A stretch of 38,966 bases of DNA from a virus (IMGVR_UViG_3300044800_000037:1-38966); one strand, 5' to 3'. Shown: positions 1-38,966, numbered from the stretch's first letter. Numbers and translations are program-made. Notes: generated from the letters alone by a model not told the origin.

Positions 1-127
1 ATATAATCAAGGAGTGTCATTCGCAGATGGTGGAGATTCGGGAGCAACTTGGAGCGCAAACAGTCAAGGTAGGGACTTTGAGTTTGAGGAGTGGGGAAAC
101 CCTGCGACACTTCAGGTTACTACTATC
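1..127. repeat. Terminal direct repeat, left copy (assembly overlap)
   Basis: The first 127 bases are identical to the last 127 bases of the window (38840-38966). The repeat lies inside a tail gene whose frame runs through it without a break. A length of exactly 127 equals a common largest k-mer of short-read assemblers, so this is best read as the overlap of a circular contig and not as a biological terminal repeat. Confidence 0.95.
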
Positions 128-508
128 AATGCCACTTCAATATCAGGTAGTACAGCCACTGGGCACGGGAGTATAGATAGTTTAGGAATATCGGCGGTTA
201 CTCAGCACGGCTTCGTATGGGACACTAATGTAGACCCCACAATAGCTCTCTCAACCAAGACACAAGATGGTGCCGCTGGTTTGGGGATATTTTCCTCAAG
301 TATCACAGGATTATTACTTGGAACAAAATACTATTTTAGAGGCTATGCGACAAATACTGAGGGAACTGTCTATGGGGCAAACTTCTCCTTTTATGCTGGT
401 TTCCCACAGACACAGATGGCAGGTGGGAACATCGCAATAGTATCAACAATGTTCCGTTATATGGGTGCGGATGGGTATAATTATTATGTTCAGGGAGTAA
501 AGGTATGA
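2..508 (+). CDS. Tail/appendage protein, 3' part (gene split by contig ends)
   Basis: This is the C-terminal part of a gene whose start lies at 38436. Position 14 here equals 38853, which is in frame with that ATG, so on the circle the gene is 912 nt (303 aa). This half carries a fibronectin-III-like beta module ending in GTKYYFRGYATNTEGTVYG, a pattern common in phage appendage proteins. The stop overlaps the next ATG (ATGA at 505-508), showing translational coupling to the next tail gene. The in-frame ATG-like start near 14 has no ribosome site and should not be used. A receptor-binding or fibre role is inferred. Confidence 0.8.
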   Translation, partial: YNQGVSFADGGDSGATWSANSQGRDFEFEEWGNPATLQVTTINATSISGSTATGHGSIDSLGISAVTQHGFVWDTNVDPTIALSTKTQDGAAGLGIFSSSITGLLLGTKYYFRGYATNTEGTVYGANFSFYAGFPQTQMAGGNIAIVSTMFRYMGADGYNYYVQGVKV

Positions 509-1122
509 CGGATTGGCCTGCGGTTCCATCCCCTATATTATTAGAGGCACACAAGGCAAGACATCAAGACGGCGGGGCTGATGAGATTAGTGTTACCGGA
601 TTATCTGGCTTACTGGCCGATGACCAGCACGTTCTTGATAGCGAAGTAACGGCGGTAGCACTCCCCTTAACTTCTATACCCGCAACAGCAACTTCAAGAA
701 CCTTTTTAGCCAATGCTTTTCACTTTCCATCTCCTCTTCTTGAATGGGCACCGACAGTTTATGGCGCATATTTAGCAGCAAGTCTTACTACTAAAAAAAT
801 CTGGTTGCCACTTAATTTCTTGAAGGTGGGGGATATTATCACGGCTTACTCTTTGGTGGGTGATGCTATTGAAACTAATGCCTTAACCTTAGACTGCAAA
901 TTGGTTCAGGTTAATAAGGCTAATCCTCTGACCACGACTGATATTGCCACTGGTGCGATAGTTCAAATAACAGCCGATGGCAACTTTGATGTTGCGGTTA
1001 GTCCGGCTCCTACGACAGTTATTACCGATAAACAGTATGTCTTAGAGATACTAGGGACAACTGGTGTCCTAGATGAGATATATGTTATGGGCGCCGAAGT
1101 AACTGTAACGAGGTTAATTTAA
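505..1122 (+). CDS. Tail fibre-like protein
   Basis: A 205-aa protein. Its N-terminal region reads HKARHQDGGADEISV then GLSGLLADDQH (residues about 16-41), a motif that recurs in phage tail-fibre and receptor-binding proteins. The rest is a beta-rich C-terminal domain without a signal peptide or membrane segment. The start overlaps the stop of the preceding tail gene by ATGA. Its position at the end of the late block, after the appendage genes, agrees with a distal fibre role. The motif is a family resemblance recalled from memory, and the exact function is inferred. Confidence 0.75.
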   Translation: MTDWPAVPSPILLEAHKARHQDGGADEISVTGLSGLLADDQHVLDSEVTAVALPLTSIPATATSRTFLANAFHFPSPLLEWAPTVYGAYLAASLTTKKIWLPLNFLKVGDIITAYSLVGDAIETNALTLDCKLVQVNKANPLTTTDIATGAIVQITADGNFDVAVSPAPTTVITDKQYVLEILGTTGVLDEIYVMGAEVTVTRLI

Positions 1123-1150
1123 TGTGCTGGTTGATTAAGAAGGAGATAAT

Positions 1151-1540
1151 ATGTCTAGTTTTACAGACCCTCTAATAGTTACACCAATGAAAGACGGGCG
1201 GAACTGGAAACTGGTTAAGCCTTTTTCTTACCATGTAGGTTCAAAGTTCTCAAGGACGGTTATAACTGTACCCAAAGGATTCGTAACAGACTTTGCCAGT
1301 GTGCCTAGATTTCTCTGGGGATGGATACCCTACTGGGGAAAATGGGGTAAGGCTTCTGTAATCCACGACTATCTATACAGCACACATCAAGTAGAACGTA
1401 GTATTACCGATGCCATATTTTATGAAGCCATGCTGGTTGAGGGAACTAATCCCCGGATAACTCAACTAATGTATTACGCAGTCAGACTATTTGGATGGAT
1501 GGCCTGGCATCCAAAAGGAAAGAAATATGACAGACGATAA
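1151..1540 (+). CDS. DUF1353 family protein
   Basis: A 129-aa protein preceded by a strong ribosome site (AAGGAGATAAT just before the ATG). It shows the DUF1353 hallmarks: a VPKGFVTDFASVPRF stretch (about residues 40-54), then SVIHDYLYS (about 73-81), with a basic C-terminus. DUF1353 proteins are common near phage lysis or tail genes, and their biochemical role is not established. The next gene is a small membrane protein, so this pair is the best candidate I see for a lysis cassette, but that is inference. The 3' end overlaps the next gene by 14 nt. Confidence 0.85.
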   Translation: MSSFTDPLIVTPMKDGRNWKLVKPFSYHVGSKFSRTVITVPKGFVTDFASVPRFLWGWIPYWGKWGKASVIHDYLYSTHQVERSITDAIFYEAMLVEGTNPRITQLMYYAVRLFGWMAWHPKGKKYDRR

Positions 1541-1781
1541 GAAGATGCTCGACAGTATGGAATTTGAGCAGCATCTCCAAGAGATGGGTGATGACCAACT
1601 AGCTCTACTAAAATTCGTAGCCAGACAGCAATACACAATGTCCCAACTCTGTCCTTTGCATGATAGAAGGCTACGGAAACTTGAGAACAGAACTAAAAAG
1701 GAACTAGGTACTACCAGTGGGATTAGTGCTTTCTTAGGAGTTGTTATTGGTGCTGCCATAGATTATCTCATGAGGCGATGA
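1527..1781 (+). CDS. Small membrane protein, holin-like candidate
   Basis: An 84-aa protein starting MTDDKKMLDS. I chose ATG 1527, not the upstream ATG at 1491, because an AAAAGGAAAG ribosome site lies just before it. Residues about 1-60 are charged and helical, followed by one hydrophobic segment (GISAFLGVVIGAAIDYLM) and a short RR tail. A single C-terminal membrane span with a soluble N-terminal domain fits some holins, haemolysin-XhlA-like proteins or spanin-like partners. It is the last gene of the plus-strand late block and overlaps the DUF1353 gene. Confidence 0.7.
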   Translation: MTDDKKMLDSMEFEQHLQEMGDDQLALLKFVARQQYTMSQLCPLHDRRLRKLENRTKKELGTTSGISAFLGVVIGAAIDYLMRR

Positions 1782-1835
1782 GACGCATTGTGGTAGAAAT
1801 CTGGGGTATTAAGAGAATAGATGAGGCATATTCTA

Positions 1836-1866
1836 AGGGACGGAACTCAATCCGTCCCTCTTTTCT
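1836..1866 (+). terminator. Intrinsic terminator closing the late block
   Basis: A 9-bp perfect stem AGGGACGGA / TCCGTCCCT (1836-1844 with 1851-1859) has a 6-nt loop and is followed by CTTTTCTT. It lies between the last plus-strand gene and the convergent minus-strand genes. The other strand lacks a T-run after the stem, so it should stop plus-strand transcription mainly. Confidence 0.9.
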
Positions 1867-2063
1867 TATTTAGTTGCCTTGTGGATTTGATACCCCGGGG
1901 AAAGGTGGCATCCTAAAGTTACCTTTTCATATTCTTCAAACTTTTGTTTGTAGAAGAGAAATCCCGCTATTATTTCACGAAGTGTCATTTCCTTACCGCC
2001 AATAATATAAGTCTGTAAGGGTTCCATTCTTCTCCATAGTAATTTAGAAAGCCATTTTATCAT
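1866..2063 (-). CDS. Hypothetical small protein
   Basis: A 65-aa basic protein (starts MIKWLSKLLWRR). It has an amphipathic N-terminus and no family I recognise. It is the most promoter-distal gene of the minus-strand block, overlaps the end of its upstream neighbour by 20 nt, and its stop lies within the T-run of the convergent late terminator. Coding status rests on position, overlap and direction. Confidence 0.55.
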   Translation of the reverse strand: MIKWLSKLLWRRMEPLQTYIIGGKEMTLREIIAGFLFYKQKFEEYEKVTLGCHLSPGYQIHKATK

Positions 2064-2307
2064 TATCTTTTACCTCCTCATCTGGCATAAATAACCAAGT
2101 TCCAGTACCCCTAATTGGGTCATTCTCTACCCTTCCACCTTTACTATTGCCTTCTCGTCTTAATGCCTCAAGCATCACATCAGCACCCGCTTCGAATATG
2201 ACCTTCTCCTCTGTCTCTACATCCTTTATTCGTATAACTTTAACAACTTCCCCTCTGTGGGTTAAGATGGAGAAAGGCAATTCCTCCCAATCTTTAGGTC
2301 TCCACAT
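2044..2307 (-). CDS. Hypothetical protein
   Basis: An 87-aa acidic protein (starts MWRPKDWEELPF). An AAAAGGAGGTAAAAGATA ribosome site precedes the ATG, and its ATG overlaps the stop of the preceding 54-aa gene (TAATG). There are no recognisable motifs, signal peptide or membrane segment. The content looks like a small soluble regulator or inhibitor typical of phage early regions, but no function can be assigned. Confidence 0.7.
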   Translation of the reverse strand: MWRPKDWEELPFSILTHRGEVVKVIRIKDVETEEKVIFEAGADVMLEALRREGNSKGGRVENDPIRGTGTWLFMPDEEVKDNDKMAF

Positions 2308-2471
2308 TATCTTTTACCTCCTTTTCCTGTGTAAATCATCATTGGAGCCATCATCACCTCAATCAACTTTCTCTGAAGTTCAAGAATAATCCTTTGCTGT
2401 GCCAACACTTCTTTCAAATACGGGTTGTTTATTATTTTAAGTTCCCCTTCAGTGTTTATCGGCATTACCAT
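2307..2471 (-). CDS. Hypothetical small protein (54 aa)
   Basis: A short gene read from the sequence directly. A strong AAGGAGGTTTGAA ribosome site lies 6 nt before the ATG at 2471. The protein (MVMPINTEGELKIINNPYL...) is 54 aa, with a central helical stretch rich in Q, L and M and a glycine/lysine tail. The stop TAA overlaps the next ATG, and the start overlaps the end of the upstream gene by 7 nt. The tail codons carry the ribosome site of the next gene. No family recognised. Confidence 0.72.
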   Translation of the reverse strand: MVMPINTEGELKIINNPYLKEVLAQQRIILELQRKLIEVMMAPMMIYTGKGGKR

Positions 2472-2911
2472 TTCAAACCTCCTTTATGATTATAATAACT
2501 TTTTCTCTGGATACAGTAGCGGGAATAGGTAACATTCTTTCTCCGCCGGCCGATACAGTAACTCAGGCAGTTCATTATTCTTATGTGAACATCCCTCGGA
2601 GTAGTTTCCAAAGCCCGGGCCAGTTTATCCTCAATAGCAATCATATCTTCATAGCCTACCTGAACGGCGTATTCTAAAAGTAGTCCGTCAATCTTACATT
2701 GAGTAAGTCTCCACGATAATTCAGCGTAGACTTCCGCAGCCTTGATGAACTTTGCCTGACTGGAGAACCGAGGACTTCCGCCCAAATATCCTGACTCTTT
2801 ATGCTCTGGCGGCCAAACCCCCGTTTCTAGTAACGGGAGCCACTTTATCAACCAGAGAAGTTGGTCACGGTTATATCTAATGCTGACTGGGGAGTGCCAC
2901 TCGTCTTTCAA
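2465..2911 (-). CDS. Hypothetical protein
   Basis: A 148-aa protein with an aromatic-rich N-terminal region (QLLWLIKWLPLLETGVWPPE) and a helical middle (KAAEVYAELSWRL). The C-terminus is basic and tyrosine-rich (SYCIGRRRKNVTYSRYC). It resembles uncharacterised proteins found in environmental phages but I cannot name a domain. Coupled by a 4-nt overlap to its upstream neighbour. Confidence 0.75.
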   Translation of the reverse strand: MKDEWHSPVSIRYNRDQLLWLIKWLPLLETGVWPPEHKESGYLGGSPRFSSQAKFIKAAEVYAELSWRLTQCKIDGLLLEYAVQVGYEDMIAIEDKLARALETTPRDVHIRIMNCLSYCIGRRRKNVTYSRYCIQRKSYYNHKGGLKW

Positions 2912-3123
2912 TATCCTTGTCCTTTGGCTCTTGGTGCCTGTCTAATAAGTCTATCAATCTCTGGTAGTTTCTCAAGAGTTATAACCTGCCTTGTTTCTTT
3001 GGGCAACCAGTCAACCCACTGGAACTCTGGGATGCCAAGATGATTTCTCTTGTCTCTCAGTCCCAGTAGAGACCTTGCTGTCTCTTCAGGGATGCAGTAG
3101 ATTAAAGGTAAGGCTTGTCTCAT
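2908..3123 (-). CDS. Hypothetical small protein
   Basis: A 71-aa protein (starts MRQALPLIYCIPEETARSLL) that ends with a basic glycine-rich tail. The stop overlaps the next ATG (ATGA), and only one base separates its start from the end of the DUF5131 gene upstream. No motif is recognised. Coupling on both sides supports real translation. Confidence 0.65.
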   Translation of the reverse strand: MRQALPLIYCIPEETARSLLGLRDKRNHLGIPEFQWVDWLPKETRQVITLEKLPEIDRLIRQAPRAKGQGY

Positions 3124-3124
3124 T

Positions 3125-3808
3125 TTACTTGGGAAACTCCTGCCTTAAAGGGTATAAAGGGATATATGTCCGAAAGTTATTAAGGTTATTTTTCAGAAAT
3201 ACTGGCACACTTGCTTTGTCCGCCGCCTCTACAATCTCTTTTATCCATTCCAGTTTGGGTGCTGTCTTTTTACTTGGTGGTGTTTGCTGACCGATGATTA
3301 CCCAATTAAGGTCAGAAAACCAATTCTTTGCTGCTGATGTGTTCAACTTATCAGAACTCCAAGCCAATAGAGGCTCAATTGAGAGGAATTTCACGTTCGC
3401 ATCTACATTGTCAAGCCAACCGCACGCATCAGTTGCCTGCCAATAGTTAGTCGCACTCACTCCTACCCAACAATTCTCAGGGAACGGACTCCACTTGATT
3501 AGATTCTGTGGTTGCTTGGTCAGGAAAATAAAAGTTAAATTGGGGAAGTTTCTCACCTGTCGCATTATATAGTTCGCTTCGTCTGCCCCCACCCAATCGC
3601 CAAAAAGTTCAATCGTAGAACCAACAAATACTTTACTTCCTTTTGGCATTTTCAGAAGAGGTAGAAATGCACGGTTGTCAAATCTTATCTCAGGATTCCA
3701 CTTGAACCGCTTATACATCCTGCGGGCATAGCAATAGGGGCAAGCCATAGGGCAAAGACCTTTGACTGGGTTGATTGAGTAGTCGCACCATTCAATTTTA
3801 GTTCTCAT
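3125..3808 (-). CDS. DUF5131 (phage Gp37/Gp68) radical-SAM-like protein
   Basis: A 227-aa protein with the family's N-terminal signature TKIEWCDYSINPVKGLC followed by CPMACPYCYA. The cysteines C19, C23 and C26 form CxxxCxxC, the spacing of a radical-SAM iron-sulphur cluster. Later blocks such as FVGSTIELFGDWV, FLTKQPQNL, WVGVSATN and FLSIEPLL match the family and are consistent with a TIM-barrel. Members occur in phages and mobile elements, and the substrate is unknown. It sits in a run of early genes one base from its neighbours. The assignment is from recognised motifs; the chemistry is inferred. Confidence 0.88.
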   Translation of the reverse strand: MRTKIEWCDYSINPVKGLCPMACPYCYARRMYKRFKWNPEIRFDNRAFLPLLKMPKGSKVFVGSTIELFGDWVGADEANYIMRQVRNFPNLTFIFLTKQPQNLIKWSPFPENCWVGVSATNYWQATDACGWLDNVDANVKFLSIEPLLAWSSDKLNTSAAKNWFSDLNWVIIGQQTPPSKKTAPKLEWIKEIVEAADKASVPVFLKNNLNNFRTYIPLYPLRQEFPK

Positions 3809-3809
3809 T

Positions 3810-4244
3810 TTACACTACCTCTATCTCAATTTTATATAATTCCTCTGTCATCTTCCTTTTAACCTCTCCAAGTCTGGTTCTATAACCCTTAACTTCTACG
3901 AAGTGGACTTCATAAAGAGAAGTGTTTGCGACCTGCTGGAACTCAGCAAAATCTACCCGGTGAACTATTCCTCCAGGCAATCGGAATGGGACTTGCGTCA
4001 GGTAAAAATTCATAATACCTGCTTTAATCTTGGTATCGTTATCATCAGCGTGTTGTGCTTCCTTTTTACTATCAAACCATCTGCCGTTGTATTCTGTTCT
4101 TTGGGCATGATACTTGTGTTCCCTGACATACCTTTCAGGGTGTGTTATCCTGTTATCAAGTTCTCTTGCGATGGCATCACCGACAACTCTTAATGCTGGA
4201 TTCTCGGCTAGTTTTGCTTCCAACTCTTCCTGACTCCAGTTCAT
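3810..4244 (-). CDS. DUF1064 PD-(D/E)XK-nuclease-like protein
   Basis: A 144-aa protein with a DUF1064 core: KYHAQRTEYNGRWFDSKKEA, VPFRLPGGIVHRVDF and YEVHFVEVKGYRT. E62, D98 and the E117-V-K119 motif have the order of a PD-(D/E)XK nuclease site. DUF1064 genes are frequent in phage replication/recombination regions, where a junction-resolvase-like or repair role is suspected, so here it may work with the RecT-like protein. The stop overlaps the next gene's start on the downstream side by 4 nt. Confidence 0.85.
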   Translation of the reverse strand: MNWSQEELEAKLAENPALRVVGDAIARELDNRITHPERYVREHKYHAQRTEYNGRWFDSKKEAQHADDNDTKIKAGIMNFYLTQVPFRLPGGIVHRVDFAEFQQVANTSLYEVHFVEVKGYRTRLGEVKRKMTEELYKIEIEVV

Positions 4245-4426
4245 ATTTCCTCCATCCTCATTACTGGTTGTTTCCTTACGATTTCCCCTTTAATATACCG
4301 AACCTCTATCCAGTATTCGTTCTTCTCAGGATTAGCTTCTGTCCGATAAGCATCTCCCTTTTTGCTCTGTTCGTTACAAGCTAAAAGAAATTCCTCCTGA
4401 GTTTTATAGTGGATTTTTGTCATCAT
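4241..4426 (-). CDS. Hypothetical small protein
   Basis: A 61-aa protein starting MMTKIHYKTQEEFLL. The open frame extends upstream to 4480, but GAGGATGG lies just before the ATG pair at 4421-4426, and the previous gene ends at 4444, so I use the internal start. Its last codons (VMRMEEI) are encoded by one copy of a gene-boundary repeat (AGTAATGAGGATGGA) that also provides the ribosome site for the next gene. No family recognised. Confidence 0.6.
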   Translation of the reverse strand: MMTKIHYKTQEEFLLACNEQSKKGDAYRTEANPEKNEYWIEVRYIKGEIVRKQPVMRMEEI

Positions 4427-4443
4427 TCCATCCTCATAACTTA

Positions 4444-4626
4444 CTAATCGGGCAAAGGTACATAATATTTTAATCCACATATACGACAGCGATATATTTC
4501 GTAACTACCACCATCTGAAAGGCTACCCTCCTCATCACCTAGATAATCTGATTCGGGATGCTGCCACCTTCCACCTTTTTCTTTTGTGTATGGATTCTCT
4601 TTGCAACAATTTTGCCTATCTTTCAT
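4444..4626 (-). CDS. Small zinc-ribbon-like protein
   Basis: A 60-aa protein with CC near residues 7-8 and a C-terminal YRCRICGLKYYVPLPD. The CxxC followed by an aromatic/proline tail suggests half of a zinc ribbon, perhaps completed by the N-terminal cysteines or the central histidine. The start overlaps the end of a 14-codon bridging ORF (ATGA). Function unknown. Several other small CxxC proteins in this block suggest a common style of early-gene product. Confidence 0.65.
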   Translation of the reverse strand: MKDRQNCCKENPYTKEKGGRWQHPESDYLGDEEGSLSDGGSYEIYRCRICGLKYYVPLPD

Positions 4627-4667
4627 GTTACCATCCTTATTGCTTTGACTAGAGCTTCTGGTTTCAT
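4623..4667 (-). other. Bridging micro-ORF, copy A
   Basis: A 14-codon frame (MKPEALVKAIRMVT) starts after the boundary repeat and ends overlapping the ATG of the next gene. It shares the core (P/F)EALVK with the micro-ORFs at 5165-5218 and 7049-7087. It may be a translational-coupling leader or a remnant of a shared linker. Whether the peptide is made is unknown. Confidence 0.4.
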
Positions 4668-4668
4668 T

Positions 4669-4696
4669 CCATCCTCATTACTGACTGAGAGAGCCT
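4669..4696. repeat. 28-bp gene-boundary repeat, copy 1
   Basis: Identical over 28 bases to 6765-6792. On the minus strand it reads from a run of GGCTCTCTCAGTCAGTAATG into AGGATGG. Here the first part encodes the end of the ASCH protein (GSLSQ plus stop). At copy 2 the same bases lie after a stop codon. Shorter versions (about 15 bp) occur at 4251-4265 and 4427-4438. Confidence 0.9.
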
Positions 4697-5172
4697 ATTG
4701 GTAACATTGAGAACCCAAACACACTAACCTCTGTTAGTTCTGGCGTGAAGAAACCGAGCTTACCCTTACAAGGGATAGGCTCATCGTAAAGGATACCATC
4801 CTTGACTACAAAGCCATAGATACCGAAGAACCAACGAGAGCGTGAAACTTCCATGCCAATATCTTGTGCGGTGAACTCGTCTACAATCGTTATTTCCCCT
4901 ATGATATGACCTCGGTATTTAGACCAATCTACTGTAAGAAATTCATCTAATTTTGTTGGTTCATTTATGAGAATAGTATCAATGAAATTCAATTCGTCAT
5001 AACTAGCTTTAGTTTTGCTGGCATGAAGATATATCCGCAGGGGTAATTGGCTTCGTCTAATCCCCCTACTAGCCAACGACCAATTACGATTCTCCACATC
5101 TTTCCAGTTCTTAGCCATTAGCCAGAACCATTCAGCGTAGCCACTTAAAGCCTTGTATTTAGCTTCAAACAT
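4678..5172 (-). CDS. ASCH/PUA-like domain protein
   Basis: A 164-aa protein with ASCH-like features: an N-terminal KNWKDVENRNWSL, then PLRIYLHASKTK, a GHIIGEITIVD strand, SRWFFGIYGFVV and IPCKGKLGFF near the end. ASCH domains have a PUA-like fold and bind RNA or modified nucleotides. In phages their exact role is unknown. Coupled to the previous gene through a micro-ORF. The C-terminus is encoded by the 28-bp boundary repeat. A second PUA-like protein lies at 11297-11839. Confidence 0.8.
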   Translation of the reverse strand: MFEAKYKALSGYAEWFWLMAKNWKDVENRNWSLASRGIRRSQLPLRIYLHASKTKASYDELNFIDTILINEPTKLDEFLTVDWSKYRGHIIGEITIVDEFTAQDIGMEVSRSRWFFGIYGFVVKDGILYDEPIPCKGKLGFFTPELTEVSVFGFSMLPIGSLSQ

Positions 5173-5218
5173 TCTTTATTTCCCTCCCTCTTCCTTTGAC
5201 TAGAGCTTCAAAGGTCAT
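5165..5218 (-). other. Bridging micro-ORF, copy B
   Basis: A 17-codon frame (MTFEALVKGRGREIKNV) whose ATG overlaps the stop of the upstream gene (ATGA at 5215-5218) and which runs over the start of the ASCH gene. The DNA CTTTGACTAGAGCTTC, seen on the plus strand, also occurs at 4643-4658 and in variant form near 7065. It contains the GGAGGG ribosome site of the next gene. Confidence 0.4.
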
Positions 5219-5562
5219 AACAGTTCTAACTCCCAATACCAATTTTCATTTTCCTTAACCGCTTTCTGCTTTATCACTTTATGTCCTCGGTATATTCCGC
5301 CAGCATACATACATTCGTTAGGTCGCACTCGGTAGATAGTTTCATTTTTAATCCAATTATACGGCACATGCAGGTATTGGCAATTCACGGCTATAAGACC
5401 ATCATCAACAAAGGGTAAAAGCGCCTTTCTGTTCTTATCGCCCTTGAATATCGCTTTGTGAATTTCGCTACCATCCCAGCAAAACTTTGACCAGTCAAAA
5501 TCTCTCCCAGGGTATCCACACACAGTTGAATTATGCTTATTGATTTTATATCGTTTTATCAT
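5215..5562 (-). CDS. Hypothetical protein
   Basis: A 115-aa protein (starts MIKRYKINKHNSTVCGYPGR) rich in aromatic residues and with KVIKQKAVKENENWYWELELL at its end. No family recognised. It is soluble in appearance. Its stop overlaps the start of a bridging micro-ORF. The ribosome site upstream is GAGGGGGAGAGGG. Coding status is supported by length, direction and tight packing. Confidence 0.7.
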   Translation of the reverse strand: MIKRYKINKHNSTVCGYPGRDFDWSKFCWDGSEIHKAIFKGDKNRKALLPFVDDGLIAVNCQYLHVPYNWIKNETIYRVRPNECMYAGGIYRGHKVIKQKAVKENENWYWELELL

Positions 5563-5584
5563 TTCCCTCTCCCCCTCTATGTCG

Positions 5585-5698
5585 TTATTGCCACCTTCTC
5601 TTGAACCACTCTAAAGCGAATAACACCGCTATAAGTACCACGAGGAATATAATAACAACCCAACCTCTAGTGCCTTCAAAGCCGTGAAACCAAATCAT
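5585..5698 (-). CDS. Tiny membrane protein (37 aa)
   Basis: Protein begins MIWFHGFEGTRGW, then a hydrophobic span VVIIFLVVLIAVLFALEW and a basic end KRRWQ, so one membrane helix. The open frame could extend upstream to 5833 (82 aa), but that would overlap the 34-aa gene in another frame. The AAAGGAGG site about 11 nt before ATG 5698 supports the short form. The pair of tiny membrane proteins may be exclusion or lysis-timing factors; function unknown. Confidence 0.55.
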   Translation of the reverse strand: MIWFHGFEGTRGWVVIIFLVVLIAVLFALEWFKRRWQ

Positions 5699-5703
5699 CT
5701 TCC

Positions 5704-5808
5704 CTATTTCCTCCTTTTGAGAATGAGTAGCCATATCTGTGTTATGATATAATAACTCAAACAGACTATTGAGATGATTCCAAATATATATGCCAGAATT
5801 TCTTTCAT
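5704..5808 (-). CDS. Tiny membrane protein (34 aa)
   Basis: Protein MKEILAYIFGIISIVCLSYY and onwards ends LILKRRK and is almost entirely one hydrophobic helix with a basic tail. The ATG overlaps the stop of the DnaC-like gene (ATGA at 5805-5808) with AGGAG 7 nt before it. Its last codons AAAAGGAGGAAATAG hold the ribosome site for the next tiny membrane gene. The overlap and ribosome sites argue for a real gene. Confidence 0.6.
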   Translation of the reverse strand: MKEILAYIFGIISIVCLSYYIITQIWLLILKRRK

Positions 5809-6755
5809 CCTTTTCTCCTGTGGCTCTCGCCAAATATTCTCAAGAAACTCCCCCCGCACATCTCCAATAACCTGTCATAAATTCTAACACTTCCCCTGCC
5901 ATCGGCAAAGTATATGTTAAGGTCTTCCGCCGACAGGTTAGAGGTCATTACAACAGGGCGGTTATTCTCATAGCGACCGTTGATTAAGGCAAAGAGTATC
6001 CGGGTGGTGAATTTCTTATCGTAACGTTCCTCAGTGCCGACATCATCAAGTACCAGTAGGGACTTGTAAATCAGTCTATTGACAATGTCCTGCTCTGATG
6101 GGAGATTTCGCTTTTCCTCAAATGTGTAACTGAAAGTAGTCTGGATTTTGTTATAGAGTTGTGGTTCTGAGACGAACTCCACCGGGCAGATTCTCGGCTC
6201 TCCCTGCCATCGTTCTATTATCCTGTGACAAATCGCAACACAGAGGTGGGTCTTGCCTACTCCTTGTGTTTCGGGGGAAAGCATTACCAGCGAGAGATAA
6301 GCCTTTCCTTGCTCATTAAGGTGCTTCGGGTAGTTGACTGGGAATCCTTCGGCATAATCCCAGCAGGTCTTGAAAGTCTTGGGAAGGTTGTTGCTCTTGT
6401 CACTCCACTTTGTATCGTAGGTTGAGAAATCCTCATTCGCAAAGTGTGGGGGAATACCGCAGGTATCTCTCCATTGCCTTCGCTCCTTGACTATCTCGGC
6501 CTGCCTAGCCATTTCTTCTTCCTGCCTTCGTTCTTCTTTCCACATGGCATTACAATCAGGACACTGATTAGTTTTTCTGATAGTCCCTTGGCTGGATTGG
6601 TATACCTTAAACTCTACATTTTTCCTACCGCAATCAGGGCAATCGCCATAGTCAGATTCAAGCCGTTTGATACCCAGAATATCACTGAGCCAACCGCCGC
6701 CTCTGCGTGGGGTAGATTCTTCTTCGTTCATTTCTTCGTTCATTTCTTCCTTCAT
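5805..6755 (-). CDS. DnaC/IstB-like AAA+ helicase loader
   Basis: A 316-aa protein. An acidic N-terminus is followed by a four-cysteine zinc ribbon (C39, C42, C65, C68), then a DnaC-like ATPase: Walker A QGVGKTHL (about 164-171), Walker B LLVLDDVG (233-240), and sensor MTSNLSAEDL. The Walker A first glycine position is E rather than G, but the GKTH core is kept. Expected role: loads the host replicative helicase at the phage origin, with the DUF4373 protein at 14173-14802. Start supported by GGAGAGATAAA before the ATG; the two downstream in-frame ATGs are alternatives. Confidence 0.88.
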   Translation of the reverse strand: MKEEMNEEMNEEESTPRRGGGWLSDILGIKRLESDYGDCPDCGRKNVEFKVYQSSQGTIRKTNQCPDCNAMWKEERRQEEEMARQAEIVKERRQWRDTCGIPPHFANEDFSTYDTKWSDKSNNLPKTFKTCWDYAEGFPVNYPKHLNEQGKAYLSLVMLSPETQGVGKTHLCVAICHRIIERWQGEPRICPVEFVSEPQLYNKIQTTFSYTFEEKRNLPSEQDIVNRLIYKSLLVLDDVGTEERYDKKFTTRILFALINGRYENNRPVVMTSNLSAEDLNIYFADGRGSVRIYDRLLEMCGGSFLRIFGESHRRKG

Positions 6756-6764
6756 TTTATCTCT

Positions 6765-6792
6765 CCATCCTCATTACTGACTGAGAGAGCCT
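6765..6792. repeat. 28-bp gene-boundary repeat, copy 2
   Basis: Exact match to 4669-4696, here in the 48-nt gap between the gene ending at 6804 and the DnaC-like gene. On the minus strand it supplies the GAGGATGG/GGAGAG ribosome region of the DnaC-like gene. Confidence 0.9.
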
Positions 6793-6803
6793 CCACTAGA
6801 TAC

Positions 6804-7046
6804 TTATTTCTTTTTAGAAACCTCTGAGGCATTAAATTCGGCAATGTCTTTATCTAGTTGCTTCTTCATAGCCCGCCAATCACCAGTAGACTTTAATTCC
6901 TCCCATTGTTCTTGAGTAAATTCAGGGATAACCAATGGAGGGACATTTGACCTTTTCTTTGGTCTGACATTAGAAACTGGCATATAAGTCTCTACGAACT
7001 CAATAAACTCCTGATTTTCCTTTGTCTGCATAACTAAGATTTTCAT
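6804..7046 (-). CDS. Hypothetical protein
   Basis: An 80-aa protein with an N-terminal MKILVMQTKENQEFIEF, a proline-rich linker and a C-terminal FTQEQWEELKSTGDWRAMKK helical segment ending in lysines. A TAGGGAGGTAAAT ribosome site precedes the ATG. No family recognised. Located directly upstream of the helicase loader, so possibly a replication accessory; this is inference from position only. Confidence 0.7.
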   Translation of the reverse strand: MKILVMQTKENQEFIEFVETYMPVSNVRPKKRSNVPPLVIPEFTQEQWEELKSTGDWRAMKKQLDKDIAEFNASEVSKKK

Positions 7047-7048
7047 AT

Positions 7049-7087
7049 TTACCTCCCTATTTCTTTGCCTAGAACTTCAAAGGTCAT
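7049..7087 (-). other. Bridging micro-ORF, copy C
   Basis: A 12-codon frame (MTFEVLGKEIGR) starts at an ATGA overlap with the stop of the upstream gene and ends 2 nt before the next ATG. It is clearly related in sequence to the frame at 5165-5218 (CTTCAAAGGTCATAA shared on the plus strand). Confidence 0.4.
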
Positions 7088-7530
7088 AATTCTATTCTCC
7101 GCCAATCCTCTTCATCGTTTGCCTTTTGGCAGTTTTCCCAACCAAGTCTAGCTATTGCCCCAGATACAGCACTTTTCTCTCTATCAGTCAATCCTTTTTC
7201 TGTCAGAAACTTCCCTGCTTCCTCTATCGTTGTGGGAAATATCAGAGAATCATAGGGACACTGAGGGGGATGCTGGTCTTCTGCCAGTTTCACATAGCCT
7301 TTATAAAATTCCTTTGTTACCGCAACACCCCTGTCATAATCAAGATAATCTTGGTGTTGTCCTAGTTTAATTTCTTCTGGACTCTTATAGCCAGCTTTGA
7401 GAACTTTGAAGAGTTGGGCTTTGGCTATTCTGAAAAGAACTGTAGTTCCATCTTTTGAACGTCTACCAATATCCCACGCTTCTGTTATTTCCTCATCTGT
7501 TAGTAACAAGTCATCTGCCATTATTCCCAT
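7084..7530 (-). CDS. Hypothetical protein
   Basis: A 148-aa protein starting MGIMADDLLLTDEEITEAW, with a helical segment IAKAQLFKVLKAG and a C-terminal domain rich in charged residues (EKGLTDREKSAV). AAAGGAGG lies 4 nt before the first ATG and 13 nt before the alternative start MADD, so either start is possible. Similar LLTDEEI...IAKAQ proteins occur near recombination genes in environmental phages, but no function is known. Confidence 0.72.
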   Translation of the reverse strand: MGIMADDLLLTDEEITEAWDIGRRSKDGTTVLFRIAKAQLFKVLKAGYKSPEEIKLGQHQDYLDYDRGVAVTKEFYKGYVKLAEDQHPPQCPYDSLIFPTTIEEAGKFLTEKGLTDREKSAVSGAIARLGWENCQKANDEEDWRRIEL

Positions 7531-7554
7531 ATTGCCTCCTTTCTCAAAAGCCTT

Positions 7555-8691
7555 TTACTTACCTCGTTCAAAGGCAGTACAAATCTCATTATACTGCCAG
7601 ACTTTTATATCTGCCATCTTCTTCGGCATATCCCATTTCTTTTCAGCCATCCATTTACCGAGGTCGGTCGCCCCCATCTGGTTATCGTTGAGTAACTGGG
7701 TGATATGGGTTAATTGTTCCTTAGTGATTGGCGTTTCGTCTTTGGCAAGGCTAGATACTTCTGCCTCTGTTGATGCTACGGCACTCACTTTCTCTTCGAC
7801 TACCTTCCCTGTTGACTTGATGGCTTCCTGTGATAACTCAGGCGGAATCACTGGTTCAGTTATTTCGCCAGTTGTGACATCAACAAGTCTACTCTCGCCT
7901 TCAATATACTGCTCATCGGCTACCGCAAAACCACTTGGCATTTCAGCCGGGCGTAGTCTATCGAGTGCCAGGGATTCGCTTCTGATACTAGCCATATTCG
8001 CTTTTGTGTTGCCCTTATCAGTCCCATAAGGTTCTTGGTCTTCGGGCCACTTGCCATAGCCATAAACTTCGGCTCCTGATTTCATATCCTTCAGCCAAGT
8101 CAGATAGCAAAGGTATCCCGTTTGGGTGTGTCCCCATACCTTGATTTGTTCTTCCTCAGTCATCAAGCGGGGAGTCATATCAAGGTAGGAATATCCACCT
8201 TTGCGTGAAGCCAGTAATCTCTTTGCCTTGATTCCCCACACCCTAGTCCACTCATCACGGTTCAATCTCTTATTGTGGAACTTAATCAGGAAGACGTGGT
8301 TGGCTAGGGGGTTCAGTCCATAGCTGGAACAGAGGATAGCAGCAGCCATCTTGTCCCTTGATGGTGCATCAGGCCAGATAATTTCCAGTATCTCCATAGC
8401 CTGCGGTCTGGTTAATGCGGTGCTTCCCATATACTTGTCTAGTAACTTTGCCTTGACTTCTCCTTGTGATTCCATAGTTTCTTTCCTCCTTGTTGGTATA
8501 TTTTTCTCGCAATATTCGTAATCCTTTGCGATTCCATCGTGTGAAGTGTCTACGTGGCAAGCAATAAAGGCAAGTTTCTTTTCAGTGTCATAATATGTGG
8601 CAAGCCACTCGCCACAGATGGCACACTTGTTTCGCTTGCGTAGTTCCTCTAGTTTCTCTCTGGTTATTATTTCAGATTCATAGACTGGCAT
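7555..8691 (-). CDS. recT: RecT-family single-strand annealing protein
   Basis: A 378-aa protein. After an N-terminal zinc-finger-like part (C23, C26, C45, C61) comes a RecT core: AAAILCSSYGLNPLANHVFLI, KAKRLLASRKGGYSYLDM, a central TWLKDMKSGAEVYGYGKWP and RSESLALDRLRP. A variable linker and a short C-terminal helical domain follow. RecT proteins anneal single-stranded DNA in phage recombination and repair. I chose ATG 8691 (MPVYESEI), 1 nt after the previous stop, because AGGAGAGATTGAT lies before it; the longer frame to 8727 has no ribosome site. Partner exonuclease not recognised. Confidence 0.82.
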   Translation of the reverse strand: MPVYESEIITREKLEELRKRNKCAICGEWLATYYDTEKKLAFIACHVDTSHDGIAKDYEYCEKNIPTRRKETMESQGEVKAKLLDKYMGSTALTRPQAMEILEIIWPDAPSRDKMAAAILCSSYGLNPLANHVFLIKFHNKRLNRDEWTRVWGIKAKRLLASRKGGYSYLDMTPRLMTEEEQIKVWGHTQTGYLCYLTWLKDMKSGAEVYGYGKWPEDQEPYGTDKGNTKANMASIRSESLALDRLRPAEMPSGFAVADEQYIEGESRLVDVTTGEITEPVIPPELSQEAIKSTGKVVEEKVSAVASTEAEVSSLAKDETPITKEQLTHITQLLNDNQMGATDLGKWMAEKKWDMPKKMADIKVWQYNEICTAFERGK

Positions 8692-8692
8692 A

Positions 8693-8884
8693 TCAATCTC
8701 TCCTGATTGCGTGAAATAAAACGCCATCGTGAAGTGCTAAGATAATTGTCCGCAGGGGCATACTTTCAATAAAGCTAGGGTGTATTGGCTTATCTCGCCA
8801 GTAGACCCAACAGCCAAGCTCCCTCATCCAGTAGGCTAAGTCATTTAGATTGGTAAACTGTTCTCCCTTTTTATAGATTGGCAT
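8693..8884 (-). CDS. Hypothetical small protein
   Basis: A 63-aa protein starting MPIYKKGEQFTNLNDLAYW. The start at 8884 is chosen because GAGGTAGAT lies directly before it and the preceding gene ends at 8893. Its first codons and leader (GATATGCC) resemble those of the RecT-like gene (MPVY), suggesting a duplicated or exchanged translation-initiation segment. No known domain. Confidence 0.65.
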   Translation of the reverse strand: MPIYKKGEQFTNLNDLAYWMRELGCWVYWRDKPIHPSFIESMPLRTIILALHDGVLFHAIRRD

Positions 8885-8892
8885 ATCTACCT

Positions 8893-9357
8893 CTATCTGA
8901 TGATATATGCGAATGATTCCTTGACCTCGCCACATTGTCTTGCTGTCTCTGGCGTCATCTGCCCTGCCTTTACTAGAGCATCCAGAGCCTTGGTATCAAC
9001 CGATTCTACGATAACGAACGAGGCGACCTTTAACGGTGCATACTGGCGGACAAGTTCGGGTTTATAGTTGATTGATTCACGGCGCTGCTTGACGGCATAA
9101 AAGCCATTCTCTATGTCTTGATAACTACCCTGAGCGTCTATCATTGACCGAATCTGTGCATTGATGTCATTCAGATTCCTTTGGCACGCCTGAAGTTCTT
9201 GAAACTCTGGTATTGCCTCAAGGTTTGCTTCAAGTGTTCTGGTTCTGGCTTGGCAATCCTGATACTCCATTAACTTCTGGCCTATCTCTGGGGGATTGCA
9301 CAAGTTCACGGCGCTAGATTCGTAGTTAGGGTTTTTCTTCCCTTCAGTTGCACTCAT
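8893..9357 (-). CDS. Hypothetical coiled-coil protein next to RecT
   Basis: A 154-aa protein. Residues about 25-75 form a likely coiled coil (EYQDCQARTRTLEANLEAI, then NLNDINAQIRSMIDAQ). A conserved-looking C-terminal part follows (GFYAVKQRRESINYKPELV, then DALVKAGQMTPETARQC). Its place just upstream of RecT and its coiled coil suggest a recombination accessory such as a Gam-like or exonuclease-support protein, but I cannot confirm a family. Confidence 0.72.
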   Translation of the reverse strand: MSATEGKKNPNYESSAVNLCNPPEIGQKLMEYQDCQARTRTLEANLEAIPEFQELQACQRNLNDINAQIRSMIDAQGSYQDIENGFYAVKQRRESINYKPELVRQYAPLKVASFVIVESVDTKALDALVKAGQMTPETARQCGEVKESFAYIIR

Positions 9358-9370
9358 ATTTTTACCCCCT

Positions 9371-10111
9371 TTATTTTGCGTTTAGAATATCCAAAAGGTT
9401 CCTCTTGCCTTCAGAGTCCTCAGCATCCTCAACATATGCTTGGTCTATATGATATGCCTTGAGAAGGCAAAGTGCCCCTTCTTTTAAGGTCACAGAGGCT
9501 ACGGCGACCTCTCCCATCTTTAGTTGGTGTGGCTTATCATCTTGCCCTATTGTAACTGAGAAGGTTGAGATGTCAGGCTTATCAAGTGGACTACCAGTGG
9601 CTTTCCTTGCCTTCCTTGTTCGCTTCTTTATATTTGCAATCACTGGTTCCCTACTTTCTACGACCTGAGTAATAGAAAACTGAGATAATGGCTCAGGTGG
9701 AATTACTTCTGGTGGGAACACAGGGGTTTTAAGTGGGTCTGTCCTTCTCACCATAGCATTGCCGAGAATCTTACCGGCAGTTCTTAGAAGAGTTAGACCT
9801 TCTGAATTTAGTCCATCTTCCATCTCTCTGAGTTCTGGTCCTTTTTTACTAACTGTGCTGAATTTCGGAATCTCTATAGGAAAATCAATAGACAAATCAA
9901 CTGGTTTTTTCTTCTTGTCATACTTCCTCTTTGGTTTCTGGTTGAGCATCTTCAGCAGACAGTCAAGACAGAGGTCACCGCCATCTTCATTGCTATCTTT
10001 ATACACAGTGACCCTTGCTACAAAACTTCCCGATTCAACACGCCAACCACCTCGCCCAACATTTTCACCAGTTATCTCGTTCTTACACAGGTCACAGAAT
10101 ACCTTAATCAT
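9371..10111 (-). CDS. Zinc-ribbon protein of unknown function
   Basis: A 246-aa protein. The N-terminal 55 residues carry CDLCKNEI and CLDCL, the two halves of a four-cysteine zinc ribbon. A lysine-rich linker (RKYDKKKKPVD) and a long proline-containing region follow. The C-terminal 60 residues hold TFSVTIGQDDKPHQL and AYHIDQAYVEDAEDS. The start overlaps the HNH gene by 4 nt. A DNA-binding role is plausible but unproven. Confidence 0.72.
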   Translation of the reverse strand: MIKVFCDLCKNEITGENVGRGGWRVESGSFVARVTVYKDSNEDGGDLCLDCLLKMLNQKPKRKYDKKKKPVDLSIDFPIEIPKFSTVSKKGPELREMEDGLNSEGLTLLRTAGKILGNAMVRRTDPLKTPVFPPEVIPPEPLSQFSITQVVESREPVIANIKKRTRKARKATGSPLDKPDISTFSVTIGQDDKPHQLKMGEVAVASVTLKEGALCLLKAYHIDQAYVEDAEDSEGKRNLLDILNAK

Positions 10112-10548
10112 GCCTTCTCCTTTCCGTTTCTCAATATTTTTAATATCATCACGTGAGATAGATGGAACATTCTACCCATAGCACGAAGAGATGCCCTTGG
10201 GTGTACTCGGCGGTAACTCCTTATGTTTTCGTTCCGTTCAACTTTCGTGTTTTCCAATAGTGTAGGATGTTTTTTGCGATGGCAAGAAATACATAAAAGT
10301 TGAAGGTTATCTATATCCTGATAGTTTTCCTCATCACCCATATTATTATGATGAACATGCCCTGATTTACCGACAGACAAACCACATTCTGCACAACAAC
10401 CATCGTATTTCTTGATGACGAAATCCCTTATATCTTTTGGTGGAGCAAGTAGTTGCTGAACTCGTTGTCTGGTTACTCCAGCCTTACTACCTATAAAATC
10501 ATAGGTTTTACCCCGAAGTCTTAATTTTAGCATCTCTCGCTTATCCAT
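10108..10548 (-). CDS. HNH endonuclease with helix-turn-helix segments
   Basis: A 146-aa protein. An N-terminal sigma-like HTH (GKTYDFIGSKAGVTRQRVQQ) precedes an HNH domain: CAEC (C52, C55), HVHHNN (66-67 His), DIDNLQLLCISCHRKKH (N81, C86, C89). The C-terminal segment (RASLRAMGRMFHLSHVMILK) looks like a second HTH. HNH enzymes cut DNA, either as homing-type or as recombination nucleases. I start at ATG 10548, not the upstream ATG at 10584, because a strong promoter occupies that stretch and would give an almost leaderless message beginning at this ATG. Confidence 0.85.
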   Translation of the reverse strand: MDKREMLKLRLRGKTYDFIGSKAGVTRQRVQQLLAPPKDIRDFVIKKYDGCCAECGLSVGKSGHVHHNNMGDEENYQDIDNLQLLCISCHRKKHPTLLENTKVERNENIRSYRRVHPRASLRAMGRMFHLSHVMILKILRNGKEKA

Positions 10549-10555
10549 ATAGGGT

Positions 10556-10584
10556 ATTTTACCATAGCTAGTTGCCTTTGTCAA
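10556..10584 (-). promoter_or_regulatory. Sigma-70-type promoter, minus strand
   Basis: On the minus strand TTGACA (10584-10579), a 17-bp spacer and TAAAAT (10561-10556). The expected start lies at about 10548-10550, at or 1-2 bases before the HNH ATG. It would drive the roughly 8.7-kb group from the HNH gene to 1866. Confidence 0.8.
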
Positions 10585-10596
10585 GTGGTTTAGGAT

Positions 10597-10842
10597 TTAT
10601 TTTTCTGCCTTCGTAAATGGGTTTGTTACGAGAAACTTATCAATGAAACCCATTTTATTGTAATTGTTATGACAGGTTTCGCAGTTATGTCCAATCAGAA
10701 CAGCATCTTTGCCATCCCAAATACCAGCCAATGAATCACCAACTTGTGTACCGCATCTGGCACAATACTTATACCCGAAACAAGTAGTCACGATTCTACT
10801 ATGCCTAAATAACGCACAGAAAACGGCTTTAATTTTTTTCAT
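10597..10842 (-). CDS. Small zinc-ribbon protein
   Basis: An 81-aa protein with two CxxC pairs, CARC (about 27-30) and CETC (about 54-57), the spacing of a zinc ribbon. The N-terminus MKKIKAVFCALFRHSRIV is basic and hydrophobic. It ends in VTNPFTKAEK. Comparable FGYKYCARCG proteins occur in environmental phages without known function. Overlaps its upstream neighbour by 4 nt and is the last gene before the internal promoter. Confidence 0.7.
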   Translation of the reverse strand: MKKIKAVFCALFRHSRIVTTCFGYKYCARCGTQVGDSLAGIWDGKDAVLIGHNCETCHNNYNKMGFIDKFLVTNPFTKAEK

Positions 10843-11300
10843 TTTTCTGCTCCACTGTTAAGGTGCTTCCAGTAGTCTCTCATAGAATCGGCAATCTCAG
10901 CATTTGCCCGGGCGGTGGCCTCTATCCTGATTTCACAACCTTCGCAGGTTGGTTCACCGCATACTATCGGCAATTTAGTGAATGGGTTGAATGGGCATAT
11001 CATAGACTTTTCTCCTTTTACCAACTTAACAGCTTTTAAATGCCCTATCTCTGCTTTTTCCCAAGTTGCATATCGTTCTTGGTAATCATTATGTTCACCC
11101 CCAAAAATCATTGTCTCAAAGAGAATGGGTAAATCCCCACCGAAAGAGTGGTCAAGCCCCAAAAAGACGGTTGAGACTTCTACTTCACCCACTGTTGTTT
11201 TTGCTACACGGCGGTCTGCGTTTTCAAACCACCTAGACCATACTAAAATATCAGTAACGAGTTTCGGTTCTTTCCCTTCAAGTATATATGTACCGTTCAT
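10839..11300 (-). CDS. Hypothetical protein, apparent fusion with cysteine-rich C-terminal unit
   Basis: A 153-aa protein. Residues 1-99 form one module (LVWSRWFENADRRVAKT, VSTVFLGLDHSFGG, FETMIFGGEHNDYQERY) that resembles a widespread small phage protein. Residues 100-153 begin MICPFNPFTKL and contain four cysteines (CGEPTCEGC). The codons just before that internal ATG (11019) read AAAGGAGAAAAGTCT, the same ribosome site found before the gene's own ATG at 11300, so the second half may also be translated alone. Unknown function. Confidence 0.75.
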   Translation of the reverse strand: MNGTYILEGKEPKLVTDILVWSRWFENADRRVAKTTVGEVEVSTVFLGLDHSFGGDLPILFETMIFGGEHNDYQERYATWEKAEIGHLKAVKLVKGEKSMICPFNPFTKLPIVCGEPTCEGCEIRIEATARANAEIADSMRDYWKHLNSGAEK

Positions 11301-11839
11301 AGACTTTTCTCCTTTCTAACAAATTCATATATCCAGAGCCATAAGCCGTCACAGTTTTTAAGGATAACCAAAGCTTCTTCTCCGCCCTCAAGTGCTAAAT
11401 CTTCAGGGGATAAAGGAAGCCTCAATCTCTCTGCCCTTACTCCTGCTATCTGGATAAAAGTGCGGGCTACCCACTCTGGCATCATCATAGGAGAGTGCCA
11501 TTTGTCAGGTATGGTGATTGGCTTATCTTTTGGTTTCATTACCCAGCGTGTTTCACCATCTAGTTTGTATTCAACTTTCACCCTTTGGAGAGGTTTTTCT
11601 ATGTCTCTTAAATCAATATCAAGAACTCTATATGCCTCTTTGATATAGACAACCTCACCGACTTGATAATGCCCCTTAACATCCATTATTTGTAAATTTT
11701 TCTTAAATTGCTCATCACTAATAGTCAAACTTGGAATTCCCAGTTTCAATTTCATCACTCGTCTAGTCTGCCATAGTCTATCTGTATCGCTTTCGCCAAT
11801 CGCCTTAGCCTTCCAGGGCTTAAATAAGATTCCCTTCAC
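11297..11839 (-). CDS. PUA/ASCH-like phage protein
   Basis: A 180-aa protein starting at GTG 11839 (VKGILFKPWKAKAI): AAAGGAGATAAAATC precedes it and GTGA overlaps the previous stop. The longer ATG frame to 11872 is less likely. Family features include QTRRVMK, YQVGEVVYIKEAYR, WHSPMMMPEWVARTFIQI and the C-terminal LWLWIYEFVRKE. Such proteins have an ASCH-like fold and are frequent in phages, sometimes labelled morphogenetic, with no proven role. Its last codons form the ribosome site of the next gene. Confidence 0.8.
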   Translation of the reverse strand: MKGILFKPWKAKAIGESDTDRLWQTRRVMKLKLGIPSLTISDEQFKKNLQIMDVKGHYQVGEVVYIKEAYRVLDIDLRDIEKPLQRVKVEYKLDGETRWVMKPKDKPITIPDKWHSPMMMPEWVARTFIQIAGVRAERLRLPLSPEDLALEGGEEALVILKNCDGLWLWIYEFVRKEKSL

Positions 11840-12153
11840 GATTTTATCTCCTTTCTTTCTGTTAGATACCATTCTGGCTTTGGGCCAACATAAACTAGAG
11901 GCATATCAGAACCATCAGGCTTTTTGAATTGGTCAGACGTAGGGTCAATGATAGTTTTATCCGGCATAGTCAACCAGTAATGATTCCAGTCTCCGATATT
12001 TCCCTCAGTGAGTTCGCACTTTATTCCACAAAAACTGAGATAACCTACTAAAGCACTACCAAGGGCAAAACACATTTGTCCTGAAGATTTAGAGCCAAGC
12101 ATACCATTGCGAAATTCAGAGACTATATCGGATATATTTTTACTTACTTTCAT
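11836..12153 (-). CDS. Transglutaminase/cysteine-peptidase-like small protein
   Basis: A 105-aa protein. It shows C28 at the head of a helix (GQMCFALGSALVGYLS), H58 in NHYWLTM and D70 in IIDPTSDQF. This order and the HYWL...DPT.DQF pattern match small phage proteins with a transglutaminase-like or papain-like triad. It is short for an active peptidase. No signal peptide. The assignment is by motif only; activity is inferred. Confidence 0.7.
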   Translation of the reverse strand: MKVSKNISDIVSEFRNGMLGSKSSGQMCFALGSALVGYLSFCGIKCELTEGNIGDWNHYWLTMPDKTIIDPTSDQFKKPDGSDMPLVYVGPKPEWYLTERKEIKS

Positions 12154-12359
12154 TTCTTTCTATTCTCCCTCATAATCTTGATGACTTCCCTATAAACTGC
12201 TCCATTTCTCTTCTGGATTATCTTATTGATTTTATTGATACTTCCAATGCATCTTTTACAAGTGATATTGTTAGTTATCCAAGTAGTATTACTTGTTTTT
12301 ATACCACATCTACTAATGCCATTGTGTATCCAAGAAGCATGCATTATTTCCTCTGCCAT
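12150..12359 (-). CDS. Small cysteine/histidine-rich protein
   Basis: A 69-aa protein starting MAEEIMHASWIHNG. ATG 12359 lies 1 base after the stop of the preceding 45-aa zinc-ribbon gene, so I reject the longer frame to 12449. An H..H...CG...TCKRC arrangement (about residues 7-36) suggests a zinc site, then a basic helical tail. Such H-CG-TCKRC peptides are common in phages without known function. Confidence 0.6.
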   Translation of the reverse strand: MAEEIMHASWIHNGISRCGIKTSNTTWITNNITCKRCIGSINKINKIIQKRNGAVYREVIKIMRENRKK

Positions 12360-12360
12360 A

Positions 12361-12498
12361 TTATTTTCTTTTCTTCCTCTCTTTGTGCAGGAGGCGCTTG
12401 ATAGCACAATCATCACAGTATTTCCTACGGCTCCCCTGCTCAACCTCAAAGGATTTGCTACACTCTTTATCTTGGCACTTGTAGGTTACTTTGTTCAT
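12361..12498 (-). CDS. Zinc-ribbon micro-protein (45 aa)
   Basis: Read directly from the sequence: MNKVTYKCQDKECSKSFEV and onwards, with CxxxxC (C8, C13) and CxxC (C28, C31) and a basic tail ending ERKKRK. Ribosome site AAAGGAATTAGAAA before the ATG. It is coupled to the next gene (stop TAA, one base, ATG). It looks like a small zinc-ribbon nucleic-acid-binding protein; target unknown. Confidence 0.7.
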   Translation of the reverse strand: MNKVTYKCQDKECSKSFEVEQGSRRKYCDDCAIKRLLHKERKKRK

Positions 12499-12501
12499 TT
12501 T

Positions 12502-12657
12502 CTAATTCCTTTCTACTTTTACTGACTTGTAGGTAATGTTGTCCAGCCCGACTATTAGGTCAGTTAAGTAGTCATAAGGGATTGTTAAAGCCAGTTCAAG
12601 GCTGAGTTCCCTGGCAGATAAGCCCTTGCTGATTAGTTCCTCATATAATGTCTTCAT
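12502..12657 (-). CDS. Hypothetical small protein (51 aa)
   Basis: MKTLYEELISKGLSARELSL and onwards is 51 aa, mostly helical, and ends YKSVKVERN. AAGGAGAAGAGAAG lies before the ATG. The last codons and 3-nt gap hold the ribosome site of the next gene. No family recognised. Confidence 0.68.
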   Translation of the reverse strand: MKTLYEELISKGLSARELSLELALTIPYDYLTDLIVGLDNITYKSVKVERN

Positions 12658-12679
12658 CTTCTCTTCTCCTTATAGTTTG

Positions 12680-12856
12680 TTAACCCTTATCTTCCCCGTC
12701 TGATTCTACAAGCCAGCCCTTTTCTACAGTAGAAGAGGGAATTTCAAATTTCTTACGATATAAGCGAATAGCTTTAGTTTCTGCTTGGGTCTCGCTTTTA
12801 GCTTCTACTTGGAAATTAGTTAGGTTTATCTGGTCAAAATATACTGTGTATTTCAT
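12680..12856 (-). CDS. Hypothetical small protein (58 aa)
   Basis: MKYTVYFDQINLTNFQVEAK and onwards has a beta-beta-alpha look with a DNA-binding-like YRKKFEIP segment and an acidic tail. AAGGAGATGAGAAG precedes the ATG. It lies 13 nt from the pentapeptide gene upstream. Many phage micro-proteins have this YxVyxdxi..xxxVeA pattern; no known function. Confidence 0.68.
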   Translation of the reverse strand: MKYTVYFDQINLTNFQVEAKSETQAETKAIRLYRKKFEIPSSTVEKGWLVESDGEDKG

Positions 12857-12868
12857 CTTCTCATCTCC

Positions 12869-13540
12869 TTATTGGGTGGTAGGATTGATTATTAAATTAC
12901 CCTTCCAATCACACTCACCTATCTTGCAACATTTTTTAACTCTGAATTTGCCATCCGAACCAAAAGGGCAAATAGCGTCTATAACATTAAACTCCATCAA
13001 TAAAAGCCTGTCTGTATCCGATTGATGATTAAAGATGCACCAACTAAAAGTCGCAAGGTTTATGCCATAGGAGCATTGTTGATTCTGGTCTGCGTCTACT
13101 TCTTCAACCTGAAAAGTTGACTTTTTGAGATAATTGATACCACCCTTAAAAATACCCTCTCCTGCCGAGTTTATCAACTTATATGCTCTTGCCTTATTAC
13201 CCGACATTGGAACTATACCAATGAAAGCCAACCAGTTTATATCCTCATAGATAGTTTCCTTCAGGTTGGCAGAATGCAGGTCGGCAGAATACAGGTTGGC
13301 ATAACTCAGGTTGGCATAACTCAGGTTGGCAGAATGCAGGTCGGCAGAATACAGGTTGGCATAACTCAGGTCGGCAGAATACAGGTTGGCATAACTCAGG
13401 TTGGCATAACTCAGGTTGGCATAACTCAGGTTGGCAGAATGCAGGTCGGCAGAATACAGGTTGGCTTTTTCGCCACCATTTTCCGACCTCAGCCACTTAG
13501 AATGTTTGTCCAGAATTTCAACAAGTTTTTCTCTCTCCAT
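12869..13540 (-). CDS. Pentapeptide-repeat protein with C-terminal DUF7666-like domain
   Basis: A 223-aa protein. Residues about 26-95 are 14 consecutive pentapeptides of A(N/D)L type (units ANLYS, ADLHS, ANLSY), expected to form a right-handed beta-helix. The C-terminal half (KARAYKLINSAGEGIF, GINLATFSWCIFNH, DGKFRVKKCCKIGE) resembles a domain often attached to pentapeptide repeats in phages. Start MEREKLVEIL chosen for the GGGAGGAAAA site; the frame to 13576 is less likely. Some pentapeptide proteins mimic DNA and act on gyrase, but no such role is shown here. Confidence 0.85.
   Translation of the reverse strand: MEREKLVEILDKHSKWLRSENGGEKANLYSADLHSANLSYANLSYANLSYANLYSADLSYANLYSADLHSANLSYANLSYANLYSADLHSANLKETIYEDINWLAFIGIVPMSGNKARAYKLINSAGEGIFKGGINYLKKSTFQVEEVDADQNQQCSYGINLATFSWCIFNHQSDTDRLLLMEFNVIDAICPFGSDGKFRVKKCCKIGECDWKGNLIINPTTQ
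13263..13464. repeat. Tandem 15-bp repeat array coding the pentapeptides
   Basis: Near-identical 15-bp units (variants of GGTTGGCATAACTCA and GGTCGGCAGAATACA) repeat about 14 times. A 47-base block starting near 13264 recurs exactly 60 bp later. It produces long open frames on the other strand that are only shadows. Confidence 0.9.
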
Positions 13541-13565
13541 TTTTCCTCCCTCTTTATTTCGTGGG

Positions 13566-13778
13566 CTATGCCTCACGAGCTATAACTAAATCAGGGAGCC
13601 ATATCAGCGGGCAATAAAAACAAGTTGAACCATCTGGTAACATACGCCAAGTACCTACGGCGCCCCCAGAAATACAATGTTTATATTCTGGCATTATGCG
13701 ATTAAGGTATTCTATCGCTTCTTTTACCTCTTCTGGCGTGGGAAGAATATCATTAACAACATCTTGAATTAGTCTCAT
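13566..13778 (-). CDS. Hypothetical protein, first gene of the middle operon
   Basis: A 70-aa protein starting MRLIQDVVNDILPTP. GGAGGAATGAAG lies 7 nt before ATG 13778; the ATG 6 nt earlier is too close to the ribosome site. A helical N-terminus (PEEVKEAIEYLNRIMPEY) and a cysteine-containing C-terminus (CFYCPLIWLPDLV) are seen. No family recognised. It is first after the promoter at 13812-13840. Confidence 0.7.
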   Translation of the reverse strand: MRLIQDVVNDILPTPEEVKEAIEYLNRIMPEYKHCISGGAVGTWRMLPDGSTCFYCPLIWLPDLVIAREA

Positions 13779-13811
13779 CTTCATTCCTCCTTTTTATATC
13801 TGATTAGCTAT

Positions 13812-13840
13812 ACTATACACCCTCAGACAGAGTTTGTCAA
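13812..13840 (-). promoter_or_regulatory. Sigma-70-type promoter, minus strand
   Basis: On the minus strand TTGACA (13840-13835), 17-bp spacer, TATAGT (13817-13812). The expected start near 13805 leaves a short leader with the GGAGG site of the gene at 13566-13778. It should drive the genes from 13778 down to 10597. Confidence 0.85.
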
Positions 13841-13910
13841 TGGTCTAACTTTACAATAATGGGGTTTCAAACCTTGTTTTCGTGCCTACCAAAATAAAGT
13901 TGTATCTACC

Positions 13911-13936
13911 CACTTATGTTAAGTAGAAACATAGTG
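13911..13936. promoter_or_regulatory. Inverted repeat, possible operator
   Basis: CACTTATGTT (13911-13920) faces AACATAGTG (13928-13936) with one unpaired base and a 7-nt centre. It lies between two divergent promoters. It could be an operator or a hairpin in a leader. Confidence 0.45.
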
Positions 13937-13955
13937 CGAACCAAAACTGGGGAAT

Positions 13956-13983
13956 TTGACTATCTTGTGCCTGACAAAGTCAA
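13956..13983. promoter_or_regulatory. Inverted repeat, possible operator
   Basis: TTGACT (13956-13961) and AGTCAA (13978-13983) flank a 16-bp centre, just upstream of the plus-strand promoter at 13999. Arm spacing of about two helical turns fits a dimeric repressor site; no protein evidence. Confidence 0.4.
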
Positions 13984-13988
13984 CTTGC

Positions 13989-14075
13989 CTATTGACACTT
14001 GACAAGATTTAATACTAGGTGTAGAATATCCTTTAAGAGAGTCGAGTTGTGCCAAACGGCTCCTCTCGCTTTCAT
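13989..14075 (-). CDS. Possible 28-aa ORF
   Basis: MKARGAVWHNSTLLKDILHL and onwards is a 28-codon frame with AAGGAGG 5 nt before its ATG. It follows the replication gene on the same strand but overlaps the plus-strand promoter. The good ribosome site is the only support; it might instead be a leader or chance. Confidence 0.35.
   Translation of the reverse strand: MKARGAVWHNSTLLKDILHLVLNLVKCQ
13999..14027 (+). promoter_or_regulatory. Sigma-70-type promoter, plus strand
   Basis: TTGACA (13999-14004), 17-bp spacer, TAGAAT (14022-14027). A second TTGACA lies 7 bp upstream. The transcript would start near 14034 and run antisense to the 3' end of the replication gene. It could make a regulatory antisense RNA or be an early source of late-strand transcription. 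Confidence 0.65.
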
Positions 14076-14093
14076 TCTTCCCTCCTTTTTGTA

Positions 14094-14118
14094 AGCCCGG
14101 GCCTCATCTCCCCGGGCT
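14094..14118. terminator. GC-rich hairpin near end of replication gene
   Basis: Perfect 8-bp inverted repeat AGCCCGGG / CCCGGGCT with a 9-nt loop. Neither side has a clean T-run, so it may stabilise a transcript end or act as a factor-assisted stop rather than as an intrinsic terminator. Confidence 0.45.
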
Positions 14119-14128
14119 ATGTTATTAA

Positions 14129-14155
14129 GAGGGGATTCGGAACTTCCCACCCCTC
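14129..14155. terminator. Second hairpin near end of replication gene
   Basis: GAGGGG (14129-14134) pairs with CCCCTC (14150-14155) across 15 nt. On the plus strand it is followed by a T-rich stretch (ATTCTGAATCTCTTTGTTTA), so it might end a short transcript from the promoter at 13999. Confidence 0.4.
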
Positions 14156-14172
14156 ATTCTGAATCTCTTTGT

Positions 14173-14802
14173 TTATTCTATTATTGTCAATCCTTTCCCA
14201 GCATCATCATAGGTGCGGGTGGGTAGGACCTTCGAACTAGGCGGTTTATTTACAGGTTTAGCTCGTGTCAGCCAGTTCTTAAAGGCTAGTTTGGGACGCT
14301 GTAGTTTGCGTTTCCCCTCGCTCCAATAGAGGTTGAACTTTACCAGTTCGGCGTCGAGGTCAAGACCAAGATACTCTGGGCGCAGTTCCTCAACGAACTG
14401 GTTGAAGTCGGTGGAATTGGGGTACTGATTATCTTTACCTGGCTTTTGAGGTAGAGATAACTGACGCCGTCTATAAGCATCCGCTACATTATCAACAAAA
14501 TGCTGACACCAGATTATCTTCCTCTTCGCTAGGTCGGGGTCAATGGCCTCCAGGTCAATAAGTGTTTGTAGGATATTAGTAGCAAGAGCCTCGCTCACGT
14601 GGGTTTTTGCTACCATAAACTGCCAATCGGCAGGGTTATTGTAGTCATAAACGTGCCCCTTTGATATTCCTAGCAGTTCTAAGAGTTTGAACCAGAAGGC
14701 ATAACCGTCATTACCAAACCTGTTTTCAAGGGTAAATAAAGTCTTGCCACTGGTGCAGGAGTGAGGGAAATAGTCAACCGTCTGTTTAAGCGGGCGTGCC
14801 AT
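14173..14802 (-). CDS. DUF4373-type phage replication protein
   Basis: A 209-aa protein. The N-terminus ARPLKQTVDYFPHSC, GKTLFTLENRFGNDGYAFW and KLLELLG match the DUF4373/Lin1244-type domain found at the start of DnaD-like replication proteins, probably a winged helix. The C-terminal part is basic (EGKRKLQRPKLAFKNWL), a likely DNA- or helicase-contact segment. It probably marks or opens the origin and works with the DnaC-like loader. It follows the ribbon-helix-helix gene by 1 nt in one operon. Confidence 0.82.
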   Translation of the reverse strand: MARPLKQTVDYFPHSCTSGKTLFTLENRFGNDGYAFWFKLLELLGISKGHVYDYNNPADWQFMVAKTHVSEALATNILQTLIDLEAIDPDLAKRKIIWCQHFVDNVADAYRRRQLSLPQKPGKDNQYPNSTDFNQFVEELRPEYLGLDLDAELVKFNLYWSEGKRKLQRPKLAFKNWLTRAKPVNKPPSSKVLPTRTYDDAGKGLTIIE

Positions 14803-14803
14803 G

Positions 14804-15022
14804 CTATACCTCCCTCTTAGAATATTCCTGCTCTATGTCCTCAAGGGATACATCACTTCCCATTTGCCCCCCAGGGAAAGTAAAGCTGGCGAATTCCGCT
14901 ATTACTAATAATAGGGCTTTGCCCACTATACCTGATTTGGATATTCCCGTTGCTTTATTCAGCCGCCCTAACTTCCAAATCAGAGACTCTGGTAATGATA
15001 CCGTTATCGTTTTACTTGCCAT
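14804..15022 (-). CDS. Ribbon-helix-helix (CopG/Arc-like) regulator
   Basis: A 72-aa protein. MASKTITVSLPESLIWKLG then NKATGISKSGIVGKALLLV has the strand-helix-helix pattern of MetJ/Arc DNA-binding proteins. An acidic tail (SLEDIEQEYSKREV) follows. GGAGGTAAAAT precedes the ATG and a strong promoter lies 20 nt upstream. Phased repeats at 15088-15166 are a likely binding array. Expected to control its own promoter and perhaps the divergent late genes; this is inference from position. Confidence 0.82.
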   Translation of the reverse strand: MASKTITVSLPESLIWKLGRLNKATGISKSGIVGKALLLVIAEFASFTFPGGQMGSDVSLEDIEQEYSKREV

Positions 15023-15040
15023 ATTTTACCTCCTTTATGG

Positions 15041-15070
15041 AGTATAACATAATTAAATAGTTCTTGTCAA
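15041..15070 (-). promoter_or_regulatory. Sigma-70-type promoter of the regulator-replication operon
   Basis: On the minus strand TTGACA (15070-15065), 18-bp spacer, TATACT (15046-15041). The start near 15034 gives a very short leader containing GGAGG. Confidence 0.85.
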
Positions 15071-15087
15071 GTTTATGGTGTCCGACT

Positions 15088-15166
15088 ACATTAACTATGT
15101 TTCTGCCCTACATTAACAGGGTTACTGACAACATAATGACGACATATTGCCAACATTAACCTAGTT
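15088..15166. promoter_or_regulatory. Phased array of ACATTAACnnnGTT repeats
   Basis: Three clear copies of ACATTAACnnnGTT start at 15088, 15110 and 15153. A weaker copy starts at 15131. Spacings are 22, 21 and 22 bp, about two DNA turns. The AACnnnGTT core is palindromic. The array lies between the ribbon-helix-helix gene and the small terminase. It could be an operator, an iteron-type origin or a terminase-binding (cos/pac) site. Confidence 0.75.
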
Positions 15167-15235
15167 TCCCCGCCTATACTAAAGGAAACTATATTATATT
15201 AAAGGATATTAAAGGATAACGGGAGACCTTTATTT

Positions 15236-15793
15236 ATGACTACTGAAACCACCGTAAGACCTACCGGAAGACCACTAAAACTTAACCCTAAAGTCATCAG
15301 AACCCTTATGACCTATGTCGCCAATGGCAATTACTACCAGACCGCCGCTTACGCCGCTGGTGTCAGTGTTGATAGCCTTGACAGTTGGCTTAAACAAGGT
15401 GCCGAGGACTATAAGACGGGACGCAAGGGATTGTTCTTCGGTTTATTCGTGGCAATGAAAAGAGCCGAGGCTAAATCTGAGGCTGAACGAGTCTCCAGAA
15501 TAAGGCAAGCTGGCATCGGTGGACAGGTCTCTAGACGTGTGACACGCACAAAGCGAGACGGTACAGAGGAGACAGAGGAGACCTTTCAACTTCCTCAATG
15601 GCTAGCTGATATTACATTCCTAGAGCGCCGCCATCGTGAACGCTGGGGTCGTCCTGCTCCTATCCAGGTCAATGTAGACCAGTCCAAGACAGTCCAGATT
15701 AGCCACGTTGAGGTTATGCTGAGTGAGGCTGGACATAACCCAGTCATAGAGGGAGAGAGCCGTGAACTGCTAGAAGGAGAGGACAATGTTTAA
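15236..15793 (+). CDS. terS: Terminase small subunit-like protein
   Basis: A 185-aa protein. RPTGRPLKLNPKVIRTLM then GNYYQTAAYAAGVSVDSLDSWL forms a helix-turn-helix as in terminase small subunits. FFGLFVAMKRAEAKSEAE continues as a long helix and LADITFLERRHRERWGR is a typical later motif. It would recognise the packaging site and recruit the large subunit. GGGAG lies about 10 nt before the ATG. First gene of the late plus strand; ATATTAAAGG occurs twice in tandem just upstream (15196-15215). No good sigma-70 promoter was seen before it. Confidence 0.82.
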   Translation: MTTETTVRPTGRPLKLNPKVIRTLMTYVANGNYYQTAAYAAGVSVDSLDSWLKQGAEDYKTGRKGLFFGLFVAMKRAEAKSEAERVSRIRQAGIGGQVSRRVTRTKRDGTEETEETFQLPQWLADITFLERRHRERWGRPAPIQVNVDQSKTVQISHVEVMLSEAGHNPVIEGESRELLEGEDNV

Positions 15794-15920
15794 GAAACGC
15801 ATCTGTATTCCCTATAAGACACTCAAAGACTCTGGGAAAACTATAGAGCAAGTAGCCAAGGATATGGGAAAGTCCCATATCCTTGATGACTGGGCACTGA
15901 GAGCCTATTTTATTTGGTGA
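15786..15920 (+). CDS. Hypothetical small protein (44 aa)
   Basis: MFKKRICIPYKTLKDSGKTI and onwards ends RAYFIW. GAAGGAGAGGACA precedes the ATG, which overlaps the terminase small gene by 8 nt. A helix-turn-helix-like stretch (TIEQVAKDMGKSHILDDW) suggests an Xre-like half or terminase accessory. No family certain. Confidence 0.55.
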   Translation: MFKKRICIPYKTLKDSGKTIEQVAKDMGKSHILDDWALRAYFIW

Positions 15921-15950
15921 GTCGTGAACTGCTTGAGGGTGAGGTAGGAA

Positions 15951-16100
15951 ATGCCACTGAGTAAGGCTAGGAATAGGGCACGAATGAGACTGGAGAGGGC
16001 TAGACAAGTTGTGCAACCTGTGTGCAACCTGAATACTGTGCAACCTGTGCAACCTAGCCCGCAATGGAGACCTAACAAATACTTTCCTACTAGACTATAA
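15951..16100 (+). CDS. Hypothetical basic small protein (49 aa)
   Basis: MPLSKARNRARMRLERARQV and onwards is very basic at the N-terminus. Valine-glutamine-proline repeats encoded by GTGCAACCT units (16014-16053) follow. GAGGTAGGAA precedes the ATG. Similar MPLSKARN...VQP peptides follow small terminase genes in environmental phages; unknown function. Confidence 0.55.
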   Translation: MPLSKARNRARMRLERARQVVQPVCNLNTVQPVQPSPQWRPNKYFPTRL

Positions 16101-16127
16101 CTGGAACAACCCAGTAGCCGTGAAATA

Positions 16128-16169
16128 GATTCCTCCCTTGCCTAAGAGGATGACTCTTGGCAAGGAATC
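16128..16169 (+). ncRNA. Candidate structured RNA in 193-nt gap
   Basis: A long stem-loop forms from GATTCC/GGAATC, TTGCC/GGCAA and AAGAG/CTCTT, with a 4-nt bulge, a 1-nt bulge and a GATGA loop. No convincing ORF lies in 16101-16293. Function unknown; could be a leader structure or a small RNA. Confidence 0.45.
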
Positions 16170-16227
16170 CCTGCTATCGTAGAACCATAGAGAGCAAAGA
16201 GGCGAAGGGGTGGTCGTGTAAATCGGT

Positions 16228-16262
16228 GGGGGCTCGGATAGCGTAATGTCCCCAGAGTTTTT
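16228..16262 (+). terminator. Terminator-like hairpin before gene at 16294
   Basis: GGGGGC (16228-16233) pairs with GTCCCC (16248-16253, one G-U), followed by AGAG and five T's. It is a weak intrinsic-terminator shape upstream of the next late gene; might attenuate or end a small RNA. Confidence 0.45.
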
Positions 16263-16293
16263 AACCATAAGAAAAAGGATTTAGGAGTGATAG

Positions 16294-16515
16294 ATGAATA
16301 TAGACACAAAGGAAGTAAGGGTTTTGGAAGATGGGGAACAGCCAAAGCCTAATGAGGGTATGATTATTCGACCTAACCCTTTTCCTGGGGATTTATCAAA
16401 GCTAGGATTACTTCGTGTTCAGATGGGGGATGGTAGTATTAAGGAGTTCAGGATGAACAGGGCAGAGCGGAGGCGGTTTATAAAGCAGAATCATCTTACT
16501 AGGATAGTTCAGTGA
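16294..16515 (+). CDS. Hypothetical protein
   Basis: A 73-aa protein with a C-terminal FRMNRAERRRFIKQNHL basic helix. The middle holds IIRPNPFPGDLSKLGLL. AGGAGTGATAG precedes the ATG. The stop overlaps the next GTG (GTGA). The MNRAERRR motif recurs in small phage head-region proteins; function unknown. Confidence 0.7.
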   Translation: MNIDTKEVRVLEDGEQPKPNEGMIIRPNPFPGDLSKLGLLRVQMGDGSIKEFRMNRAERRRFIKQNHLTRIVQ

Positions 16516-16880
16516 ATAGAAATGAATTTGCAGGTGAGAGGATGTCGAGGGCGCCCATGAGGGCGCTTTTAATAGCACGCAAGGCTATCTTAGAGCGGGC
16601 AATCATATTATACGCCAAGTTTTTACCTGATATGATTAGGGAGCCTCCTGACGAGCCGAACACTATCCGTTTCTTTGAAGCACGGGATGAGTTCTTGAAG
16701 CATATAGCCAATGATAGCAAGAAATCTGTGCTGGAATCCATTTTGAAGATTGCCTTGAGTGAAAGGAAACATGACCCTGATTGGACTCAGTGGGGTGACT
16801 GGTTTATAGATGAGTTGAATAGACGAGGGTGGCGACCTTTACCTAAAGGGAAACCTGATAAGATTTACTGGAAAGAATAA
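16512..16880 (+). CDS. Hypothetical protein, paralogue of 34429-34794
   Basis: A 122-aa protein starting at GTG 16512 in a GTGA overlap; ATG 16542 (MSRAPMRALL) is an alternative. The core from LERAIILYAKFLP to GWRPLPKGKP aligns without gaps with the 121-aa protein at 34429-34794 (I count about 47 identities in 89). Helical and soluble in appearance with a conserved NDSKK..LE and KHDP.W..W pattern. No known domain. Two copies in one late block suggest a structural or assembly role. Confidence 0.75.
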   Translation: MNRNEFAGERMSRAPMRALLIARKAILERAIILYAKFLPDMIREPPDEPNTIRFFEARDEFLKHIANDSKKSVLESILKIALSERKHDPDWTQWGDWFIDELNRRGWRPLPKGKPDKIYWKE

Positions 16881-16907
16881 GAAAAATGATTAAAGGAGGG
16901 TTTAGAA

Positions 16908-17162
16908 ATGGAAGCCGTAGTAAAGGTATTAGTTCCAGAGGGGGAGGCGAGGTTGATAGTGAAGGGGGTGCAGTGGTTGCCGAGTGGGGACATAGATAAA
17001 GATACTCCAGAAGATTTTGACGAGGCAGCTAAGGGGCGGGAGAATCTTGCTATTGCTGGGAGGATGGTATTTCTGTCATTAGTGAGGAAGATACCAGAGG
17101 GATATAGGGGTGAGTTGGAGTTTGAGGTAAAGATTAGGACGGACGGGGATATAAAGGTATGA
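16908..17162 (+). CDS. Hypothetical protein
   Basis: An 84-aa protein of beta-rich character (VVKVLVPEGEARLIVKGVQW, then ELEFEVKIRTDG). AAAGGAGGGTTTAGAA precedes the ATG. The stop overlaps the next ATG (ATGA). No family recognised. Confidence 0.7.
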   Translation: MEAVVKVLVPEGEARLIVKGVQWLPSGDIDKDTPEDFDEAAKGRENLAIAGRMVFLSLVRKIPEGYRGELEFEVKIRTDGDIKV

Positions 17163-17287
17163 CAGTAGAGGAGTTGATGAAAGACCCAGAGATAGCAGAG
17201 ATGGTAGAGGATATAGAGTGGATGGCGTGGTTACTGAAGGGGTGTTCAATAAGTTTTGAGGAGTGGGAAGGATTAGAGGCAAGTTAG
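17159..17287 (+). CDS. Hypothetical acidic small protein (42 aa)
   Basis: MTVEELMKDPEIAEMVEDIE and onwards ends WEGLEAS. It is acidic and helical. ATGA overlap with the previous gene; the next gene starts at once after its stop, with its ribosome site GAGG in the last codons. Phage micro-proteins of this kind can be DNA mimics, but nothing specific supports that here. Confidence 0.6.
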   Translation: MTVEELMKDPEIAEMVEDIEWMAWLLKGCSISFEEWEGLEAS

Positions 17288-17689
17288 ATGATTGAAGTGA
17301 CAACGGTAACAGTAGATGGCAAGGCATTCCTTGGGACTCTAAAAGTTCTGGAACCGGACCTGAAATGGCAGGGGGTAGGAGTCCATATTGTAGCAAAACG
17401 GATACTGGATTTTAATCCTGATGCGGAAGACCGATTCAGGGCATTGGGTCTAAGGCAAGTTCATTATGCCCCTGAATATCATGGTTATTTCTATACTCAG
17501 ACTTTACCAGCCATAGTTGCCAAATCGGTTGAGTTCATAACAAGTAGATACTGGGAATATGTTTGGTGGTTATACACCCACGCTAGATTGTTTCAAGAAA
17601 TACCCCTTGCCGAACAGTTCTCTTGGAGATACTTCAGTTTATTCTACCCATTTTATAGGATGGTGACATGGTTGAAGCGACTGCGGTAA
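17288..17689 (+). CDS. Hypothetical protein before large terminase
   Basis: A 133-aa protein. The N-terminal half is beta-rich (VTVDGKAFLGTLKVLEPDL). The C-terminal half is unusually aromatic (SRYWEYVWWLYTHARLF and WRYFSLFYPFYRMVTWL), so it may be amphipathic or membrane-associated. It overlaps the terminase gene by 22 nt. No family recognised. Confidence 0.65.
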   Translation: MIEVTTVTVDGKAFLGTLKVLEPDLKWQGVGVHIVAKRILDFNPDAEDRFRALGLRQVHYAPEYHGYFYTQTLPAIVAKSVEFITSRYWEYVWWLYTHARLFQEIPLAEQFSWRYFSLFYPFYRMVTWLKRLR

Positions 17690-19008
17690 AGGTTAAGCCG
17701 TTTCGGGAGATATTAGCGGATGGGACACTGCGGTTACACTTCCACCCGGGGCAGACGAGGGCGTGGAAGTCAAGGAAGCGGAATGTAGCTGTAATAGCAG
17801 GGTCACAGGGTGGCAAGACCTGTTGGGGGCCGCATTGGTTAGACAGGGAGATAAGGACTTGCGGGCCTGGGGATTATCTCATCGGCACTTCTACCTTTCC
17901 CTTGCTGGACAGAAAGTTGCTTCCTGAGTTCCTGTATGTATTTCAGGATTTATACCATTACGGTGAGTTCAATGATAACAAGAAGATATTTACTTTCTTC
18001 ACCAAGAAGACAGCCAAGAAAGAGCATGATTATGTATTATTTCCCGATTCGGATATAGAAAGCAAGATATTCATCGGGTCGGCACAGAATCCAGAGTCGA
18101 TGGAAGCAGCCACAGTCAAGGCGATATGGCTGGATGAATGTGGGCAGAAACAGTTCAAAAGAGAGACGCATGAAGCTGTGCAAAGACGTGGTTTAATCAG
18201 TAAAGCCAGGACTCTTTACACGACAACTCCTTATTGTTTAGGGTGGTTTAAGACTGAGATTTACGACCGAGGGATTAAGGGCGACCCTGATATTGACATA
18301 ATACAGTTTGATTCTATTGAGAATCCTGCGTTTCCTGTGGAAGAATACCAGAGGATGAAGAGGACGATGCCCGACTGGAAGTTCCAGATGTTCCACCGGG
18401 GACGGTTCTCTAAACCTGCCGGCTTGATTTACGATTCTTTCACGGAAAACGACATTATAGAGCCGTTTGAGATACCGAATAACTGGCCGAGATATGTAGG
18501 ATGTGATTTCGGGCCAGATAATACTGTGGCTTTATGGAAGGCTTACGACCCTTCTACCGGCACATTTTATACCTATCGGGATTATGCTGGACATAATCTA
18601 TCCACATTTGAGCATGTCACCAACTGGATTGAGATGTCCAAAGGCGAAAGGATTGCCTCACGGATGGGCGGGTCGCCAACTGAAGATGGCTGGCGTGGGG
18701 ACTTTACTCAGGCAGGATGGCGGATAGAGAAACCTCTTGACGGCCATGTGGAATCGGGAATCCAGAGGGTTTATGGCTATGAGAAACTACACAAGCATAA
18801 GGTTTTCAGGACTTGCCATAACTATCTTTCCGAGAAACAGTCCTACAGCCGTGAGTTGGATGACAATTACAATGTCACCGACAAGATTGAGAACAAGTCA
18901 ATATATCACTTCATGGATGCCGAACGGTATATGATGACTCAGTTCAGACAATTATCGGTGGTGCCGAACAACGAGGAAATAGCACCGAGTGTTAGAATAA
19001 GGGGTTAA
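17668..19008 (+). CDS. terL: Terminase large subunit
   Basis: A 446-aa protein. The ATPase domain has Walker A AGSQGGKT (44-51), Walker B AIWLDE (152-157) and the coupling motif TTTPY (185-189). The nuclease domain has acidic residues D280 (VGCDFG), D345 (GWRGDF) and D417 (FMDAERY) in RNase-H-like order. It translocates DNA into the prohead and cuts it. Slightly compact for the family but with all main motifs. The start overlaps the upstream gene by 22 nt. Confidence 0.93.
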   Translation: MVEATAVKVKPFREILADGTLRLHFHPGQTRAWKSRKRNVAVIAGSQGGKTCWGPHWLDREIRTCGPGDYLIGTSTFPLLDRKLLPEFLYVFQDLYHYGEFNDNKKIFTFFTKKTAKKEHDYVLFPDSDIESKIFIGSAQNPESMEAATVKAIWLDECGQKQFKRETHEAVQRRGLISKARTLYTTTPYCLGWFKTEIYDRGIKGDPDIDIIQFDSIENPAFPVEEYQRMKRTMPDWKFQMFHRGRFSKPAGLIYDSFTENDIIEPFEIPNNWPRYVGCDFGPDNTVALWKAYDPSTGTFYTYRDYAGHNLSTFEHVTNWIEMSKGERIASRMGGSPTEDGWRGDFTQAGWRIEKPLDGHVESGIQRVYGYEKLHKHKVFRTCHNYLSEKQSYSRELDDNYNVTDKIENKSIYHFMDAERYMMTQFRQLSVVPNNEEIAPSVRIRG

Positions 19009-19009
19009 G

Positions 19010-19198
19010 ATGACAAAAATAGCAATAGAACGTGACGGTGATTTGCGGTGTCATCTTTTAGTTTCCGAAGATGAATTACCACTAGCTTTTGCTAATAAAG
19101 ACTATGCGAATCCTATCAAAGTATTATCTATTCCTGATAGGGTTTGGGCATTTATAAAGGAAGTGATGAATGACCAAAATCGCAGACCTCAAAGGTAG
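19010..19198 (+). CDS. Hypothetical small protein
   Basis: A 62-aa protein beginning MTKIAIERDGDLRCHLLV and ending in a basic NRRPQR. It sits between terminase and portal, 1 nt after the former and overlapping the latter by 29 nt. The first four residues (MTKI) are shared with the portal, perhaps from a duplicated start segment. No family recognised. Confidence 0.6.
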   Translation: MTKIAIERDGDLRCHLLVSEDELPLAFANKDYANPIKVLSIPDRVWAFIKEVMNDQNRRPQR

Positions 19199-20954
19199 AA
19201 AGGCAATTCCGCAATCAACCTCATTGGGAATTTCTATCCCACCTGTTTCAGATAACCAGATTATGAACTGGATTAACTCGGTCAATATGGAGTGGGGCAA
19301 AACTGTCTTTACTCGTATGGATGAGGACGAGAAGTTGTGGACGGGAGAACCTTTCAAACTTACCGACCCAGATGGCAATGACATGGAAGCAGTTGAACAC
19401 GTAACCTTGAATGATGCGAGGGTCTATGGAGAGCGGGTTCTAGCTGTCCTTAATGAATCAGAGGAAGTCATCGAGATAAACGGGCAGAGGAATGGTAAGG
19501 AACTAGATGGACACCAGTCTAATGTCATTGAGGACTGGTGGAGTGATATAACCTACCTGGCTAATGAACACCTGAATGAAATCCTATTACCTGACATGGA
19601 TACTTACCTCTGGGAACAGATAAGTATTAGAGGGCGGGTCGGTGCAAGGATTCTCTTGTCTCAAGACAGAAACGGTTTTGACATAGACCTCCTGCCAGTA
19701 GATATGAGAAAGTGTATCTATGGTCTAGGTAGGAGAGGTTTATCCAGAGTTGGTTTCTGGGATACTCTTGACAGGGATATGTGTCGTGAGGAATATCCCG
19801 ATTATAGACCACAAGGCGAGGCAGTTACCCGATGGGATTACTGGGACGACATTGAGGAAATTGTATTCCTTGACAATAAGTTTTATGAGGCGATACCTAA
19901 TAAGTTAGGGCATCCGCCGTTTGTAATTCAGTTATGTCAACAAGGCACATTTTTAGATACTTCAACCAGAGCTTTGAGAATGAGAGGCGATTCTATCTTC
20001 AGTGCTAACCGAGACCTGTATCCTCATCTCAATAAGATTGCCTCAATTCTACAAAGTATGAATATGCTGTCGCTCAGACCTCCTCGACAACTCACAAGTG
20101 AGTCAGGCACGAAATTACCCAGTGAACCAGTCGACCGATTGGGAAACACTGTGGCATTGAAAATAAATGAAGATTTAACTAGGTTGGAACAGCCAGATAT
20201 ACTCGGTGCTGGTCGCTTCTTTATGGCTGAATTGACTGGTGCTTTACAACGTGGGTCAATCAGTAATATAGACTGGGGCAACCTTCAGTTCCAACTTTCA
20301 CAGGTAGCCATTGCTACTTTGGCTGGCGCATCCAAACAGGTGTTCACACCAAGACTCAAGACGATGGAAAGATTCAAGAGGTTACTTTTCAAGGAAGCCT
20401 TATGGCAGTTCCGCATTGCTAATTTGACGGCTGATATTGGACGTACTGGCAGTAAGAGAATTTATACCAAAGCCGACTTAGAGGGTAATTATACAGTTGA
20501 CTTTGAATATTTGGCATCATTACCTGAAGAGACGGCAGCCACTTATGGGTTGGCAAGTATGGCTGCCCGATGGATGGATGACAGAAGTATCCGCAAGACA
20601 ATCCTCAAATACCGTGATTATGATGACATTGACGAGAAATATCTTGTCCAGACCGCCCAGAAGGTAAGCCAAGCCTTAGCACTATTCCAGATGGCACAGG
20701 CATTAGATAAACAGGGCAAGATTGACGAAGCCAAGGTTTTGCTTATTCAGATGGGTCAATCTCTCCAAGGAATAACACCGCAGGAAGTAACCAAGATAAC
20801 AGGGGTAGAAACTCCCCAACCATCACCACAGCAAGAGGCACAAGCATTACAGATAGGCCCGGGGGCGCCGCCAGTGGGACAGACCAGAACGACAAGGAAG
20901 ATGGAGCCACCCGGGGCTGGTGAGATATTACCTCAATCGGCAGTAGGAGGATAA
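19170..20954 (+). CDS. Portal protein
   Basis: A 594-aa protein directly after the large terminase. Features of portals are seen: an N-terminal stem (WTGEPFKLTD), a central region with LNEILLPDMDTYLWEQISIRG, then LYPHLNKIASILQSMNM and a helical C-terminus (FQMAQALDKQGKIDEAKV) followed by a proline/glutamine tail. The length fits podovirus-type portals. The assignment rests on order and general pattern, not on a single motif. AGGAAGTGATGA precedes the ATG. Confidence 0.8.
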   Translation: MTKIADLKGRKAIPQSTSLGISIPPVSDNQIMNWINSVNMEWGKTVFTRMDEDEKLWTGEPFKLTDPDGNDMEAVEHVTLNDARVYGERVLAVLNESEEVIEINGQRNGKELDGHQSNVIEDWWSDITYLANEHLNEILLPDMDTYLWEQISIRGRVGARILLSQDRNGFDIDLLPVDMRKCIYGLGRRGLSRVGFWDTLDRDMCREEYPDYRPQGEAVTRWDYWDDIEEIVFLDNKFYEAIPNKLGHPPFVIQLCQQGTFLDTSTRALRMRGDSIFSANRDLYPHLNKIASILQSMNMLSLRPPRQLTSESGTKLPSEPVDRLGNTVALKINEDLTRLEQPDILGAGRFFMAELTGALQRGSISNIDWGNLQFQLSQVAIATLAGASKQVFTPRLKTMERFKRLLFKEALWQFRIANLTADIGRTGSKRIYTKADLEGNYTVDFEYLASLPEETAATYGLASMAARWMDDRSIRKTILKYRDYDDIDEKYLVQTAQKVSQALALFQMAQALDKQGKIDEAKVLLIQMGQSLQGITPQEVTKITGVETPQPSPQQEAQALQIGPGAPPVGQTRTTRKMEPPGAGEILPQSAVGG

Positions 20955-20958
20955 CCTG

Positions 20959-21156
20959 ATGGAGAATTTATTAGAAAAGGCATCCAAATTCTTGCAAGAC
21001 AATCCTTTCATAAATGAGGTGGAATTGGCGGACTGTTTGGGTAACAAGGTTCGGGTAGTGAGAAATGCACCTTGCGTTTTTACTACCTATCCCCACACTT
21101 ATTATCATTCATATCCGCAACCAGCTATCAATCCTAATACTGGGTTGCCGTATTAA
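20959..21156 (+). CDS. Hypothetical small protein
   Basis: A 65-aa protein (MENLLEKASKFLQDNPFIN and onwards) with a tyrosine/proline-rich tail (TTYPHTYYHSYPQP). GGAGGATAACCTG precedes the ATG. No family recognised. It lies between portal and the polyvalent gene. Confidence 0.65.
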   Translation: MENLLEKASKFLQDNPFINEVELADCLGNKVRVVRNAPCVFTTYPHTYYHSYPQPAINPNTGLPY

Positions 21157-21166
21157 GGAGAATCTT

Positions 21167-21316
21167 ATGCCATTCATAAATGAGGAATTGAAGAAACTAT
21201 CAAAGGATATTATCAATCAGGCACTTACTAGACCGACTATGGATAAAACACCTAGTAATCTTGTAGAAAAATTAAGGCAATCTATAGCCAAGCAAACGAA
21301 ATTACCGAAGGTTTAA
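21167..21316 (+). CDS. Hypothetical small protein (49 aa)
   Basis: Starts MPFINEELKKLSKDIINQAL and ends in KQTKLPKV; it is helical and basic. AAGGAGAATCTT precedes ATG 21167, so I reject the longer frame from 21065 that overlaps the previous gene. Unknown function. Confidence 0.65.
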   Translation: MPFINEELKKLSKDIINQALTRPTMDKTPSNLVEKLRQSIAKQTKLPKV

Positions 21317-21319
21317 GAG

Positions 21320-24300
21320 ATGGTAATGCAAGCCACGAAAGAATACGCCACACCAAAGCAAATTGAAATCCTGAAGAGTGGGACTTCTAAGAAGCAACTG
21401 ACGAGAGACCTATGGCTCACTCCTCAACAGGCAAAGGATTTAGGTTATAATCAAGGGGAAGGTGATTTCTTACTGACTCCTACGGCGGTCAAGACTGAGA
21501 ATCTCTATGGTGGTGTTCCTCAACCTTCTTATCTGACTAATTTCTATCCCAATTTATCTAATACTATTCAGAAACTATATCCTGATGTGCAGGGGGCGAC
21601 CATTGACGATGTTAAGGCGTTGGCATCTCAGGAAACGGATATTTTTGTCAATCATATTCGTTCAATAGGCAGGAATCAGGATACTTTGACCTTATTGAAG
21701 GCGATGGATATACCCGATGATGTGATTGACCAGATAATTCCGCCGCCGTATATGAAACCACAACCTCAAGTGAATTTATCTACTCAGGGATTTCTCAAGG
21801 GAACTACTGGAATAGGTGGTGTAAGTATTGCACCGACTAAAGTTGCACCAGTTGCACCAGTTGAAACTCCTACCAAAGTTACTACACCTATACCTGAAGT
21901 CCCAGGATTAACAAAAGCTCCTCTTGCGGGATATGAGATACCTCATCCAATAATAACTTTGCCATCCGGTCAAAAGATGGCATATCCAATGACTGACCAA
22001 GAATGGCAACAAATGACACCTAATGAACAGAATAGATACAAGACTCATCCACAAGAATGGTTAAAGGAAAAGAAGGCGTGGGAGAATGTCAGGAAATGGG
22101 GGGCACAAGGTAGTGTTATATTAGAGGCATTACTTAGCATAGAAATCCCCGAAGGAAAACTCAGTGAGAAGCAAATAGAAAGTCTGACTTCACAAGCATA
22201 TATTAGTTTGGCTCAGTATGCGGCTTTCCCTGCTGGGGAGGCAGTATTAAAAGGGGTGTTCTTTGAGGCTAAGACAGTTATTCCTGCATTGGGTAAGATT
22301 GAAAAGGTTTTAACGGCTGAACTTAGTAAGGGGATAAAACCGCCAGAGATTAAACCACCTGAAGTCAAACCCACAGAAGTTCCCAAACCAGCCCCTACTG
22401 TGACTACAGGGACTGTGGTAAAGCCTCCTGTTACCACAGAGGTTACAAAATTAGTTCCTGATGAAATATCTGATATATCGGGTTATATGTTTTCTGGTTC
22501 GGCTTCAAAGGAAGCACAAAGTAATTGGTTTTCAGGTAGTATAGATAAAGCATTAGATTTTGCTAAAGCTAGATTAAAGAGTGGTAGAGGTGGAGAACCC
22601 GTTGTACGAATATATAAAACGTCTGATATTGAAAGTAAAGGTGTTAATAAACTCGTAGATTTAATGGAATCATCTGGAAAACAAATACCATCTAGTGAAT
22701 ACAGTATGATGTATCTCAAAGATATTAAACCTACTTATACTATTAAATTAACAAAGGGATTCGACACAACAAAAGAGGATATTCTTGCTCAAATAAAAGA
22801 ACAAGCAATCCCCAAAGCCGAAGTTGGTATGCCTGAAGCTGTTAAACCTAGAATTGGTGTTATTCCTAAAACACCAGAAGAAGCCATTAGTATGGCGAAG
22901 GAACTAGACGCTGAATTAGCACAAGTAAAACCACTACCTAAAGTAGAACAGACAAAATTCGTAGATGAATATGTGGCATCAAAGGGACAGAAATTACCGT
23001 CGTCTCCACCTGAACCTCCTACGGCAAAAATAGAGTTCTCTACTGATATGCCCGCCTCTCAACAAGTAGCCAACCATATCTCTTTTGAACCTGATAAGGT
23101 TAGTCTATCCGAGACATTAGTCAAGGGTAAAAATAAGGCAATGACCGATTGGGTTGATAAGTTACACCCGATTGATAAGTTCGTTGATGTGGCTAAAAAG
23201 AGTGGAGTAGAACTTTCTTTAGAGGAAAACCCCTATATCCAAGCCCGTATGTTGGAAGGTGTTACAAGTAAGGCGACCACTTTCCTTGATGATGGAACAT
23301 TTGGTCGTAAATTCTGGAAGATAGAAAAGGGCAAGGCAGTTCCCAATTTCAAAGGAGAGGGACTTTCAAAGATACTTGAACCAGTCAAAGAACCAGAGGC
23401 TTGGAGGGATTTTAGCACATACTTAACATCTCTCCGTGCTGAGGAATTGAACAAACTAGGCATAGAGACAGGAATATCAAAGGATGTCGCAACGAAGGCG
23501 ATTGCTGAACTGGAAACCAAATACCCGAACTTCTCAAAACTATCGGATAAGATACAGAAATACCAGTCTGACCTCCTTGATTATATTCAGGAATCGGGAT
23601 TGATAAGTCCTGAATTAAGGGCGAAACTTGATTCTAAATATGCTTCCTATGTGCCTTTCTACCGAGTTCTTGAGGAACTTCAGGGGAAGGGTTATATGGG
23701 GAAAAAGATGGTTAATGTCCCCTCTCTGATTAAACGGATTAAGGGTTCAGAGAGGGAAATAGTCAATCCTTTAGAGAGTATAGTTAAGAATACTTATGCC
23801 TTTATCAATGCCGCCGATAGGAACGAAGTGGGTGTGGCAATGGCGAGGTTGGTTCACGATGTTCCTGAATTACAAGGTTTGTTTAATCCGATAAAGACTC
23901 CTATGGCGAAGGTAGCAAATGTTACCGCTAAAGAATTGGGAATTGATGTTGCTGGCTTGGAAGGTGTTGCTGAAGAAGTATTTGACATCTTCCGCCCATC
24001 TATGTTCACCAAAGAGAACGTGGTTACCGTGATGATTGACGGCAAAAAACAATTCTTTAAGGTAGACCCTGATTTAGGTAAGGCACTCACAGCAATGGAT
24101 ACGGGTAGTATGGGGATGCTTTGGAAGATACTTGCTTCCCCCGCCAAGTGGTTGCGTGCTGGTGCTACTCTGAGTCCCGACTTTATGATTCGTAATCCTC
24201 TCCGTGATGCTATGTCGGCTATGGTCTATTCTAATTATGGTTTCATACCAGGCGTGGATACTCTGAGGGGAGTTGCCAGTATTCTTAGAAAGGATGCGGC

Positions 24301-27300
24301 TTATAAACTATACAAGATGTCTGGGGCAGAACACTCTATGTTGGTCAGTCTTGATAGAGAATATCTTCAATCTACATTCAAGGAAATAGTTGAGGGTAAA
24401 AAGTTCACTGATTTTATAAGACATCCATTACAGTTACTTCAAATCGCAAGTGAACTTGGAGAAAAGGCAACCAGACTTGGGGAGTTTGCTAAGGGAATTA
24501 AGAAGGGAGTAATCCCTTTAGAAGCGGGTTTCAGTTCAAGGGAAGTAACCCTAGACTTTGCCAAAGCAGGAACTCAGGCGAAATCGGTCAATCAGATTAT
24601 CGCCTTCTTTAATGCCAACATTCGGGGTTGGGATAGAATGGTTATGAGTTTCAAGGAACATCCTATAAGGACATCGGCTAAGGTTATTGCGGGAATAACT
24701 ATCCCGTCTATTGCCTTGTGGTCGGTGAATCACGATGACCCACGCTGGAAGGAAATCCCACAATGGCAGAAGGATTTATTCTGGATTGTGATGGTTGGAG
24801 ATAACATCTATCGTATCCCTAAACCATTTGAGTTGGGTGTAATCTTTGGTTCAGGACCCGAAAGGTTACTGGATTATCTTAACACTAAAGACCCTAAAAT
24901 AGCCCAGAAGTTTCTTGGGGACTTCTTTCAATCAGGAACACCAGGATGGTTGCCGACTGGTCTTGAACCTATCATTGAGAATATCACCAATCATAGTTTC
25001 TTTAAGGGAACTCCAGTGGTATCTCAAAGTCTAGAAGATTTACCACCTGAGTTGCAATACACAGACTATACCTCAGAAGTGGCAAAGGGAATGGGAAAGT
25101 TACTTCATCAATCCCCACTGAAAATTGATAACATACTTTATGGCTGGACAGGGGGATTAGGCAGGTATGCGACCGAAGCGATTGACAAAGTCCTACAGAA
25201 AACAGGTGTAGTTGCACCCAAGATTGAACCATCGCCGACTCTGGCTGACTTACCTATAACAAGGGCTTTTGTCGTTAGAAACCCTCTTGGTAGTAGTAGC
25301 GAATCTGTAAACAATTTTTATGATGAATACAATTCCTATATCGGTAAAGAGAAATTACTGAAGGGTCTCATTGATGATAAGAAACAGGCGGAGTTTGATA
25401 AAGAGAAAGCCAAATATCCTGAACTACTTTTCGCCTATGATAGCAAAACCGATACTTATTATTCGGCGAGTGCAAGGTATCTGAGACAGGTATCTGGTGA
25501 ATTATCCGGTATTCGTAAATTAGAGGATAAGGTTTATAAAGATACGAGTATGACCCCTGAGCAGAAACGGACACTGATAGATTCTCTTGACCAGATAAAG
25601 ACAGATATGGCAAACAGGGCGTTGGAGTTAATTAAGAATCCCTCAAAGGAAGTAGGTATTTTAGAGACTCCTGTTAGCGAGGTTGAGAGTAAATTGGGAA
25701 CTATTACTGGTTCTCCACTCAGTCAAGATGTCGTTAAAATGACTGATATTGCTCCAGATTTAATTCAGGCAAAAGGTGAAAGTCCACTAAAAAAGTTACT
25801 TGAGACAAACAATAAGATACTGGCTGATATTGCCAACCTACCAGACCAACCGCTTTATCAGATAGACCGTACTACGACTAAGGCTGGATTGACACGAAGG
25901 CAGAATGAATTACTTGACCAGTATGATACTACTCCTGAAAAAGATAAAAAGAAGTTTATTGCTGACCATCCCGAACTATCGGAGAATCCAAAGGTGAAGT
26001 GGTTGACCGATAATCCCGAATCCAATGCCATTTTGGCTCTATGGGGTAACTCTAAACTCCTTACTCAAAAGGCTTATGATATTGCTGTGGGACTTGTGGG
26101 GACTCACGATATTCCTAATAATGCACTAGAGGAAAGAGTCCTACCACCAAAAGATTTAGCCACACCCTATTTTGAATTGGTTGTCGCCAAAGAAAAGTGG
26201 GGGGATAGTAGTTGGGAAGCCAAACTCATAATTGCTAAAAACCCTAAATTGGTAGAATGGAATCCTGCGTGGAGTTTACCCGATACTCCAATCGCCTCTC
26301 TGGAACTCAAGGTAAAGAACCGAACTCTCTATGACACTATATCTAGTTATTCCGACTCTACCTCACCACAATATATAGTGGATGAGAAGGAAAGGGCAAA
26401 GGCGGTCGCCAAACTCAAAGCCGATAACCCAGTGTGGGTTGACGATATGAGGCGTGTTGAGGCAATTGAGAATGGGGGATTGGATTTAGCAGTCCCAAAG
26501 CCAATTTCAATTCCCGATGCAATGAGTCTAGTTACTCAGGCTAAAACAGGTCATGTTGACCAAAATGGGAAAGCCCTTGATTCATGGAGCCAGACATGGT
26601 TAGACAATTATGACTTTATTCTGAAGACACTTAGCGATATTCAGAAGGGACAACCTAACGCAAATGACATAAATAAATCCCTTACCATCCTAAACGAAGA
26701 TTATCGCCATGATACACCACCTCAAGGATGGGAAAACTTCTTAACCCAACAACAACTACCACTAGGAGTGACACGAGAGACGGTTTCCTCTCAAATGGCA
26801 CTAGGATGGTCGCAGGTTAAAGCTAGTCAGGCATGGCTTGATATTTCGGGGTTACTCAATAGCCAACTGACCACTATGGGTAAGCCAAATACGGCGATGC
26901 CATCAGGTAATACTCTAGTCGAAACCCATGTTGCTTATGGCAAACTCCAAGACAAGCAAGGTGTAGGTTCATCCTCGGCTGAATCCATGTTATTCCGTGT
27001 GGACAATCCTCAATATGACCAATGGCGAACTGATACAAATATCTGGGGCGACCAAGCATTAAAACCAGTTGACCAGACTAGAATCCCTATCTGGCGGATT
27101 GATGTCAAATATACTAAACAGGATATTGAATACAATGCCATCAAGAATACCGTTGACGCCGAACAAACAAGACTAAGGAATGAATACCTTACCAAGAATC
27201 CTGACTACCGTATAGCCAGAAGGCAAAGGGATTTCTACAATCTGAACACTCCGTTAGTTACTAATCTGGTTCTCCGTGATAAATATGTCGGCTTCTACGA

Positions 27301-28072
27301 ATCATCGGATAAGGGATATGTCAAAGAGCATTATCGTCTAGACAATCCTGAGTTGGATGCCGTTCTCACTGACCCCAAGATTATGGGGAATAGTGTGTTG
27401 AGCAAGGTTGACCCCACCAAAATTCCTGATAAACGATATGACGAGATATACACTCAGTTTCAACCTTTATTTGACCAGTGGGATTCTTATGGGCAAGGGA
27501 CATCACCAAACTATATTGCCAATCCAGATGACCGAACAAAGGCTAGGGATACACTTCTTGCACAGAATCCAGACTTCAAGAAGGCTAGATGGGAACAGGA
27601 TGCTTATTTACTATTCATAGGGCAAGAGAAGTTCGTGCCTGACTATCTTGGTTACAAAGATATTACAGATAAAGGCAAACCTGCTGGACAGACTTACTGG
27701 TTTGAAGATGACTGGTACTTGCTAGACCATCCTGAGTTCTACAAGACGATGGTTACTAATGGACAATGGCAAGAAAGAGATTTCAGTAAAGTCCCACCAA
27801 GAGATGTCTATGAGTTATACCAGATTTACGATGCCATTATTGGCGACCCCAAGACCTCAAGGGCAAATGCTCGCCTAGAGTTCAGGAGACGCAATCCCAA
27901 ATTGGATGCTTGGCTAGTCCTCATTGGGGCAGTATCTCAACCAATAGAGGAATATGATGTAACGGCAGGTATGACGACTGCTGAGAAGGTTGGCAGGACT
28001 TTGGCTGCCAAAAGAGCCGAGATAGATAGGCTTAAAGCAGAAATAGATAAAAAACTCAAGGCAATGAAATAA
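21320..28072 (+). CDS. Giant polyvalent protein (LPD38-type)
   Basis: A 2250-aa protein, the largest gene. Parts I can see: N-terminal region (1-150), a proline/valine linker, a segment at about 385-500 (YMFSGSASKEAQSNWFSGS, then DKALDFAKARL) that looks like an ADP-ribosyltransferase-type fold, and a central helical region at about 600-1290 with NPLRDAMSAMVYSNYGF, FFNANIRGWDRM and IPKPFELGVIFGSGPERL, which matches large polyvalent-protein domain 38. The last 800 residues hold loose repeats of about 90 residues containing NP(D/E/K) motifs. Such proteins are thought to enter the host with the DNA. Role inferred. Confidence 0.8.
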   Translation: MVMQATKEYATPKQIEILKSGTSKKQLTRDLWLTPQQAKDLGYNQGEGDFLLTPTAVKTENLYGGVPQPSYLTNFYPNLSNTIQKLYPDVQGATIDDVKALASQETDIFVNHIRSIGRNQDTLTLLKAMDIPDDVIDQIIPPPYMKPQPQVNLSTQGFLKGTTGIGGVSIAPTKVAPVAPVETPTKVTTPIPEVPGLTKAPLAGYEIPHPIITLPSGQKMAYPMTDQEWQQMTPNEQNRYKTHPQEWLKEKKAWENVRKWGAQGSVILEALLSIEIPEGKLSEKQIESLTSQAYISLAQYAAFPAGEAVLKGVFFEAKTVIPALGKIEKVLTAELSKGIKPPEIKPPEVKPTEVPKPAPTVTTGTVVKPPVTTEVTKLVPDEISDISGYMFSGSASKEAQSNWFSGSIDKALDFAKARLKSGRGGEPVVRIYKTSDIESKGVNKLVDLMESSGKQIPSSEYSMMYLKDIKPTYTIKLTKGFDTTKEDILAQIKEQAIPKAEVGMPEAVKPRIGVIPKTPEEAISMAKELDAELAQVKPLPKVEQTKFVDEYVASKGQKLPSSPPEPPTAKIEFSTDMPASQQVANHISFEPDKVSLSETLVKGKNKAMTDWVDKLHPIDKFVDVAKKSGVELSLEENPYIQARMLEGVTSKATTFLDDGTFGRKFWKIEKGKAVPNFKGEGLSKILEPVKEPEAWRDFSTYLTSLRAEELNKLGIETGISKDVATKAIAELETKYPNFSKLSDKIQKYQSDLLDYIQESGLISPELRAKLDSKYASYVPFYRVLEELQGKGYMGKKMVNVPSLIKRIKGSEREIVNPLESIVKNTYAFINAADRNEVGVAMARLVHDVPELQGLFNPIKTPMAKVANVTAKELGIDVAGLEGVAEEVFDIFRPSMFTKENVVTVMIDGKKQFFKVDPDLGKALTAMDTGSMGMLWKILASPAKWLRAGATLSPDFMIRNPLRDAMSAMVYSNYGFIPGVDTLRGVASILRKDAAYKLYKMSGAEHSMLVSLDREYLQSTFKEIVEGKKFTDFIRHPLQLLQIASELGEKATRLGEFAKGIKKGVIPLEAGFSSREVTLDFAKAGTQAKSVNQIIAFFNANIRGWDRMVMSFKEHPIRTSAKVIAGITIPSIALWSVNHDDPRWKEIPQWQKDLFWIVMVGDNIYRIPKPFELGVIFGSGPERLLDYLNTKDPKIAQKFLGDFFQSGTPGWLPTGLEPIIENITNHSFFKGTPVVSQSLEDLPPELQYTDYTSEVAKGMGKLLHQSPLKIDNILYGWTGGLGRYATEAIDKVLQKTGVVAPKIEPSPTLADLPITRAFVVRNPLGSSSESVNNFYDEYNSYIGKEKLLKGLIDDKKQAEFDKEKAKYPELLFAYDSKTDTYYSASARYLRQVSGELSGIRKLEDKVYKDTSMTPEQKRTLIDSLDQIKTDMANRALELIKNPSKEVGILETPVSEVESKLGTITGSPLSQDVVKMTDIAPDLIQAKGESPLKKLLETNNKILADIANLPDQPLYQIDRTTTKAGLTRRQNELLDQYDTTPEKDKKKFIADHPELSENPKVKWLTDNPESNAILALWGNSKLLTQKAYDIAVGLVGTHDIPNNALEERVLPPKDLATPYFELVVAKEKWGDSSWEAKLIIAKNPKLVEWNPAWSLPDTPIASLELKVKNRTLYDTISSYSDSTSPQYIVDEKERAKAVAKLKADNPVWVDDMRRVEAIENGGLDLAVPKPISIPDAMSLVTQAKTGHVDQNGKALDSWSQTWLDNYDFILKTLSDIQKGQPNANDINKSLTILNEDYRHDTPPQGWENFLTQQQLPLGVTRETVSSQMALGWSQVKASQAWLDISGLLNSQLTTMGKPNTAMPSGNTLVETHVAYGKLQDKQGVGSSSAESMLFRVDNPQYDQWRTDTNIWGDQALKPVDQTRIPIWRIDVKYTKQDIEYNAIKNTVDAEQTRLRNEYLTKNPDYRIARRQRDFYNLNTPLVTNLVLRDKYVGFYESSDKGYVKEHYRLDNPELDAVLTDPKIMGNSVLSKVDPTKIPDKRYDEIYTQFQPLFDQWDSYGQGTSPNYIANPDDRTKARDTLLAQNPDFKKARWEQDAYLLFIGQEKFVPDYLGYKDITDKGKPAGQTYWFEDDWYLLDHPEFYKTMVTNGQWQERDFSKVPPRDVYELYQIYDAIIGDPKTSRANARLEFRRRNPKLDAWLVLIGAVSQPIEEYDVTAGMTTAEKVGRTLAAKRAEIDRLKAEIDKKLKAMK

Positions 28073-28083
28073 GGAGGTGTAAT

Positions 28084-28518
28084 ATGGCGAAAACAAAGAA
28101 AGTAATGGTAAATGGTAAGGAAATGCAAGTCCCTGAAAGTTATACCGCTGACGATATAAAGAGACTTGGCAAACGAGTAGCCTCACAGGTGGGACATCAA
28201 GATACAGGAGGTAAGACAATGGCGAAGAAAATACCAAGGAAGGGGCCATTCCTACAGACGGCAAGAGCAAAGGCAACACCCGGACAGACAGTAGCACCGG
28301 GTGGCACACAGGTTATCCAGAAGAAAGGGCAACCACCTATGGCTTTTAAGAAAGGTGGTCTGCATGAGGTTCTTGGTGTGCCACAAGGCCAACCAATCCC
28401 AGCCGATAAAGTCAAGAAAGCCTTGGCTGGGGATTATGGCCCAAAGGTTAAACGGATGGCGGTTTTTGCCTTCAGAGGCGCATTAGCCAAAGGGCGAAAA
28501 ACTGCGAGTAAACCATAA
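28084..28518 (+). CDS. Hypothetical basic protein
   Basis: A 144-aa lysine/glycine-rich protein. The C-terminal half (AFKKGGLHEVLGVPQGQ, IPADKVKKALAGDYGPKVK) is the conserved-looking part; the N-terminus is a short beta strand (KKVMVNGKEMQVPESY). AAGGAGGTGTAAT precedes the ATG. Small basic proteins of this pattern lie beside scaffold genes in environmental phages; function unknown. Confidence 0.72.
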   Translation: MAKTKKVMVNGKEMQVPESYTADDIKRLGKRVASQVGHQDTGGKTMAKKIPRKGPFLQTARAKATPGQTVAPGGTQVIQKKGQPPMAFKKGGLHEVLGVPQGQPIPADKVKKALAGDYGPKVKRMAVFAFRGALAKGRKTASKP

Positions 28519-28541
28519 ATAAATAGGAGGATAAACAAACA

Positions 28542-29345
28542 ATGGCGACAGACAAAGACGAAACCGACCTAGGGAATACTGGCGAGGAAGCAACCCAGGA
28601 AACTAAACTCGGAAGTACTCAGGAACTCTCTGATGCTGAAATTGATGAGCAGGCTGAGGAGATTAGTGATGAACTTGATAGGCTCATCAATGCAGAGAAG
28701 GCGACTCTCGGCAGAACTTTGAAGTCTACTCTCGAAGCACATACTACCCTGAAACAGCAATATGACTCTCAGGGTAAGCGGTTTTCTGAACTTGAGAATA
28801 CACTTCGCTCCATCAAGCAGAAAGAAAGAGAGCGAGAACTGAAGGATGCCGAAGGAACTCCTGACCTCTTGGATTCAGTCCGTCTAAAGCACCAGGCGGA
28901 AGATGAGTGGGAGAAAGTCACCAAGGCACGCTCAGAACTTGAGAACGAGAAGACTCTACATCAGACTGCGGTAGATAAGGCAATTAAGGCTGAGGCTACC
29001 GACCTAGCCAAGGAATTAACTAAGGAAAGCGGACTGGCCGCGACTCTTCTCCTTCAGATAGCGTCTGATACGACTGAAAATGGCAGAACTACTTATAACC
29101 TAGAACGGATGAAGCAGATTGCTAAGTCCGTGCCGAAAGGTGAATCCGAAGAGGAAGAAGCGGAAGAAGGTGCTGAAAAAGAACCTGCTGTCCGAGGACA
29201 ACAATCTAGGGCGGCTGGTGCTGGCGGTCGTACTGCAACAAGGGGATTCAGAACATGGGAGGATTACGAAGACGCCTTCATTCACAGTAATATCTCCTTT
29301 GAGCAGTATCGAGAGGCTGCCAAAAGATTCAATAAAAACATCTAA
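28542..29345 (+). CDS. Scaffolding-like protein
   Basis: A 267-aa acidic protein directly before the capsid gene. It has an acidic N-terminus, a long coiled coil (about 40-190, e.g. ENTLRSIKQKERERELKD), a glutamate-rich stretch (about 200-215) and a short basic C-terminal domain (YREAAKRFNKNI). This arrangement is typical of scaffolds that guide capsid assembly and then leave. Assignment is by position and composition. AATAGGAGGATAAACAAACA precedes the ATG. Confidence 0.75.
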   Translation: MATDKDETDLGNTGEEATQETKLGSTQELSDAEIDEQAEEISDELDRLINAEKATLGRTLKSTLEAHTTLKQQYDSQGKRFSELENTLRSIKQKERERELKDAEGTPDLLDSVRLKHQAEDEWEKVTKARSELENEKTLHQTAVDKAIKAEATDLAKELTKESGLAATLLLQIASDTTENGRTTYNLERMKQIAKSVPKGESEEEEAEEGAEKEPAVRGQQSRAAGAGGRTATRGFRTWEDYEDAFIHSNISFEQYREAAKRFNKNI

Positions 29346-29362
29346 ACAAGGAGGATACGCAC

Positions 29363-30214
29363 ATGACAACTGCTACTGATTTGGCTGCTGGTTCTAAAGC
29401 CATGATTGGTGCATGCAGATATACCTACGAACCGATACAGGTTTTCAAGAACACCGTCAATGTTCACACGATGGGACAAGGTGAGAAGAGTTACTATATT
29501 CCTAAATTCGGAACGATTGCTGTTGAACGGCTGACTGACGGCGTAGACATGACTAACTCTCAAACCCTGACTATCACCGGCACAACCCATACCACCAATG
29601 AGACGGGAGCCAAGGTCATCGTTACCAAAAAGTTAAAACAGCAATTCACCGAGGATGTTGCCCGGTCTACTGGTAAGATTATCGGCAATGCTATGGGCAA
29701 ACAGATGGATGTAGACGGCTTGACCCTTTTCTCAGGGATTGATAGCGGTTTAGGTAGTGGTAGTACGACCTTTGCACTTGGCTACTCTGCTGCTGCTGTT
29801 TCCCAGTGCATCGGGCAAGACGAACCTGCTCCTATGCCGATGGCTTTCGTCCTGCATCCCTACACACTAAACGACATCGTGGACTATCTGGCGACTCCGG
29901 GGACTACCAATATACCCCCAGACTACCAGATGGCGGTACTCCAGAATCACTTTGCTGGTATCATCAAGATGAATGGAATACCTGTATTCCACGATTCCAA
30001 TATCCCAATCGCTACTGCTACTTATGCCTACAGTGCCCTGTACTCGAAGGAAGCCTTCATCTATGTGGTCGGCTGGGAGCCAGACACCTGGATAGTCTAC
30101 AAGGATTCCCTGAGAGGCTGGGAAATCGGCATCGTGGCTGACTACGCTATGGTAGAGGAAGATGGCACCTACGGAAGGTATCTCTACTTTTCCGCTGCAG
30201 CCCCGACTTCATAA
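29363..30214 (+). CDS. Major capsid protein (HK97-fold type)
   Basis: A 283-aa protein after the scaffold. Features include a GEKSYYIPKFGTIAVERLTD strand pair, VTKKLKQQFTEDVARSTGK, a FVLHPYTLNDIVDYL segment, GIPVFHDSNIPI and WIVYKDSLRGWEIGIVADY. These match the peripheral/axial parts of HK97-like major capsid proteins. No N-terminal protease target is obvious. AAGGAGGATACGCAC precedes the ATG. A short hairpin follows at 30225-30240. Confidence 0.85.
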   Translation: MTTATDLAAGSKAMIGACRYTYEPIQVFKNTVNVHTMGQGEKSYYIPKFGTIAVERLTDGVDMTNSQTLTITGTTHTTNETGAKVIVTKKLKQQFTEDVARSTGKIIGNAMGKQMDVDGLTLFSGIDSGLGSGSTTFALGYSAAAVSQCIGQDEPAPMPMAFVLHPYTLNDIVDYLATPGTTNIPPDYQMAVLQNHFAGIIKMNGIPVFHDSNIPIATATYAYSALYSKEAFIYVVGWEPDTWIVYKDSLRGWEIGIVADYAMVEEDGTYGRYLYFSAAAPTS

Positions 30215-30224
30215 ACTTCAAGCA

Positions 30225-30240
30225 CCTACTTCATAGTAGG
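30225..30240 (+). other. Small hairpin after capsid gene
   Basis: CCTACT / AGTAGG (30225-30230 with 30235-30240) with a 4-nt loop. No T-run follows. It could protect the capsid message 3' end; weak evidence. Confidence 0.3.
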
Positions 30241-30274
30241 GAAGCGAATATAGAAAATTGGAGGTAATAAGAAA

Positions 30275-30784
30275 GTGACACAAAGTATACCCACAATAGA
30301 AATCGGAAACCTGCATGACCCTAACGACATCGTTCAGGGTAATACGATGGAAACACGCATCTATTACCGAGATGCAACCAAAATCTCCTTCATCGAAAAG
30401 AGCACGGGAATAGAATTAAAACCGCTCACTCCTGAGATAGCAAAGGAGATAAGAAAGCGGATAGCTCTCGGTGAAGTGGAGGAAAAATCAGAAGTTGTGG
30501 AAGTTGCCACAACACCTTTGCCAGCCGATGCTTGGCACATGAACTACTATACCAAGAAAGGCTTTAGACTCTGGGCTAGAGGACAAGCACCTAATCAGGA
30601 GACACAAGATGCTCTTCAGGCTAGGATTAGGGAACTTGAATCACAGTTGAAGGCGGAAGCGGACAGTGACCTACCAGTTCAAGGGGGCAATCCTCTCGCC
30701 TGTCAAGTTGCTGGATGTCCATTCAAGGCTACGACATTCTTAGGACTGGCAAGGCACATGAGAACTAAACACGACCAAAAGTAA
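30275..30784 (+). CDS. Head-region protein with C-terminal C2H2 zinc finger
   Basis: A 169-aa protein starting at GTG 30275 with TTGGAGGTAATAAGAAA before it. A structural-looking N-terminus (METRIYYRDATKISFIEK) and a conserved WHMNYYTKKGFRLWARG lead to a coiled helix (ARIRELESQLKAEA). The C-terminus has C143-x4-C148-x12-H161-x4-H166, a classic C2H2 finger, with the usual phenylalanine and leucine between. The position just after the capsid gene suggests a head or DNA-contact role. Confidence 0.78.
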   Translation: MTQSIPTIEIGNLHDPNDIVQGNTMETRIYYRDATKISFIEKSTGIELKPLTPEIAKEIRKRIALGEVEEKSEVVEVATTPLPADAWHMNYYTKKGFRLWARGQAPNQETQDALQARIRELESQLKAEADSDLPVQGGNPLACQVAGCPFKATTFLGLARHMRTKHDQK

Positions 30785-30795
30785 GGAGGACTTTT

Positions 30796-30891
30796 ATGGA
30801 TGAATTAGCTCAGAAAAAAGTAGCGGAAGCTAAGAAAGCAATGGCAACCGAAGTGAAGAAAGTGGCTACCCCAACCAAAAAGGACAAGTAG
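30796..30891 (+). CDS. Lysine-rich micro-protein (31 aa), possible readthrough
   Basis: MDELAQKKVAEAKKAMATEV and onwards ends TPTKKDK at TAG. GTAAGGAGGACTTTT is a strong ribosome site. After TAG, the frame continues seven sense codons (AKAEEPK) to TAA, in the same lysine/alanine style, so the TAG may be a recent mutation or be read through at times. Unknown function. Confidence 0.6.
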   Translation: MDELAQKKVAEAKKAMATEVKKVATPTKKDK

Positions 30892-30970
30892 GCGAAAGCC
30901 GAAGAGCCTAAATAAGGGGCAAGGTAGAACTTAATACAACTTCACTTCAACAAAAATAAGGAGATTTTCA

Positions 30971-31702
30971 ATGAGTAACTTTGCAATGACAGCACCTTTC
31001 AGTGCACTTTACGCTGCACCAACGGCAACCAAAAAAGCAGCCATCGGTCAACTAGCACAAGACCCAGAAGGCGGACTCTGGCGATATTTCTATGCTGGTG
31101 GAACATTGACAGACCTTCTGGGGGCTGGTTGTTATGCACAACCTGTAGACTGCACACCGTACGCAACTGACGCTGGTTCTTGGACACTAAAAGTAACCGA
31201 GACAACCTGTGCCAAAAATAGGTATGCCAATGGCACCATCACTCTCGTCTGTGCGACAGGTGGTTATAGGTATACCTACCACATCAAGTCGAACACCGTT
31301 AGTACTGGCGTGTATACCATCTTGACTCTACAGCACCCAGTAAGAACCGCCATAGTGGCTACCGATTACGCTACTTTGGAGCCAAATCGGTTCGTTGATG
31401 TAAGGAGTCTCACTGCTGCCGGGGCTGGAGGCATGAGTGTTGTTTGTATGCCTCTACAAGCAGTTACCGCAACCTACTACGCCTGGGGCAAGACTAGGGG
31501 GATGTGTTATGGTATTCCTATAGCTGGGGCGCCAGGGGCGGGAGCAAGAGAAAGGGCAATCACCTTTGGTCATGGTGATGGTTCTCTCCGTGTAGCAGCC
31601 GTTGTTTGGAACGCTGGTTTCTCAGACCAATATGCTGGATACCTCGTACCAAGAACTGACACTTATGGTGGTGACCAGTCCTTCATGCTACAACTAGAAT
31701 AG
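30971..31702 (+). CDS. Structural protein, unknown type
   Basis: A 243-aa protein of alanine/glycine/threonine-rich beta character (ALYAAPTATKKAAIGQLAQ, GGTLTDLLGAGCYAQPV, GGYRYTYHIKSNTVSTG). It could be a capsid decoration or head protein. AAGGAGATTTTCA precedes the ATG. The 79-nt gap before it holds nothing clear beyond the readthrough frame. A hairpin lies just after it. Confidence 0.7.
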   Translation: MSNFAMTAPFSALYAAPTATKKAAIGQLAQDPEGGLWRYFYAGGTLTDLLGAGCYAQPVDCTPYATDAGSWTLKVTETTCAKNRYANGTITLVCATGGYRYTYHIKSNTVSTGVYTILTLQHPVRTAIVATDYATLEPNRFVDVRSLTAAGAGGMSVVCMPLQAVTATYYAWGKTRGMCYGIPIAGAPGAGARERAITFGHGDGSLRVAAVVWNAGFSDQYAGYLVPRTDTYGGDQSFMLQLE

Positions 31703-31724
31703 TGTAGCAATCCTGTCAATCTAA

Positions 31725-31758
31725 GGGAGGGGGTAAAATCCCCTCCCTCTAGGGGAGG
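31725..31758 (+). promoter_or_regulatory. Competing hairpins around a ribosome site
   Basis: CCCCTCCC (31740-31747) can pair with upstream GGGAGGGG (31725-31732) or with downstream GGGGAGG (31752-31758), which is the ribosome site of the collagen-like gene. The two structures exclude each other, giving a possible on/off switch of translation. Confidence 0.5.
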
Positions 31759-31763
31759 TTAAA

Positions 31764-32687
31764 ATGACAGTTGGTGTTGTGGCAAAAGATGATGGGAAAA
31801 TATACCAGTATAATTCTGATACTAATCAGTATGATATTGAGGTACTCCCATCTCCTGAAATTACTATGGATGCCGAACTGGCTGCGGCTCTTGCTAATAT
31901 TGAGTTACTACCTGGCCCGAAAGGCGACACTGGCGAACAAGGTGTGCCCGGTGTTGATGGCGCTCCAGGTGCACAGGGTATCCAAGGCGACCAAGGCATA
32001 CAAGGTCAGCCAGGTATTAAGGGCGACCAAGGTGAACAAGGAATACAAGGACTGCCTGGGGAGGATGGTATTCAGGGGGAACAAGGGGAACAGGGTATCC
32101 CTGGGGAAACTGGTGCGACTGGTGCTAAAGGGGACAAGGGAGATAAGGGAGATACCGGGAATACTGGCCCACAAGGTCAACAAGGGACTCAGGGAATTAA
32201 AGGCGATACGGGAAATACAGGGGCAAAGGGAGATACTGGGAATCAAGGTATTCAGGGGATACAAGGCATACAAGGGGTTCAAGGAATACAGGGGGTAGCA
32301 CCAGCACCTTATACTCTATCACTGATTGCTCCGACTGCTTTCATTGCTTGGACTAATATGCCTGCTGCCGTAACAGAGTTTCTCGGTCTGGCGATTCAAA
32401 GAACTAAGGCAGACCTGAGTGTGGCTACGCAGTCAAGGGTAACGGTTAGAGTTGGAGTTGTTCCTTATGCCAATGCTAAGATAAAGGTTCAATACTCTAC
32501 GGATGAGTCTGCTTGGGTTGACCTCTGCTCAGTAACGATGCCAGCGACAGCCAACAAGACTAATATTGGAACTTGGACTGATATTCCTAGTGGAGCTAAA
32601 GCCGATGTATTTCTAAGACTCGTTGGAATAGACGGCAATGGTGTTGCCGACCCTAGCTTCGGGTTGATAACAATCCAGGTAAAATAG
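31764..32687 (+). CDS. Collagen-like tail/appendage protein
   Basis: A 307-aa protein. Residues about 51-177 are Gly-X-Y triplets (GPKGDTGEQG and similar, with many GIQ units). The N-terminal 50 residues would form the anchor; the C-terminal 130 residues form a beta domain (SRVTVRVGVVPYANAKIKV). Collagen-like stalks trimerise and are common in phage fibres. AGGGGAGGTTAAA precedes the ATG. Confidence 0.88.
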   Translation: MTVGVVAKDDGKIYQYNSDTNQYDIEVLPSPEITMDAELAAALANIELLPGPKGDTGEQGVPGVDGAPGAQGIQGDQGIQGQPGIKGDQGEQGIQGLPGEDGIQGEQGEQGIPGETGATGAKGDKGDKGDTGNTGPQGQQGTQGIKGDTGNTGAKGDTGNQGIQGIQGIQGVQGIQGVAPAPYTLSLIAPTAFIAWTNMPAAVTEFLGLAIQRTKADLSVATQSRVTVRVGVVPYANAKIKVQYSTDESAWVDLCSVTMPATANKTNIGTWTDIPSGAKADVFLRLVGIDGNGVADPSFGLITIQVK

Positions 32688-32695
32688 GAGGCGAT

Positions 32696-32947
32696 ATGGC
32701 TGGATGTTTTGTTAATTCAATAAATGTAGAATCCAATGGTGACAATCTGGAAGCCAGATTGCCTTGCTTATTCTTCGCTTCTGGCTTGAGGGATTTGAGC
32801 GAAGTATCAGTTACTATCACTCCTACGGATACTCTGGCTCAGATAAAGACAAAGATAGTGGACGCTATTTCTTCGGAAGCCACTAGACTAGGATACTCTG
32901 TTCCCGCTTCTAATATGATTCTTCCAGCATTTCAGAAAGGGGCATGA
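32696..32947 (+). CDS. Hypothetical protein
   Basis: An 83-aa protein (MAGCFVNSINVESNGDNL and onwards) with a VTITPTDTLAQIKTKIVDAI helix. ATAGGAGGCGAT precedes the ATG. The stop overlaps the next ATG by 4 nt. No family recognised. Confidence 0.7.
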   Translation: MAGCFVNSINVESNGDNLEARLPCLFFASGLRDLSEVSVTITPTDTLAQIKTKIVDAISSEATRLGYSVPASNMILPAFQKGA

Positions 32948-33288
32948 TGACAACTGATAGAGAGTTCTTAGAAAAAGTAAGGTCTCTCAGTTTTCATATC
33001 AAGACTCCAGAGCAGTTGCCTCTCGGCAACGGGTCTAGGGGGCGCTTTATCAGTTCTAAGGAAACTGGTGGTTTGTCTATTCTCATTCCTAGTTTTGGTG
33101 CTTTGGAGAAGGAAGAGGTAGATTATGTGACTGAGGAAGCGATAGCCCAAGAGAAAGAGAGAATCAAGACAGCCGAACCTAGATTGGCTACTGTGGCTCT
33201 TAGAAATGTGATGGCTGAAACTAGAAAAGCACCTAAAGGCAAGAGAAAGAAAACACTGGAACAAATAACTAAGGAAAGGATGACATAA
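32944..33288 (+). CDS. Hypothetical protein
   Basis: A 114-aa protein, soluble and charged, with a SILIPSFGALEKEEVDYV segment and a basic tail (KGKRKKTLEQITKERMT). Its ATG overlaps the previous stop, and its stop shares a base with the next ATG (TAATG). Unknown function in the head/tail region. Confidence 0.7.
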   Translation: MMTTDREFLEKVRSLSFHIKTPEQLPLGNGSRGRFISSKETGGLSILIPSFGALEKEEVDYVTEEAIAQEKERIKTAEPRLATVALRNVMAETRKAPKGKRKKTLEQITKERMT

Positions 33289-33467
33289 TGCCTTATTCGT
33301 TAGCGCAAAAACGCATGGCCGGTATGGCTTTGGCATGGAAACGAGGCGATAAACCCAAGTTTGACACTCCCCAACATGAGGAGGAGTGCCGTAAGATGAT
33401 GGTCTCAATGTCTGAGGCAGAACTAAGGGACATGGCTTCAGGCCCAATCAAGAAAGTAAGTAAATAG
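33288..33467 (+). CDS. DUF3008-like small protein (59 aa)
   Basis: MPYSLAQKRMAGMALAWKRG and a later SMSEAELRDMASG follow the pattern of small DUF3008-type phage proteins (S-A-Q-R...SMSE..LRD.A). AAGGAAAG lies before the ATG, which overlaps the previous stop. Too short for common cut-offs. Role unknown. Confidence 0.68.
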   Translation: MPYSLAQKRMAGMALAWKRGDKPKFDTPQHEEECRKMMVSMSEAELRDMASGPIKKVSK

Positions 33468-33509
33468 GGTGGTGGTGGAGGAAAATAAAATAAGTGTAGG
33501 AGGATTTCA

Positions 33510-34436
33510 ATGGGTCTCAATGTAATAGATGTATCAACTTTAACAGTCGCAGGAACTTCACTTGGGTTGGATAGTGCGAGTCCAACTAAGGCGGTAGCCT
33601 TTGCTTCTGGTGCAAGGCAATGTCTTATAGTGGTTCAAGATGCACCGTGCTATGTAAGGTCAGATGGGGATGCTGCCACCAGTGCCGACATACTCCTGTC
33701 TCCAGGCGATGTCTTGCCGATGCTTGGTGACAATATGAATCAGGCACTTGACCTATTGCGGTTTATCCGCAAGACCTCAACCAGTGCTACTCTAAAGATA
33801 ATCTGGTATAACCGAGAGGCAATCCTGACTGAGCGGATTATCAGAGGGGCAGTAAGACTCGTAACTGAAGCTGGTGTTGCCCTAGATGATACTGCTTCAG
33901 GTGGGATTAAGGTTTTATCGGTCGCTGGTTCTGCCCTCATCGGTGGGATTAATCCCCCAACCGTAGTTCGTATTCTTCATCCGTTCGGCAAGGGAGTTCT
34001 AACTGCCGGCGGTGTTCAATATGGCACACTGGTTACTGGTATAGCCACAACCTACACCGCAATAGAAGCGGCAACCACAATCTACAACCCCACTGGCTAC
34101 ACTCTGGTTGAGGTTGAACTTGGACTCATGGGTGAAACACAATCTAGTGGTACTACTAATAGCATTATCTACGAGGCACAGGGAAGTGATGCTGGAAGTT
34201 TGTGGGATACCATCAGTTCTATAATAACCCGTGCTACCAGCGCTGTTGCCTTGGCCGACTTTGCCAATGTTCTAACTGGTAGAGTCAATCTTGCCGTAGG
34301 AACTAATTTCCTTGGGACTGGAACGAGTTTCCAGATTAGAGTAGTAGCCAAGAGTGGCGGAACAACTGATACTGCTGGTGGAGCGATGAAGAACTCCTCA
34401 TATATCATCTGCACTTATCGGAGAACTGGTGGTTAG
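33510..34436 (+). CDS. Structural protein, unknown type
   Basis: A 308-aa beta-rich protein (VIDVSTLTVAGTSLGLDS, APCYVRSDGDAATSADILL, TGYTLVEVELGLMGETQ). The N-terminal half resembles small phage neck/appendage proteins that start with a beta-sandwich. GTAGGAGGATTTCA precedes the ATG. Likely part of the particle; type unknown. Confidence 0.7.
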   Translation: MGLNVIDVSTLTVAGTSLGLDSASPTKAVAFASGARQCLIVVQDAPCYVRSDGDAATSADILLSPGDVLPMLGDNMNQALDLLRFIRKTSTSATLKIIWYNREAILTERIIRGAVRLVTEAGVALDDTASGGIKVLSVAGSALIGGINPPTVVRILHPFGKGVLTAGGVQYGTLVTGIATTYTAIEAATTIYNPTGYTLVEVELGLMGETQSSGTTNSIIYEAQGSDAGSLWDTISSIITRATSAVALADFANVLTGRVNLAVGTNFLGTGTSFQIRVVAKSGGTTDTAGGAMKNSSYIICTYRRTGG

Positions 34437-34794
34437 ACCTGAGTCCATAGCCGAGAAGATGTTGAGGTCTCCACTCCGAGATTACATCATCAAGCACAAG
34501 GCGGTCTTGGAGAAGGTGCTCATCTGGTATGCTAAAGGTCTACCTGAGATGGTTAGGGAGTCTCCTGATGAGAACAATACCAGAGCTATCTATACTGTTG
34601 CAAATGACTTCTTTAGCCACTTGCAAAACGATAGCAAGAAACCAGTTCTCGAAGCTATCTTCAAGATTATTATAAGTGAATACAAACACGACCCGAATTG
34701 GCAACAATGGGCTGACTACTGCATCGGGAAGTTGATTGATAATGGCTGGCAGAGGCTTCCCGAAGGTCAGCCTTCTGATTTCTGGAGGACATAA
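34429..34794 (+). CDS. Hypothetical protein, paralogue of 16512-16880
   Basis: A 121-aa protein starting at GTG 34429 with CGGAGAACTG before it, inside the end of the previous gene. LEKVLIWYAKGLPEMV, NDSKKPVLEAIFKII and KHDPNWQQWADY match the earlier copy. Helical; role unknown. The copy lies 18 kb from its twin in the same late transcription direction. Confidence 0.75.
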   Translation: MVRPESIAEKMLRSPLRDYIIKHKAVLEKVLIWYAKGLPEMVRESPDENNTRAIYTVANDFFSHLQNDSKKPVLEAIFKIIISEYKHDPNWQQWADYCIGKLIDNGWQRLPEGQPSDFWRT

Positions 34795-35495
34795 TGGATA
34801 AAGAAATGGAATTGGAACTTGACTCATCTTTCATCTATGACCCTAGTTTGGTTTTATATCTCCCTCTCTATAAGAAAGATGGTGGTTCTTTTTGCTCTGA
34901 GGATGCCTATGGTCATCTTTGCACGGATTATGGTGCTTTGTGGGTGCCACAGGGTAGGACTTTTGATGGCACAGATGACTATATTGATTGTAGTCCTGCT
35001 GTTTCTGATGGCAAACTCGGTAATGCCTTTACCTGGATATGCTGGGGCAAGTTGGGAAAGTGGGACGCTAACCAGAACTATATTGGTGCAGGTTCTACCA
35101 CTAACGGTAATGAATATATGGGTATTGATTTCCTTACTGCAGATAAGAAGCTATATGCTAGAACTTCTAAGTCTGTCGGGGGGGTACTGGCAAATGTCGT
35201 AGGGTCAACGGGTACTTACAACAACGATTCCACTTTTCATTTTCTAGCCGTGACAGTAGATGCCGATGGCCATATCAACCACTTTATCATAGACACTGTT
35301 GACCAGGGTAACGATTCCACTAATGTTGTTGACGCATCCTCATCTATTCATTTATATATTGGACAGTTGCCTTATACTTCAGCTAATATCAATTCTTTTA
35401 AAGGCACAGATGGTGAAGTATTGCTTTATACAAGAGAACTTTCTTTGGTTGGAATAGAACAGATTAGACTGGCAACAAAGTGGAGGTATCAATAA
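34794..35495 (+). CDS. LamG/ConA-like domain appendage protein
   Basis: A 233-aa protein with a concanavalin-like jelly-roll pattern: SLVLYLPLYKKDGGSF, GRTFDGTDDYIDCSP, FTWICWGKLG, WHFLAVTVDADG-like (FHFLAVTVDADGHIN) and DGEVLLYTRELS near the end. Such domains bind sugars and decorate phage fibres. Shares a base with the preceding stop. The single-domain size is complete for LamG. Confidence 0.85.
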   Translation: MDKEMELELDSSFIYDPSLVLYLPLYKKDGGSFCSEDAYGHLCTDYGALWVPQGRTFDGTDDYIDCSPAVSDGKLGNAFTWICWGKLGKWDANQNYIGAGSTTNGNEYMGIDFLTADKKLYARTSKSVGGVLANVVGSTGTYNNDSTFHFLAVTVDADGHINHFIIDTVDQGNDSTNVVDASSSIHLYIGQLPYTSANINSFKGTDGEVLLYTRELSLVGIEQIRLATKWRYQ

Positions 35496-35719
35496 TGCTT
35501 TACAGATTTACTTTGGATTTGGCAATCCCTCAAACTGTATTTGAAGCGATATCAACAGCCAAGATACAAACTCTTAAAGACAATATCCGTGCCCTCAAAG
35601 CCTTAGCGGTCAAGGTAAATGCAGGGCAACCCAATGAGGAAATGACTGTTAAGGCAACTTGGCACAAGTGTCATCACGATGAAACGCCTTCAACCTGCGA
35701 ACCAGAACAAGAAATCTAA
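35495..35719 (+). CDS. Hypothetical small protein
   Basis: A 74-aa protein starting MLYRFTLDLAIPQTVF. GTGGAGGTATCAATA precedes ATG 35495, which overlaps the previous stop. Central helix (AKIQTLKDNIRALKALAVKV), C-terminal cysteine/histidine motif (WHKCHHDETPSTC) that may bind metal. No family recognised. Confidence 0.68.
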   Translation: MLYRFTLDLAIPQTVFEAISTAKIQTLKDNIRALKALAVKVNAGQPNEEMTVKATWHKCHHDETPSTCEPEQEI

Positions 35720-35730
35720 GGGGGTGAACT

Positions 35731-36843
35731 ATGGCTTACCCGGAGACCTATTCATCAATGCGGACGCTCATCCAAACTAAACTTCAAGATACTGGGGCTA
35801 CTATCTTTTCCACTGCCGAACTTGACTTGGCGATGACTGAAGAGCAAAGAGAACTAGCCCAGTATTCTCCCTATATCTACAAGGCTGAATTTAATCTGGA
35901 GAGCCGGCAGGGAACAGCAACGGCTGATACCGCTAGCGCTTTGGTTGATACCACACTTAGTCAATTCCTTGCTGGTGATGTCGGAAAGTGGGTTTATAAT
36001 TCCGAGGATAGGACATGGGCGCAAGTTACGGCTTATGTCGCTGACCACCAACTAACTCTCTCCAAAGATATTTTCCCGGATGGCAATGAGCCTTACCAGA
36101 TGTTCAACAAGGGTTGCACAGACAGCAAGGAAATCAACCTAGAAGCCACACAGCAACCTGATGGGGCTTTAGGTAGCCGTCTTATTGATTGGCTTTATAT
36201 TGACAAGATAGAATACCCCATTCTGCAAGACCCACCTAGCCTATTAAAGGCTGGTCAGTGGGAGACGCAGGAGAGAAATATACTTCGCCTCAAGGTAGAT
36301 GCCGAGCCACCCAATACTGGAGACTCCGATGCTCCTGATGAGGTCTGGATTTACTTTGCCATGCTTCACTGGCTTTCTAAACTCACCACCTTACTTGGTG
36401 CGGTAGACTTACTTGCTGGCTATACTGCGGGTTCGGTTAGCATCCATGTAGATGATATGACCGCCAGTGATGTTATCCTCAAAGGGCAACCATTCAAACT
36501 AGATGGCGTTAGAGGTATTTACATCTCTGATTACCAGAGAACACTAACTGGTGGGGAAAGTGATGTGTCTTTCTGGCCACCCTTAATGGATGCCACTGTT
36601 GACGGTAACACTGTGCGGTTTATTAGTAACACGATGGACTTCAAACTAGAAGGAATCTTTGCTGACCTAGTGGCGGGTAAGGCAGCGATAAACAAATCCC
36701 GTTACTACATCAACCGGATAGGCTTTGGTCAGAATATCTACCGCTATATGTATGAGTGGGGCAAACTCAAATACAACGATGCCCTGAATGAACTCAAGAG
36801 ACTAAAATACTTGGATACTGCTCCGTCAATTGCCTTACCATAA
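35731..36843 (+). CDS. Head-to-tail adaptor-like / structural protein
   Basis: A 370-aa protein. The N-terminus (YSSMRTLIQTKLQDTGATIFSTAELDLAMTE) has the helical layout of phage gp6-like adaptors; a large beta insertion follows (about 50-260), and the C-terminus returns to helices (KLKYNDALNELKRLKYL). Located before the tail genes, which fits a connector. AGGGGGTGAACT precedes the ATG. The adaptor call is by layout only. Confidence 0.65.
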   Translation: MAYPETYSSMRTLIQTKLQDTGATIFSTAELDLAMTEEQRELAQYSPYIYKAEFNLESRQGTATADTASALVDTTLSQFLAGDVGKWVYNSEDRTWAQVTAYVADHQLTLSKDIFPDGNEPYQMFNKGCTDSKEINLEATQQPDGALGSRLIDWLYIDKIEYPILQDPPSLLKAGQWETQERNILRLKVDAEPPNTGDSDAPDEVWIYFAMLHWLSKLTTLLGAVDLLAGYTAGSVSIHVDDMTASDVILKGQPFKLDGVRGIYISDYQRTLTGGESDVSFWPPLMDATVDGNTVRFISNTMDFKLEGIFADLVAGKAAINKSRYYINRIGFGQNIYRYMYEWGKLKYNDALNELKRLKYLDTAPSIALP

Positions 36844-36853
36844 GGAGTCTTGA

Positions 36854-38434
36854 TTGATAACTTTATCGGATACTCTTTTAACGGCACAAAAGGCAGCCTA
36901 TGTTACTGGTGGCTCTTATGAGCCACGATGGAAAATAGTTCTCTCCCGTGCCGGCCAAACGACCCATGGTTATGATATGACACGGGTTATCAAAATCCAA
37001 CTCACTGAGGAGGAGGAGTCTGGCGTATCCGAAGTATTGTTGGACAATAGTGATTTCGCCCTGAATGACCTCAACTTTGAGCAATTTCAGGGCATTATTT
37101 ATTTTGGCTATTATACTGCCGTTACCCGTTCTATCTGGGTTAAAAATACCGCCTATGCTGTGGGCAATGTAGTTACCCCTACAACCCTTACTGGCTATCA
37201 GTATAGGTGCACTATTGCTGGAACTTCTCATGCCTCTACTGAGCCAACATGGGGCACGGCATTAGGGGTTACACAAACGGATGGTGGTGTTACTTGGGAG
37301 ATGGATGGCAATACTGGTGATGAGTATACTCCCCGGGCCCCGTTGAAAGTAGAGGCTCAAGAGTTTCAATCATCGGAAACTCAGTTGACCTGTCGCCTTT
37401 ATCTTACTGGCATACCGAATGATTTAGCGGGAGACAAGGCTGAATCCGCTTATACCCAGGAGAGTGGCGATACCAACACAGTAAAGGCACTTATGGATGA
37501 TATCGCTGGAGGAACACTGGCGCCATATACCGACTATCCTGCCGTAACCCTGACCTATGATAGTGGTTATGATGATGGCATTATCAATGCCTTCAAACCA
37601 GCCGATTACTTCTCTGTCTCAGTAAATCAAAGCAGGGATGACAAACTCAGTGAATTACTCGCCTATACTCATTGTCGGAGGCGGGCTAAAGCCGATGGAG
37701 CAATTCATATATTCCAGCCGACTCTCACAGGAACGACCTATGATTACGAGTATCAACTGGCGGTAGATACTTACCATACCTTTTTCAGCAAGGCATTAAG
37801 ACATCGGTTTGTTAATCCGAATAAAGAGATAGTCAGTTCTCATCCAGACCAAGGTAATTATACTGGCAGTGCTACCAGTGCTACCAGTTATGCCTTGCGA
37901 CCAAAGATACACACTACTTATAGACGGCTGACTTCCAGCGCTCAAGCCGCTTTGATAGCGGCGGCCATAATAGAACGAACTGAATTGGCTGCCGATAGAG
38001 GTTCAGCCGTAGTCCCGATGAACTGTGGTCAGGAACTTTTTGACTATGTAAAGATAACCGATGCCAGAGAAAACAGTGACTACCGAGTAGGCAATGTTCA
38101 ATATATCCAGTTCAACTGCGCTTTAGGAACGGCTAGTTCCGAAGGTCGCTTTGATATGACTATCCGCTTTGGGAAGTTGAACCTACAAAGTATTTCGGCG
38201 TTACTTGGCGATGTAATTGGGGCGACTGGGGCGACTGGTGCAACTACTGGTATTCCTCAATGGTTGATTGACTACATTAACACGATGCTTGATGATATTA
38301 CTACTCTTTACAAAAATCAGGATATTATGATTGACAATCTCAAGTCTCTCTATGATTATATCATCCCAGGTACTGATGTTCACTTTAAGAAACTAACCGC
38401 AGAGGAACAGATGATAATACCAGTGTGGAGTTAA
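36854..38434 (+). CDS. Tail protein with carbohydrate-binding-like insertion
   Basis: A 526-aa protein. Start at TTG 36854 with AAGGAGTCTTGA before it. Residues about 90-155 hold a module (WVKNTAYAVGNVVTPTT, YQYRCTIAGTSHASTEPTW) that resembles inserted sugar-binding phage modules. The remainder is beta-rich tail-like sequence ending in a coiled helix (IDYINTMLDDITTLY). A short Gly-Ala-Thr stretch (GATGATGATTG) joins them. Likely a tail spike/hub component. Confidence 0.72.
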   Translation: MITLSDTLLTAQKAAYVTGGSYEPRWKIVLSRAGQTTHGYDMTRVIKIQLTEEEESGVSEVLLDNSDFALNDLNFEQFQGIIYFGYYTAVTRSIWVKNTAYAVGNVVTPTTLTGYQYRCTIAGTSHASTEPTWGTALGVTQTDGGVTWEMDGNTGDEYTPRAPLKVEAQEFQSSETQLTCRLYLTGIPNDLAGDKAESAYTQESGDTNTVKALMDDIAGGTLAPYTDYPAVTLTYDSGYDDGIINAFKPADYFSVSVNQSRDDKLSELLAYTHCRRRAKADGAIHIFQPTLTGTTYDYEYQLAVDTYHTFFSKALRHRFVNPNKEIVSSHPDQGNYTGSATSATSYALRPKIHTTYRRLTSSAQAALIAAAIIERTELAADRGSAVVPMNCGQELFDYVKITDARENSDYRVGNVQYIQFNCALGTASSEGRFDMTIRFGKLNLQSISALLGDVIGATGATGATTGIPQWLIDYINTMLDDITTLYKNQDIMIDNLKSLYDYIIPGTDVHFKKLTAEEQMIIPVWS

Positions 38435-38435
38435 A

Positions 38436-38966
38436 ATGTCTACTGAATATGAATTTTTACACGTTGACGCTGGTTTTAATAATCTTGCTATGCCATCTAC
38501 AGTTAATTGGAGAGCACAAACTTTTACAGTAGGTGCTGTTGCGACTAATGTAAATCACACAGTTACCAGTGTAAAACTATATCTGACCAAGACTGGAAGC
38601 CCGACAGGTAATATTATTGTCAGTATTAGGCATGTAGACTCAAATAACAAACCTACTGGTAATGATTTATGCGCGGGAACTCTCAGCATTGTTGGTATGA
38701 GTTCTGGTACTTATGAGATATTTCTTAATCCAGCATTTATTCTACTAGCCAGCACGAGGTATGCCATTGTTATTAGGCGTGATGTTACCGACACAAATAA
38801 TTATCCTCAATTAGTGTTGTCTGGCTCTCCTGCTGACCCATATAATCAAGGAGTGTCATTCGCAGATGGTGGAGATTCGGGAGCAACTTGGAGCGCAAAC
38901 AGTCAAGGTAGGGACTTTGAGTTTGAGGAGTGGGGAAACCCTGCGACACTTCAGGTTACTACTATC
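38436..38966 (+). CDS. Tail/appendage protein, 5' part (gene split by contig ends)
   Basis: Starts MSTEYEFLHVDAGFNNL at ATG 38436, 1 nt after the previous stop, and runs to the end of the window; it continues at 128 of this window to a stop at 508 (303 aa in all). This half has a beta-sandwich with QTFTVGAVATNVNHTVTSV, YLTKTGSPTGNIIVSI and TRYAIVIRR, a pattern of small jelly-roll domains in surface and phage appendage proteins. Confidence 0.8.
   Translation, partial: MSTEYEFLHVDAGFNNLAMPSTVNWRAQTFTVGAVATNVNHTVTSVKLYLTKTGSPTGNIIVSIRHVDSNNKPTGNDLCAGTLSIVGMSSGTYEIFLNPAFILLASTRYAIVIRRDVTDTNNYPQLVLSGSPADPYNQGVSFADGGDSGATWSANSQGRDFEFEEWGNPATLQVTTI
38840..38966. repeat. Terminal direct repeat, right copy (assembly overlap)
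   Basis: Exact copy of bases 1-127; see the left copy. Confidence 0.95.

Follow-up and report, generated by a model that had tools for sequence, protein, structure and literature searches.

The LPD38 domain was defined within polyvalent proteins, which combine at least two domains with differing activities, and is confined to phages (Iyer et al., 2017; PMC5512222). Gene context has hitherto been the main basis for the view that phage DNA is accompanied by polyvalent proteins on its way into the host. For JC1 gp69, which has LPD38 at residues 4195-4401, 51 unique peptides were recovered from CsCl-purified virions (PMC9144972). N4-type virion RNA polymerases are known to lack cysteine, an absence that has been explained by their passage through the tail and periplasm (PMC3715699, PMC2784036, PMC3915230); an extension of this argument to polyvalent proteins was not found in a limited literature search.

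We analyzed a 38,966-nucleotide stretch of viral DNA (IMGVR_UViG_3300044800_000037, hereafter the window) that encodes a giant LPD38 protein. Most likely, virions contain this protein and eject it with the DNA, because it belongs to this family, is totally devoid of cysteine and has relatives whose genes occupy ejection-protein slots. New here are the cysteine evidence for delivery, the ejection slots in cultured relatives and the exchange of cores between fixed ends.

The giant gene and its LPD38 core

The giant ORF (Table 1) starts with ATG and runs for 2250 codons without a stop, a length far beyond chance expectation, and homologues exist for the core, tail and N-terminal segment of its product. 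It comprises 6753 of the 38,966 bases, and the resulting share of about 17%, a sixth of the phage genome, stands because the window begins and ends with the same exact 127-bp direct repeat and is therefore probably a complete genome. The length, location and genome share given for this protein in an initial annotation are therefore confirmed. As expected for polyvalent proteins, the gene has a late, virion-gene location, with the terminase and portal candidate genes on one side and the capsid gene on the other. The site between portal and scaffold that had been described agrees with this gene order, with the reservation that both neighbors are candidates and that two small ORFs intervene on the portal side. 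Specifically, the sole direct family support for the portal candidate is a weak portal PHROG match in the relative L006 (E 0.11), and the scaffold candidate, which is separated from the giant gene by a 144-aa ORF and followed by the capsid protein, has no convincing family match in Pfam or PHROGs.

Table 1. Features of the window, with residue numbers for parts of the giant protein.
Feature	Residues	Coordinates	Strand	Basis
Direct terminal repeat, first copy		1..127	.	exact match with 38840-38966
Terminase large subunit		17668..19008	+	PHROG terminase, E 2.5e-17
Portal candidate, 594 aa		19170..20954	+	between terminase and capsid genes; conserved in 31 related ORFs
Small ORF between portal candidate and giant gene		20959-21156		read by eye
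Second small ORF between portal candidate and giant gene		21167-21316		read by eye
Giant LPD38 protein gene, 2250 aa, zero cysteine		21320..28072	+	ORF reading, composition
N-terminal conserved segment ('N-dock')	1-169	21320..21826	+	profile matches in relatives, whatever core is present
Variable N-terminal region, no recognized domain	170-575	21827..23044	+	low confidence where predicted
Proposed ART segment, unsupported	385-500	22472..22819	+	proposal of the initial annotation
PKAEVGMPEA, 'junction'-like short remnant	498-507	22811..22840	+	hhalign match to A5, 13 columns
Conserved LPD38-type core, replaceable cassette	576-1442	23045..25645	+	homologue alignment, profile searches
Pfam LPD38 (PF18857)	1140-1296	24737..25207	+	E 5.1e-46; invariant RWKEIPQWQK..FW and RIPKPF motifs
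C-terminal tail, about ten NP-motif alpha-helical repeats	1514-2250	25859..28069	+	common to relatives with different cores
Scaffold candidate, 267 aa		28542..29345	+	precedes capsid gene; homologues in L024, L032, L020
Major capsid protein		29363..30214	+	PF25209, E 3e-7

The LPD38 match scores 157.6 bits against a cut-off of 27, which places the protein in the family and bears out the earlier assignment of its central region. LPD38 is also the only domain recognized: no other Pfam domain exceeds its cut-off (a weak PUF_NOP9 match fell below it and was disregarded), and neither NCBIfam nor PDB sequences gave a match. The N-terminal and tail regions carry no assigned activity. The conserved core, at about 870 residues, is wider than the Pfam domain and carries the motif LRAGATL.P.F..RNP.RD in addition to the two motifs given in Table 1. 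The best match of the giant protein in PHROGs is phrog_9854 (residues 897-1440, E 1e-127), and the matches there are to uncharacterized giant-protein families. By tblastn the core is present in 164 phage records, including Pelagibacter phages HTVC034P, HTVC010P and HTVC204P, Bacillus Page-type phages, Escherichia PTXU04, many Vibrio phages and Burkholderia Bcep-type phages, with about 26-33% identity to cultured podoviruses. With the whole giant protein as query, IMG/VR gave 26 loci; the core profile gave at least 80, partly overlapping these 26, and one scan of GTDB genomes found five loci, all distant and taxonomically varied. In most family members the core forms the end of the protein and variation is confined to the N-terminal part.

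An AlphaFold2 model built from 69 sequences predicts most of the core at above 85-90 pLDDT. Foldseek comparison of this model with viral models gave 75 significant matches, and the named ones are mostly large polyvalent proteins, including some named for RelA/SpoT, LT_GEWL or ART-PolyVal-like domains; some phages also fuse the core to lysozyme-like domains. None of the PDB matches of the predicted core is significant (best E 1.1), and the cathepsin K matches obtained when the core profile was run against the PDB (E 0.3) are attributable to chance. The core fold is widespread, confidently predicted and unsolved. A known head or tail fold would have counted against the reading given in the initial annotation; in this comparison the core matched no solved structure.

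Cysteine content of LPD38 proteins

The giant protein has no cysteine in 2250 residues, an absence that it shares with known ejection proteins of large size. A set of 88 distinct LPD38 ORFs contains 37 cysteines in 141,654 residues (0.26 per 1000), with 68 of the ORFs having none, whereas other plus-strand ORFs of at least 300 aa in the same loci have 831 in 115,560 residues (7.19 per 1000; Fisher p 2e-234, relatedness ignored). Cysteine is the sole strong outlier in composition (ratio 0.04), the next being histidine at 0.59. Giants of all core types together contain 30 cysteines in 97,849 residues, with those carrying the alternative cores described below being likewise cysteine-poor. Portal candidates, capsid proteins and terminases have 5.1, 6.0 and 12.7 cysteines per 1000 residues, respectively.

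Proteins known to be ejected show the same absence, with no cysteine in a total of 6874 residues from N4 gp50, the virion RNA polymerase (0/3500), T7 gp15 (0/747), T7 gp16 (0/1318) and P22 gp7, gp20 and gp16 (0/1309). The small T7 proteins gp14 and gp6.7 have one each. Control sets of virion proteins taken as non-ejected and of non-virion proteins have 4.7 and 14.2 per 1000, respectively. Cultured LPD38 proteins without cysteine include those of JC1, HTVC034P, BA3, Palmer, PTXU04 and FGH. Note that the mark is not absolute, since one or more cysteines occur in 20 of the 88 LPD38 ORFs and nine in the 2255 residues of P1 DarB, a polyvalent protein that a contractile-tailed (long-tailed) phage packages; DarB also indicates that cysteine absence is not a universal mark of packaged polyvalent proteins.

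Could the environment of the host, or the amino-acid cost of being large, account for this pattern rather than passage through a tail? Larger proteins are costlier, and several virion proteins not known as ejected are also cysteine-free. However, cysteine levels are normal in the long ORFs that neighbor the LPD38 genes, cysteine alone departs strongly in composition, N4 gp65, a large virion protein not known as ejected, has 11 cysteines in 1382 aa, and the pattern spans hosts as unrelated as Pelagibacter, Bacillus, Vibrio, E. coli and Burkholderia. An origin in cost or environment is thus improbable. We lean slightly toward the view that cysteine exclusion is a general, family-independent mark of giants ejected by short-tailed phages, whether their cores are LPD38 or alternative, and that in this phage group the giant protein serves as a delivery chassis, its ends being fixed and its core, about 850 residues long, being exchanged as a whole among close relatives. 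The cysteine pattern is a simple quantitative test that can be scanned for in any genome; it connects the LPD38 family with the ejection proteins of T7, P22 and N4 with no need for homology, and predicts which giant unknown phage proteins enter the cell.

Core exchange between conserved ends

The phages nearest to this one by terminase, portal candidate and capsid identity are L024 (79/75/89%), L032 (76/72/78%) and L020 (75/70/61%). The giant protein of L032 has an LPD38 core, whereas L024 and L020 have a giant gene at the same place with a different middle part, although their giants share parts of residues 1-166 and 1517-2250 of the giant protein studied here at 29-53% identity. This alternative core occurs in about a dozen contigs and has no Pfam match and no convincing PHROG match. 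Profile-profile comparison detects no similarity between it and the LPD38 core, and on this ground homology of the two was rejected despite the hydrophobic helix followed by a short 'DPR...RI.P' that can be seen by eye in both; the alternative-core model, at about 35-88 pLDDT, is too poor for fold comparison. Further middles lie between the same ends in L125/L127 and in L129, the latter sharing the final third of the alternative core. At the N-terminal end, the N-dock profile matches L003, L006, L011, L012, L018, L020, L024, L032, L113-L116, L118, L119, L124, L125 and L129. At the C-terminal end, the L024 homologue of the tail is predicted as helical repeats, mostly at 80-94 pLDDT. Comparison of the tail fold with the PDB gave no match, T7 gp15-gp16 being listed at a non-significant E of 9.2.

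Three core types are found within a single portal clade, that of this phage (99/98 support). On well-supported branches of the portal tree there are at least six changes for the LPD38 label and at least five for the alternative type, and the sister pairs L124/L006 and L113/L011 have unlike cores. Chimeric assembly is an unlikely source of the swapping because the pattern recurs in many independent contigs, in open frames and in sister pairs of unlike core type. The whole middle of the giant protein is thus exchanged for dissimilar modules among near relatives, with the ends staying with the phage lineage, so that a division into packaging ends and a replaceable active core is experimentally testable.

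The initial annotation had also placed an ADP-ribosyltransferase-like segment at about residues 385-500. This found no support: the segment has no Pfam match even at E 5, including to ART-PolyVal (PF18760), no homologue among related phages and no similarity to the true ART-PolyVal segment of the relative L023, and it is predicted at just ~40-75 pLDDT. The short remnant listed in Table 1 resembles the 'junction' motif that, by its profile, precedes alternative cores in relatives.

These exchanges could also reflect an arms race, in which an injected polyvalent effector would use its core or N-terminal part to disable restriction or other defenses in the cytoplasm. The definition of LPD38 within phage-only polyvalent proteins favors such a role, as do the methylase, Zeta-toxin, ART-PolyVal or pyrophosphatase domains fused to the same core in the N-terminal parts of other LPD38 relatives, and the repeated exchange of cores among closely related phages. 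However, no effector enzyme domain is recognizable either in the giant protein or, among relatives that have the tail, in their N-terminal parts, and for this reason the suggestion that the protein counters host defenses receives no positive support here. Furthermore, the ADP-ribosyltransferase claim fails, and in most of the family the core is constant and the N-terminal payload varies, as would be expected of a carrier more than of a payload. We therefore regard an anti-defense role as possible but unlikely, and favor ejection in the service of DNA delivery.

Ejection-gene slots and comparison with known systems

In HTVC034P the genes for tail tube A and B and for an internal virion protein (phrog_418, E 1.6e-5) are followed by the LPD38 gene and the tail fiber gene, a position that corresponds to the T7 gp16 slot. 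In BA3 and vB_ValP_FGH the LPD38 gene lies one gene past a gene for DNA ejection of the P22 gp7 type (phrog_598, E 2e-50 and 1.5e-46, respectively). The ejection slot is seen in these relatives, the giant gene of the phage studied here not lying behind tail genes. Together with the cysteine absence and the presence of JC1 gp69 in virions, these slots point, indirectly but in agreement with one another, to a packaged and ejected protein, as had been proposed at the outset.

An alternative is a static structural protein, such as an internal core or portal lining at the head or portal vertex, that is never ejected. In its favor, the giant gene adjoins the portal candidate, and both conserved ends are retained within the same portal clade. 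Against this, the portal and capsid proteins encoded alongside the giants have 5-6 cysteines per 1000, about 16 times the level of the giants, and relatives hold ejection-protein slots, making a static role very improbable.

We consider it probable that the phage is short-tailed and packages the giant protein as an ejection protein, which leaves the virion with the DNA and serves DNA delivery through its core. Its place would be the head, where the N-terminal segment and helical-repeat tail may be the parts fitted to other components of the particle. On infection the protein would exit by way of the portal and tail in an at least partly unfolded state, and zero cysteine would permit passage of the tail channel and the oxidizing envelope without disulfide trapping. 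The LPD38-type core may then act as a conduit at or beyond the cell envelope, within the DNA-delivery machinery, like the protein of the T7 gp16 slot; it would be exchangeable between phages, probably matching different host envelopes. A counterpoint is that PHROGs, PDB sequences and PDB folds show no homology to T7, P22 or N4 ejection proteins, and that the lone hydrophobic stretch of the core (residues 1118-1136) is marginal and too weak for a membrane helix.

Relative to described LPD38 polyvalent proteins (PF18857; PMC5512222), the giant protein is alike in its strong LPD38 match, late-gene position and giant size. It differs in having no recognized effector domain, in its location between portal candidate and capsid genes, and in its C-terminal repeat tail of about 740 residues, which most members do not have. 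JC1 gp69, a Bcep22-type 'DarB-like' protein, also contains LPD38, in its case near the C-terminus, is cysteine-free and is virion-associated by mass spectrometry; the core of the giant protein is detectably similar to Bcep-type proteins. However, JC1 gp69 is 4515 aa long and has transglycosylase-like, methylase, helicase and LPD3 domains that were not found in the giant protein. HTVC034P gp44 is cysteine-free and aligns through the LPD38 core with 45% of the giant protein (32% identity), but is 1229 aa long, is without the repeat tail and occupies the T7 gp16 slot. T7 gp15 and gp16 and P22 gp7, gp16 and gp20 are alike in being cysteine-free and in that their slot is held by an LPD38 gene in relatives, and differ in that sequence or fold similarity to the giant protein is undetectable. 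Finally, the giant protein, in which Pfam and PHROGs reveal no RNA polymerase domain of the N4-type, single-subunit kind, resembles the N4 virion RNA polymerase gp50 in being giant and cysteine-free, the N4 protein being virion-borne and injected by a podovirus.

Genome ends and tail fibre candidate

The first 127 bp of the window (1-127) exactly match its last (38840-38966) as a direct terminal repeat, and this exact repeat at both ends suggests that the genome is complete at ~38.8 kb. A tail fibre candidate with collagen repeats is listed in the table.

Cores of the giant protein and their upstream junction

In a set of related phages (L020, L024 and L113-L124) the LPD38 core is replaced by an uncharacterised alternative core family, for which no Pfam or PHROG model was found, while the N- and C-terminal parts are the same. 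Further core types occupy the same slot: the last third of the L129 core is common to the alternative core, and the L128 and L131 cores form another family with 45% mutual identity. Directly upstream of the core the motif PKAEAGMPEAG...GKG..Q.SMEDQLKLQQAR recurs in L020, L024, L003, L004 and L113-L131, and residues 498-507 of the window protein retain a short remnant of it; this junction is possibly a recombination or processing site. In HTVC010P (L108, 7986-10455) several annotated ORFs divide the LPD38 region, a single ORF in relatives, reflecting either a frameshift or a real split.

Core types in related phages and the tail fibre candidate
Feature	Location	Match
Alternative core, giant gene	L024:7920-13697	
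Alternative core, giant gene	L020:8001-15194	
Alternative core	L113-L124	
Other core type, same slot	L125:6177-13307	
Other core type, same slot	L129:6033-13808	
Other core type, same slot	L128	
Other core type, same slot	L131	
Tail fibre candidate, collagen repeats	window 31764-32687	PF01391, E 1e-22

Cysteine content

Cysteine is almost wholly missing from the window protein (21320-28072) and from 88 related LPD38 ORFs. The LPD38 protein at L013:5718-10139 is among the few family members having cysteine; a weak resemblance to a C2H2 zinc finger in its N-terminal part scores below the cut-off (E 9e-4). Known podovirus ejection proteins share the near-total cysteine absence of the window protein and its LPD38 relatives, whereas P1 DarB, a packaged polyvalent protein of a long-tailed phage, does not.
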